Positions 1-43,188 of a stretch of DNA of 43,188 nt are shown in pieces; the stretch's first letter is position 1; every line of letters begins with the position of its first letter. The translations under genes and the position numbers were made by a program. The stretch lies in assembly GCA_018432615.1 (NCBI GenBank), contig JAHDSQ010000035.1, positions 1 through 43,188 on the forward strand, given 5' to 3'. The stretch is from Clostridia bacterium (GTDB taxonomy: Bacteria > Bacillota > Peptococcia > DRI-13 > SM3-B62). A model generated the notes under the pieces. It did no database searches. It was not told the origin of the DNA and worked only from the letters and a program-made list of their open reading frames with translations.

Positions 1-151
1 AAACATCTGCTGACACCCCGTATATTCAATTTATCTCTTTATATCTTTTACTTGCTTCTTGTTATTTAATAATTCGGCATAAAGAAGCAAATCTCCTCCT
101 GAAAATGAGGATTTATAGGGGTTTTTGCAGTGGAATCATAAATCCAACCTG

Positions 152-185
152 AAAAAAACAGCCCTTACAGATAGTTGTAAAGGCT
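152..185 (-). terminator. Intrinsic terminator, minus strand
   Basis: On the minus strand a 10-bp stem (AGCCTTTACA with TGTAAGGGCT, one imperfect pair, 6-nt loop) is followed by G and a run of seven T. It lies downstream of the decayed minus-strand genes at 269-798 and is probably their old terminator. Confidence 0.6.
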
Positions 186-268
186 ACGGTTATTTTTCAT
201 GCGGCGGTATCTCATCAACCAATAAGGTAACTCATCTGCCATGTGTAGAAGGAGTAACGATGTCGTCC

Positions 269-645
269 TCAAAGGGTGGCATTAGCCTTTTTATAGGACG
301 TATACTCTTTATTTAATTTGGCTCTTTGATGTTCTTTGTTTACTACATAAGCTGTCCATAGAAGTATATAACCGGTACGTTTTGCTAGAACAACTAAGTA
401 ATCCTTATCTTCACACCAAATCAAGATTCGCTTATCGCCTTTTCTCTCGTTCTCCCATATCTTTATATAATCGCATGTACCGTTCTCTATTGATGGTTTC
501 GGCCATCGTATTCTTTCACGCCGCCGCAAATCTGGTATTCTCTCTTTTTCATTGGATCCTTCAGATATTATATGCCAAAAGGTACACTCTTTATCTTTAA
601 GAAGGGGGTGTCTTTTTTAATCCAATCTGTTGTCCATCGTAAATC
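269..645 (-). pseudogene. Decayed small gene of an unrecognised family
   Basis: Read on the minus strand, a frame runs from about 610 to the stop at 269 and encodes recognisable protein-like sequence: CTFWHIISEG, then RIPDLRRRERIRWPKP, then RILIWCEDKDYLVVLAKR and GYILLWTAYVV near the end. The sense of the composition (FWH.ISEG, R.ERIRW, DYLVVL) suggests a conserved small family that I cannot name. An upstream piece reading RWTTDWIKKDTP (about 603-645) sits in another frame, so there is at least one frameshift near 600-610. No start codon with a ribosome binding site is visible. I read it as a pseudogene; a short gene starting at the TTG at 529 is possible but would lack the N-terminal half of the conserved part. 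Confidence 0.45.
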
Positions 646-648
646 GCT

Positions 649-798
649 CTATTTATTATAAAATCCTTAGCTTAATCTGTTTAAGTCTTTCCTGCGCTTC
701 TATTACCTGTTCCTTGGGACACCAAACTGCACCTAGAACCATCGGTTTTGATGGTCATGCTCAAGGTGGCGGTTTTCATCGCAATATATATTGAACAA
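649..798 (-). pseudogene. N-terminal fragment of a DUF3800-like gene
   Basis: On the minus strand, reading from about 798, one frame gives NIYCDENRHLEHDHQ. A one-base shift near 745-750 then gives KPMVLGAVWCPKEQVIEAQ and ERLKQIKLR before a TAG stop at 649-651. The pattern (IYCDE near the start, then a strand MVLGA.WCP and an ERL..IK helix) resembles the N terminus of DUF3800 proteins, which have an RNase H-like fold. Only about 45 codons remain of a family usually above 200 residues, with one frameshift and a truncation, so it cannot be functional. The family assignment is from pattern memory and is moderate. Confidence 0.4.
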
Positions 799-942
799 CA
801 ATCCCTTATGAAACACCTCAGAAAACGATATGGTTTTATATTCAACAAATAGAGCGGATTAACCTTATTACGGGGTATTGTTTCCATTTTATGTGGCTGC
901 TATTTGTTTATTACAGGCCAATTAAAAAGTTATATGAAACGC

Positions 943-974
943 AAAAAGACCAGGCATCAACCCCGGTCTTTTTT
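943..974. terminator. Bidirectional hairpin terminator
   Basis: AAAAAGACC pairs with GGTCTTTTTT around a 13-nt loop, giving a T run on either strand. It separates the decayed region from the tRNA-Ser/serS side. Confidence 0.6.
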
Positions 975-1040
975 ATATATTTTGATGTTACTTTTAGCAA
1001 GGTGTACCCAAACTGTCACCTAATCACAAGAAAAGCATGC

Positions 1041-1073
1041 AAAAAAGCTCCGAGATATATTCCCTGGAGCTTT
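1041..1073 (-). terminator. Terminator of tRNA-Ser
   Basis: On the minus strand AAAGCTCC and GGAGCTTT form an 8-bp stem around a 14-nt loop, followed by more T. It lies 10 nt beyond the 3' end of the tRNA-Ser gene and fits as its terminator. Confidence 0.75.
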
Positions 1074-1082
1074 ACTCTCTCA

Positions 1083-1172
1083 TGGCGGAGGGGGTGGGAT
1101 TCGAACCCACGGAAGGCGTAAACCTTCAACGGTTTTCAAGACCGCCTCCTTCAACCGCTCGGACACCCCTCC
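1083..1172 (-). tRNA. tRNA-Ser (anticodon UGA)
   Basis: The minus strand folds as a class II tRNA: 7-bp acceptor stem GGAGGGG/CCCCTCC, discriminator G and an encoded CCA (1083-1085). The anticodon stem-loop is GCGGTCTTGAAAACCG with anticodon TGA at 1136-1138. There is a long variable arm (GAAGG...CCTTC) and a T arm GTGGGTTCGAATCCCAC. The long variable arm and the UGA anticodon identify serine, decoding UCA and other UCN codons. It lies just downstream of serS, with its own promoter and terminator. Confidence 0.97.
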
Positions 1173-1219
1173 AGCATATTCTATGCTGTCATTCTCTTCA
1201 TCTTTCAAAGACAGGGATT

Positions 1220-1248
1220 AATATAGCATGTTATTGCCCTTCTGTCAA
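1220..1248 (-). promoter_or_regulatory. Promoter for tRNA-Ser
   Basis: On the minus strand, -35 TTGACA (1243-1248) and -10 TATATT (1220-1225) are separated by 17 bp. The -35 overlaps the serS stop codon. The start site would fall about 40 nt upstream of the mature tRNA. Confidence 0.75.
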
Positions 1249-2528
1249 TCTCCTACACTAATCCTTTCCATGCCTCCCATGTAGGGACGCAAGGCCTCAG
1301 GTATCACAACGCTGCCGTCTTCTTGCTGGTAGTTCTCCAGGATTGCCGAGGTTGTTCTGCCAATGGCCAAACCCGAACCGTTTAAGGTATGGACAAACTC
1401 CGGCTTGCCTTTCTCCTTCGGACGGAAACGGATGTTGGCGCGTCTGGCTTGAAAATCCTCAAAATTGCTGCAGGATGAAATCTCTCTGTAAGCATTAAAA
1501 CTCGGAAGCCAGACCTCGATGTCGTATGTTTTTGCCGCGGAAAAGCCTAAATCCCCGGTGGAAAGACAAACCACCTGATAAGGCAGCTCCAAAAGCTGTA
1601 GGATTCTTTCTGCGTTAGCCGTCAGCTTTTCCAATTCTTCGTAAGACTCTGTGGGATGAACAAATTTCACCATTTCCACCTTGTTAAATTGATGCTGTCT
1701 AATCAGCCCTCTGGTATCCCTGCCGTGGGCTCCCGCCTCGGCACGAAAACAGGGACTGTAAGCGACATGATAAAGCGGCAGCTCTTGCTCCGATAAAATT
1801 TCTCCGCGGTAAAGGTTCGTTACGGGAACCTCCGCCGTAGGTATTAAGAAGTAATCGGTATTCTCCAAATGGAACATGTCTTCTTCAAATTTAGGGAGCT
1901 GTCCAGTGCCTATCATACTATCCCTGTTGACCATAAAGGGGGGTATTACTTCCGTATATCCGTGCTCAACCGTATGCAGATCAAGCATGAAATTAATCAA
2001 AGCTCTCTCCAGACGTGCTCCCGCTTTTTTATAAAAGGTAAACCTGGCCCCCGTCACCTTGGCCGCTCGTTCAAAATCCAAAATATCCAGTCCTTCGCCG
2101 ATTTCCCAATGCGGTTTCGCTGCAAAACTAAAGTCCCCGGGGGTTCCCCACTGCCGTTCCAGCCTGTTGCTTTCCTCATCCGCTCCTACCGGGACCGTAT
2201 TGTGGGGGACGTTTGGTATTGTCATAACCAAGGCTGTTAATTCTTCGTCAATCTGCCTTATTTCTTCGTCCATTTCCTTTATTTGCTGTGAGACGGCTCT
2301 CATTTCCTTAACGAGATTTTCGGCATCTTGTCCTTCTTTTTTCATAATCCCTATCTGCTCCGAAACCGTGTTTCTGTTACTCTTTAGTTTTTCAACAACA
2401 CTTAACCTTTCACGGCGTTGTTCATCAACTTTAATGAACCGGTCTATGACTTCAGCCCCACCGTTACGGTCAACCATGTTCTTTTTTGCAATGTCAGGAT
2501 TGCTGCGTATGAGTTTAATGTCCAGCAC
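1245..2528 (-). CDS. serS: Serine--tRNA ligase
   Basis: Class II aminoacyl-tRNA synthetase that charges tRNA-Ser (and tRNA-Sec) with serine in the cytoplasm. The 427-aa product has the usual family length. The N-terminal antiparallel coiled-coil arm that grips the long variable arm of tRNA-Ser is about residues 30-100. The serine/ATP pocket shows [10 protein letters not shown] (231-240), motif 2 [14 protein letters not shown] (261-274) and motif 3 [11 protein letters not shown] (383-393). Start is GTG at 2528, preceded by an AAAGGGGG ribosome binding site. It lies 41 nt downstream of serA with no terminator between, so it is probably co-transcribed and shares the serine T-box. The tRNA-Ser gene follows directly. 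Confidence 0.97.
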
Positions 2529-2569
2529 AGAACAAACCCCCTTTCGTTTGATTCAAGGTTAATCCTCTC

Positions 2570-4153
2570 CTAAAAGGCCATGTGTGTCGCATTTTCAACA
2601 TCCTGTATTTCATTAATTTTGCTCATTACCTCTTCCTCTACCGGGTGGTCAACCGTTAAGATCATCAGTGCTTTACCTCCCGGCTTTTTCCTGGCCAGCT
2701 GCATTCCGGCAATATTAACATCCTTCTCACCGAGAATCATGCCAATCTGTCCGACAAATTTCGGCCTATCCTTGTGCAGAATCAGGATTAGATTTCCCTC
2801 AGGTTGAATATCCAACGAGAACTCATCAATACTCAGTATTCTAACCTGGCCATTCTTAAAGACCGAACCGGCACAATAGCGAGACCATTTCCCATTGCCC
2901 TTAATGGTAACGCTTATCTTATTTGTATAATCCTCTTTTTGCATACTCTTGGTTTCATTGACAATGATCCCTCTTTGTTTGGCAACTAAAGGAGCATTTA
3001 CATAGTTCACCGCATCGTGCAACGAAGGGCGCAGAAGGGCTTTTAAAAAACTGTTCGTTAAAGAGTTGGTTTCAATTTTTGTTATTTCTCCAACATATTT
3101 TAGTTCGATTTTGTCGATAGGCCCTTCGGCCAGGCTGGCGGCAAGCTTACCTAGCTTCTCCGTCAGTTCAATATATGGCCTGACTACTTCCATTTGTTCC
3201 GGCTTAACAAAAGGAATATTAACAGCGTTTTGTACCGGTTCTCCACGTAGAACACGGATTATTTCACTGGCTACATCCAAAGCTACATTAACCTGAGCTT
3301 CCTGGGTCGAAGCGCCCAAATGCGGCGTTGCAACCACCTCCGGCAGTTTGAAAAGCGGGCTTTCGGTCTGAGGTTCCTTTTCATAAACATCAAGTGCCGC
3401 CCCGGCTACCTTTTTGTTAAGAATTGCTTCATACAAAGCCTCTTCGTTAATGAGCCCTCCCCTGGCAACATTCAATATCCTTACTCCGTCCTTCATTTTT
3501 GCAAACTGCTTTTTGCCAATCATATTTCTTGTCTCATCAGTCAGCGGCATATGAACGGTAATAAAATCACTCTCCGCCAACAACTCGTCAAGAGCAGCTC
3601 GTCTTACCCCCGCTCTTTGTGCTGCCTCTTCTGTAACATAGGGATCATAAATTATCACATTCATCCCGAAGGCCTTGCACCTTTTCCCAACCTCAGAACC
3701 TATTTTCCCAAACCCGATAATTCCCATATTTTTATTGCGCAATTCGATCCCCATATATTTGGAGCGGTCCCACTTTCCTTTACATAGTGATTGATATGCC
3801 TGAGGAATATGCCTTGCTAAGGCCAACATCATACCCATGGTATGCTCCGCGGCAGATGTGGTATTCCCGTCAGGTGTGTTGACAACGACTATCCCTTTTT
3901 TTGTGGCGGCCTCAACATCAATATTATCGACTCCCACGCCTGCCCTGCCTATTACCTTTAATTTATCAGCATTCTCAATGATTTTTTTCGTTATCTTTAC
4001 CCCGCTTCTAACAACAATAGCCTGGGCTTCTTTAGCCAGCTCACACAGTTCATCTTCCGTTTTTTTGAGCTGCACATCTACTTCCACACCTTCTTCTTGC
4101 TTGAAGATGTTTAATCCCTGCTCCGAAATACTATCACATACTAATACTTTCAT
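2570..4153 (-). CDS. serA: D-3-phosphoglycerate dehydrogenase
   Basis: First committed enzyme of serine synthesis: oxidises 3-phosphoglycerate to 3-phosphohydroxypyruvate with NAD+. This is the long form (527 aa) with a substrate-binding domain, a Rossmann NAD-binding domain (GFGKIG at about 147-152), an intervening regulatory domain and a C-terminal ACT domain for serine feedback. The catalytic triad is visible as Arg in NVARGG (about 231), Glu (about 260) and His in PHLGAST (about 278). I start at the ATG at 4153, which has AAAGGGGT about 10 nt upstream and gives the canonical MKVLVCD; an in-frame ATG at 4180 would add nine untypical residues. Expression is controlled by the T-box leader directly upstream. 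Confidence 0.96.
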
Positions 4154-4233
4154 AGTTCTTTTACCCCTTTCCAAACTCATTTTTCATTACAATCAATAAT
4201 TGCTGTTGGGTTCCGGAAACCTTATCGTATAAA

Positions 4234-4505
4234 ACAAAAAACCCTCGTCCCTCTACCGGATTTACCGGTTGGGGACGAGAGCTACTCCCGCGTTGCCACC
4301 CTTTTTGAAGAATACGACCATGCCGACTCTTCCTCTTAATTATCCATGCATAACGGACATGACCGCTGGCTTTCACCATATCCTCCGGGGCGGACTTCAC
4401 CTTATGACCTATCGGTTTGCACCTTCCACCGACTCTCTGGTAGGTCTTTCAGTTACTTTCCCCATCATCGTTAATCTTTATGAATCAATAATAGTATTGC
4501 TATTT
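4234..4505 (-). promoter_or_regulatory. Serine-specific T-box leader
   Basis: Minus-strand leader of serA-serS. The conserved T-box AGGGTGGCAACGCGGGAG lies at 4285-4302. Stem I shows the AGAGAG element (4433-4438), a GGTGCAAACCGAT arm and flanking GACCTA/TAGGTC pairing. A UCC triplet (4392-4394) is placed as a plausible specifier for serine. A terminator follows at 4235-4282: CTCTCGTCCC pairs with GGGACGAGGG, then TTTTTT. Uncharged tRNA-Ser would stabilise the antiterminator and allow reading into serA. Reading frames that cross this stretch are not genes. Confidence 0.93.
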
Positions 4506-4511
4506 AGTGGT

Positions 4512-4540
4512 ATTCTACAGCATAATATTCCCGCTGGCAA
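4512..4540 (-). promoter_or_regulatory. Promoter of the T-box/serA/serS transcript
   Basis: Minus-strand -35 TTGCCA (4535-4540), 17-bp spacer and -10 TAGAAT (4512-4517). It sits between the ackA stop codon and the T-box leader, so the leader RNA is about 350 nt to the serA start. Confidence 0.75.
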
Positions 4541-4553
4541 GACTAATTTTTTG

Positions 4554-5765
4554 CTATAGCTTTGTTTTGCCGCTCTTGAAGATCTCGTATGTATCACGAG
4601 CAATCATCAACTCTTCATTGGTTGGAATCACAAGCACTCTTGTCGCAGCATCATCTGCCGATACATCCGCTTCTACGCCGCGGGTAAAATTCTTGTCTTT
4701 ATCGATTTTTACGCCTAAGTAATCCAATCCTTCACAGATTTTCAACCGCATTGAAGCCGAATTCTCTCCTAATCCTGCGGTAAAAACTATGGCATCCGCC
4801 CCGTTGAGTATCGCGGCATAAGACCCGATATATTTCTTAACAGCGTAAGCGAAACGATCCAAAGCGATCTGAGAACGCTTGTTTCCGTCCTCAACCGCGC
4901 TCTTCTCGATATCCCTGAAATCACTGCTGACCCCGGATAATCCCAGCACACCGCATTTTTTGTTAAGCATGTTATTGATTTCTTTAATCCCCCAGTTTTC
5001 CTTTTCCATCAGGTAACATATAATAGAAGGATCCAAATCCCCTGGTCTGGTGCCCATTACGATACCCTCAAGGGGAGTGAAGCCCATACTGGTATCAATA
5101 CTTTTCCCATTTTTAACCGCCGCTATGCTTGAACCGTTTCCTAAATGACAGGTAATAATTCTACTCTTGCCTTCAGTAAGCTTCAGCATTGCAGCCGCAC
5201 GCTGGGATACATATTTATGAGAGGTTCCGTGAAAACCATATTTGCGAATTTTATACTTTTGATAATACTCATAAGGAATACCATAAAGATAGGCTTCTTC
5301 GGGAATTGTTTGGTGGAAAGCGGTGTCAAAAACTCCCATCTGCTTAATTTCCGGCAGTATTTTTTGACAAGCTTTAATCCCCATAATGTTCGGAGGATTG
5401 TGCAACGGCGCAAGCTCACTATTCCTGCGCAATGACTCAACTACCTCTTCAGTGATAAGTACGGAGCCTGAAAAATCTTCCCCGCCATGAACAACGCGAT
5501 GTCCAATAGCCGAAAGTTCCTCGACGGACTTGATTGCCCCGTATTCAGGACTCGTTATGGCATTAATGACGAGAGAAATTGCTTTTTCATGATCATTTAT
5601 CTCTTCCTTAATGACATGCTTTTCCTTTCCCTTGCTGTGGTTGAGGACAGAGCCCTCAAGCCCTATTCTTTCCACAAGTCCTTTGGCTAAAACAGCTTCG
5701 TTCACCATATCGAACAGCTGATATTTTAGCGAAGAACTCCCACAATTAATAACTAAAACCTTCAA
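4554..5765 (-). CDS. ackA: Acetate kinase
   Basis: Interconverts acetyl phosphate + ADP and acetate + ATP; in fermenting or acetogenic Clostridia it makes ATP at the end of the acetate branch. The 403-aa product matches the family length. Active-site landmarks are Asn7 (INCGSSS), Arg90 (GHRVVHGG), Asp148 (VFDTAFH), His179 (GFHGTSH), HLGNGSS (207-213) and Arg240 (MGTRPGDLDP). Start is TTG at 5765 with GGGGGAAGGAATTT just upstream; no ATG fits. It has its own promoter and no obvious hairpin terminator before the serA promoter. No phosphotransacetylase gene is next to it. Confidence 0.96.
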   Translation of the reverse strand: MKVLVINCGSSSLKYQLFDMVNEAVLAKGLVERIGLEGSVLNHSKGKEKHVIKEEINDHEKAISLVINAITSPEYGAIKSVEELSAIGHRVVHGGEDFSGSVLITEEVVESLRRNSELAPLHNPPNIMGIKACQKILPEIKQMGVFDTAFHQTIPEEAYLYGIPYEYYQKYKIRKYGFHGTSHKYVSQRAAAMLKLTEGKSRIITCHLGNGSSIAAVKNGKSIDTSMGFTPLEGIVMGTRPGDLDPSIICYLMEKENWGIKEINNMLNKKCGVLGLSGVSSDFRDIEKSAVEDGNKRSQIALDRFAYAVKKYIGSYAAILNGADAIVFTAGLGENSASMRLKICEGLDYLGVKIDKDKNFTRGVEADVSADDAATRVLVIPTNEELMIARDTYEIFKSGKTKL

Positions 5766-5825
5766 AATTCCTTCCCCCTGACTTGGTGATAATGTTTTTT
5801 AACCCGAAATAACAAACCTTCTGTT

Positions 5826-5854
5826 ATGTTACACTATTCACAAACCATTGACAA
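5826..5854 (-). promoter_or_regulatory. Promoter of ackA
   Basis: Minus-strand -35 TTGTCA (5849-5854), 17-bp spacer, -10 TAACAT (5826-5831), in the 106-bp gap between gyrA and ackA. Confidence 0.6.
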
Positions 5855-5871
5855 TACCCAAGCATGACAGG

Positions 5872-8325
5872 CTAAAATGATAAGGACATCTGATCGTTCT
5901 CTTTACTTACCACCTTTGCTAAAGCGACGACCCTATCTTCCTTAGTCATCCTCATGATTGTAACGCCCTGCGTTACCCTGCCCATCTGTGAGATACCGTT
6001 GACAAACACCCTGATCATAATCCCATCCTGGGTAATCAGCATGATCTCATCACCCTCATAAACAACCATAATCCCGGCAACAGCTCCGTTGCGTGGTGTC
6101 ATTTTTAAGTTAAAAATACCCTTTCCTCCCCGCTGCTGTTTGCGATACTCAGAAAGCTTTGTTCTCTTACCAAAACCATTTTCCGTTATCACCAAAAGAT
6201 CGGCATTTTCCTTGTAATTGTCCATCCCTATTACCATGTCGTCATCGCTCAGCCTAATACCTATAACACCGCGGGCTGTTCTACCCATACTGCGCACATC
6301 ACTCTCCCCGAAACGAATAGCATGTCCGTTTCTTGTCGCCATGATTATTTCGTCATTACCACGGGTTAACCTTACCCCTACCAACTCATCATCCTCATCA
6401 AGGGTCAGTGCAATAATTCCGTCCTTTCTAGATGAATCGTATTCGACCAGGCTTGTTTTCTTCACAATGCCCTTCTTCGTAGCGGTAAGTAAATACTGTC
6501 CTTCCTCATAGTTCCTGACAGGAATAACAGCTGTTATTACGTCGTCACCGGCGATATTAATCAGGTTGACTATGGCCGTTCCTCTCGCCTGGCGGGTAGC
6601 CTCCGGTATTTCATAGCCTTTTAGTCTATATACCTTACCCTTATTGGTAAAGAACAGCAGATAGTTGTGGGTGGTAGTTATAAAGAGGTGCTCCACAAAA
6701 TCCTCTTCCTTTGTCGTCATCGCCGTTATGCCCCTGCCGCCTCTTTTTTGATTGCGATATGTATTAATTGGCTGGCGCTTAATATAGCCGCTGTGAGAAA
6801 TCGCGACAACAATATCTTCTTCGGCTATCAAATCTTCCGTTTCCAAGTTCTCGGCTTCATAACTAAACTGTGTGCGCCTTTCATCACAGAATTTATCTTG
6901 AATTGCCATTATCTCTTCCTTGATAATCTCCAGTACCTTTCTCTCATCGGCCAGTACGTTGCGAAAATAGGCGATTTTTGAGATCAACTCAGCGTATTCG
7001 CTTTCCAACTTTTCTCTTTCCAGTCCCGATAACTTGCCCAGGCGCATATCCACAATTGCCTGTGCTTGCTTGTCCGAAAGAGCAAAACGTTCCATTAAGT
7101 TGTTTTTTGAGGTCTCAATATTTTTCGAGCTTCTAATGATACGAATGACCTCATCAATGTGATCAATGGCTATTTTCAAGCCTTCAACAATATGGAGCCT
7201 TTCTTCTGCTTTTCGTAAATCATATTTTGTACGCCTGACGATAATGTCCTTCTGATGCTCCAGATAGTAAAAAAGCATCTCCTTAAGAGTAAGAACTTTA
7301 GGCTGTCCATCAACCAGCGCCAACATTATAACCCCGAAATTATCCTGTAGCTGTGTTTGTTTGTAAAGTTGATTGAGAATGACTTGAGCGTTAACGTCCC
7401 TTCTCAGCTCAATAACCATCCTCATTCCATTGCGGTCCGATTCGTCCCTTAAATCTGTTATTCCGTCGATTTTCTTATCCCTAACTAGTTCGGCTATTCT
7501 CTCAACTAGTTTTGCTTTATTGACGAGATAAGGAAGCTCGCTCACGACTATCCGCAATTTACCGTTATTCATTTTTTCAACCCGGCTTACCGCCCTGACA
7601 GTTATGGAGCCACGACCTGTTTCGTAGGCTTGTCTGACACCTTTCAATCCCAAGATGGTCCCACCACCTGGGAAATCAGGTCCCTTGACGATTTTCATCA
7701 GATCCGCAGCCGTTATATCAGGATCGTCAATCAAAGCAACTACTGCATCTATAACCTCGCCTATGTTGTGGGGCGGGATATTTGTTGCCATGCCCACGGC
7801 AATCCCCGAGGAACCATTGACAAGAAGGTTAGGAATACGGGAAGGTAGTACAGAGGGCTCTTCCAGGCTATCGTCGTAGTTTGCCACAAAATGGACTGTA
7901 TCTTTTTCAATACCCCGCAACAATTCTAAAGCAATTTTAGACATGCGAGCCTCAGTGTAACGCATGGCTGCTGCAGAATCGCCGTCGATTGAGCCAAAGT
8001 TCCCGTGCCCGTCTACCAAGGGATAACGTGTAGAAAAGTTTTGGGCCATCCGCACCATGGAGTCATAAACAGCAGTGTCGCCATGGGGATGATACTTACC
8101 AAGAACATCCCCGACAATACGGGCTGACTTTTTATGAGGCTTGTCCGGTGTCATCCCGGTTTCATGCATCGAATATAGGATACGTCTATGAACGGGCTTT
8201 AAGCCGTCCCTTACATCGGGAAGCGCCCTACCCACGATAACACTCATAGAGTAATCAATATATGATTTTTTCATTTCATCTTCTATCTTTATCGGTAATA
8301 CTTTCCCCTCAACATAGGTATCCAC
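5872..8325 (-). CDS. gyrA: DNA gyrase subunit A
   Basis: Breakage-reunion subunit of gyrase; with GyrB introduces negative supercoils. 817 aa, normal length. The catalytic tyrosine is Y123 in MRYTEARM. The quinolone-determining region reads [15 protein letters not shown], with Thr84 at the position of E. coli Ser83. The C-terminal pinwheel carries the GyrA box QQRGGKGIF. The start is GTG at 8325, preceded by AGGAGTGATT. It is separated from gyrB by a receiver-domain gene and has its own promoter and an upstream terminator, so it is not simply the second gene of a gyrBA operon. Confidence 0.97.
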
Positions 8326-8374
8326 ACAATCACTCCTATATCACGATAATAACGTATTTTCGTTTACCATTTGT

Positions 8375-8403
8375 AGTATAGTCTTTTTACCTGATTAAAT
8401 CAA
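8375..8403 (-). promoter_or_regulatory. Promoter of gyrA
   Basis: Minus-strand -35 TTGATT (8398-8403), 17-bp spacer, -10 TATACT (8375-8380). It lies downstream of the terminator of the response-regulator gene. Confidence 0.65.
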
Positions 8404-8432
8404 TTTGTTTCCCCGGCAAATGTATTCCCCAT

Positions 8433-8461
8433 CAAAAAAATAAACCCCCTTGAGCGGGAGT
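8433..8461 (-). terminator. Terminator of the response-regulator gene
   Basis: On the minus strand ACTCCC pairs with GGGGGT (one G-T pair, 6-nt loop), followed by a T-rich tail with a run of seven T. The stem begins at the stop codon of the regulator gene. Confidence 0.6.
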
Positions 8462-8814
8462 CAACTCGTGAGGCCGTATATCAACGACTTCAACTTTTCA
8501 AACTGAAAGGGTTTTTCAAGAAAACCCTCTGCCCCCACCCTGGCAGCCATAGCAGGCAAGGATTCATGGGCGGAAAAAAGGATAAGGGGGATATTTTTTG
8601 TCCGGATATCCTGCTTTAAATGCAGGGCAACCTCTTCCCCGTCCATCTCGGGCATACGCATGTCTAGGATAATTAGATCAACCCTATCCTCTCGCAAAGC
8701 CCTTAATGCCTTTTTGGGAGAGGAAAAAGTCAGCGGAGTGTGTCCCTCTAATTCCAAGTACAAGCCCATTGCCAACAAGATTCCTTTTTCATCGTCAATT
8801 ATCGCCACCCTCAA
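8461..8814 (-). CDS. Stand-alone receiver-domain response regulator
   Basis: A 117-aa protein consisting only of a CheY-like receiver domain with no output domain. The acidic pair is Asp7-Asp8 (AIIDDEKG), the phospho-acceptor Asp51 (IILDMRMPEMDG), the switch Ser81 (LFSAHES) and the conserved Lys101 (FLEKPFQ). It should receive phosphate from a histidine kinase and act by protein contact (Spo0F- or CheY-like); the partner is not in the window. I place the start at TTG 8814, because GAGGTG sits 8 nt upstream; a GTG at 8823 lies inside that ribosome binding site. It has its own promoter and terminator, inserted between gyrB and gyrA. Confidence 0.85.
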   Translation of the reverse strand: MRVAIIDDEKGILLAMGLYLELEGHTPLTFSSPKKALRALREDRVDLIILDMRMPEMDGEEVALHLKQDIRTKNIPLILFSAHESLPAMAARVGAEGFLEKPFQFEKLKSLIYGLTS

Positions 8815-8862
8815 ACATATCACCTCATCAATAAAGTAAGTTAAGAACGAATATACGCATAT

Positions 8863-8891
8863 ATTCTATCTAATCCCCTCTTACCTGACAA
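8863..8891 (-). promoter_or_regulatory. Promoter of the response-regulator gene
   Basis: Minus-strand -35 TTGTCA (8886-8891), 17-bp spacer, -10 TAGAAT (8863-8868), about 50 nt upstream of the start codon. The rest of the 155-bp gap between gyrB and the regulator shows nothing else. Confidence 0.65.
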
Positions 8892-8969
8892 TGAGTATAA
8901 TATGTCTATGAATGTCTGCTTTTGGCTTATTTTTGTATATTATGTTGTTATTTGTCGAATGCCAATAGG

Positions 8970-11137
<2,168 letters not shown>

Positions 11138-11165
11138 GCAATATTCCTCCCTCTTATCTTCTATC

Positions 11166-12293
11166 TTAATTCTTATTTTCCATGATTCTTCCTCTCTCGA
11201 TATATAATCTTTTTACCGACGTATTCCTGCCCCAATCTACAGAAGTATCCTCGGTGCTTGTTATAAAGCACTGTATTGCCCTTTCCCTGATCGTATTGAT
11301 AAGTTGCGTCCTCCTATTAACATCCAACTCCGACATAACATCATCAAGCAACAGTAAAGGATACTCCCCGGATTCCGCTTTAAAAAATTCCAACTCTGCC
11401 AACTTAATGGCTAAAACAGAAGTACGATGTTGTCCCTGAGAACCGTAGTATTTTAAATCATTTCCGTTAATAGAAAACCTCAAATCATCTCTGTGAGGAC
11501 CCCAGAGGGACATACCCCTTCTTATTTCATCATTTTTATGCCTTCTCATCTCTTCTCTTAATATTTCTTCTACTTCACTTTCTTTTTCTACCTCTATCTC
11601 TTTATTAATAATATACTTGATTTCAAAGTTTTCCTCTCCGTCTGTCAATTTTCTTTGTACCAGCCTTGTCAGGGGAGACAGTTTTCCTAAAACAGTTAAC
11701 CGTTTTTTTATAATGTCATTACCCGCAGCCAATAATTGTTGATCCAAAATTTCAAGCTGCTCCATGCTTTTAGGTCGGTGTTCCATCTTTTTTAACAGGT
11801 TATTACGCTGACTTAAAATACGATTATACTGTTGAAGCCTGACGTAATAACCAGGATTGGCCTGGGAAATATCATTATCCAGTAATCTCCTTCTTTCGGC
11901 AGGAGAACCCTTGATAATATTAAGGTCTTCCGGTGCAAAAAGAACCGTCGTTAAATTACCTAAAAGCTCGGATAGTTTATTTATTTTTAGCCCATTAACC
12001 TTAATCTCCTTTAAACTTTTTTGACCGGTATTGAAGGTAATTTCAATACCGGTACTACCTTGCCTACTTTTAACTTTCCCTCCAACATAAAAAAAATCTT
12101 TTTTCCATTGTATTAGTTGAGCCTCTTTGGCCGGACGATAAGATTTTCCGGTGGCAAGATAGTTAATTGACTCTAGTAAATTAGTTTTTCCCTGTGCATT
12201 CGAACCTACTAAAATATTAATTTGAGCAAGGAAATCCTTATTTACAACTTCATAATTACGAAAATTTTTTAACACCAATTTTTCCAAATACAA
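11166..12293 (-). CDS. recF: DNA replication and repair protein RecF
   Basis: SMC/ABC-type ATPase that helps load RecA at gaps and stalled forks with RecO and RecR. 375 aa. Walker A is GSNAQGKTNLLES, the signature is YYGSQGQHRTSVLAIKLAEL, and Walker B is LLLLDDVMSELD. I start at TTG 12293, which gives MYLEKLVLKNFRNYE, the canonical N terminus. GGGGAG lies 8 nt upstream; the ATG at 12311 would put that ribosome binding site inside the gene. It lies 29 nt from dnaN in the dnaA-dnaN-recF-remB-gyrB order typical of Firmicutes. Confidence 0.96.
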   Translation of the reverse strand: MYLEKLVLKNFRNYEVVNKDFLAQINILVGSNAQGKTNLLESINYLATGKSYRPAKEAQLIQWKKDFFYVGGKVKSRQGSTGIEITFNTGQKSLKEIKVNGLKINKLSELLGNLTTVLFAPEDLNIIKGSPAERRRLLDNDISQANPGYYVRLQQYNRILSQRNNLLKKMEHRPKSMEQLEILDQQLLAAGNDIIKKRLTVLGKLSPLTRLVQRKLTDGEENFEIKYIINKEIEVEKESEVEEILREEMRRHKNDEIRRGMSLWGPHRDDLRFSINGNDLKYYGSQGQHRTSVLAIKLAELEFFKAESGEYPLLLLDDVMSELDVNRRTQLINTIRERAIQCFITSTEDTSVDWGRNTSVKRLYIERGRIMENKN

Positions 12294-12322
12294 CAGAAAA
12301 ACTCCCCACATCAGGATCTAAA

Positions 12323-13426
12323 TCAGGCTCTTATCGGTAATAACAGGTAAATAAATTCTGTCGCGCTATCCGGCCTAATAATACTGGCGCTTTGTGCCCC
12401 GGTTAACTCAAAATAAATATTCTCTTCATCAAGCACTCTCAAAGCGTCAAGAATGTACTTTGAATTAAAGAGTATATTTACGTCGTCCCCTTCTTTTTCG
12501 GTGTTAATTAATTCATATCCGTGCCCCATTTCCGATTGAGAGGAAATAACAACAGTATCTCCTTGAATCTTTACCCCAATTGTATTGCTTTTGTCGTTTG
12601 CCAGTGTGAAAAGGGAAATACGCTCAACAGCCTCTGATAATTTTTTCTTATTAACCTTCATCTTGATGTTATACTCCAATGGCACAACCTGCCGATAATT
12701 TGGAAACTCGCCTTCCAGCAAGCGGCAGACCACTCGGATATTTAAATGCTTAAAGGACGCCAAATTATCTGTAATAATTATACAACAAGTTTCGTCATCT
12801 TCATACATCAGCCGGGCTAACTCTCCTAAAATTTTTGCGGGAATAATACACTTTACGACTTCCTCACTTTTATTATCAATGTTAATTTGTCGGAAGGCTA
12901 AGCGGTGAGTATCGGTAGCGACTAATCTAAATTTATCCCCTTCAAATTCACAAAGAATACCTGTAAATAAAGGCCTTATTTCATCAGCACTTGCAGCAAA
13001 TACTGTTTGCTTGATCATTTGTTTAAAAATAAGGGTGTTCAGTTCGAATTTACTACCCTCTGTTACCTCTGGAATCTCAGGGAAATCTGCAGATGGCAAT
13101 GTTTTGATCGATAATTGAGATTCCTCATAACTAATGGATAATAATCCTTCTTCCACTAGTTCCATTGTAACAGCCGCATCCGGAAGTCTCCTTACTATTT
13201 CCGTAAAATGGCGTGCAGGTACAACGGCTGTCCCTTCAATGAGAACTTCTGCCGGTACATAACATTCAATACTGATATCGAGATCAGTCGCCGTAAAATA
13301 GACAAAACCGTTTCTGGTATCGATTTTAATACACAAAAGAATGGGAGAAGTACTTCTTGTACTGATGGCTCTTTGAATGGCCATAACTCCGGTCAGTAAA
13401 TTTGACTTGGTGATAGTAATTTTCAT
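12323..13426 (-). CDS. dnaN: DNA polymerase III beta sliding clamp
   Basis: Ring-shaped processivity clamp of the replicative polymerase. 367 aa, three tandem clamp domains of about 120 residues each. Recognisable parts are the N terminus MKITITKSNLLTGVMAIQRA, the central DTHRLAFRQ motif and the C-terminal YLLLPIRA. ATG start at 13426 with CGGAGG upstream. It lies 254 nt downstream of dnaA; the gap holds a DnaA-box cluster and the likely unwinding site. Confidence 0.97.
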   Translation of the reverse strand: MKITITKSNLLTGVMAIQRAISTRSTSPILLCIKIDTRNGFVYFTATDLDISIECYVPAEVLIEGTAVVPARHFTEIVRRLPDAAVTMELVEEGLLSISYEESQLSIKTLPSADFPEIPEVTEGSKFELNTLIFKQMIKQTVFAASADEIRPLFTGILCEFEGDKFRLVATDTHRLAFRQINIDNKSEEVVKCIIPAKILGELARLMYEDDETCCIIITDNLASFKHLNIRVVCRLLEGEFPNYRQVVPLEYNIKMKVNKKKLSEAVERISLFTLANDKSNTIGVKIQGDTVVISSQSEMGHGYELINTEKEGDDVNILFNSKYILDALRVLDEENIYFELTGAQSASIIRPDSATEFIYLLLPIRA

Positions 13427-13490
13427 AAAAACATCCTCCGTTTGATATTTTTATTGTGAAAACAACAGAAATTTTATTTTTAAATATAAA

Positions 13491-13676
13491 TTAGTAGTAA
13501 TAGTAATAAGGGGTGTGGAAAAGTGAAGAACCGGGTTTAAAAGAGTATTTACAAGAGGTAAAGGGGCTTAATAAAATGTGGACAAGTAAGTCAGCCTGTC
13601 CACATTATCCCGCTAATAAAAATATATCACATTTTATCCACATGCAAAGAACAATTTCTCGTTAAGATTGTCCACA
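13491..13676 (-). other. oriC: oriC segment: DnaA boxes plus DnaA-trio unwinding element
   Basis: In the dnaA-dnaN gap, DnaA boxes or near boxes lie at 13668-13676 (TTGTCCACA), 13634-13642 (TTATCCACA, perfect), 13596-13604 (CTGTCCACA), 13577-13585 (TGTGGACAA) and 13514-13522 (TGTGGAAAA). On the minus strand the last box is followed by CCCC and then TTATTACTATTACTACTAA (13491-13509), a series of 3-nt repeats of the DnaA-trio kind. The order box, GC patch, trios matches the Bacillus subtilis basal unwinding system at the same place. An AT-rich stretch follows toward dnaN. Confidence 0.8.
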
Positions 13677-13680
13677 TTGA

Positions 13681-15015
13681 TCAATTTTGGACTCTATCTA
13701 TCAACATTTTAACTATAGCGTCAAGATTAGGATCACTCTTAACGTTTGAAGAGATCTTTTCATGAGCATGAATTACTGTTGAATGGTCGCGCCCGCCAAA
13801 TTCCTCTCCGATTTTTGGCAGAGAGAGATCGGTAAGCTCGCGGCATAGATACATAGCAATTTGCCTGGGAAAAGCGATATTACGTGTTTTTCTTTTGGTT
13901 TTAAAATCATCTATTCTAATATCAAAGTATTCTGCTACGGTTGATTGGATAGTATCGCTGGTTACTATTTTAGGACGGTTTTCAGGTAAAATATTTCTCA
14001 ACGCTTCAATACAAATATCCATATTGATTTCTTTGTTAGAAAGGGAGGCATAAGCTATTAATCTAATCAAGGCTCCCTCGAGTTCACGAATATTTGATTG
14101 AATCTTATCTGCTATATAGAGAATAACATCATCAGGTATATCGCGATAATTTTCCAACTCAGATTTTTTTCTCAGTATGGCTATTCTTGTCTCCAAATCA
14201 GGTGGTTGAATATCAGTGATTAATCCCCATTCAAAGCGGGAGCGCAAACGGTCTTCTAAAGTCGGAATATCTTTAGGGGGACGGTCGCTGGAAATTATAA
14301 TTTGTTTATTTGCCTCGTGCAGGGCGTTAAATGTATGGAAAAATTCTTCCTGAGTTCTTTCCTTTTTGGCAAGAAACTGAATATCATCAATCAGTAGGAC
14401 ATCGATATTGCGATACTTATTCCTGAATTCTACTGGAGAGTCATGTTGTATGGCATCAATAAGCTCATTCGTGAATTTCTCTGAGGTTACATACAGAACT
14501 TGTAAATTTTGATGGTTCTGCAGGACATAATGACCGATAGCATGCATCAAATGCGTTTTACCAAGGCCGACACCGCCGTAAATAAAAAAAGGATTATAGG
14601 CTTTGGCAATAGCCTCGGAAACAGCAAGAGAAGCCGCATGGGCAAAACGGTTACTATTACCTACAACAAACGTATCAAAAACATATTTAGGATTCAACGT
14701 ATTAGCCCCAAAAAAATTAAGGTTTGTATTATTCTTCTTGACTTTGGTATTATCTCCCTCTTGTCCGGCAATTATGAATTTTAGAGAAACTTCCTTTTTC
14801 AATACCTGGGAAGCCTTGTTTTTTATCAAATCATAATAACGGGTTTCGAGCCAATCCTTAGCGAATTCATTAGGCACAACCACGGTCAAAAAGTAATCAT
14901 CAAATGAATATAAGTATGTAGATCTAAACCAGGTATCATAGCTGGGACGGGAAAGCTCATTCTCTAATAGCAGCAGAATTGATTGCCAGATTTCTGTTAA
15001 TTGATTTTTGACCAT
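13681..15015 (-). CDS. dnaA: Chromosomal replication initiator DnaA
   Basis: AAA+ initiator that binds DnaA boxes, opens oriC and helps load the helicase. 444 aa. Domain I is residues 1-85, a short linker runs to about 108, then the AAA+ core with Walker [10 protein letters not shown] (147-155) and Walker [11 protein letters not shown]. The C-terminal DNA-binding domain carries the signature [18 protein letters not shown] start at 15015 with TTTGGAGGTTAT upstream. It is transcribed away from the upstream DnaA-box cluster, which overlaps its own leader and suggests autoregulation. Confidence 0.98.
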
Positions 15016-15050
15016 AGATTATAACCTCCAAAGGATAAAAAACAATCATG

Positions 15051-15083
15051 TTATACACAGTATTATCCACATAGTGTGGATAA
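15051..15083. other. oriC: oriC segment: DnaA-box cluster upstream of dnaA
   Basis: Three DnaA boxes: TTATACACA (15051-15059, one mismatch), TTATCCACA (15063-15071, perfect) and TGTGGATAA (15075-15083, perfect, opposite orientation). They lie in the 268-bp dnaA-rpmH gap, in the dnaA leader between its promoter and start codon. This corresponds to the incA/incB side of a bipartite Bacillus-type origin. Confidence 0.85.
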
Positions 15084-15132
15084 AAATACATAAAACCAAT
15101 ATTGCGAGTAGTAAAACATAACCCGTGTCATT

Positions 15133-15161
15133 ATCATATCAAAATAAAAATTAGTTATCAA
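15133..15161 (-). promoter_or_regulatory. Candidate dnaA promoter
   Basis: Minus-strand -35 TTGATA (15156-15161), 17-bp spacer, -10 TATGAT (15133-15138). It would place the DnaA boxes at 15051-15083 in the transcribed leader. Confidence 0.6.
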
Positions 15162-15193
15162 TAAGAAATAAAGGCAACCGTAGTCTTAATTTC

Positions 15194-15222
15194 TTGACAT
15201 CAACTGTTGGCTGATTTATAAT
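15194..15222 (+). promoter_or_regulatory. Consensus promoter of the rpmH operon
   Basis: Perfect -35 TTGACA (15194-15199), 17-bp spacer, perfect -10 TATAAT (15217-15222). It reads into rpmH and is divergent from the dnaA promoter. Confidence 0.9.
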
Positions 15223-15283
15223 CTTTCTTGTATCTTAAATTTAATAAAGAAAGCGTAATGGCAGTGTGCCAGGGGGTGTGAAA

Positions 15284-15418
15284 GTGAAGAGGACATATCA
15301 GCCGAAAAATCGTAAACATAAAAGAGTGCACGGGTTTTTAGCAAGAATGAAAACAACCAGCGGGCGCAAGGTAATTAAACGTAGAAGATTGAGAGACAGG
15401 AAGAGATTATCGGTATAG
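15284..15418 (+). CDS. rpmH: 50S ribosomal protein L34
   Basis: A 44-aa, very basic ribosomal protein. The translation begins [18 protein letters not shown], continues with [13 protein letters not shown] and ends with [12 protein letters not shown], the full L34 pattern. Start is GTG at 15284 with AGGGGGTG upstream. It is preceded by a perfect consensus promoter and lies next to rnpA, the near-universal order at bacterial origins. A small hairpin follows before rnpA. Confidence 0.97.
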
Positions 15419-15419
15419 G

Positions 15420-15440
15420 GGCCACTACTTGTGGCCTTTT
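15420..15440 (+). terminator. Hairpin between rpmH and rnpA
   Basis: GGCCAC pairs with GTGGCC around a 5-nt loop, followed by TTTT. The short U run suggests a partial terminator that lowers rnpA expression relative to the more abundant L34. Confidence 0.6.
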
Positions 15441-15485
15441 ATAATATTATATTAAAATAGTCTCAAATACGAAAAAAATAATAAT

Positions 15486-15866
15486 ATGGGTGATAGATTG
15501 TTAAAGAGGCAATTTCGTTTAAAAAATAAAAAAGAATTTAACAGAGTTTATAACGAGGGAAAATCGGTGTATGATCGTTATCTTGTTCTCAGCTATATAA
15601 AAAGGGAGAACAGGGAAAAGAATATAGATACAACCAGAATTGGTTTTGCCGTGTCACGAAAATTAGGTGGGGCTGTGGATAGAAATAAGGTAAAGAGAAT
15701 AATGAGAGAAGCAATTAAGCCCCAAGTAAATAAAATAAAACCCTATTATGATATTATTTTTATCGGAAAGAGAAAAATTAAAGGGATTTCCTATGGGGAT
15801 GTTGAAAAGAGTATGCTAGTTCTTTTAATGAAAGCAGGTTTATTGGATAAGGACGAAATGAAATGA
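15486..15866 (+). CDS. rnpA: Ribonuclease P protein component
   Basis: Basic protein cofactor of RNase P, which trims the 5' leaders of precursor tRNAs with the catalytic RNA. About 122-126 aa. The family core is visible: [17 protein letters not shown] at the start, [20 protein letters not shown] (substrate-binding RNR region) in the middle and [10 protein letters not shown] near the end. The ATG at 15486 has no ribosome binding site; the TTG at 15498 (giving MLKRQFRLK) has GGGTGAT just upstream and is a fair alternative. The 3' end overlaps yidD by 4 nt. Confidence 0.95.
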
Positions 15867-16075
15867 TCAAAAATCTTTTATTGTTAATAATAAGGGGTTA
15901 TCAGATTTTTATATCGCCGCTTTTGGGACAAACTTGCAGATTTTATCCGTCATGTTCGGTCTATGCCTATCAGGCATTAGAAAAATATGGTGTTTGCAGA
16001 GGTTCTTGGCTGGCGCTGAAAAGGGTTTGCAAGTGTCATCCGTTTAACCCGGGTGGATATGACCCTGTGAAATAA
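15863..16075 (+). CDS. yidD: Membrane protein insertion efficiency factor YidD
   Basis: A 70-aa protein of the YidD (DUF37) family, thought to help YidC insert membrane proteins. It has an N-terminal amphipathic stretch ([18 protein letters not shown]), the conserved [11 protein letters not shown] and a C-terminal [12 protein letters not shown], which define the family. Start ATG 15863 overlaps the rnpA stop (ATGA), so translation is probably coupled. It sits between rnpA and yidC as usual. Confidence 0.96.
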
Positions 16076-16088
16076 AAAAAATAAGGAG

Positions 16089-16166
16089 GTGAAACTGTTA
16101 CAAGAAAATAAGTTTGTAACAGGCGGGTATTGGGTCAAATATGGTCTATGTTACTACAAGGAATAA
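16089..16166 (+). CDS. Possible short leader frame overlapping yidC
   Basis: A strong AAGGAGG (16083-16089) is followed by a frame of at most 25 codons ending at TAA 16164-16166. It would start at CTG 16095 (good 5-nt spacing, but a rare start codon) or GTG 16089 (overlapping the GGAGG). The peptide includes LLQENKFVTGGYWVKY. It overlaps the yidC start in a different frame. It may be a leader peptide that couples or regulates yidC translation, or the ribosome binding site may be a relic. No homology is recognised. Confidence 0.3.
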   Translation: MKLLQENKFVTGGYWVKYGLCYYKE

Positions 16167-16810
16167 GTTCGTTATTAAGTTATTTGTATGAATTAACCGT
16201 AACGATGGGTATACCTAGTTACGCTTTGGCTATAATTTTTTTAACCTTGATTATCAAAATAATTACCTTTCCTCTCAATAACAAGCAAATGAAGTCTATG
16301 AAAAAAATGCAAGAGATACAGCCATTAATTCAAGAGGTGCAAAAGAAATACAAAAAAAGTCCGGAAAAAGCCAATCAAAAGGTAATGGAGATATATAAAG
16401 AATATAAGGTCAATCCGATGTCGGGATGTCTGCCGTTAGTAATACAAATGCCAATACTATTTGCGCTTTTTAGGACATTGCAGTCTTTTCAGTATAACGA
16501 TTTGGGCTCGGGTTTTTTATGGGTGGAGCACTTAATGAATCCCGATCCAATCATTATTCCGATAATAGTGGCTCTAACAACGTTTCTGCAGTCGAAGATT
16601 TCAACGCCAAGTACCGCCGGGAATTCGGCGGGAGCTTCAACGCAAAAAACAATGCTTTATTTTATGCCGCTGATGATTGGATATATGAGTACAAAATTTC
16701 CGACCGGGTTATCATTGTATTGGATATTTAATAACATCTTTGGAGTGCTCCAACAATTGTTGATTAACCGTAAGCCCACCTTAATAAAGGGGGAAATTGA
16801 AGAAAAATGA
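16130..16810 (+). CDS. yidC: Membrane protein insertase YidC/SpoIIIJ
   Basis: Inserts and folds membrane proteins, alone or with SecYEG. 226 aa, the short Gram-positive form without the large periplasmic domain. Core features: a membrane segment around YALAIIFLTLIIKIITFPLN, the basic cytoplasmic hairpin NNKQMKSMKKMQEIQPLIQ, then MSGCLPLVIQMPILFALFR and a C-terminal pair of helices including FPTGLSLYWIFNN. No clear lipobox is seen at the N terminus. The start is uncertain: TTG 16130 or ATG 16148, both with poor ribosome binding sites, while a strong one lies 40 nt upstream in front of a short frame. It overlaps jag by 4 nt. Confidence 0.95.
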   Translation: MGQIWSMLLQGISSLLSYLYELTVTMGIPSYALAIIFLTLIIKIITFPLNNKQMKSMKKMQEIQPLIQEVQKKYKKSPEKANQKVMEIYKEYKVNPMSGCLPLVIQMPILFALFRTLQSFQYNDLGSGFLWVEHLMNPDPIIIPIIVALTTFLQSKISTPSTAGNSAGASTQKTMLYFMPLMIGYMSTKFPTGLSLYWIFNNIFGVLQQLLINRKPTLIKGEIEEK

Positions 16811-17433
16811 GTACCATCGAAATTACTGGCAGAACGGTGGAAGAGGCTATCAAGAGGGCAGTTAAGGAGTTTAATGTAACAAAAGACAATCTCAAGATAG
16901 AAGTGCTGGAAGAAGCAAGTAAAGGTTTTTTAGGGATTATCGGAGGCAAGGAAGCTAGAATAAAAGCAAGTATTGCTGAATCGCCTCTCGATGTGGCTAA
17001 AAAGTACCTAGAGAATGTCATAAGCAAAATAGGAATATCAACAAAAATAGAGATATTAAAAAACAGCGAATATACGAGATTTGTCCTTTATGGAGAAAAA
17101 TTAGGTGTTTTAATAGGCAGAAGAGGAGAGACACTGGATGCCATTCAGTATTTGGTAAATATAGTAGCGAATAAGTGTGCAGATAATAGGGTTAAGATAG
17201 TGTTGGATGCAGAAGGTTATCGGCAACGCAGAGAAGATACCTTAAGAAGACTGGCCCATAGGATGGAAGAAAAGGTAAAGAGGACGGAAAAGGAAGTTGT
17301 CTTGGAACCGATGAGTCCCCAGGAAAGAAGGATTATTCACACGGCGTTACAGGATAGTGAACATGTAAAGACGTTAAGCGAGGGACAAGAACCATATAGA
17401 AAGGTTGTTATTTATCCCATAAGCAGCTATTAG
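16807..17433 (+). CDS. jag: RNA-binding protein Jag/KhpB
   Basis: Partner gene of yidC/spoIIIJ; an RNA-binding protein linked to cell division and cell-wall growth in Gram-positives. 208 aa with three parts: the Jag N-terminal domain (EITGRTVEEAIKRAVKEF and KGFLGIIGGKEA), a KH domain with GVLIGRRGETLDAIQYLVN, and an R3H domain near the end with ERRIIHTALQ (Arg...His). The ATG start overlaps the yidC stop (ATGA). Transcript probably continues into mnmE through a weak terminator. Confidence 0.95.
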   Translation: MSTIEITGRTVEEAIKRAVKEFNVTKDNLKIEVLEEASKGFLGIIGGKEARIKASIAESPLDVAKKYLENVISKIGISTKIEILKNSEYTRFVLYGEKLGVLIGRRGETLDAIQYLVNIVANKCADNRVKIVLDAEGYRQRREDTLRRLAHRMEEKVKRTEKEVVLEPMSPQERRIIHTALQDSEHVKTLSEGQEPYRKVVIYPISSY

Positions 17434-17466
17434 CAGAGACTCAAGCAAAAATGAGAATAAACAATT

Positions 17467-17497
17467 AACAGCCTGGTTATTTATTCCAGGCTGTTGT
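17467..17497 (+). terminator. Hairpin between jag and mnmE
   Basis: AACAGCCTGG and CCAGGCTGTT form a perfect 10-bp stem with a 9-nt loop, followed by the weak U tract GTTCTT. mnmE begins only 20 nt further with no room for a promoter, so read-through must occur. Confidence 0.65.
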
Positions 17498-17516
17498 TCT
17501 TGATGGGGTGGAATAA

Positions 17517-18908
17517 ATGTATTTTGATACAATTTGTGCTATTGCAACGGCTATGGGAACAGCCGGGATCGGAATTGTGAGGATTTCCGGAAGTGAAGCC
17601 GGCGGGATAGCCGAGAAGGTTTTTAAAAGTAAAAACGGAGAGTTGTTAGCAGACAAGCCCGGTTATAGCATCACATACGGTATGGCAGTGGATGAGGAAG
17701 GGATGTTTGTGGACGAAGTACTGGCCATGACTATGTGGGCTCCTAAGAGCTATACCGGGGAGGATGTAGTTGAGTTACACTGTCACGGGGGCAGGATGAT
17801 AACAAAAAAAATACTGGAACTTGTTTTAAAAGCCGGGGCCCGCTTAGCAGAACCGGGAGAGTTCAGTAAAAGGGCTTTTTTGAACGGCAAAATAGATTTA
17901 ACAAAAGCCGAAGCAATTATCGATATTATTAATGCCAAAACAGAAACTGCTATCTATGCTGCGGGAAACAATCTTAAAGGCAGTATATATCATAGACTAA
18001 AAGAAATAAGCCGGCAGCTTATAGAGATATTGGCCTATCTGGAGGCAGATATCGACTATCCGGAAGAAGAATTATACAGATTTTCTTCTCAAGAACTGTT
18101 GGAAAGGATTCAGGAACAAAAGAATGAAATTGAAGGGCTATTAAAGACATATAAAAGTGGCAGGATTATGCGAGAAGGACTGAAAACAGCGATTATCGGC
18201 AAACCGAATGTTGGCAAATCAAGCCTTCTAAATGCTGTTTTGAACGCTGAAAGGGCCATAGTAACGGAAATTCCGGGAACAACCAGAGATATTATTGAGG
18301 AATACTATGATTTGGGAGGAATCCCGCTTGTTTTGATAGATACGGCCGGTATTCGCGAAACTAAGGATCAGATTGAAAAAATAGGGGTGGAAAAAACTCA
18401 AGAGAAGATTAAGGAAGCGGATATCATTCTTTATGTCCTTGATTTAGCCTCCGGTATTAGCCTTGAGGATTTAGAGCAAATTAAAAGGTTAAATAAAGAG
18501 AAGGTATTAGTGGTAATAAACAAAGTTGATCTGCGAGGAAGAGAAGATGGAGAAGGAAAGGAAGAAGAAATACCAAGACTCTTACCCGGATATAAACTTT
18601 TGTTTATTTCAGCAAAAGAAAAGACAGGATTATACGAACTGCAGGAGAGTATCAAGGAAAAAGTGTTTGCCGGAGATGTGGAGATTAATGACAAGCCATT
18701 ATTAGCAAACGTAAGACAAAAGGATTCATTAGAGAAGGCTTTCTTATCAATTAAAAATGCTGAAGACGCGGTTAAGGCAGGGATTCCTACAGATATGGCG
18801 GCGATAGACCTCAAACAAGCTCTCTTAAGCATTGGAGAAGTAACCGGGGAGACACTGGACGACGAGATTGTAGACAAAATATTTTCTGAGTTCTGCTTAG
18901 GGAAGTAA
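17517..18908 (+). CDS. mnmE: tRNA modification GTPase MnmE
   Basis: With MnmG installs the (carboxymethyl)aminomethyl group on U34 of tRNAs reading two-codon boxes. 463 aa. The N-terminal tetrahydrofolate-binding domain begins [20 protein letters not shown] helical domain is interrupted by a G domain with G1 [10 protein letters not shown]2 GTTRD, G3 DTAGIRE and G4 NKVD. The C-terminal motif is FCLGK, with the essential cysteine. ATG start at 17517. It is followed 13 nt later by mnmG, its functional partner. Confidence 0.97.
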
Positions 18909-18921
18909 GGAGGAGAAAGGC

Positions 18922-20808
18922 ATGTCGTATATAGCGGGAGAGTATGATTGTGCAATTGTGGGGGCAGGACATGCCGGTTGTGAAGCGGCATTGGCCGCGG
19001 CGCGGATGGGATGCCGTACCGTAATATTTACTATTTCCATAGAAAATGTAGCTTTAATGGCTTGCAATCCATCCTTAGGGGGACCGGCTAAAGCAAATAT
19101 AGTGAGAGAGATAGATGCTTTGGGCGGGGAAATGGGAAAAAACATGGATGCGGCATGTATTCAAGCCCGTCTTTTAAATACCGGGAAGGGGCCGGCTGTT
19201 TATGCGATAAGGGGACAAGCCGATAAAACAATATACCAGACAAGAATGATAAGAGTCTTGCAAAGCCAAGAAAACCTGAGTCTCAAACAGGCAATGGTGG
19301 AAAAGATTATTTTAGACGAAAACCAAGAGGTTTCTGCGGTCGAAACAGAAACAGGTGCAATATACCGTACAAAAACAGTGATATTATGTACCGGAACGTA
19401 TCTTAACGGTAAAATAATCATCGGGGATGTAAATTATCAGGGCGGACCAAACGGACAGAGGGCCTCAATAAACCTGTCAGGCAATATGAAGGGTCAGGGG
19501 ATTGAGATTGGAAGGTTTAAGACCGGTACACCGGCAAGGGTAGACAAGAAAACCCTCAGGCTTGGGAAAATGGTGGCACAACCGGGAGACGAAGAGGAAC
19601 TGCACTTTTCTTTTCTGACAGAAGGACCTAATAAGTACAATGTTCCCTGCTATTTAACATACACGAATAAAACAACCCATCAGGTAATCAATGACAACAT
19701 TCACTTATCACCGTTGTTTAGTGGAAAGATAGAAGGCGTAGGGCCAAGATACTGTCCCTCAATAGAGGATAAGGTGGTAAGATTTGCAGATAAGGACAAG
19801 CACCAAATATTTATAGAGCCGGAAGGGCTTGAGACAGACGAAATGTATGTACAGGGGATGTCCTCCAGTATGCCGGAAGAGGTGCAGTTAAAATTCCTGC
19901 GTACCGTGGAAGGAATGGAAGACGTTGAGGTTGTGAGGATCGGCTATGCAATTGAATACGATTATGTGATACCGACCCAGTTGAGGTTGTCACTTGAAAT
20001 GAAAAACTACGAAGGTTTGTTTTGTGCCGGACAGATCAACGGTTCTTCAGGCTACGAAGAAGCCGCTGCCCAAGGATTGATGGCCGGGATTAATGCCGCA
20101 CTGAAAATAGCCAATAAGGAGCCTTTTTTCCTAAAAAGATCCGAGGCGTACATTGGAGTCTTAATCGACGATTTAGTGACCAAAGGGACTAATGAGCCCT
20201 ATCGGATGATGACTTCCCGAGCGGAATACCGATTGCTTTTAAGACAGGACAATGCTGATTTGCGGTTAACCGAGAAGGGAAGAAGGCTTGGGTTGGTCTC
20301 GGACGAAAGATATGAGAGATATCTTAAGAAAAAAATGGCATTAGAGGAGGAACTGGCGCGCTTAAAACAAGTAACCATCACTCCGTCACAAGAAAAGCTG
20401 AGGGAAATGTTGGGAAGAAAGGAAAGCCCGCCTCTACGCAGAGCTATTACACTCTATGAGTTGCTGAAGCGTCCGGAACTAAGGTACAATGATTTGGTGA
20501 CAATAGGGGAGGGGAAAGAGCTGTCCCCTGAGGTTAAGGAACAGTTAGAAATCCAAATTAAATACGAAGGATACATCGAAAAACAAAAAGCCCAGGTCGA
20601 GAGATTCGAAAGACTCGAAGGGAAACGATTACCCACAGATCTCGTTTATTCGGAAATAGAGGGTATCTCAGTGGAGGCCCGGCAGAAACTGGAAAAGCTC
20701 AAGCCGGAATCTATCGGACAAGCGTCCCGTATTTCGGGAGTATCGCCTGCCGATATCTCGGTGTTGTTGGTGTATATGGAGCAAAAGAGGCAAAAAAGGG
20801 GAAAATGA
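18922..20808 (+). CDS. mnmG: tRNA uridine-5-carboxymethylaminomethyl modification enzyme MnmG
   Basis: FAD-dependent partner of MnmE in U34 modification. 628 aa, the usual length. The FAD-binding dinucleotide fold is at the N terminus ([21 protein letters not shown]). Family motifs include [49 protein letters not shown] and [20 protein letters not shown]. The C terminus is the helical MnmE- and tRNA-contacting domain. ATG start with GGAGGAGAAAGGC upstream; the 3' end overlaps rsmG by 4 nt. Confidence 0.98.
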
Positions 20809-21521
20809 TGGACGGGATGAAGCTAAAAGGAATGTTAGAAGATCGTGGTATAAAAGTGTCAAATAGTCAGCTGGAGATGTTTGAAATATATTTAAAGGAA
20901 TTAAAGGAGTGGAACAATAGATTTAACTTGACTGCCCTCAAAGACGAAAACGAGATCATAATTAAGCATATTTACGATTCTTTGCTCATCATATCAACCG
21001 CTAACTGGCAAAAAGAAGCGAAGGTAATCGACGTAGGAACGGGGGCGGGATTTCCCGGGATACCTCTAAAGATAATGAATGAAGAATTGGAAATCACCTT
21101 AGTTGACTCAACTGAAAAGAAAAAGGAATTCCTAGAGCACGTTATAGAAATATTGAAGCTGAACAAAGTAACAGCGCTCCATGCCAGGGCGGAAGAGTTG
21201 GGGCGAAGGGAAGAATGTAGGGAGAATTATGACATTGCAGTGGCAAGGGCAGTAGCTAAGCTGCCTATTCTTCTGGAATATTGCCTGCCGTTAGTGAAGG
21301 TTGGGGGCGTATTTATAGCCTATAAGGGAAGCAGGGCCGTGGAAGAATTGGAAAGTGCCGGCAAGGCACTACAAGAGTTAGGCGGGAAAGTCGCGAGAAT
21401 AACTGAGTTTGCTTTGCCCGAGAATCAAGGCAAAAGGGTACTGATAGAAATAAAAAAAGAAAGCAAAACAGATAAAAGGTATCCGCGCAGAATAGGAGTG
21501 GCCGCAAAAAGGTCTCTGTAA
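20805..21521 (+). CDS. rsmG: 16S rRNA (guanine527-N7)-methyltransferase RsmG
   Basis: Methylates G527 of 16S rRNA with S-adenosylmethionine; loss gives low-level streptomycin resistance in several bacteria. 238 aa. The SAM-binding motif I is [37 protein letters not shown] and [19 protein letters not shown] are typical of the family. The start ATG at 20805 overlaps the mnmG stop; ATG 20808 or 20817 are alternatives. A near-match to the Noc-binding palindrome (12 of 14) lies inside the codons of motif I (21050-21063). Confidence 0.96.
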
Positions 21522-21606
21522 ATGGAAAAAAATAGAAATAAATAAAGGATATTTGCAGTTTAGCTAGAATAGAAAAGCATATAAGAGGTCATGGGGGGGT
21601 CATGAG

Positions 21607-22452
21607 GTGAGGGAATCAATATCGAAAATGTTTCGTGCCGGTAGCGGCGGTGTGGAAGAAAGGAACAATACTGTCACGGAAGTTGATATAGTTAAAATAA
21701 AAGCAAACCCGTTCCAGCCAAGAAAATTTTTCGATCCTATCCAGATGAAGGAACTGGCTAAGTCTATAGAAGAATACGGCGTTATACAACCGATTATAGT
21801 GAGAAAAAATAACGATTATTATGAATTAGTTGCTGGCGAAAGAAGGCTTAGGGCTTCACAATCAATAGGGATGGAGAAAATACCGGCTATAATTAAGGAA
21901 TACAACAACAATGAGTTGGCAGAGATTGCCTTGATAGAAAACCTACAGCGAGAGGACTTGAATTATTTTGAGGAAGCGGAAGGATACAGAAAATTAATAA
22001 CAGAATTCGAGTTAACACAAGAGGAAGTGGCCAAGAGGGTGGGTAAAAGCCAATCCACCATTGCTAACAAGCTGAGACTATTAAAACTACCGGAGGAAAC
22101 AAGGAAGAATATTTCACCGGAAGTGGTTACGGAGAGACATGCCAGGGCATTGTTGAAAATAAAGGATACGGCACTGCAAATTTCAGCCTTAAAAGAAATA
22201 TACGAAAATGAGCTTAATGTAAGGGAAACAGACATGCTCGTGGACAGAGTGATAAAAAGCGAAGAGGGTGGCGGCGAGAAAGAGACAGGAAAAAGGATAG
22301 TTAGAATATTTAAAGACATGAGGATTTATCTTAACACGATAAGATCTGCCGTAAAAGCTATTAAATCGGCGGGGATAGATGTCAGAATGCAGGAAAAGGA
22401 ATACGATGAACATATTGAAGTATTAATTAAGATTCCAAAGGGCAAAGGATGA
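21607..22452 (+). CDS. noc: Nucleoid occlusion protein Noc (ParB family, CTPase)
   Basis: ParB-family DNA clamp that binds many chromosomal sites and, through an N-terminal amphipathic helix, the membrane, keeping division away from the nucleoid. 281 aa. Residues 1-10 (MRESISKMFR) fit the membrane-targeting helix. The CTP-binding part has ANPFQPRK, GERRLRAS and ENLQREDLN. The helix-turn-helix reads LTQEEVAKRVGKSQSTIANK. The residues known to separate Noc from ParB are all of Noc type: Gln in KSQS, Lys in ANK, Lys in LLK and Arg in TERHAR. GTG start at 21607 with GGGGGGGT upstream. Two parS sites follow it. Confidence 0.93.
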   Translation: MRESISKMFRAGSGGVEERNNTVTEVDIVKIKANPFQPRKFFDPIQMKELAKSIEEYGVIQPIIVRKNNDYYELVAGERRLRASQSIGMEKIPAIIKEYNNNELAEIALIENLQREDLNYFEEAEGYRKLITEFELTQEEVAKRVGKSQSTIANKLRLLKLPEETRKNISPEVVTERHARALLKIKDTALQISALKEIYENELNVRETDMLVDRVIKSEEGGGEKETGKRIVRIFKDMRIYLNTIRSAVKAIKSAGIDVRMQEKEYDEHIEVLIKIPKGKG

Positions 22453-22462
22453 GGCAAACAAA

Positions 22463-22478
22463 TGTTTCACGTGAAACA
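22463..22478. promoter_or_regulatory. parS: parS site 1
   Basis: Exact TGTTTCACGTGAAACA, the consensus 16-bp palindrome loaded by ParB (Spo0J). It begins 11 nt after the noc stop codon. Confidence 0.97.
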
Positions 22479-22497
22479 GGGACAGCCGCTAAAAAAA

Positions 22498-22513
22498 TGT
22501 TTCACGTGAAACA
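22498..22513. promoter_or_regulatory. parS: parS site 2, inside a 30-bp palindrome
   Basis: A second exact TGTTTCACGTGAAACA, 35 bp centre to centre from the first. It is flanked by seven A on the left and seven T on the right, so 22491-22520 is one perfect 30-bp palindrome. As RNA this is a hairpin with a U tract, so the site may also terminate the noc transcript. Confidence 0.95.
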
Positions 22514-22527
22514 TTTTTTTTGATGAT

Positions 22528-22554
22528 GAGGGGCTGAAATATCTTCAGCCCCTC
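22528..22554. repeat. Perfect 11-bp inverted repeat between parS and parA
   Basis: GAGGGGCTGAA and TTCAGCCCCTC around a 5-nt loop. It is GC-rich and has no T run on either side, so it is not a standard intrinsic terminator. It follows parS site 2 by 14 nt. Confidence 0.8.
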
Positions 22555-22660
22555 ACTCTACCAGAAAGCATAAAATAAATGGTTGTCAGGGGAAGGAACA
22601 AAGAAAAAGATGTTGAAATTAGAAACTGGGACAAAAGATATTAGGAGATGAGGTAATAAA

Positions 22661-23422
22661 ATGGGGAAAATATTAACCATCGCCAATCAGAAGGGGGGCG
22701 TTGCAAAAACCACAACAGCAGTCAATCTAAGCGCCTGTTTAGCAGAGATAGGCAAAAAGGTGCTGCTGATTGATATAGACCCACAAAGTAATGCAACCAG
22801 TGGTTTAGGTATTAGCAAGACCGATATCAAGCGTTGTATATATGATTGTTTGATAAATGATATAGCTATAAAAAACCTGGTACTGACAACGCAAATAGAA
22901 AACCTATATATAGTCCCGGCGAGCATTCAGCTGGCAGGGGCTGAAGTTGAGTTGGTATCTGTAATATCAAGGGAGACAAAATTAAAGAAAGCACTTTCAG
23001 AGATAAAACAAGAGTACGAATATATTATTATTGATTGTCCGCCGTCCCTTGGATTGTTAACGCTAAATGCCATGACAGCAGCCGATAAGATGCTGATTCC
23101 TATCCAATGCGAGTATTATGCACTGGAAGGTCTTAGCCAATTGATGAATACGGTAACCTTAGTAAAAAAACACTTAAACCCGGCGTTGGATATTGAGGGA
23201 GTCGTACTGACCATGTTCGATGCTCGAACAAACCTCTCGATTCAAGTTGTCGATGAAGTGAAGGCGTACTTTAAAGAAAAGGTTTTTTGTTCAATAATAC
23301 CGCGGAATGTTCGCCTGAGTGAAGCCCCTAGTCACGGGTTGCCAATCATTTTATATGATCCGAAATCACGGGGTGCCGAGCAGTATAGGGAATTAGCGGA
23401 GGAGGTCGTTGAGCGTGAATAA
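22661..23422 (+). CDS. parA: Chromosome partitioning ATPase ParA/Soj
   Basis: Deviant Walker ATPase that works with ParB-parS in origin segregation and, in Bacillus (Soj), controls DnaA. 253 aa. The deviant P-loop is KGGVAKTTTAVNL (11-23), with the signature lysine; the Walker A' region is LLIDIDPQSNATSGLG and the Walker B region is YIIIDCPPSLGLLTLNA. The C-terminal part carries PRNVRLSEAPSHG. ATG start at 22661 with AGGAGATGAGG upstream. It overlaps the parB reading frame slightly at its end. Confidence 0.97.
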   Translation: MGKILTIANQKGGVAKTTTAVNLSACLAEIGKKVLLIDIDPQSNATSGLGISKTDIKRCIYDCLINDIAIKNLVLTTQIENLYIVPASIQLAGAEVELVSVISRETKLKKALSEIKQEYEYIIIDCPPSLGLLTLNAMTAADKMLIPIQCEYYALEGLSQLMNTVTLVKKHLNPALDIEGVVLTMFDARTNLSIQVVDEVKAYFKEKVFCSIIPRNVRLSEAPSHGLPIILYDPKSRGAEQYRELAEEVVERE

Positions 23423-24290
23423 AAAAGGGCTGGGAAAAGGGTTGTCGGCACTGATACCTTTGGATGCCGAGGAAATTACTAAGGATGAGCCGATTGAGGA
23501 AGTCAGGGTTGCGGACATTAAGCCTAATACATTTCAACCCCGTAGAACGTTTAACGAAGAAAAACTTCGGGAGTTGGCGGAATCAATTAAGGAACATGGG
23601 GTCCTTCAGCCAATAATCGTTAGAGCGATTGGCTCGAATAAATATGAGCTGGTGGTTGGAGAAAGAAGATTGCGAGCTTGCCAAATAATCAAAAAAGAAA
23701 CACTGCCTGCCGTGATCAAGGATTTCAGTAATCAGGAAATGATGGAAATAGCCTTAGTGGAAAACATTCAAAGACAGGATTTAAGTCCGATAGAAGAGGC
23801 CTATGCCTACAGAAAACTAATTCAGGAATTCAACTTAACTCAGGAGCAGGTAGCACAGAGACTGGCCAAAAGCAGATCGTTGATTGCCAATATGATTAGG
23901 ATATTAAATTTGCCCCAGGAAATCCTTGATATGGTGGAGGGGGGGCTTCTGACGGTTGGGCATGCGCGCCCGTTATTGGCAATAGCAGACAAAAACACAC
24001 AAGTAAGATTGGCAAAAAAAATAATTGACAATAGTTTAACAGCCAGGGATGCAGAAAACCTTACCAAAGAAGCAGCCGCAAAAGAAAACATAACAAAAGA
24101 GAAGAAAACAAGAGTAAAAGAAAAAACATCTCCCGTCATGCAAGACTTAGAATCAAAGCTGCGAGACGTTTGTCGGACAAAGGTTAGAATAAAAGAAGAA
24201 GGGAAAGGCGGAAAGATAGAAATTAATTACTATAACAACGATGACTTTGAAAGGATCATGACCTTGTTTTTTCCTGATTATACCATATGA
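23415..24290 (+). CDS. parB: Chromosome partitioning protein ParB/Spo0J
   Basis: CTP-dependent DNA clamp that loads at parS and recruits SMC/condensin to the origin. About 291 aa. The N terminus KKGLGKGLSALIP stimulates ParA ATPase. The CTP-binding region has NTFQPRRTF, GERRLRAC and ENIQRQDLSPIEEA; the helix-turn-helix has LTQEQVAQRLAKSRSLIANM. It keeps Arg in KSRS and Gly in TVGHAR, as in ParB rather than Noc. The C terminus is the dimerisation domain. I start at GTG 23415 (9 nt after GGAGG); TTG 23409 is possible. It overlaps the parA end. Confidence 0.96.
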   Translation: MNKKGLGKGLSALIPLDAEEITKDEPIEEVRVADIKPNTFQPRRTFNEEKLRELAESIKEHGVLQPIIVRAIGSNKYELVVGERRLRACQIIKKETLPAVIKDFSNQEMMEIALVENIQRQDLSPIEEAYAYRKLIQEFNLTQEQVAQRLAKSRSLIANMIRILNLPQEILDMVEGGLLTVGHARPLLAIADKNTQVRLAKKIIDNSLTARDAENLTKEAAAKENITKEKKTRVKEKTSPVMQDLESKLRDVCRTKVRIKEEGKGGKIEINYYNNDDFERIMTLFFPDYTI

Positions 24291-24449
24291 AATTTTACAC
24301 ATTTTTTTCTTGTGTAGGGCTAGCCAAAAAGGGGAAAACAAGTTATAATGGCATGTGACTAGTGGTATCAACATTTTATCTCTATATTCCGAGCATAGTA
24401 TGCTGCTTTTAATAATGCGGCCATATTGTCCTTTTATTTTTTTGTGCGC

Positions 24450-24467
24450 ATGTGAAATGTTTAACAA
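24450..24467. promoter_or_regulatory. Candidate Rex (NADH/NAD+ sensor) operator
   Basis: ATGTGAAATGTTTAACAA matches the Rex palindrome TTGTTAAnnnnTTAACAA at 12 of 14 specified positions. It lies about 60 bp upstream of the NADH-linked hydrogenase operon and overlaps its probable -35. Rex represses such fermentation and hydrogenase genes when NADH is low. Whether this genome has rex is not visible here. Confidence 0.55.
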
Positions 24468-24490
24468 AGGCTTTCTTAATCATTTATATA
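24461..24490 (+). promoter_or_regulatory. Candidate hydrogenase-operon promoter
   Basis: -35 TTAACA (24461-24466) and -10 TTATAT or TATATA (24484-24490) with 17-18 bp between. The -35 lies in the candidate Rex operator. The -35 is imperfect; a TATAAT at 24344-24349 with a weak -35 is an alternative. Confidence 0.4.
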
Positions 24491-24524
24491 CATTGTTATT
24501 AAATAGTCAAGGGGGTTGAGTTTT

Positions 24525-25040
24525 ATGAGTTGTCAATGTCAAGGCAAAACGGGGGAAAAAGAAAGCAAATGTGAAATTATTGACCGCGTTGTCGATAAAT
24601 ATCAGGGCCAAGAAGGCTCTATGATTCCCGTTTTGCACGAGGTCCAGCAGGCCATTGGTTATTTGCCTGAGGACGTCCAAGCATATGTGGCTGAAAAAAT
24701 GGGGGTACCGTTGAGTGAGGTTTACGGTGTTGTCAGCTTCTATGCGCTATTCACTACAGAGCCCATTGGTAAATACAAAATCAGCATCTGCTTGGGAACC
24801 GCTTGTTATGTCAAGGGCTCCGGTCGAATCCTGGAAGAATTTGAAAAGAAACTCGGTATTAAGGTAGGCGAAACAACAGAGGACGGTCTATTTACCCTTG
24901 AGGCCTGCCGTTGTCTGGGTGCATGCGGCTTGGCACCGGTCCTTGTTGTTAATGAAAACGTACATGGGCGGCTGAAGATTACCGATGTACCGGAGATAAT
25001 TGAAAAGTACAGAGCCATGAGCAGAGAGGAGGCGTCATAA
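24525..25040 (+). CDS. hydC: NADH-dependent [FeFe]-hydrogenase, NuoE-like subunit (HydC type)
   Basis: A 171-aa thioredoxin-fold [2Fe-2S] protein of the NuoE/HoxE/HydC family; passes electrons between the flavin subunit and the rest of the complex. The N-terminal helical part contains IPVLHEVQQAIGYLPEDVQA and VYGVVSFYALFTTEPIGKY, typical of NuoE. All four cluster ligands are visible: CLGTAC and CRCLGAC (C-x4-C and C-x3-C). Start is ATG 24525 after AAGGGGG; a TTG at 24516 would be too close to that site. The gene overlaps the next one by 1 nt (TAATG). First gene of a four-gene hydrogenase operon. Confidence 0.92.
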   Translation: MSCQCQGKTGEKESKCEIIDRVVDKYQGQEGSMIPVLHEVQQAIGYLPEDVQAYVAEKMGVPLSEVYGVVSFYALFTTEPIGKYKISICLGTACYVKGSGRILEEFEKKLGIKVGETTEDGLFTLEACRCLGACGLAPVLVVNENVHGRLKITDVPEIIEKYRAMSREEAS

Positions 25041-25405
25041 TGCGTTCCTTGGAAGAATTAAAAGCCCTGAAGGAAAAGGTGCAAAAAGCAAATGCAGTCC
25101 GTGAGGATAGGGGAGCTCCAACCGTTACCGTACACATGGGAACATGTGGCATCGCCAATGGGGCTAGAGAGGTACTCCATGCCGTGATGGAGGAGATACA
25201 GACACGCAATCTTACTGATGTTCATGTTAAACAGACGGGATGTCCCGGCTTGTGTCATATGGAACCGTTGATGACGATAACGATTCCCGGGCAAACTCCC
25301 TGTTTATATGGAAAGCTCGATCCGGCGAAGGCAAAGAAGGTAATAATCCAACATGTTGTTAATAATCAGCCTGTTGTAGAGTGGCTGGTTAACGCAGATA
25401 AATAA
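25040..25405 (+). CDS. Thioredoxin-like [2Fe-2S] ferredoxin-type subunit of the hydrogenase operon
   Basis: A 121-aa protein with the thioredoxin-like ferredoxin fold, comparable to the small accessory subunit (HydD) found in some acetogen hydrogenase operons. The second ligand pair is present as GCPGLC. The first pair is altered: where the flavin subunit next door has CTGTGC, this one reads HMGTC, so only one of the two cysteines remains. A further cysteine occurs in TPCLYG. It may carry an incomplete or no cluster and act structurally. Its ATG overlaps the upstream stop, and the flavin subunit follows after 52 nt, so it belongs to the complex by context. Confidence 0.75.
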   Translation: MRSLEELKALKEKVQKANAVREDRGAPTVTVHMGTCGIANGAREVLHAVMEEIQTRNLTDVHVKQTGCPGLCHMEPLMTITIPGQTPCLYGKLDPAKAKKVIIQHVVNNQPVVEWLVNADK

Positions 25406-25457
25406 GGGCTAAATTAGAAAAGTTCACTTAAGGCTAAAGGTGAAGGAGGAGTCGAAC

Positions 25458-27251
25458 ATGGAGTTCTATCGTTCCCATGTACTGGTGTGTACCGGAACGG
25501 GCTGCGCGTCGTCAGGCGCTCCCCAAATTATAGAACAGTTAAAAAAAGAACTTAAAGACAAAGGCTTGGAAAAAGAGATAAAAATTGTAGAAACCGGGTG
25601 CTTCGGTTTTTGTGAAACAGGTCCTATCATGGTTGTATATCCTGAAGGAACTTTTTACTGTCGAGTAAAACCTGATGACGTTAAAGAGATAGTTGAAGAG
25701 CACTTTATTAAGGGTAGAGTCGTCAAGCGTATCCTGTACAGTGGAAATACCGATGAAGTCAAAGTACAAGAATTTGAAGACATTGATTTTTTCAAGTACC
25801 AAGAAAGAATTGCTTTGACCAACTCCGGGCAAATCAATCCCGAAGATATTGAAGAATATATCGGAAATGACGGATATTTTGCACTTGGGAAAGTATTGCA
25901 TGAGATGACACCATTAGAGGTCATAGAAGAGGTTAAAAACGCCGGGCTCAGAGGGCGGGGCGGGGCAGGATTTCCTACCGGGCTAAAATGGCAGTTCGCA
26001 TACAATTCTCAAGGAGACCAAAAATACGTTGTATGTAACGCTGACGAAGGTGATCCCGGTGCATTTATGGATCGCAGCGTGCTAGAAGGTGACCCGCATT
26101 CGGTGCTGGAGGCCATGGCGATTGCAGGCTATGCCATTGGAGCTAACCAGGGTTATGTTTATTGCCGTGCGGAGTACCCCATTGCCATAGAACGCTTGAA
26201 TATAGCCATAAAACAGGCTCGTGAAAGGGGCCTGTTGGGTAAAAACATCTTCGGAAAAGGCTTCGACTTTGATATAGAAATCCGTTTGGGAGCCGGTGCT
26301 TTTGTTTGTGGTGAGGAAACGGCATTATTAGCTTCTATTGAGGGAAAAAGAGGGGAGCCGAGACCTAGGCCGCCTTTCCCGGCAGTTGAAGGATTGTGGA
26401 AAAAACCAACAATTATCAACAATGTGGAGACCCTTGCCAATGTAAGACATATTATTCTTAAAGGAGCCGAATGGTTCGCATCCATTGGGACTGAGAACAG
26501 TAAAGGTACAAAAGTATTTGCCTTGGCCGGCAAGATCAACAACACAGGATTGATTGAGGTTCCGATGGGGACAACGCTGAGGACAATCATCTACGGAATC
26601 GGCGGTGGTATTCCTGACGGCAAGGCATTTAAGGCGGCTCAGCTGGGAGGACCCTCCGGCGCATGTATTCCGGCCGAACATTTGGACTTGGAACTCGATT
26701 ATGACAAACTCAAATCAATCGGCGCGATGATGGGATCAGGCGGGATGATCATTTTGGATGAAGATAATTGCATGGTTGACGTAGCACGTTTCTTCCTGGA
26801 GTTTACACAGGATGAATCCTGCGGAAAGTGTCCGCCATGCCGTATCGGAACTAAAAGGATGCTGGAAATACTGACAAAAATAACCGAAGGCAGAGGAGAG
26901 CCGGAGGATATTGAGAATTTGGAAACATTGGCTTCAACGATTCAAAATACAGCACTTTGTGCCCTGGGGCAAACTGCGCCAAACCCTGTTCTAAGCACGT
27001 TGCGTTATTTCCGGGATGAGTATGAAGCACATATAAATGAGAAAAGATGTCCCGCCGGTGTCTGCAAGAGTTTGCTGTCTTTTGTTATAGATGCAGACAA
27101 GTGCCGCGGTTGTGGGCTTTGTGCACGCCATTGTCCTGCTGACGCTATCAGTGGCAAGGTTAAAGAACCCTTCGTAATTGATCAGGACAAGTGTACAAAA
27201 TGTGGTACATGCATGGAAAAATGTAAATTTGGGGCTATTTCAAAAAAATAG
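25458..27251 (+). CDS. hydB: NADH-dependent [FeFe]-hydrogenase, flavin (NuoF-like) subunit HydB
   Basis: FMN- and NADH-binding subunit of a HydABC-type hydrogenase; the proposed site of electron bifurcation between NAD+ and ferredoxin. About 597 aa. Domains in order: an N-terminal [2Fe-2S] thioredoxin-like domain (CTGTGC and CFGFC); the NuoF FMN/NADH core with GRGGAGFPTGLKW, NADEGDPGAFMDR and GAGAFVCGEETALLASIEGK; an SLBB domain; the [4Fe-4S] motif CGKCPPCRIGTKRM; and a C-terminal 2[4Fe-4S] ferredoxin (CRGCGLCARHC and CTKCGTCMEKC). Start is ATG 25458, with AAGGAGGAG six nt upstream; the in-frame GTG at 25440 overlaps that site. Confidence 0.95.
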   Translation: MEFYRSHVLVCTGTGCASSGAPQIIEQLKKELKDKGLEKEIKIVETGCFGFCETGPIMVVYPEGTFYCRVKPDDVKEIVEEHFIKGRVVKRILYSGNTDEVKVQEFEDIDFFKYQERIALTNSGQINPEDIEEYIGNDGYFALGKVLHEMTPLEVIEEVKNAGLRGRGGAGFPTGLKWQFAYNSQGDQKYVVCNADEGDPGAFMDRSVLEGDPHSVLEAMAIAGYAIGANQGYVYCRAEYPIAIERLNIAIKQARERGLLGKNIFGKGFDFDIEIRLGAGAFVCGEETALLASIEGKRGEPRPRPPFPAVEGLWKKPTIINNVETLANVRHIILKGAEWFASIGTENSKGTKVFALAGKINNTGLIEVPMGTTLRTIIYGIGGGIPDGKAFKAAQLGGPSGACIPAEHLDLELDYDKLKSIGAMMGSGGMIILDEDNCMVDVARFFLEFTQDESCGKCPPCRIGTKRMLEILTKITEGRGEPEDIENLETLASTIQNTALCALGQTAPNPVLSTLRYFRDEYEAHINEKRCPAGVCKSLLSFVIDADKCRGCGLCARHCPADAISGKVKEPFVIDQDKCTKCGTCMEKCKFGAISKK

Positions 27252-27288
27252 GAGCCTAAATCAAAAAGAGCAAGGAGAGTGACCGCTC

Positions 27289-29061
27289 ATGGAAATGGTA
27301 AATTTAACAATTGACGGTCAAGAAGTGCAGGTGCCCAAGGGTTCGACTGTCCTGGAAGCCGCACAAAAGGCCGGAATCGATATTCCCACTTTGTGTCATC
27401 TGAAAGATATTAATAAAATCGGAGCCTGCAGGGTCTGTGTAGTTGAAATTGAAAAAGCAAGAGGGCTGCAGCCTTCCTGTACTTATCCTGTAACGGAGGG
27501 GATGGTTGTCAGGACAAATACGGCGATGGTAAGGGAATCCCGCAAAGCCGTAGTTGAACTTATCCTGTCAAACCACCCTATGGAATGCTTGACCTGCAGC
27601 CGCAGTACGGATTGTGAACTGCAAGCCTTAGCAAAGAAACTTGGGATCAAGGAAATTCGTTTTCAGGGAGAGAATAGCAACTTTCCTATGGATACTTCCA
27701 ACCCGGCGATTGTTAGAGATCCGAATAAGTGTATCCTATGTCGTCGGTGTGTGGCGGTTTGTAACGAAGTACAAGGTGTTGGAGCGCTGGGACTTAACGA
27801 GAGAGGCTTTAACAGTATTGTTGCACCGGCCTTTCAACATCCCCTTTCCGAGGTCAATTGCGTTTACTGCGGACAGTGTGTCAATGTCTGTCCTGTCGGG
27901 GCATTAAAGGAAAAAGATGAAATGCAGAAGGTTTGGGATGCCATTAATGATCCCGAAAAGCATGTTGTTCTGCAAACGGCACCGGCTGTCAGAGCTGCGC
28001 TGGGGGAAGAATTCGGACTGCCGATAGGCACAATCGTTACTAAAAAGATGGTAGCGGCAATAAGGAGACTGGGAATTGACAAAATCTTTGACACTGATTT
28101 TACGGCCGACCTTACTATTATGGAAGAGGGCAATGAATTCCTGGATCGTTTGCAAAACGGCGGTAAATTACCGTTGATGACTTCTTGTAGCCCTGGCTGG
28201 GTTAAGTATTGTGAACAACATTATCCGGAGTTTTTAGATAATCTTTCTACGGCAAAATCTCCGCAGCAGATGTTTGGTGCTCTGGCTAAGACATATTATC
28301 CCGAAAAATGCGGGATAGACGCTGCGAAGATCTTCTCGGTTTCGGTAATGCCTTGCACCGCGAAGAAATATGAACGGCAGAGACCAGAAATGATGGATAG
28401 CGGCTTTGTAGACGTAGATGCCGTTTTGACAACCAGAGAACTGGCTGCAATGATTAAGGAAGCGGGGCTTGATTTCAATTCATTGCCTGAGGAAGATTAC
28501 GACCTGCCAATGGGCATCTCTACAGGAGCCGGATTGATTTTCGGAGTTACCGGAGGAGTTATGGAGGCAGCTCTGCGCACGGTTTATGAAGTTGTAACCG
28601 GCAAAACCCTTGAGAAACTTGAGTTTGTCGAAGTGCGCGGCTTGGAGGGCATTAAAGAAGCGACTGTGGATGTACCTCCGGTTGGAACTGTTAAAGTAGC
28701 TGTTGCTCACGGTCTTGGTAATGCAAAAAAACTGCTGGAAAGGATCAAAGCAGGTGAAGCAGAATACCACTTCGTGGAAATCATGGCATGCCCCGGCGGA
28801 TGTATTGGTGGCGGAGGACAGCCACGTGTCACAGGCCCTGAACGTATGAGTCTTGAGGATAACTACTTGGATTTGAGGGCTCAAGCAGTTTATAACGAGG
28901 ATAAAAGTATGAAGATGCGGAAATCTCACGAAAACCCGGCAATAAAAACATTGTACGAGGAATATTTGGTTAAGCCGTTAGGAGAAAAATCCCATCATTT
29001 GCTGCATACACACTATCAGGCGAAACCCAAATATCAGGTGTTGGCTGAGAAGGAATGTTAA
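27289..29061 (+). CDS. hydA: [FeFe]-hydrogenase catalytic subunit HydA
   Basis: Catalytic subunit (590 aa) that reduces protons or oxidises H2 at the H-cluster. Domains in order: a [2Fe-2S] domain (CHLKDINKIGACRVC, then CTYP); the His-Cys3 [4Fe-4S] motif (HPMECLTCSRSTDC); two [4Fe-4S] motifs (CILCRRC and CVYCGQCVNVC); and the H-cluster domain with L1 TSCSPGW, L2 MPCTAKKYE and L3 MACPGGCIGGGGQP. A small-subunit-like tail follows. The residue after the L1 cysteine is Ser rather than the proton-relay Cys seen in many others. With HydB and HydC it forms an NAD- and probably ferredoxin-linked complex. The maturases HydEFG are not in the window. Confidence 0.97.
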   Translation: MEMVNLTIDGQEVQVPKGSTVLEAAQKAGIDIPTLCHLKDINKIGACRVCVVEIEKARGLQPSCTYPVTEGMVVRTNTAMVRESRKAVVELILSNHPMECLTCSRSTDCELQALAKKLGIKEIRFQGENSNFPMDTSNPAIVRDPNKCILCRRCVAVCNEVQGVGALGLNERGFNSIVAPAFQHPLSEVNCVYCGQCVNVCPVGALKEKDEMQKVWDAINDPEKHVVLQTAPAVRAALGEEFGLPIGTIVTKKMVAAIRRLGIDKIFDTDFTADLTIMEEGNEFLDRLQNGGKLPLMTSCSPGWVKYCEQHYPEFLDNLSTAKSPQQMFGALAKTYYPEKCGIDAAKIFSVSVMPCTAKKYERQRPEMMDSGFVDVDAVLTTRELAAMIKEAGLDFNSLPEEDYDLPMGISTGAGLIFGVTGGVMEAALRTVYEVVTGKTLEKLEFVEVRGLEGIKEATVDVPPVGTVKVAVAHGLGNAKKLLERIKAGEAEYHFVEIMACPGGCIGGGGQPRVTGPERMSLEDNYLDLRAQAVYNEDKSMKMRKSHENPAIKTLYEEYLVKPLGEKSHHLLHTHYQAKPKYQVLAEKEC

Positions 29062-29080
29062 GAAAGAATAAGGTGTAAAG

Positions 29081-29114
29081 AAAAGGGGGGGCAGGACGTT
29101 GCTCCCTCTTTTTC
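29081..29114 (+). terminator. Terminator of the hydrogenase operon
   Basis: GGGGGC pairs with GCTCCC (one G-T pair, 8-nt loop), extended by A-T pairs and followed by CTTTTTCT. Beyond it, 29115-29274 holds only a small CGCCC/GGGCG hairpin (29126-29140) and no clear promoter. Confidence 0.6.
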
Positions 29115-29274
29115 TCTTGATGGTGCGCCCAGCATGGGCGTAGTCTAACAACAGATGCTATGTTATAAAAAAACAGAACATTTAATCTATTGTCCGAGCA
29201 GCAGGATTTATCGAGTTAATAGCGAACTCTTATAGGCGACTCTTTTACTCCAAACGAACCGAGGTAGGTTGCGA

Positions 29275-30375
29275 ATGGTTATTAAAACAGAAAAAAAGGC
29301 AAAGAAAAAGAAAAAAACGACTCATATGACAATGATGGTCATACCACATAGTCAAGGGAATTCAATAAAAAATTATTGTCTACCCATGTGGTTGCTTAAG
29401 TCGTTTTTAGCGGTCAGCATAATATGTATGCTGATTGTGGTGTCTTTTATTGCCGGATATTTTCAGTTAAGATACGTAGCCGCTGAAAATCAGGAATTGC
29501 GAGAGGTAAACCAGGAACAGGAAATTGAAATAAGAGAGTTGAAGAGTTTGGCAGTAGTTATGCAGGATAAACTGGAGGGCTTAATTGAGCTCGACCAGGA
29601 AGTGAGGGCGAAGGTTGGATTGGCAAGTCCCTCCGAGGAGGAAAAGTCTCTTAGGACTATAGATAGTTCTCGTAACCAGCAGAGGCTGGAGCTGATAACA
29701 ATGGGGTTGGGAGTAGGAGGAGTAGACCTTGGTCAAATAGCGGGCCAACAGGGGATGCTGATACCATATAAGGAAAGCGAATATTTGGTAGCCCCGGGGT
29801 TGGAGAGCCAAGATGTGGAGTCGCATGAAAGAATTATGGAGCTTCCTGTGGGGAATGAAGAGGTTGACACACTGGAGGAATTAAAAGAGAAATTAGCTAA
29901 AATGGATGAACTGCTGACATCTCAGGAGAGCGCAATGACTAAGCTTAAGTCTGACGTTGAAAGTCAGCTTGCTTATCAAAATGCCTTGCCCGATATTTGG
30001 CCTGTGCAGGGGAGAATTACCTCGTCCTTTGGATGGAGAAGAAATCCGTATTCTCCCGGCAGGAGTGAATTTCATAACGGTATTGACATTGCGGCATCAT
30101 ACGGTACTGTTATCAAAGCAGCCGGTGCCGGGGTAGTAACCTTTTCCGGATATAAATCGGGGTGGGGCAGGGTTGTCATCATTTCCCATGGATACGGGTT
30201 TGTAAGCCAATATGCTCATAATTCAAGTCTGCTGGTCAAGACGGGAGATAAAGTAGAAAAGGGACAGGTGATAGCTCGGCTTGGCAGCACCGGCAGGAGC
30301 ACTGGTCCGCATTTGCACTTTGGGGTAGCCAAGAACGGACAGTGGATAAATCCATATGAGTTACTAAAAAAATAG
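29275..30375 (+). CDS. Membrane-anchored M23 (LytM-type) peptidase
   Basis: About 366 aa. A lysine-rich cytoplasmic start (KTEKKAKKKKKTT), one membrane segment (FLAVSIICMLIVVSFIAGYF, about residues 40-60) and a coiled coil (ENQELREVNQEQEIEIRELK) precede a long linker. A C-terminal M23 domain follows with SSFGWRRNP, the zinc motif HNGIDIA and HLHFG. Both zinc ligand sets are present, so it is probably an active peptidoglycan endopeptidase outside the membrane. ATG 29275 has AGGTAGG six nt upstream and is preferred over TTG 29269. It is followed 38 nt later by a bactofilin gene, a frequent pairing; the two probably shape the cell wall together. Confidence 0.9.
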   Translation: MVIKTEKKAKKKKKTTHMTMMVIPHSQGNSIKNYCLPMWLLKSFLAVSIICMLIVVSFIAGYFQLRYVAAENQELREVNQEQEIEIRELKSLAVVMQDKLEGLIELDQEVRAKVGLASPSEEEKSLRTIDSSRNQQRLELITMGLGVGGVDLGQIAGQQGMLIPYKESEYLVAPGLESQDVESHERIMELPVGNEEVDTLEELKEKLAKMDELLTSQESAMTKLKSDVESQLAYQNALPDIWPVQGRITSSFGWRRNPYSPGRSEFHNGIDIAASYGTVIKAAGAGVVTFSGYKSGWGRVVIISHGYGFVSQYAHNSSLLVKTGDKVEKGQVIARLGSTGRSTGPHLHFGVAKNGQWINPYELLKK

Positions 30376-30413
30376 TAACCGGTCATAAACAAGTAAATTC
30401 GGGAGTGTTGTCA

Positions 30414-30872
30414 ATGTTTAGTAAAAAGGCAGGGAATGTCGATAATCCAAAATTTGAAAAGATCGATACGTTAATTGGCAAGGGAACCTCTTTTGAAGGA
30501 AACATTATAGCCAACGGTACGATAAGGATAGATGGGGAGATAAAAGGTGAAATAAAAGCCAAGGGGGATTTGGTAGTAGGTGAGTCGGGTAGGGTTGATG
30601 CCAATATTGAAGGACGTAATATTCTTGTCTCCGGAAAGATAAACGGCAACATTCAGGCTACGGGGAAGATGGAATTAGCCGCCTCGGCGAAGCTGTATGG
30701 CGATATTAGAGTCAAGGATCTAATCATTGAGCAAGGAGCCCTTTTTAAAGGCAACTGTATCATGGAAACGGCCTCCGAAGTCGGTGGTGTCGGTAGTAAT
30801 GTAAACTTAAACAAAATAACAAGAGAGAATATTGTAAGAGAAAGCATAGTGAAAGAAAGAACAGGTATTTAA
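30414..30872 (+). CDS. Bactofilin (polymer-forming cytoskeletal protein)
   Basis: A 152-aa bactofilin (DUF583). The core is a right-handed beta-helix with short repeats visible as GKGTSFEGNI, GTIRIDGEIKGEIKAKGDLV, GRVDANIEGRNILVSGKING and KLYGDIRVKDLIIEQGALFK. Bactofilins self-assemble without nucleotide and often position M23 peptidases, as the gene next to it encodes. I start at ATG 30414 (GGGAG 8 nt upstream). The 3' end overlaps the convergent yyaC gene: both stop codons are made from the same TTAA. Confidence 0.92.
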   Translation: MFSKKAGNVDNPKFEKIDTLIGKGTSFEGNIIANGTIRIDGEIKGEIKAKGDLVVGESGRVDANIEGRNILVSGKINGNIQATGKMELAASAKLYGDIRVKDLIIEQGALFKGNCIMETASEVGGVGSNVNLNKITRENIVRESIVKERTGI

Positions 30873-31462
30873 GAGCAGGAAGAGCTGTTATTAGACCTAA
30901 TTGGATTAAGCAAAGAAAAATATATTCCATCGGCGATGAGTTGGGACATTTTAAGGACAAGACTGAGCCGCGTATTCTGCAGAACTTGCAGCTCAAAAAA
31001 ACCTCCTGCATTGACCACTCCGCTGATGCTGATGTCTCCTATACTGGGTAGAACTTTTTTTAAGGCGCTTCCCGGGTTCAAGGGAGCCGGTTCTATCAGA
31101 ACGGAGCCTATGTTTGAAGAGGAGCCTAAACAAGCATCCACTGCTATCACAGTGTGCTTTTTTATTTTTGCATCAATTTCCGAGAGGACATTAGCGAGAT
31201 TCTGAGCATGTACAGGCTTATCTACCGTACCAAAAACTTCAACGGTATGTTTGCGCAGCAAGGAGGTCAATCTCCAGCCGGTTAAAGGTCCTAAGCTGTC
31301 TCCGGTGGAACGATCTGTACCGATGCAAATAATCAGTGGTGGCAGACTTTTTAAAGAAGTGGATAATTGCTCCCGCAAATTTGATGATAAAGTGTAAAGA
31401 GCAGTTGGATCATCAACATGGACGCGAAACGCATCCTTTTGGCGTGTAGGTAAAAATGACAT
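30869..31462 (-). CDS. yyaC: Sporulation protein YyaC (DUF1256, GPR-like fold)
   Basis: A 197-aa protein of the YyaC/DUF1256 family, related to germination-type proteases and produced in sporulation. Recognisable parts are LIICIGTDRSTGDSLGPLTG, VFGTVDKPVHAQNL, VIAVDACLG and ISISGVVNAGGFFE. In Bacillus subtilis yyaC also lies close to spo0J-soj. The start is ATG 31462 with GGAGGGATGTT upstream; a longer open frame reaches 31576 but has no ribosome binding site. It is one of only two intact minus-strand protein genes right of the origin. The presence of this family indicates a spore former. Confidence 0.9.
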   Translation of the reverse strand: MSFLPTRQKDAFRVHVDDPTALYTLSSNLREQLSTSLKSLPPLIICIGTDRSTGDSLGPLTGWRLTSLLRKHTVEVFGTVDKPVHAQNLANVLSEIDAKIKKHTVIAVDACLGSSSNIGSVLIEPAPLNPGSALKKVLPSIGDISISGVVNAGGFFELQVLQNTRLSLVLKMSQLIADGIYFSLLNPIRSNNSSSCS

Positions 31463-31489
31463 AACATCCCTCCATATATTTCCTGTTAA

Positions 31490-31519
31490 TATTATGTGGA
31501 GGTGATGAAAAAAATATCC
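31490..31519 (-). promoter_or_regulatory. Possible forespore (SigF/SigG) promoter of yyaC
   Basis: On the minus strand CATAATA (31490-31496) fits the -10 pattern CATnnTA of forespore sigma factors, and GGATA (31515-31519) is a partial -35, with 18 bp between. The gene family supports this, but the match is modest. The 72-bp gap is shared with divergent selB. Confidence 0.3.
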
Positions 31520-31534
31520 GCAGGAGGTGGAATA

Positions 31535-33457
31535 ATGTCCAGCCTTGTTATCGGAACAGCCGGTCACATCGATCACGGTAAAACAGCTTTAGTGAAAATG
31601 CTAACGGGGATGGATACAGATCGCCTGAAGGAAGAAAAAAAGCGAGGCATCACCATAGAGCTAGGTTTTGCAAATCTAATATTACCTTGTGGCAAGAATG
31701 CCGCCATAGTCGATGTTCCCGGGCATGAAAGGTTTATAAAGAACATGGTGGCCGGTGTGATTGGGATGGATCTGGCGCTTCTGATAATTGCTGCGGATGA
31801 GGGTATTATGCCTCAGACACGGGAGCATTTGGACATCCTAAGGCTTTTGGAAATCAGAGAAATAATTGTAGTCATTAGTAAAATCGACCTGGTAGAGAGT
31901 GAATACATTGCATTAGTCAAGGAAGAAGTCGAACAACTGCTAAAGGGCACTAGGTATAATAATGCAAAGACAGTAGAAGTCTCTGCAAGCACAGGAGCAG
32001 GCAGAGAAAAGCTTATTTCACTGTTGGATGAATTTGCGGTGCGCTCAGATTTTAAAAGGAAAGGGCCTGGATTTGCGCGTCTTCATATAGACAGGGTATT
32101 TAAAATGCCCGGCTTTGGAGTTGTGGTCACCGGTACTTTAAATAATGGAAAGCTTCTGGTAGGGGATAATGTCGAAATACTGCCCCGCAGGAGGCCTGCA
32201 CGGGTAAGAGGGCTTCAGGTGCATAATAAGACAGTAGATAAAGCCGTCGCAGGACAGCGTGTAGCGGTAAATCTAGCCGGGCTGGAATACTCTCAGGTTG
32301 AACGAGGAGATGTACTGGCTGCTCCGGAACGTTTAAAGCCATCCCGACGACTTGATCTTTCTTGTTATCTTTTGCCGGATGCTCCTGATGCTCTTCGGCA
32401 CATGGCACGTGTCAGGTTTCATCATGGGACAGCGGAAATTCTTGGCAGGGTAGTTTTGCCTTGGCAACAGGAACTACAGCCGGGAGAAGAAGGATTTATA
32501 CAGATAGTATTGGAAAATCCCCTTGTCGCGGTAAGGGGCGATAACTATATCCTACGAAGGTATTCTCCCTTACAGACAATAGGCGGGGGGAGAGTTATTG
32601 AGCCTGATGCAGAGAGACGAAAATTAAAAGACGGATGGGACACGGATGAATTAAAAACAAAAGAAACCGGTAATACGGAAAAAATCATCAGTTTATACAT
32701 TACAAAAAAAAGCAAGCCTGTTACACTTAATGAGTTGAGTGTCTACAGTGGGCTTGAGGATAAAGAAGTGTTGCTTTATATGCAAGCATTGGAAAAGGAA
32801 GGCGAGGCAGTATCCCTGGGAAGCGGGGAGGAACAGATATATGCAAGCACGGGATATTTCGAGTACTGGGAGAAAAAAATTTCCCGGGAAATAGAAATAC
32901 ACCTTGAGAAATATCCTCTCGAACCGGGAGTGAAGAAGGAACAGCTAAGATCCCAATATTTCAGCGATATGAGCACAAAGATGTTTAATGCAGTACTAGA
33001 GATTTTTATTGCCCGAAAAAGTCTCTCGTTAACGGACAATCAGTATGTAACATGTTACGGGCATAAATTAAATATAGATAAACACTTGGCGGATAAGATA
33101 CTGGCAATAGAAGAATATTATCTTAACAAAGCCTGGCAAATACCATATTGGAAGACGGTTAAAGAAGACTTAGCAATAAAAGAGGGCGATGCTTCGCAGC
33201 TGCTGAAGTTTTTGTTGAGGACGGAGAAGATTTATCCACTTGATGGTGATACCTATATATGGCATACCTTGCTGGAGACAGCACAAGGCGAGTTGCTAAA
33301 ACTGGCTGAGTCGAAGGTTGAGTTTACCGTTGCGGAGGCGCGTGATGCTTTGGGAACGACAAGAAAAGTGGTTGTTCCGTTATTAGAACATCTGGATAAA
33401 ATTAAATTTACAGTAAGAACAGGCAACGTTCGCAGGGTAGTTGGTAAAGAGAAATAA
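31535..33457 (+). CDS. selB: Selenocysteine-specific elongation factor SelB
   Basis: GTPase that delivers Sec-tRNA to UGA codons marked by a SECIS element. 640 aa. The N-terminal EF-Tu-like part shows G1 GHIDHGKTAL, RGITIELGFA, G3 DVPGHERF and G4 SKIDL, followed by two beta-barrels and an extra SelB domain. The C-terminal winged-helix repeats (from about residue 390) bind the mRNA hairpin. ATG 31535 with CAGGAGGTGG upstream is preferred over in-frame upstream codons. The tRNA-Sec gene follows directly, confirming the role. A perfect Noc-binding palindrome lies within the gene (32879-32892). Confidence 0.96.
   Translation: MSSLVIGTAGHIDHGKTALVKMLTGMDTDRLKEEKKRGITIELGFANLILPCGKNAAIVDVPGHERFIKNMVAGVIGMDLALLIIAADEGIMPQTREHLDILRLLEIREIIVVISKIDLVESEYIALVKEEVEQLLKGTRYNNAKTVEVSASTGAGREKLISLLDEFAVRSDFKRKGPGFARLHIDRVFKMPGFGVVVTGTLNNGKLLVGDNVEILPRRRPARVRGLQVHNKTVDKAVAGQRVAVNLAGLEYSQVERGDVLAAPERLKPSRRLDLSCYLLPDAPDALRHMARVRFHHGTAEILGRVVLPWQQELQPGEEGFIQIVLENPLVAVRGDNYILRRYSPLQTIGGGRVIEPDAERRKLKDGWDTDELKTKETGNTEKIISLYITKKSKPVTLNELSVYSGLEDKEVLLYMQALEKEGEAVSLGSGEEQIYASTGYFEYWEKKISREIEIHLEKYPLEPGVKKEQLRSQYFSDMSTKMFNAVLEIFIARKSLSLTDNQYVTCYGHKLNIDKHLADKILAIEEYYLNKAWQIPYWKTVKEDLAIKEGDASQLLKFLLRTEKIYPLDGDTYIWHTLLETAQGELLKLAESKVEFTVAEARDALGTTRKVVVPLLEHLDKIKFTVRTGNVRRVVGKEK
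32879..32892. promoter_or_regulatory. Perfect Noc-binding site (NBS) inside selB
   Basis: ATTTCCCGGGAAAT is the 14-bp palindromic consensus bound by Bacillus subtilis Noc. It lies within the winged-helix coding part of selB. A 12/14 match lies in rsmG at 21050-21063. The noc gene in the window carries the Noc-type specificity residues, which makes binding plausible. Confidence 0.7.
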
Positions 33458-33469
33458 TTAGTGTATAAT
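33441..33469 (+). promoter_or_regulatory. Promoter of tRNA-Sec
   Basis: -35 TTGGTA (33441-33446) in the last codons of selB, 17-bp spacer, -10 TATAAT (33464-33469) just after its stop codon. The start site would be about 18 nt before the tRNA. Confidence 0.65.
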
Positions 33470-33493
33470 TGTTTGTCGTAAAGGTATTTACAT

Positions 33494-33590
33494 GGGGGCG
33501 GATTGTGACTGGTGTTGCGCCTGGTCTTCAAAACCAGCGGGACGGAGCGATCCTTCGTTTGGTGGGTTCGATTCCCACACGCTCCCGCCA
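33494..33590 (+). tRNA. selC: tRNA-Sec (anticodon UCA)
   Basis: A 97-nt tRNA with anticodon TCA (33528-33530) in the stem-loop CTGGTCTTCAAAACCAG. The acceptor is long (GGGGGCG.. with ..CGCTCCC, then G and CCA), the variable arm is long (CGGGACGGAGCGATCC...), and the T arm is GTGGGTTCGATTCCCAC. These are the marks of selenocysteine tRNA. It lies 36 nt after selB. No terminator is visible before the Nudix gene. Confidence 0.96.
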
Positions 33591-33664
33591 CTACCAACAT
33601 ATCACGATCCACATCATTCTTGAGTAAAGATTAGCAGTCTGAAGTAAAACTGGAGGGGATCGTA

Positions 33665-34165
33665 TTGATTAAACTCAAGAACATAGTCACTGTTTTTTTA
33701 AAGAACAACAATGATTATTTGTTGATGAAAAGGGCTGATAACAGAAAAATCGCCCCCGGTTTTTGGAATGGAATCAGCGGTCATATGGAACCGTGGGAAA
33801 TAAACGACCCATACCGAACCTGTCTGCGCGAAGTTCAAGAGGAAAGCGGTATCCAAGAAAAAGACATAAAAGAATTGAGCCTAAAATATATAATTCTGCG
33901 AAAGAGTAAGGACGAAATGGTGGTCAATTATTTTCATTTTGGCAAAACACAAAGGAGAGAGGTTTCTGCTTCAGAAGAAGGAACTTTACATTGGGTTCCG
34001 GAAAGTGAAGTATTGAAAAGGAAGCATGTTGATGTAATCAGGCTGACCCTCGAGCACTATCTGGAAACCGGAGACGGGGCTGAAGATATAATGTTCGGAA
34101 CGGTGAAGGAAAAAGACGGACAGCCTTTTATGGAGTGGCTCATGCTGCATGATTGGCAAGAATGA
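33665..34165 (+). CDS. Nudix hydrolase
   Basis: A 166-aa Nudix-fold protein, probably a (deoxy)nucleoside-diphosphate-type pyrophosphohydrolase (MutT-like); substrate unknown. The N terminus IVTVFLKNNNDYLLMKRADN and FWNGISGHMEP are typical. The Nudix box is GHMEPWEINDPYRTCLREVQ then EESGI. Compared with the standard spacing it has two extra residues between the first Glu and the REvxEExG helix, but the metal-binding glutamates are kept. Start is TTG 33665 with GGAGGGG six nt upstream. It may be transcribed with tRNA-Sec, without an obvious functional link. Confidence 0.85.
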   Translation: MIKLKNIVTVFLKNNNDYLLMKRADNRKIAPGFWNGISGHMEPWEINDPYRTCLREVQEESGIQEKDIKELSLKYIILRKSKDEMVVNYFHFGKTQRREVSASEEGTLHWVPESEVLKRKHVDVIRLTLEHYLETGDGAEDIMFGTVKEKDGQPFMEWLMLHDWQE

Positions 34166-34197
34166 CAGCAGTATACAGTATATCTTCAGTAAAAGGG

Positions 34198-34225
34198 TTG
34201 AATAAATTTTTATTTCTGCTACTAT
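34198..34225 (+). promoter_or_regulatory. Candidate amt-glnK promoter
   Basis: -35 TTGAAT (34198-34203), 16-bp spacer, -10 TACTAT (34220-34225). It would give a leader of about 140 nt containing the terminator at 34283-34325. Both boxes are imperfect. Confidence 0.4.
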
Positions 34226-34282
34226 CAAGCTAAGTTAATATTCAATATCAGGTACAAGGGTGTATCGGATGTTCGTGAGGCG

Positions 34283-34325
34283 AAGGTGCCTTTTGGTGTT
34301 AAAACACCGAAGGGTGCCTTTTTGT
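34283..34325 (+). terminator. Long hairpin terminator in the amt leader
   Basis: An extended hairpin: the inner stem GGTGT/ACACC is continued by CCTT/AAGG and AAGG/CCTT with small internal loops, then TTTTT. It ends 50 nt before the amt start codon, leaving no clear promoter in between, so it may be an attenuator rather than only the terminator of the Nudix gene. Confidence 0.65.
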
Positions 34326-34374
34326 ATTTCAAGCTTCTCAAGTCATTTAATACAAACAAAGGAGATGTAAGGCA

Positions 34375-35718
34375 ATGAAAACAAAAAAAAGAACAGCGAC
34401 ACTAACGGTATTTCTCGCATTTATGCTGGGTTTGCCCGTTGTGGCAGGTGCCGCGGAGGAACTGAGTATGATTGAAAGCACGTCAATAGCGTTGGATACT
34501 GTTTGGACTTTAATGGCGGCGTTTTTGGTTTTTTTCATGCAGGCTGGTTTTGCGATGGTTGAGGCAGGATTTACCCGAGCTAAAAATGCCGGAAACATCA
34601 TTATGAAGAATCTGATGGATTTTGCAGCAGGATCTTTAATTTATTGGCTGTTTGGTTTTGCGGTGATGTTCGGAGTCGACAGAGCAGGATTATTTGGAAC
34701 CACAGGGTTTGCTATGACGGATGGCTTCGTTCACTTGGGGTTAAGCATTCCTATTTGGGCCTTTCTGCTCTTTCAGACGGTCTTTGCCGCTACAGCTGCT
34801 ACTATTGTTTCCGGTGCTATGGCGGAAAGAACTAAATTCTTATCGTATCTCATCTACAGCGTGGTCATCAGCGCCGTAATATACCCGATAGTTGGTCACT
34901 GGATTTGGGGAGGGGGTTGGCTGTCCGAGCTGGGAATGATAGATTTTGCGGGTTCTACCGTTGTCCATTCGGTTGGCGGTTGGGCAGCCCTAGTCGGCGC
35001 GTATCTTATTGGTCCCCGTATAGGCAAGTATAATAAAGACGGAAAATCAAATGCCATTCCGGGACATAGCATAACAATAGGTGCATTGGGAGTATTTATT
35101 CTGTGGTTTGGCTGGTTCGGTTTCAATCCGGGTAGTACGGTAGCCGGAACCGATCCCAGCATAGCAATAATAGCAGTCACAACAAACCTTGCCGCTGCAG
35201 CCGGTGCGGTGGGAGCAATGCTGGTGAGCTGGGTTAAATACAAAAAACCGGATGTGACGATAACTCTAAACGGGGCTTTAGCCGGGCTTGTGGCTATTAC
35301 CGCCGGCTGCGCATCTGTCAGTGCGGGAGGAGCTGCCTGTATAGGCTTGATGGCCGGTATATTGGTGGTATACTCCGTAGAATTCATTGACAAGGTATTG
35401 AAAATCGATGATCCGGTAGGAGCTGTTTCGGTTCACGGGATATGCGGTACCTTTGGTACGGCGGCGGTGGGGCTGTTCGCTGTAGAGGGCGGTGCTTTAT
35501 ACGGCGGAGGTGTGAACTTGTTGGGAATTCAGTTAACAGGGATAGCTTCCGTTTTTGCTTGGACCATTTTAACCTCATTTGTCCTGTTTAAAGTTGTTAA
35601 GAAAACAGTGGGCTTGCGAGTTACGAATGAAGAAGAAGAATCAGGGTTAGATATCGGAGAACATGGTATTGAAGCGTATCCCGGTTTTATTATGAGAACG
35701 ACACGCATAGAGTTGTAA
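34375..35718 (+). CDS. amt: Ammonium transporter Amt
   Basis: Channel-type ammonium carrier in the cytoplasmic membrane. 447 aa with a cleavable signal peptide (KKRTATLTVFLAFMLGLPVV, cleaved near AGA-AEE) and about 11 membrane helices. Family marks include FMQAGFAMVEAGFTRAKNAG, HSVGGWAALVGAYLIGPRIG, WFGWFGFNPGST and VSVHGICGTFGTAAVGLFAV, which contains one of the paired pore histidines. ATG start with AAAGGAGATGTAAGGCA upstream. It is followed after 33 nt by a PII gene, the classical amtB-glnK pair, so nitrogen control is expected. Confidence 0.96.
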   Translation: MKTKKRTATLTVFLAFMLGLPVVAGAAEELSMIESTSIALDTVWTLMAAFLVFFMQAGFAMVEAGFTRAKNAGNIIMKNLMDFAAGSLIYWLFGFAVMFGVDRAGLFGTTGFAMTDGFVHLGLSIPIWAFLLFQTVFAATAATIVSGAMAERTKFLSYLIYSVVISAVIYPIVGHWIWGGGWLSELGMIDFAGSTVVHSVGGWAALVGAYLIGPRIGKYNKDGKSNAIPGHSITIGALGVFILWFGWFGFNPGSTVAGTDPSIAIIAVTTNLAAAAGAVGAMLVSWVKYKKPDVTITLNGALAGLVAITAGCASVSAGGAACIGLMAGILVVYSVEFIDKVLKIDDPVGAVSVHGICGTFGTAAVGLFAVEGGALYGGGVNLLGIQLTGIASVFAWTILTSFVLFKVVKKTVGLRVTNEEEESGLDIGEHGIEAYPGFIMRTTRIEL

Positions 35719-35751
35719 GATATTACCAACAAAGGGAGGAGGGCAGTGGAA

Positions 35752-36090
35752 ATGAAGAAAATAGAGTGCATTATGCGGCCTAATAAGCTGGAGGATGTCA
35801 AAAATGCCTTTGCTGATTTTGGCATCAAAGGCATGACGGTTACAATGGTAATGGGGTGTGGTTTGCAGATGGGCAGAACCGAAGTCTATCGCGGCAGCAC
35901 GTATACCGTAAATTTGATTCAGAAGGTTAAAATTGAAGTAGTGGTTTCCGACAATATCCTTCATGAAGTGGTGGAGATGATTAAAAGAGAGGCTTATACA
36001 GGAAAAATAGGGGACGGTAAGCTGTTTATATATGATGTTGAAGACGCCATTCGTATTCGTACCGGAGAATCAGGAGAAAGCGCCATATGA
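35752..36090 (+). CDS. glnK: Nitrogen regulatory PII protein (GlnK type)
   Basis: A 112-aa trimeric PII signal protein that senses ATP/ADP and 2-oxoglutarate and blocks the Amt pore under nitrogen excess. The start KKIECIMRPNKLEDVKNAF and the end FIYDVEDAIRIRTGE are family marks. The T-loop reads GRTEVYRGSTYTVN, keeping the tyrosine that can be modified, but the preceding loop (VMGCGLQM) differs from the common GxGxQKG. ATG 35752 gives the canonical N terminus; GTG 35746 is an alternative after GGGAGGAGGG. Partner of the upstream amt. Confidence 0.93.
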   Translation: MKKIECIMRPNKLEDVKNAFADFGIKGMTVTMVMGCGLQMGRTEVYRGSTYTVNLIQKVKIEVVVSDNILHEVVEMIKREAYTGKIGDGKLFIYDVEDAIRIRTGESGESAI

Positions 36091-36137
36091 GAATGAAAAT
36101 AACCGACAAAATACCGTCCTAATGTTTTACTAACGTC

Positions 36138-36166
36138 TTGCTTTTAGAGTGTTATTGGTTTATTAT
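36138..36166 (+). promoter_or_regulatory. Candidate promoter of the xpt operon
   Basis: -35 TTGCTT (36138-36143), 17-bp spacer, -10 TATTAT (36161-36166). The leader to xpt would be about 130 nt and includes the terminator at 36228-36266. Confidence 0.5.
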
Positions 36167-36227
36167 TTATAACTGGAAACAAAACATAAGGTAATTGTGT
36201 AACGGCAGGTAATGTTCATAAATAATT

Positions 36228-36266
36228 GCTCCCGGGAGGACTTATCTCTTCCCGGGGGATTTTTCA
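36228..36266 (+). terminator. Strong hairpin terminator in the xpt leader
   Basis: CTCCCGGGAGG pairs with CTTCCCGGGGGA (small bulge) and is followed by TTTTT. It ends 37 nt before the xpt start codon with no promoter in between. It may end the amt-glnK transcript, control xpt by attenuation, or both. Confidence 0.75.
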
Positions 36267-36303
36267 TTGGTAAACGTCGAAGGATGGTGGAAGGGGGGAA
36301 CAA

Positions 36304-36873
36304 ATGGAAATATTAAAAAACAGGATACTGGAATGTGCTGAAGTAATAGACGGGAAAATACTTAAGGTAGATAGTTTCCTCAACCACCAGTGTGATATCG
36401 GGCTATATAATAGGATTGGGCAGGAATTCAAGAACCGTTTTGCCAAAAGCGATATTACAAAGATTCTTACGATCGAGGCGTCGGGAATAGGTATTGCATG
36501 TATAACTGCCCAATATTTTGGGGTGCCGGTTGTTTTTGCAAAAAAAGGAACAGCTTCAAACTTTACAGGGGAAATATATAAAAGCAAGGTTTACTCTTTT
36601 ACAAAAGAGAAGCATTATGAAATAATAGTTGCAAAAAAGGTGCTCTCAGAACAGGACAGGGTGTTGATAATTGATGATTTCCTCGCCAACGGCAATGCTG
36701 TGAGAGGGCTGATCGATATATTAGGACAGGCCGGAGCAAAGCCGGAAGGGGTCGGGATTGTAATAGAAAAGATGTTTCAGAAGGGCAGACATGAAATCAT
36801 TAAGATGGGAATCAGGCTGGAGTCTTTAGCTGTTATCAAATCTCTCGAGCAGGGAAAAATTATTTTTGAGTAA
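36304..36873 (+). CDS. xpt: Xanthine phosphoribosyltransferase
   Basis: Salvages xanthine (and some guanine) to the nucleotide with PRPP. 189 aa, normal length. The PRPP-binding loop is VLIIDDFLANGNAVRGL; other family marks are TIEASGIGIA, the base-recognition region VPVVFAKK and the C-terminal GIVIEKMFQKGR. ATG start with AAGGGGGGAACAA upstream. It leads a purine uptake operon: a BMP-family lipoprotein follows after 33 nt. In Bacillus xpt has a guanine riboswitch; here the leader has a terminator but no purine aptamer that I can recognise. Confidence 0.93.
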   Translation: MEILKNRILECAEVIDGKILKVDSFLNHQCDIGLYNRIGQEFKNRFAKSDITKILTIEASGIGIACITAQYFGVPVVFAKKGTASNFTGEIYKSKVYSFTKEKHYEIIVAKKVLSEQDRVLIIDDFLANGNAVRGLIDILGQAGAKPEGVGIVIEKMFQKGRHEIIKMGIRLESLAVIKSLEQGKIIFE

Positions 36874-36906
36874 AATATATAGAATTTATGAACGGAGGCT
36901 AAAACT

Positions 36907-38001
36907 ATGAAAAAAATGCTTTGTTTGTTTTTAGTTGTTATGATGGTGGCATTGCTTGGCACCGGCTGCGGAGGGCAGGAAAGTACCCCCGCCGAACAGG
37001 ATTCGACCGTGAAGGTTGGCTTTGTCTATGTGGGTCCGGTAGGTGATGGGGGATGGACCGATGCTCACAATGAGGGTAAACTGTACATGGAAGAACAACT
37101 GCAGGTTGAAACGGTAATCAAGGAAAACGTTCCTGAAGGTCCGGAATGTGAAAAGGTCATCAATGATATGATCGACCAAGGATGCAACATTATCTTTGCA
37201 ACAAGCTTTGGCTTTATGGATTATGCGGAAAAGGCAGCAAACAATCATCCCGATGTAAAAATCCTTCATTGTTCAGGATATAAGTCATCGGAGAATATGA
37301 ATAATTATTTTGGACGTATGTACGAATCCCGTTATCTATCGGGGATTGTTGCTGGTATGAGGACGGAGGCAAACAAAATCGGTTATGTAGCCGCCTATGA
37401 GATACCGGAAGTCATTCGTGGCCTCAATGCCTTTACTCTCGGGGTGCGTTCTGTCAACCCGGAGGCTGTAGTTAAAGTAAAATGGACCCATACTTGGTAC
37501 GATCCGGCGAAGGAAAAGGAAGCGGCAAAAGCACTTTTGGCTGAGGGTGTTGACGTTATTGCCCAACATCAGGATACCACAGGACCCCAGCAAGCGGCTG
37601 AGGAAAGCGGGGTATGGTCTATTGGCTATAACACGGATATGAGTGAAAGTGCCCCTACGGCATATATGACTTCGCCTATTTGGCATTGGGGCCCCTATTA
37701 TGTTTCCCAGGTTAAAGCAGTTATGGATGGTACTTGGAAATCGGAGGCCTTTTTGGGCAACCTGAAGGATGGAACCGTAGATTTGGTACCTCTTACGGAA
37801 AATGCACCTGAGGGTGCGCAAGAGGCTGTCGAAAAGGCAAAAGCCGAGATTTTATCCGGTGAAAATAAAATTTTCACCGGACCGCTTAAAGATAATACAG
37901 GCGAACTAAGGGTTAAAGAGGGTATTACGATGACAGATGAAGAGTTGTTTGGTACGGAATTCATGTGGTTGGTTGAAGGTGTTGAAGGAAAAGTCGAATA
38001 G
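36907..38001 (+). CDS. BMP-family ABC transporter lipoprotein (purine/nucleoside binding)
   Basis: Extracellular substrate-binding lipoprotein of the BMP/PnrA family. 364 aa. It has a lipoprotein signal peptide (CLFLVVMMVALLGTGC) with the lipidated cysteine at residue 21. The mature part begins VKVGFVYVGPVGDGGWTDAH, and YVAAYEIPEVIRGLNAF is another family mark. BMP proteins of this type bind purine nucleosides (PnrA, TmpC, BmpA), and the neighbouring xpt agrees with purines; the exact ligand is not shown. First transport gene of a four-gene uptake operon. Confidence 0.9.
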   Translation: MKKMLCLFLVVMMVALLGTGCGGQESTPAEQDSTVKVGFVYVGPVGDGGWTDAHNEGKLYMEEQLQVETVIKENVPEGPECEKVINDMIDQGCNIIFATSFGFMDYAEKAANNHPDVKILHCSGYKSSENMNNYFGRMYESRYLSGIVAGMRTEANKIGYVAAYEIPEVIRGLNAFTLGVRSVNPEAVVKVKWTHTWYDPAKEKEAAKALLAEGVDVIAQHQDTTGPQQAAEESGVWSIGYNTDMSESAPTAYMTSPIWHWGPYYVSQVKAVMDGTWKSEAFLGNLKDGTVDLVPLTENAPEGAQEAVEKAKAEILSGENKIFTGPLKDNTGELRVKEGITMTDEELFGTEFMWLVEGVEGKVE

Positions 38002-38016
38002 TTGTGAGAGGTTAGC

Positions 38017-39531
38017 ATGATGGCAGATATAGCAATGGAAGGTATCACCAAAACCTTCGGAAAAGTTGTTGCCAATAAGAATATAGACTTGCAAGTAAAA
38101 TATGGTGAGATTCATGCCCTCTTGGGTGAAAACGGGGCAGGGAAAAGCACCCTTGTTAATGTGCTGTCAGGGATTTATATCCCTGACAGCGGTTCTGTTT
38201 ATATTGACGGAAAAGAAACCAGGTTGAACTCTCCCAGAATAGCTGCTGAAGTGGGAATTGGTATGATCCATCAACACTTTAAATTAGTGGAGAATATGAA
38301 TGCCAGAGAAAACATTCTCCTGGGGAATAAAAAGGGCTTACTCTTACAAAAGGAGAAATTGAACGGTGAGATTGTTGCTCTTTCGGAAAGATTCGGTTTA
38401 AAAATAAATCCCGACCAAAAAGTTTACGACATGACGGTGGGAGAGAAACAAAAGCTGGAAATCATGAAGGTTTTATTTCGAGGGGCCAATATCCTGATCT
38501 TAGATGAACCGACAGCCGTGTTGACGCCCCAGGAGACCGAGAACCTGTTTGAAATAATACAAAAAATGAAAGATGAGGGCTGTGCCGTAATTTTTATCAC
38601 CCATAAAATGAATGAAGTCATGATGATTGCCGATAGGATTACGGTTTTGCGTAAAGGGGAAACGGTTAAAACATTAACAAAAGAAGAGACAAGCCCTCAA
38701 GAGTTAGCGGAATTAATGGTCGGTCATAAGGTGGATCTTTCTATAAAAAGGCCTAAGACCGAAAAGGGACGGGTGCTGCTGGAGGTAAAGGATTTGCAGG
38801 CTGTTAACGAAGAGGGGATAAAAACCCTGCGCGGCATAAGCTTTAAGCTTGCTACCCGAGAAATATTGGGAGTTGCCGGGTTGGCCGGAAACGGGCAGAA
38901 GGAATTATGTGAGGCACTGGCAGGTCTGTATCCGATAACAGGTGGTTCGATCGAATATTTAGGAGAGAGTCTCGTCGGAAAATCCCCCCGGGAGATTAGC
39001 TCTTTGGGCATTAGCATGAGTTTTGTTCCGGAAGACAGGTTGGGGATGGGGCTGGTTGCTGCGATGGATATGGTTGATAATTTTATTTTGAAGGATTATT
39101 ACAAACAAAAGGGTATGTTTGTGGATCGAAAACAGGCTCGGGAGAAAGCCCGTCAAGCTATCAAAAAGCTGGACATCAGCACTCCCGGTATAAATAATTC
39201 CATTCGGGAACTTTCAGGGGGCAACATACAAAAAGTTCTGCTGGCAAGAGAACTTAATTCAAATCCTAGCTTGCTAATAACGGCTTATCCGGTCAGGGGT
39301 CTTGATATTAATGTCAGTTACAAGATCTATGACTTGATAAACGAGGAAAAAGAAAAAGGCGTCGCCATATTATACGTAGGTGAAGACCTTGATGTTTTAT
39401 TGGAACTGTGCGACCGGATAATGGTACTCTGCCATGGTGAAGTTATGGGTATTTTGGATGCCGACAAGGCCGGCAAAGAAGAACTAGGCTTGTTGATGTC
39501 GGGAGAAAAGACCGATAAGTTAGGGGATTGA
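38017..39531 (+). CDS. Nucleoside-type ABC transporter ATP-binding protein (double domain)
   Basis: A 504-aa protein with two fused ABC domains, like NupO/YufO of nucleoside importers. The first has Walker A GENGAGKST, a variant signature TVGEKQKLEIMK and Walker B ILILDEPTAVLTP. The second has a degenerate P-loop (GLAGNGQKEL), a good signature RELSGGNIQKVLLARE, and an altered Walker B (LLITAYPVRGLD) without the catalytic Glu. One intact and one degenerate site is normal in this family. ATG 38017 follows the BMP gene by 15 nt; the first permease begins 4 nt after the stop. Confidence 0.93.
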   Translation: MMADIAMEGITKTFGKVVANKNIDLQVKYGEIHALLGENGAGKSTLVNVLSGIYIPDSGSVYIDGKETRLNSPRIAAEVGIGMIHQHFKLVENMNARENILLGNKKGLLLQKEKLNGEIVALSERFGLKINPDQKVYDMTVGEKQKLEIMKVLFRGANILILDEPTAVLTPQETENLFEIIQKMKDEGCAVIFITHKMNEVMMIADRITVLRKGETVKTLTKEETSPQELAELMVGHKVDLSIKRPKTEKGRVLLEVKDLQAVNEEGIKTLRGISFKLATREILGVAGLAGNGQKELCEALAGLYPITGGSIEYLGESLVGKSPREISSLGISMSFVPEDRLGMGLVAAMDMVDNFILKDYYKQKGMFVDRKQAREKARQAIKKLDISTPGINNSIRELSGGNIQKVLLARELNSNPSLLITAYPVRGLDINVSYKIYDLINEEKEKGVAILYVGEDLDVLLELCDRIMVLCHGEVMGILDADKAGKEELGLLMSGEKTDKLGD

Positions 39532-39535
39532 TCAA

Positions 39536-40585
39536 GTGTTTAGATTAGTTAAGCGCAGTGAAATATCCAGAAAAAAAAGCATAGTTATCCGATTACTGGC
39601 TATTCTTTTAGCGTTTACAGCAGCAGGTATATTATTATTGACTCTTGATTTGAATCCCTTGGAAGTTTATGCTTCCATGATTAAAGGGGCCTTTGGCTCA
39701 GCCTACCGTGTGCGGGAAGTAGTCATCAAGACTGTTCCTTTGGTCATTACTTCTTTAGGGATAGCCATTGCCTTTAAGATGTTGTTTTGGAACATTGGGG
39801 CAGATGGGCAAATACTTATGGGTGCCTTTGCCGCAAGTTATGTGGCCTTAAATTACGGTGATCTTCCGCGGTTCCTACTACTTCTGTTGATGTTTGTGGC
39901 CGGGGCCTTAGGCGGCGGGTTGTGGGCCCTGATTCCAGGGTTTTTTAGAGCTCAGTGGAGAACAAATGAAACAATAATAACCTTGATGATGAACTACGTG
40001 GCCCTCAAGTGGATTACTTATTTGCAATATGGTCCATGGAAGGATCCACAAGCCATGGGGTTTCCCAAAATACCTAATTTCACGGCCAACGCTGTTTTAC
40101 CAAAACTTTTTGGAGTCCATGTCGGTTGGCTCATCATGCTGTTGTTGATCGTAATCATACATGTTTTCTTGAATCATACGAAAAAGGGTTATGAAATTGC
40201 CGTGTTAGGGGAAAGTGAAAATACGGCTTTGTATGCGGGTATGAATGTTAAAAACACAATTGTTTCCGCCATTTTTTTAAGTGGTGCATTATGCGGAATA
40301 GCGGGAATGATTGAGGCTTCGGCGGTCAGTAATACGCTTTCGGTAGAGGTCTCGGGAGGGGTGGGGTATACCGCGATTATCACGACATGGTTGGGGGCCT
40401 TAAAGCCCTTGGTTATCCTTTTGGTCTCCCTGTTGTTTGCTGCTTTACTGCAAGGAGGCTCATTCATTCAAACAGCTCATGGCATACCGGAATCAACAGC
40501 CTTATTGTTGCAAGGCATGATACTGTTTTTTGTCTTGGGCAGTGAATTTTTTATTCGCTATCGAGTTATACTGCGCAAAGAGTAA
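39536..40585 (+). CDS. Nucleoside-type ABC transporter permease (NupP-like)
   Basis: A 349-aa integral membrane permease of the BPD_transp_2 (branched-chain/ribose/nucleoside) superfamily. A basic N terminus is followed by about eight to ten membrane helices. Marks include FWNIGADGQILMGAFAASYV and RTNETIITLMMNYVALKWI, the conserved coupling region of nucleoside permeases, and GYEIAVLGESENTALYAGM. GTG start at 39536 with AGGGGAT upstream. It pairs with the next gene as a heterodimeric channel. Confidence 0.92.
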   Translation: MFRLVKRSEISRKKSIVIRLLAILLAFTAAGILLLTLDLNPLEVYASMIKGAFGSAYRVREVVIKTVPLVITSLGIAIAFKMLFWNIGADGQILMGAFAASYVALNYGDLPRFLLLLLMFVAGALGGGLWALIPGFFRAQWRTNETIITLMMNYVALKWITYLQYGPWKDPQAMGFPKIPNFTANAVLPKLFGVHVGWLIMLLLIVIIHVFLNHTKKGYEIAVLGESENTALYAGMNVKNTIVSAIFLSGALCGIAGMIEASAVSNTLSVEVSGGVGYTAIITTWLGALKPLVILLVSLLFAALLQGGSFIQTAHGIPESTALLLQGMILFFVLGSEFFIRYRVILRKE

Positions 40586-40613
40586 GCAATTATGAAAGAA
40601 AGGGGCAGGAGAA

Positions 40614-41552
40614 GTGACAAATGTGACTGTTTCTTTCCTTGCTGCGGCAGTGGTTGCCGGGACACCGTTGCTTTTTGCTACATTGGGAGAAATAATTACC
40701 GAAAAGGCCGGTAACCTCAATCTGGGCGTAGAAGGTATGATGCTAATGGGGGCTGTTTCCGGGTTTTACGTCGGGGTTACCACTAATCAACCATTGTTGG
40801 CTTTAGCTGCTGCCTTTTTAGCCGGTGCCGGCGGGGCTTTAATCTTTGCCGTGTTAACGATAAGCTTACGGGCCAATCAAGTTGTTTCGGGACTAGCCCT
40901 GACTATTTTCGGCACGGGATTTTCCGGGTTTATTGGTCAGAAACTGATTGGACAAGTAGTTCCGAATAATTTAAAGGCATTTTTTAAGCCTTTTCCGTTT
41001 CCGCTATTGAATAGAATACCGATCCTGGGGGAGGTGCTTTTTTCACAGGATATGTTTGTTTATTTGGGCTATGCGGCGGCAATTGTTATAGGTGTATATC
41101 TCTACAAAACACGGTTAGGTATGAATCTTAGGGCTGTCGGTGAAAATCCTGCGGCAGCTGACGCAGCTGGTATAAATATCACTCTTAATAAATACTTGCA
41201 TGTTCTTTTGGGCGGTGCTTTGTGCGGCCTGGGAGGGGCATATTTATCTTTGGTATATGTGCCGGCTTGGCAGGAGAATGTGATCGCGGGACGAGGTTGG
41301 ATTGCCGTGGCCTTGGTAATATTTGCTGCTTGGAACCCGTATAAAGCTGTAATCGGCGCATTTTTATTCGGTGGTTTGGACATCATAGGTTTTCGAATAC
41401 AGGGAACAGGCTTTCCGGTATCCTTGTATTTTGTTGATATGCTGCCCTATCTTGCCACCATCGTTATCTTGGTAATAACATCAATGAAAAAATCCAGAGA
41501 AAACGTGCCACCAAAAGGGCTAGGGGTGTCATATTTTCGTGAAGAACGGTAA
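40614..41552 (+). CDS. Nucleoside-type ABC transporter permease (NupQ-like)
   Basis: A 312-aa second permease of the same superfamily. Marks are ITEKAGNLNLGVEGMMLMG near the start and LRAVGENPAAADAAGINITL for the coupling loop; about eight membrane helices. GTG start at 40614 with AGGAGAA upstream. With the BMP protein, the ATPase and the first permease it completes an importer; xpt at the operon head suggests purine bases or nucleosides as substrates. Confidence 0.92.
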   Translation: MTNVTVSFLAAAVVAGTPLLFATLGEIITEKAGNLNLGVEGMMLMGAVSGFYVGVTTNQPLLALAAAFLAGAGGALIFAVLTISLRANQVVSGLALTIFGTGFSGFIGQKLIGQVVPNNLKAFFKPFPFPLLNRIPILGEVLFSQDMFVYLGYAAAIVIGVYLYKTRLGMNLRAVGENPAAADAAGINITLNKYLHVLLGGALCGLGGAYLSLVYVPAWQENVIAGRGWIAVALVIFAAWNPYKAVIGAFLFGGLDIIGFRIQGTGFPVSLYFVDMLPYLATIVILVITSMKKSRENVPPKGLGVSYFREER

Positions 41553-41608
41553 GCTTTTTGTAGTTTTGTGATAGGGCAAGGAAGGTGTTGAGGAAAGGGG
41601 TTATTATT

Positions 41609-42460
41609 GTGGTAGTGAAAGTAATCACCGACAGCACGGCGTATTTTCCTGAAGAAGTTAAAAGGGGGCATTGTCTGACGATAGTCCCTTTAAGTGTTAT
41701 CTTTCCGGACGTTTCCTACAAAGAAACTGAAATAAGTAACTCCGAATTTTATGCAAAAATGGCTCGAAGCCCTAAGATACCTACATCTTCCCAACCCTCT
41801 CCAACGAACTTTTATGAGGTGTTTTTAAGGAATGTGGAAGAAGGGCACGAAACAGCTGCCACCTTTATTTCAAGTGAATTAAGCGGAACATATCATTCTG
41901 CCCAAACAGCCCGCAAGATGGTTTTGGAAAAGCATCCCCAGGCCAGAATCGAGATTGTTGATTCCCGGGCGACGGCAATGCAGCTAGGGTACATCGTTCT
42001 TGCTGCAGCCAGGGCTGCGGAGCAAGGAGCTTCCTTGGACGAGGTCGCAGAGGTAATCAGGGAAACCATAGATCGCAGCAGGCTTTACTTTGTCCCGAAA
42101 ACATTAGAATATTTAAAAAAAGGTGGCAGGATCGGTGGGGCGGCAGCCTTAATGGGAACATTATTACAGGTGAAACCTATCCTAACATTGCGTGAAGGTA
42201 TGGTTGCAGTTCACGATAAGGTTAGGACAACAGAGAAGGCTTTGAACACAATGCTTTCCATCTATGAAGAGGATGCGGCAAAATACGGGGTCAGGGGAAC
42301 GTCAATCCACCATATTGATTGTTTTTCCGAAGCTGAAAAGATCAAGGAAGTCTGTAGAGCTAAGATCCATAAGGAAATTAGCATCAGTGCGATTGGACCT
42401 GTTATCGGATTGCACGTCGGACCCGGAACATTGGGAATTGCTTATGTGTTAGACAATTGA
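41609..42460 (+). CDS. DegV family fatty-acid-binding protein
   Basis: A 283-aa DegV/FakB-type protein. FakB proteins present bound fatty acids to the kinase FakA. The start VKVITDSTAYFPEE, the lipid-pocket loop IPTSSQPSPTNFYEVF, SSELSGTYHSAQTA and FVPKTLEYLKKGGRIGGAAA are family marks. I start at GTG 41609 (AAAGGGG 8 nt upstream); GTG 41585 would add eight untypical residues. No fakA is nearby. A bidirectional terminator follows. Confidence 0.9.
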   Translation: MVVKVITDSTAYFPEEVKRGHCLTIVPLSVIFPDVSYKETEISNSEFYAKMARSPKIPTSSQPSPTNFYEVFLRNVEEGHETAATFISSELSGTYHSAQTARKMVLEKHPQARIEIVDSRATAMQLGYIVLAAARAAEQGASLDEVAEVIRETIDRSRLYFVPKTLEYLKKGGRIGGAAALMGTLLQVKPILTLREGMVAVHDKVRTTEKALNTMLSIYEEDAAKYGVRGTSIHHIDCFSEAEKIKEVCRAKIHKEISISAIGPVIGLHVGPGTLGIAYVLDN

Positions 42461-42474
42461 CAATCGCAAAACAG

Positions 42475-42501
42475 AAAAAAACCGGGATTACCCGGTTTTT
42501 T
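42475..42501. terminator. Bidirectional terminator between degV and the ECF gene
   Basis: AAAAAACCGGG pairs with CCCGGTTTTTT around a 4-nt loop. It serves degV on the plus strand and the convergent ECF gene on the minus strand, whose stop codon lies in the hairpin. Confidence 0.85.
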
Positions 42502-42991
42502 CTGAGGAAGTAAATTTCGGTATCATGTAACCGATGATTCCATATAGGGATAGGGCAATAAGACTGTCAACGCCGTGGTGCAGAGCAGTTCCAATTCCTA
42601 CAGCTACACCTGCTTTCTGCAACGTAAAACCGAAAGGCAATACGATCAACGCCTCGGAAAGGGCGTGAATCGGCATCGTGGCGAGCAGGGTGGCTTTAAA
42701 GGAATAACCGCGCCTAATCATCAAAGCCCCAAATACGGCAAAAATGACGTGCATTCCGGCACGTGCCCCGATGACCGGCCCCAGCTTGATAAGAAAGCCG
42801 AGAGCAGAACCTGCGGCAACCATCAGAGCAACCAGCGGACTGATCAGCATTGAAAACATTACCGGAACATGGGATGCCAGCGTAGCACTAAAGGGAGGGA
42901 TAGTAACCCCTAAAGTACCACCAAAAGCAAGTGGAATAATGAGTGCTAGGGATGTAAGCAACCCACCCCATACAATTTCTTTAACATTCAT
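42488..42991 (-). CDS. ECF transporter S component (possibly niacin type)
   Basis: A 167-aa, very hydrophobic protein with about five to six membrane helices, the size of substrate-capture subunits of energy-coupling factor importers. Marks are KEIVWGGLLTSLALIIPLAF at the N terminus, IPPFSATLASHVPVMFSMLI, LGFLIKLGPVIGARAGMHVI and IHALSEALIVLPFG. The shared energising module (EcfAA'T) is not here and would be encoded elsewhere. I suspect a vitamin such as niacin from resemblance to NiaX-like proteins and the upstream operator, but this is not secure. ATG start with AGAGGTGAACCGTC upstream. Confidence 0.75.
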   Translation of the reverse strand: MNVKEIVWGGLLTSLALIIPLAFGGTLGVTIPPFSATLASHVPVMFSMLISPLVALMVAAGSALGFLIKLGPVIGARAGMHVIFAVFGALMIRRGYSFKATLLATMPIHALSEALIVLPFGFTLQKAGVAVGIGTALHHGVDSLIALSLYGIIGYMIPKFTSSEKTG

Positions 42992-43014
42992 GACGGTTCA
43001 CCTCTTAGCAAAGT

Positions 43015-43038
43015 TTACACCTGACAAGACAGGTGTAA
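43015..43038. promoter_or_regulatory. Operator-like palindrome at the ECF gene start site
   Basis: TTACACCTG and CAGGTGTAA are perfect 9-bp arms with a 6-nt centre. It begins 8 bp after the -10, so it covers the expected transcription start. It probably binds a dimeric repressor; a NiaR-like regulator is one guess. Confidence 0.75.
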
Positions 43039-43046
43039 TTGTGAAT

Positions 43047-43075
43047 ATTATATAGCCGTGCCAAGAGGATGTCAA
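43047..43075 (-). promoter_or_regulatory. Perfect consensus promoter of the ECF gene
   Basis: Minus-strand TTGACA (43070-43075), 17-bp spacer, TATAAT (43047-43052). Both hexamers are exact. Confidence 0.9.
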
Positions 43076-43103
43076 GCGTGTTTTTATGTCGTTGTGTTTA
43101 TTT

Positions 43104-43167
43104 AATGACACTGGCTTGTTAAGAATGAATAAACAATCAAATCTGTTCTTAACAAGCCAGTATCATT
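43104..43167. repeat. Long inverted repeat at the window end
   Basis: Two 22-bp arms (43104-43125 and 43146-43167) are complementary except for one position, separated by a 20-nt AT-rich loop. The arm core is ACTGGCTTGTTAAGAA. No T run or reading frame is attached. It may be a MITE-like or REP-like element, a protein-binding hairpin, or belong to a gene beyond the window. Confidence 0.8.
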
Positions 43168-43188
43168 TAACCATATTTCCTAAATCCA

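Follow-up and report, generated by a model that had tools for sequence, protein, structure and literature searches.

A candidate Rex operator upstream of an NADH-linked [FeFe]-hydrogenase operon from an uncharacterised anaerobic lineage

Introduction

Control of Hyd operons by Rex is already known in other anaerobes, to which the genome described here adds a further case. According to excerpts of the respective reports, the Hyd operon Athe_1295-99 of Caldicellulosiruptor bescii has a Rex site that was bound in gel shift (PMC6391272), and in Clostridium thermocellum a DAP-seq peak together with a predicted Rex site lies upstream of the iron-only hydrogenase operon Clo1313_1885-81 (PMC8457756). 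For hfsABCD of Thermoanaerobacterium saccharolyticum a Rex site was predicted at -78 (PMC5886521), and in Calderihabitans maritimus Rex-like TTGTGA-N6-TCACAA motifs were described (PMC7306483). In the literature searched, a single paper combined Rex, Syntrophomonas, hydrogenase and NADH, and there Rex occurred only in the title of a reference.

We analysed a stretch of 43,188 nucleotides, referred to as the window, of the genome G000 and compared it with genomes of the same class, including the same-genus relative G001. With a probability of roughly three in four, a palindrome at 24450-24467 is predicted to be the operator of the single Rex of G000, which would repress an NADH-linked hydrogenase operon until NADH rises.

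Results

The palindrome and the hydrogenase operon

The palindrome precedes four genes on the forward strand, as follows.

24450..24467, no strand assigned: candidate Rex operator ATGTGAAATGTTTAACAA, an 18-mer spanning -75 to -58 relative to the hydC start codon and separated from the ATG by 57 nt
24510..24515, + strand: ribosome-binding site AGGGGG of hydC, by direct reading
24525..25040, + strand: hydC, NuoE-like [2Fe-2S] subunit, 171 aa, ATG at 24525
25040..25405, + strand: thioredoxin-like [2Fe-2S] ferredoxin, 121 aa
25440..27251, + strand: hydB, NuoF-like NADH/FMN subunit, 603 aa, containing GRGGAGFPTGLKW
27289..29061, + strand: hydA, [FeFe]-hydrogenase (NCBIfam group A6) containing all three H-cluster motifs

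An earlier sequence-only reading of the window had named an NADH-linked [FeFe]-hydrogenase operon here, and this was borne out by the four genes between 24525 and 29061. HydA scored 940 bits against the NCBIfam model of group A6 ('NADH-dependent'; cut-off 765), and its H-cluster motifs were TSCSPGW, MPCTAKKYE and EIMACPGGCIGGG. The operon directly follows a region (1245-24290) that resembles a replication origin, with dnaA, dnaN, a recF-like gene, gyrB and gyrA to one side and a pair of ParB/Noc-type genes with a ParA to the other.

The 12 of 14 defined positions which that reading had counted against TTGTTAAN4TTAACAA were reproduced at 24450-24467. The agreement was likewise 12 of 14 with the canonical TTGTGAAN4TTCACAA and rose to 13 of 14 with the hybrid TTGTKAAN4TTMACAA, and the form found in the clade, WTGTKAN6TMACAW, was matched without mismatch. 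The palindrome is a hybrid with one half-site each of the TTGTTAA and the TTGTGAA form. The same 18-mer was found letter for letter in G001, whose regional alignment with G000 shows 96% identity overall.

The Rex protein and the rex promoters

The rex gene on which the proposed control depends was found in one copy, on contig C8 of G000 (one PF06971 match). Its product, of 209 aa, is full length by NCBIfam (NF003993, 307.7 bits, cut-off 217) and was akin to solved Rex proteins when compared with the sequences of the structures. These relatives divide by their recognition helix into an RKDL type (3ikv, 5zz5) and an RQDL type (3wg9), and the helix of the G000 protein, SSAQVRKDLAYFG, is of the RKDL type. 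In the excerpted description of the Rex-DNA complex of S. agalactiae, two adjacent arginines of the recognition helix touch both guanines of TTGTGAA (PMC8376106). We infer that a glutamine at the second place of the helix goes with TTGTTAA operators; as G000 Rex is RKDL, the clostridial TTGTTAA matrix is probably of the wrong subtype for it. One genome contradicts such a simple helix rule, since the sole rex match of G029 is RQDL and yet a G-type site lies before its hydC.

The rex promoters of several genomes contain palindromes such as ATGTTATAATCTTCACAA with an embedded TATAAT, of the same form as those in the hydC upstream regions. The rex promoter of G000 has a weaker one, ATGTTATAATTTTCACTA. 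Judged from translations alone, two short DRTGG-like proteins, then a PHP-like and then a HATPase-like protein appear to be encoded 3' of G000 rex. In six relatives a rex-like gene lies at most about 1.3 kb from a NuoE-like gene (G005:C40, G010:C18, G011:C1, G013:C4, G017:C60 and G023:C8), a proximity that we take as a sign of linked function.

Frequency of the site and ranking by matrices

The sequence-only reading had named a background-level score as its refutation, and by pattern count the site is at background: with up to 2 mismatches TTGTTAAN4TTAACAA occurred at 26 places genome-wide compared with 33 for the reversed control. No excess was detected for TTGTGAAN4TTCACAA either (up to 2 mismatches, 19 vs 19 genome-wide), nor for exact WTGTKAN6TMACAW (5 vs 5 genome-wide). 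Within the window, TTGTTAAN4TTAACAA with up to 3 mismatches was matched 7 times, compared with 5.65 expected from shuffles. By frequency alone the match at 24450 is therefore at background level. The majority of the other genomic pattern sites that were inspected are intragenic. The top-scoring one among the other sites, TTGTGAAACAAATCACAA (G000:C3:39432-39449, L089), is conserved in G001 (G001:C57:56003-56020, L090); it overlaps the 3' end of an esterase-like gene, and an apparent thioesterase start follows after about 40 nt.

Matrices were built from sites of other genera, hand-picked from scans of the hydC and rex upstream regions. The matrix from 16 hydC sites, which is not independent of the pattern's shape because the pattern had served to find these sites, placed position 24450 first of 43,171 window positions. 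It also ranked first of 43,171 with the matrix from 8 rex-promoter sites, none of them from G000 or G001. Among 155,867 positions from further G000 stretches, 1 scored as high as 24450, a comparison that is conservative because many of these stretches had been picked for holding pattern hits. Rank 2 was taken with both matrices by a site before the acetate kinase gene.

4554..5765, - strand: ackA, acetate/propionate family kinase, 403 aa (TIGR00016, 530 bits, cut-off 293.4)
5826..5843, no strand assigned: second candidate Rex operator TTGTGAATAGTGTAACAT (minus-strand reading), 78 to 61 nt before ackA

The palindrome at 5826-5843, of the same form as that at 24450, is identical in G001. It is little kept beyond the genus, where ackA rarely has it upstream, so that ackA counts only as a candidate member of the regulon.

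Upstream regions of hydC across the class

The upstream regions of hydC could be compared in 40 of 46 genomes of the class; the remaining six, G021, G025, G027, G032, G035 and G037, had no hydC match or upstream sequence that could be used. For each genome the best match to WTGTGAAN4TTCACAW within at most 300 nt was set against 300 dinucleotide shuffles. A palindrome at shuffle p ≤ 0.05 was detected in 17 of 31 rex-positive genomes vs 0 of 9 rex-negative ones, so that the site form recurs among the relatives in step with rex (Fisher p 0.005, kinship ignored). For G000 itself none of the 300 shuffles was as good. The rex-positive genomes include G006, a 43% identical relative; when it was set aside together with G000 and G001, the site was present in 15 of 28. 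The palindrome recurs before hydC in 12 other genera at variable distance, the operator lying 55 to 251 nt upstream of the start codon among relatives.

On the hydC tree (39 rows, G006 left out) rex changes 5 times and the site 7 times. Four independent pairs could be drawn on supported branches, in which the site changed in the same direction as rex in 2.5 on average and in the opposite direction in none; with only about four such pairs the sign test cannot reach significance (median p 0.25). Fourteen of the 31 rex-positive genomes have no significant site before hydC. Nearly all of family f10 is among them, although the Rex of f10 is RKDL.

Two other promoters were used as controls. The ackA scan (30 rows; the stretches of G009 and G018 were overlong, neither significant) gave a significant palindrome in 3 of 23 rex-positive genomes. 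Upstream of hydG (25 of 26 loci scanned; G022 was without upstream sequence) the count was 1 of 21 rex-positive genomes, and hydG was rejected as a member of the regulon for showing no excess.

Promoters in front of hydC

Two promoter-like sequences were found between the origin-like region and hydC.

24321..24349, + strand: P1, promoter-like TAGCCA-17-TATAAT, 10/12, from the promoter scan
24461..24490, + strand: P2, TTAACA-18-TATATA, 9/12 by direct reading, with its -35 inside the palindrome

TTAACA, the proposed -35, lies inside the palindrome, but P2 is a weak promoter, missing from the promoter-scan output for 24250-24560, and the better P1 lies about 100-130 nt upstream, so that Rex may act as a roadblock. 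P1 was the only match of the scan in that region, where shuffles average 1.7. The arrangement [C/A]TAGC-19 nt-TATAAT recurs with equal spacing in G001, G003 and G010. Measured from the start of a perfect TATAAT, the palindrome begins after 106 nt in G000, where this is the TATAAT of P1, and after 12 to 54 nt in G005, G010, G003, G031, G033 and G029. In G002 the order is reversed and a TATAAT follows the palindrome, which fits the occlusion model. Rex at 24450 may either occlude P2 or form a roadblock some 100 nt past P1. For the leader RNA before hydC no Rfam family was detected at threshold, and its fold was no better than that of shuffles.

Maturation of the H-cluster

In G000 and G001 nothing passed the HydG cut-off, and the best matches (about 1e-14) were to a HydE-like protein that is itself below the HydE cut-off. 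HydF was likewise not detected over its cut-off in these two genomes, which are rated 100 and 99% complete. The best sub-threshold HydF match of G000 is the window gene at 17517-18908, taken to be mnmE from its place. In G005, G010, G036, G019 and G015, HydA retains the three motifs and again no HydF was found over the cut-off. The loci behind this gap are window 27289-29061 and G000:C44:18549-19010 (L287), with those of G001, G005, G010, G015, G019 and G036. A few species with such hydrogenases but without the three maturases were noted in 2011, according to an excerpt of that report (PMC3226654).

A less probable reading is that the lineage, without HydF and HydG, has kept a Rex-controlled NADH-linked [FeFe]-hydrogenase with complete H-cluster motifs, whose H-cluster, if the enzyme is active, would be assembled along a path that bypasses HydEFG. 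Under the same proviso, the retained Rex operator would be a sign that the hydrogenase is still in use.

Discussion

We infer that Rex binds the palindrome before hydC, responds there to NADH and acts as a repressor. With NAD+ bound, Rex would occupy the palindrome and lower the transcription of hydC-(2Fe-2S)-hydB-hydA. Rising NADH would cause Rex to leave the palindrome, the NADH-linked hydrogenase would be made, and surplus NADH could then be discharged as H2. The operator put forward by the sequence-only reading is supported by the rex gene, by 17/31 against 0/9 genomes and by the first rank with the matrices; its TTGTTAA subtype, the background count and a -35 overlap tied to a weak promoter speak against the form in which it was proposed.

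The palindrome could also be a chance product of AT-rich intergenic DNA, common to the two sister species only through their closeness. Such an origin would fit genome counts at or below those of the controls and the high overall identity of the G000 and G001 regions. We consider it unlikely, as no shuffle of the hydC upstream region equalled the site, matrices from other genera ranked it first and the palindrome recurs before hydC in 12 other genera. Slightly less probable still is that another dimeric regulator of the same geometry, for example of the CRP/FNR type, binds here and that the link to rex is indirect. The CRP operator TGTGA-N6-TCACA has the same geometry as the palindrome. G000 has four CRP-type HTH matches, and the variants ATGTGCA-N4-TGCACAA of G014 and G016 deviate from the Rex consensus, as such a regulator might lead one to expect. 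The presence of the site tracks rex and not the CRP-type genes, however: G036 has two strong CRP-type matches, no rex and no site, whereas G014 has rex and the site with only one weak, partial CRP-type match. That the rex promoters bear the same palindrome form also argues for Rex as the binding protein.

A reading that we regard as a serious contender, at somewhat less than even odds, leaves Rex on the palindrome and changes what it does there. Its main action would concern a second promoter or the leader, and the operon would be mostly driven by P1 and only partly repressed. P1 matches a promoter better than P2 does and keeps its spacing in three other genomes, and in six relatives the palindrome follows closely on the start of a TATAAT. 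The weight of these observations is reduced by the frequency of TATAAT in AT-rich DNA, where one match is no more than shuffles yield, and by G002 with its reversed order.

Repression by Rex at 24450-24467 until NADH rises, the reading that we prefer, would link H2 production in this uncharacterised anaerobic lineage to its NADH/NAD+ ratio. The candidate Rex regulon would be small, comprising the hydrogenase and perhaps acetate kinase. Among relatives the operator occupies varying places within the leader, and none of the nine that lack rex showed it.

In comparison with the known systems, as far as the excerpts describe them, the locus is similar to that of C. bescii in having a Rex site a short distance before an [FeFe]-hydrogenase operon. 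It belongs to another lineage, and binding was measured in C. bescii but is only predicted in G000; rex is autoregulated in C. bescii, whereas G000 has only the weaker rex-promoter site. The consensus in C. thermocellum is of the TTGTTAA type, unlike the G000 site with one half-site per form and its RKDL Rex. T. saccharolyticum resembles G000 in having, upstream of an [FeFe]-hydrogenase operon, a palindrome similarly far away (-78), but its site is a prediction only and of the TTGTTAA type. The motifs of C. maritimus differ in that they concern NiFe hydrogenases and CO-responsive genes, and share with the G000 site a G-type motif that stands before the hydrogenase clusters of an anaerobe.
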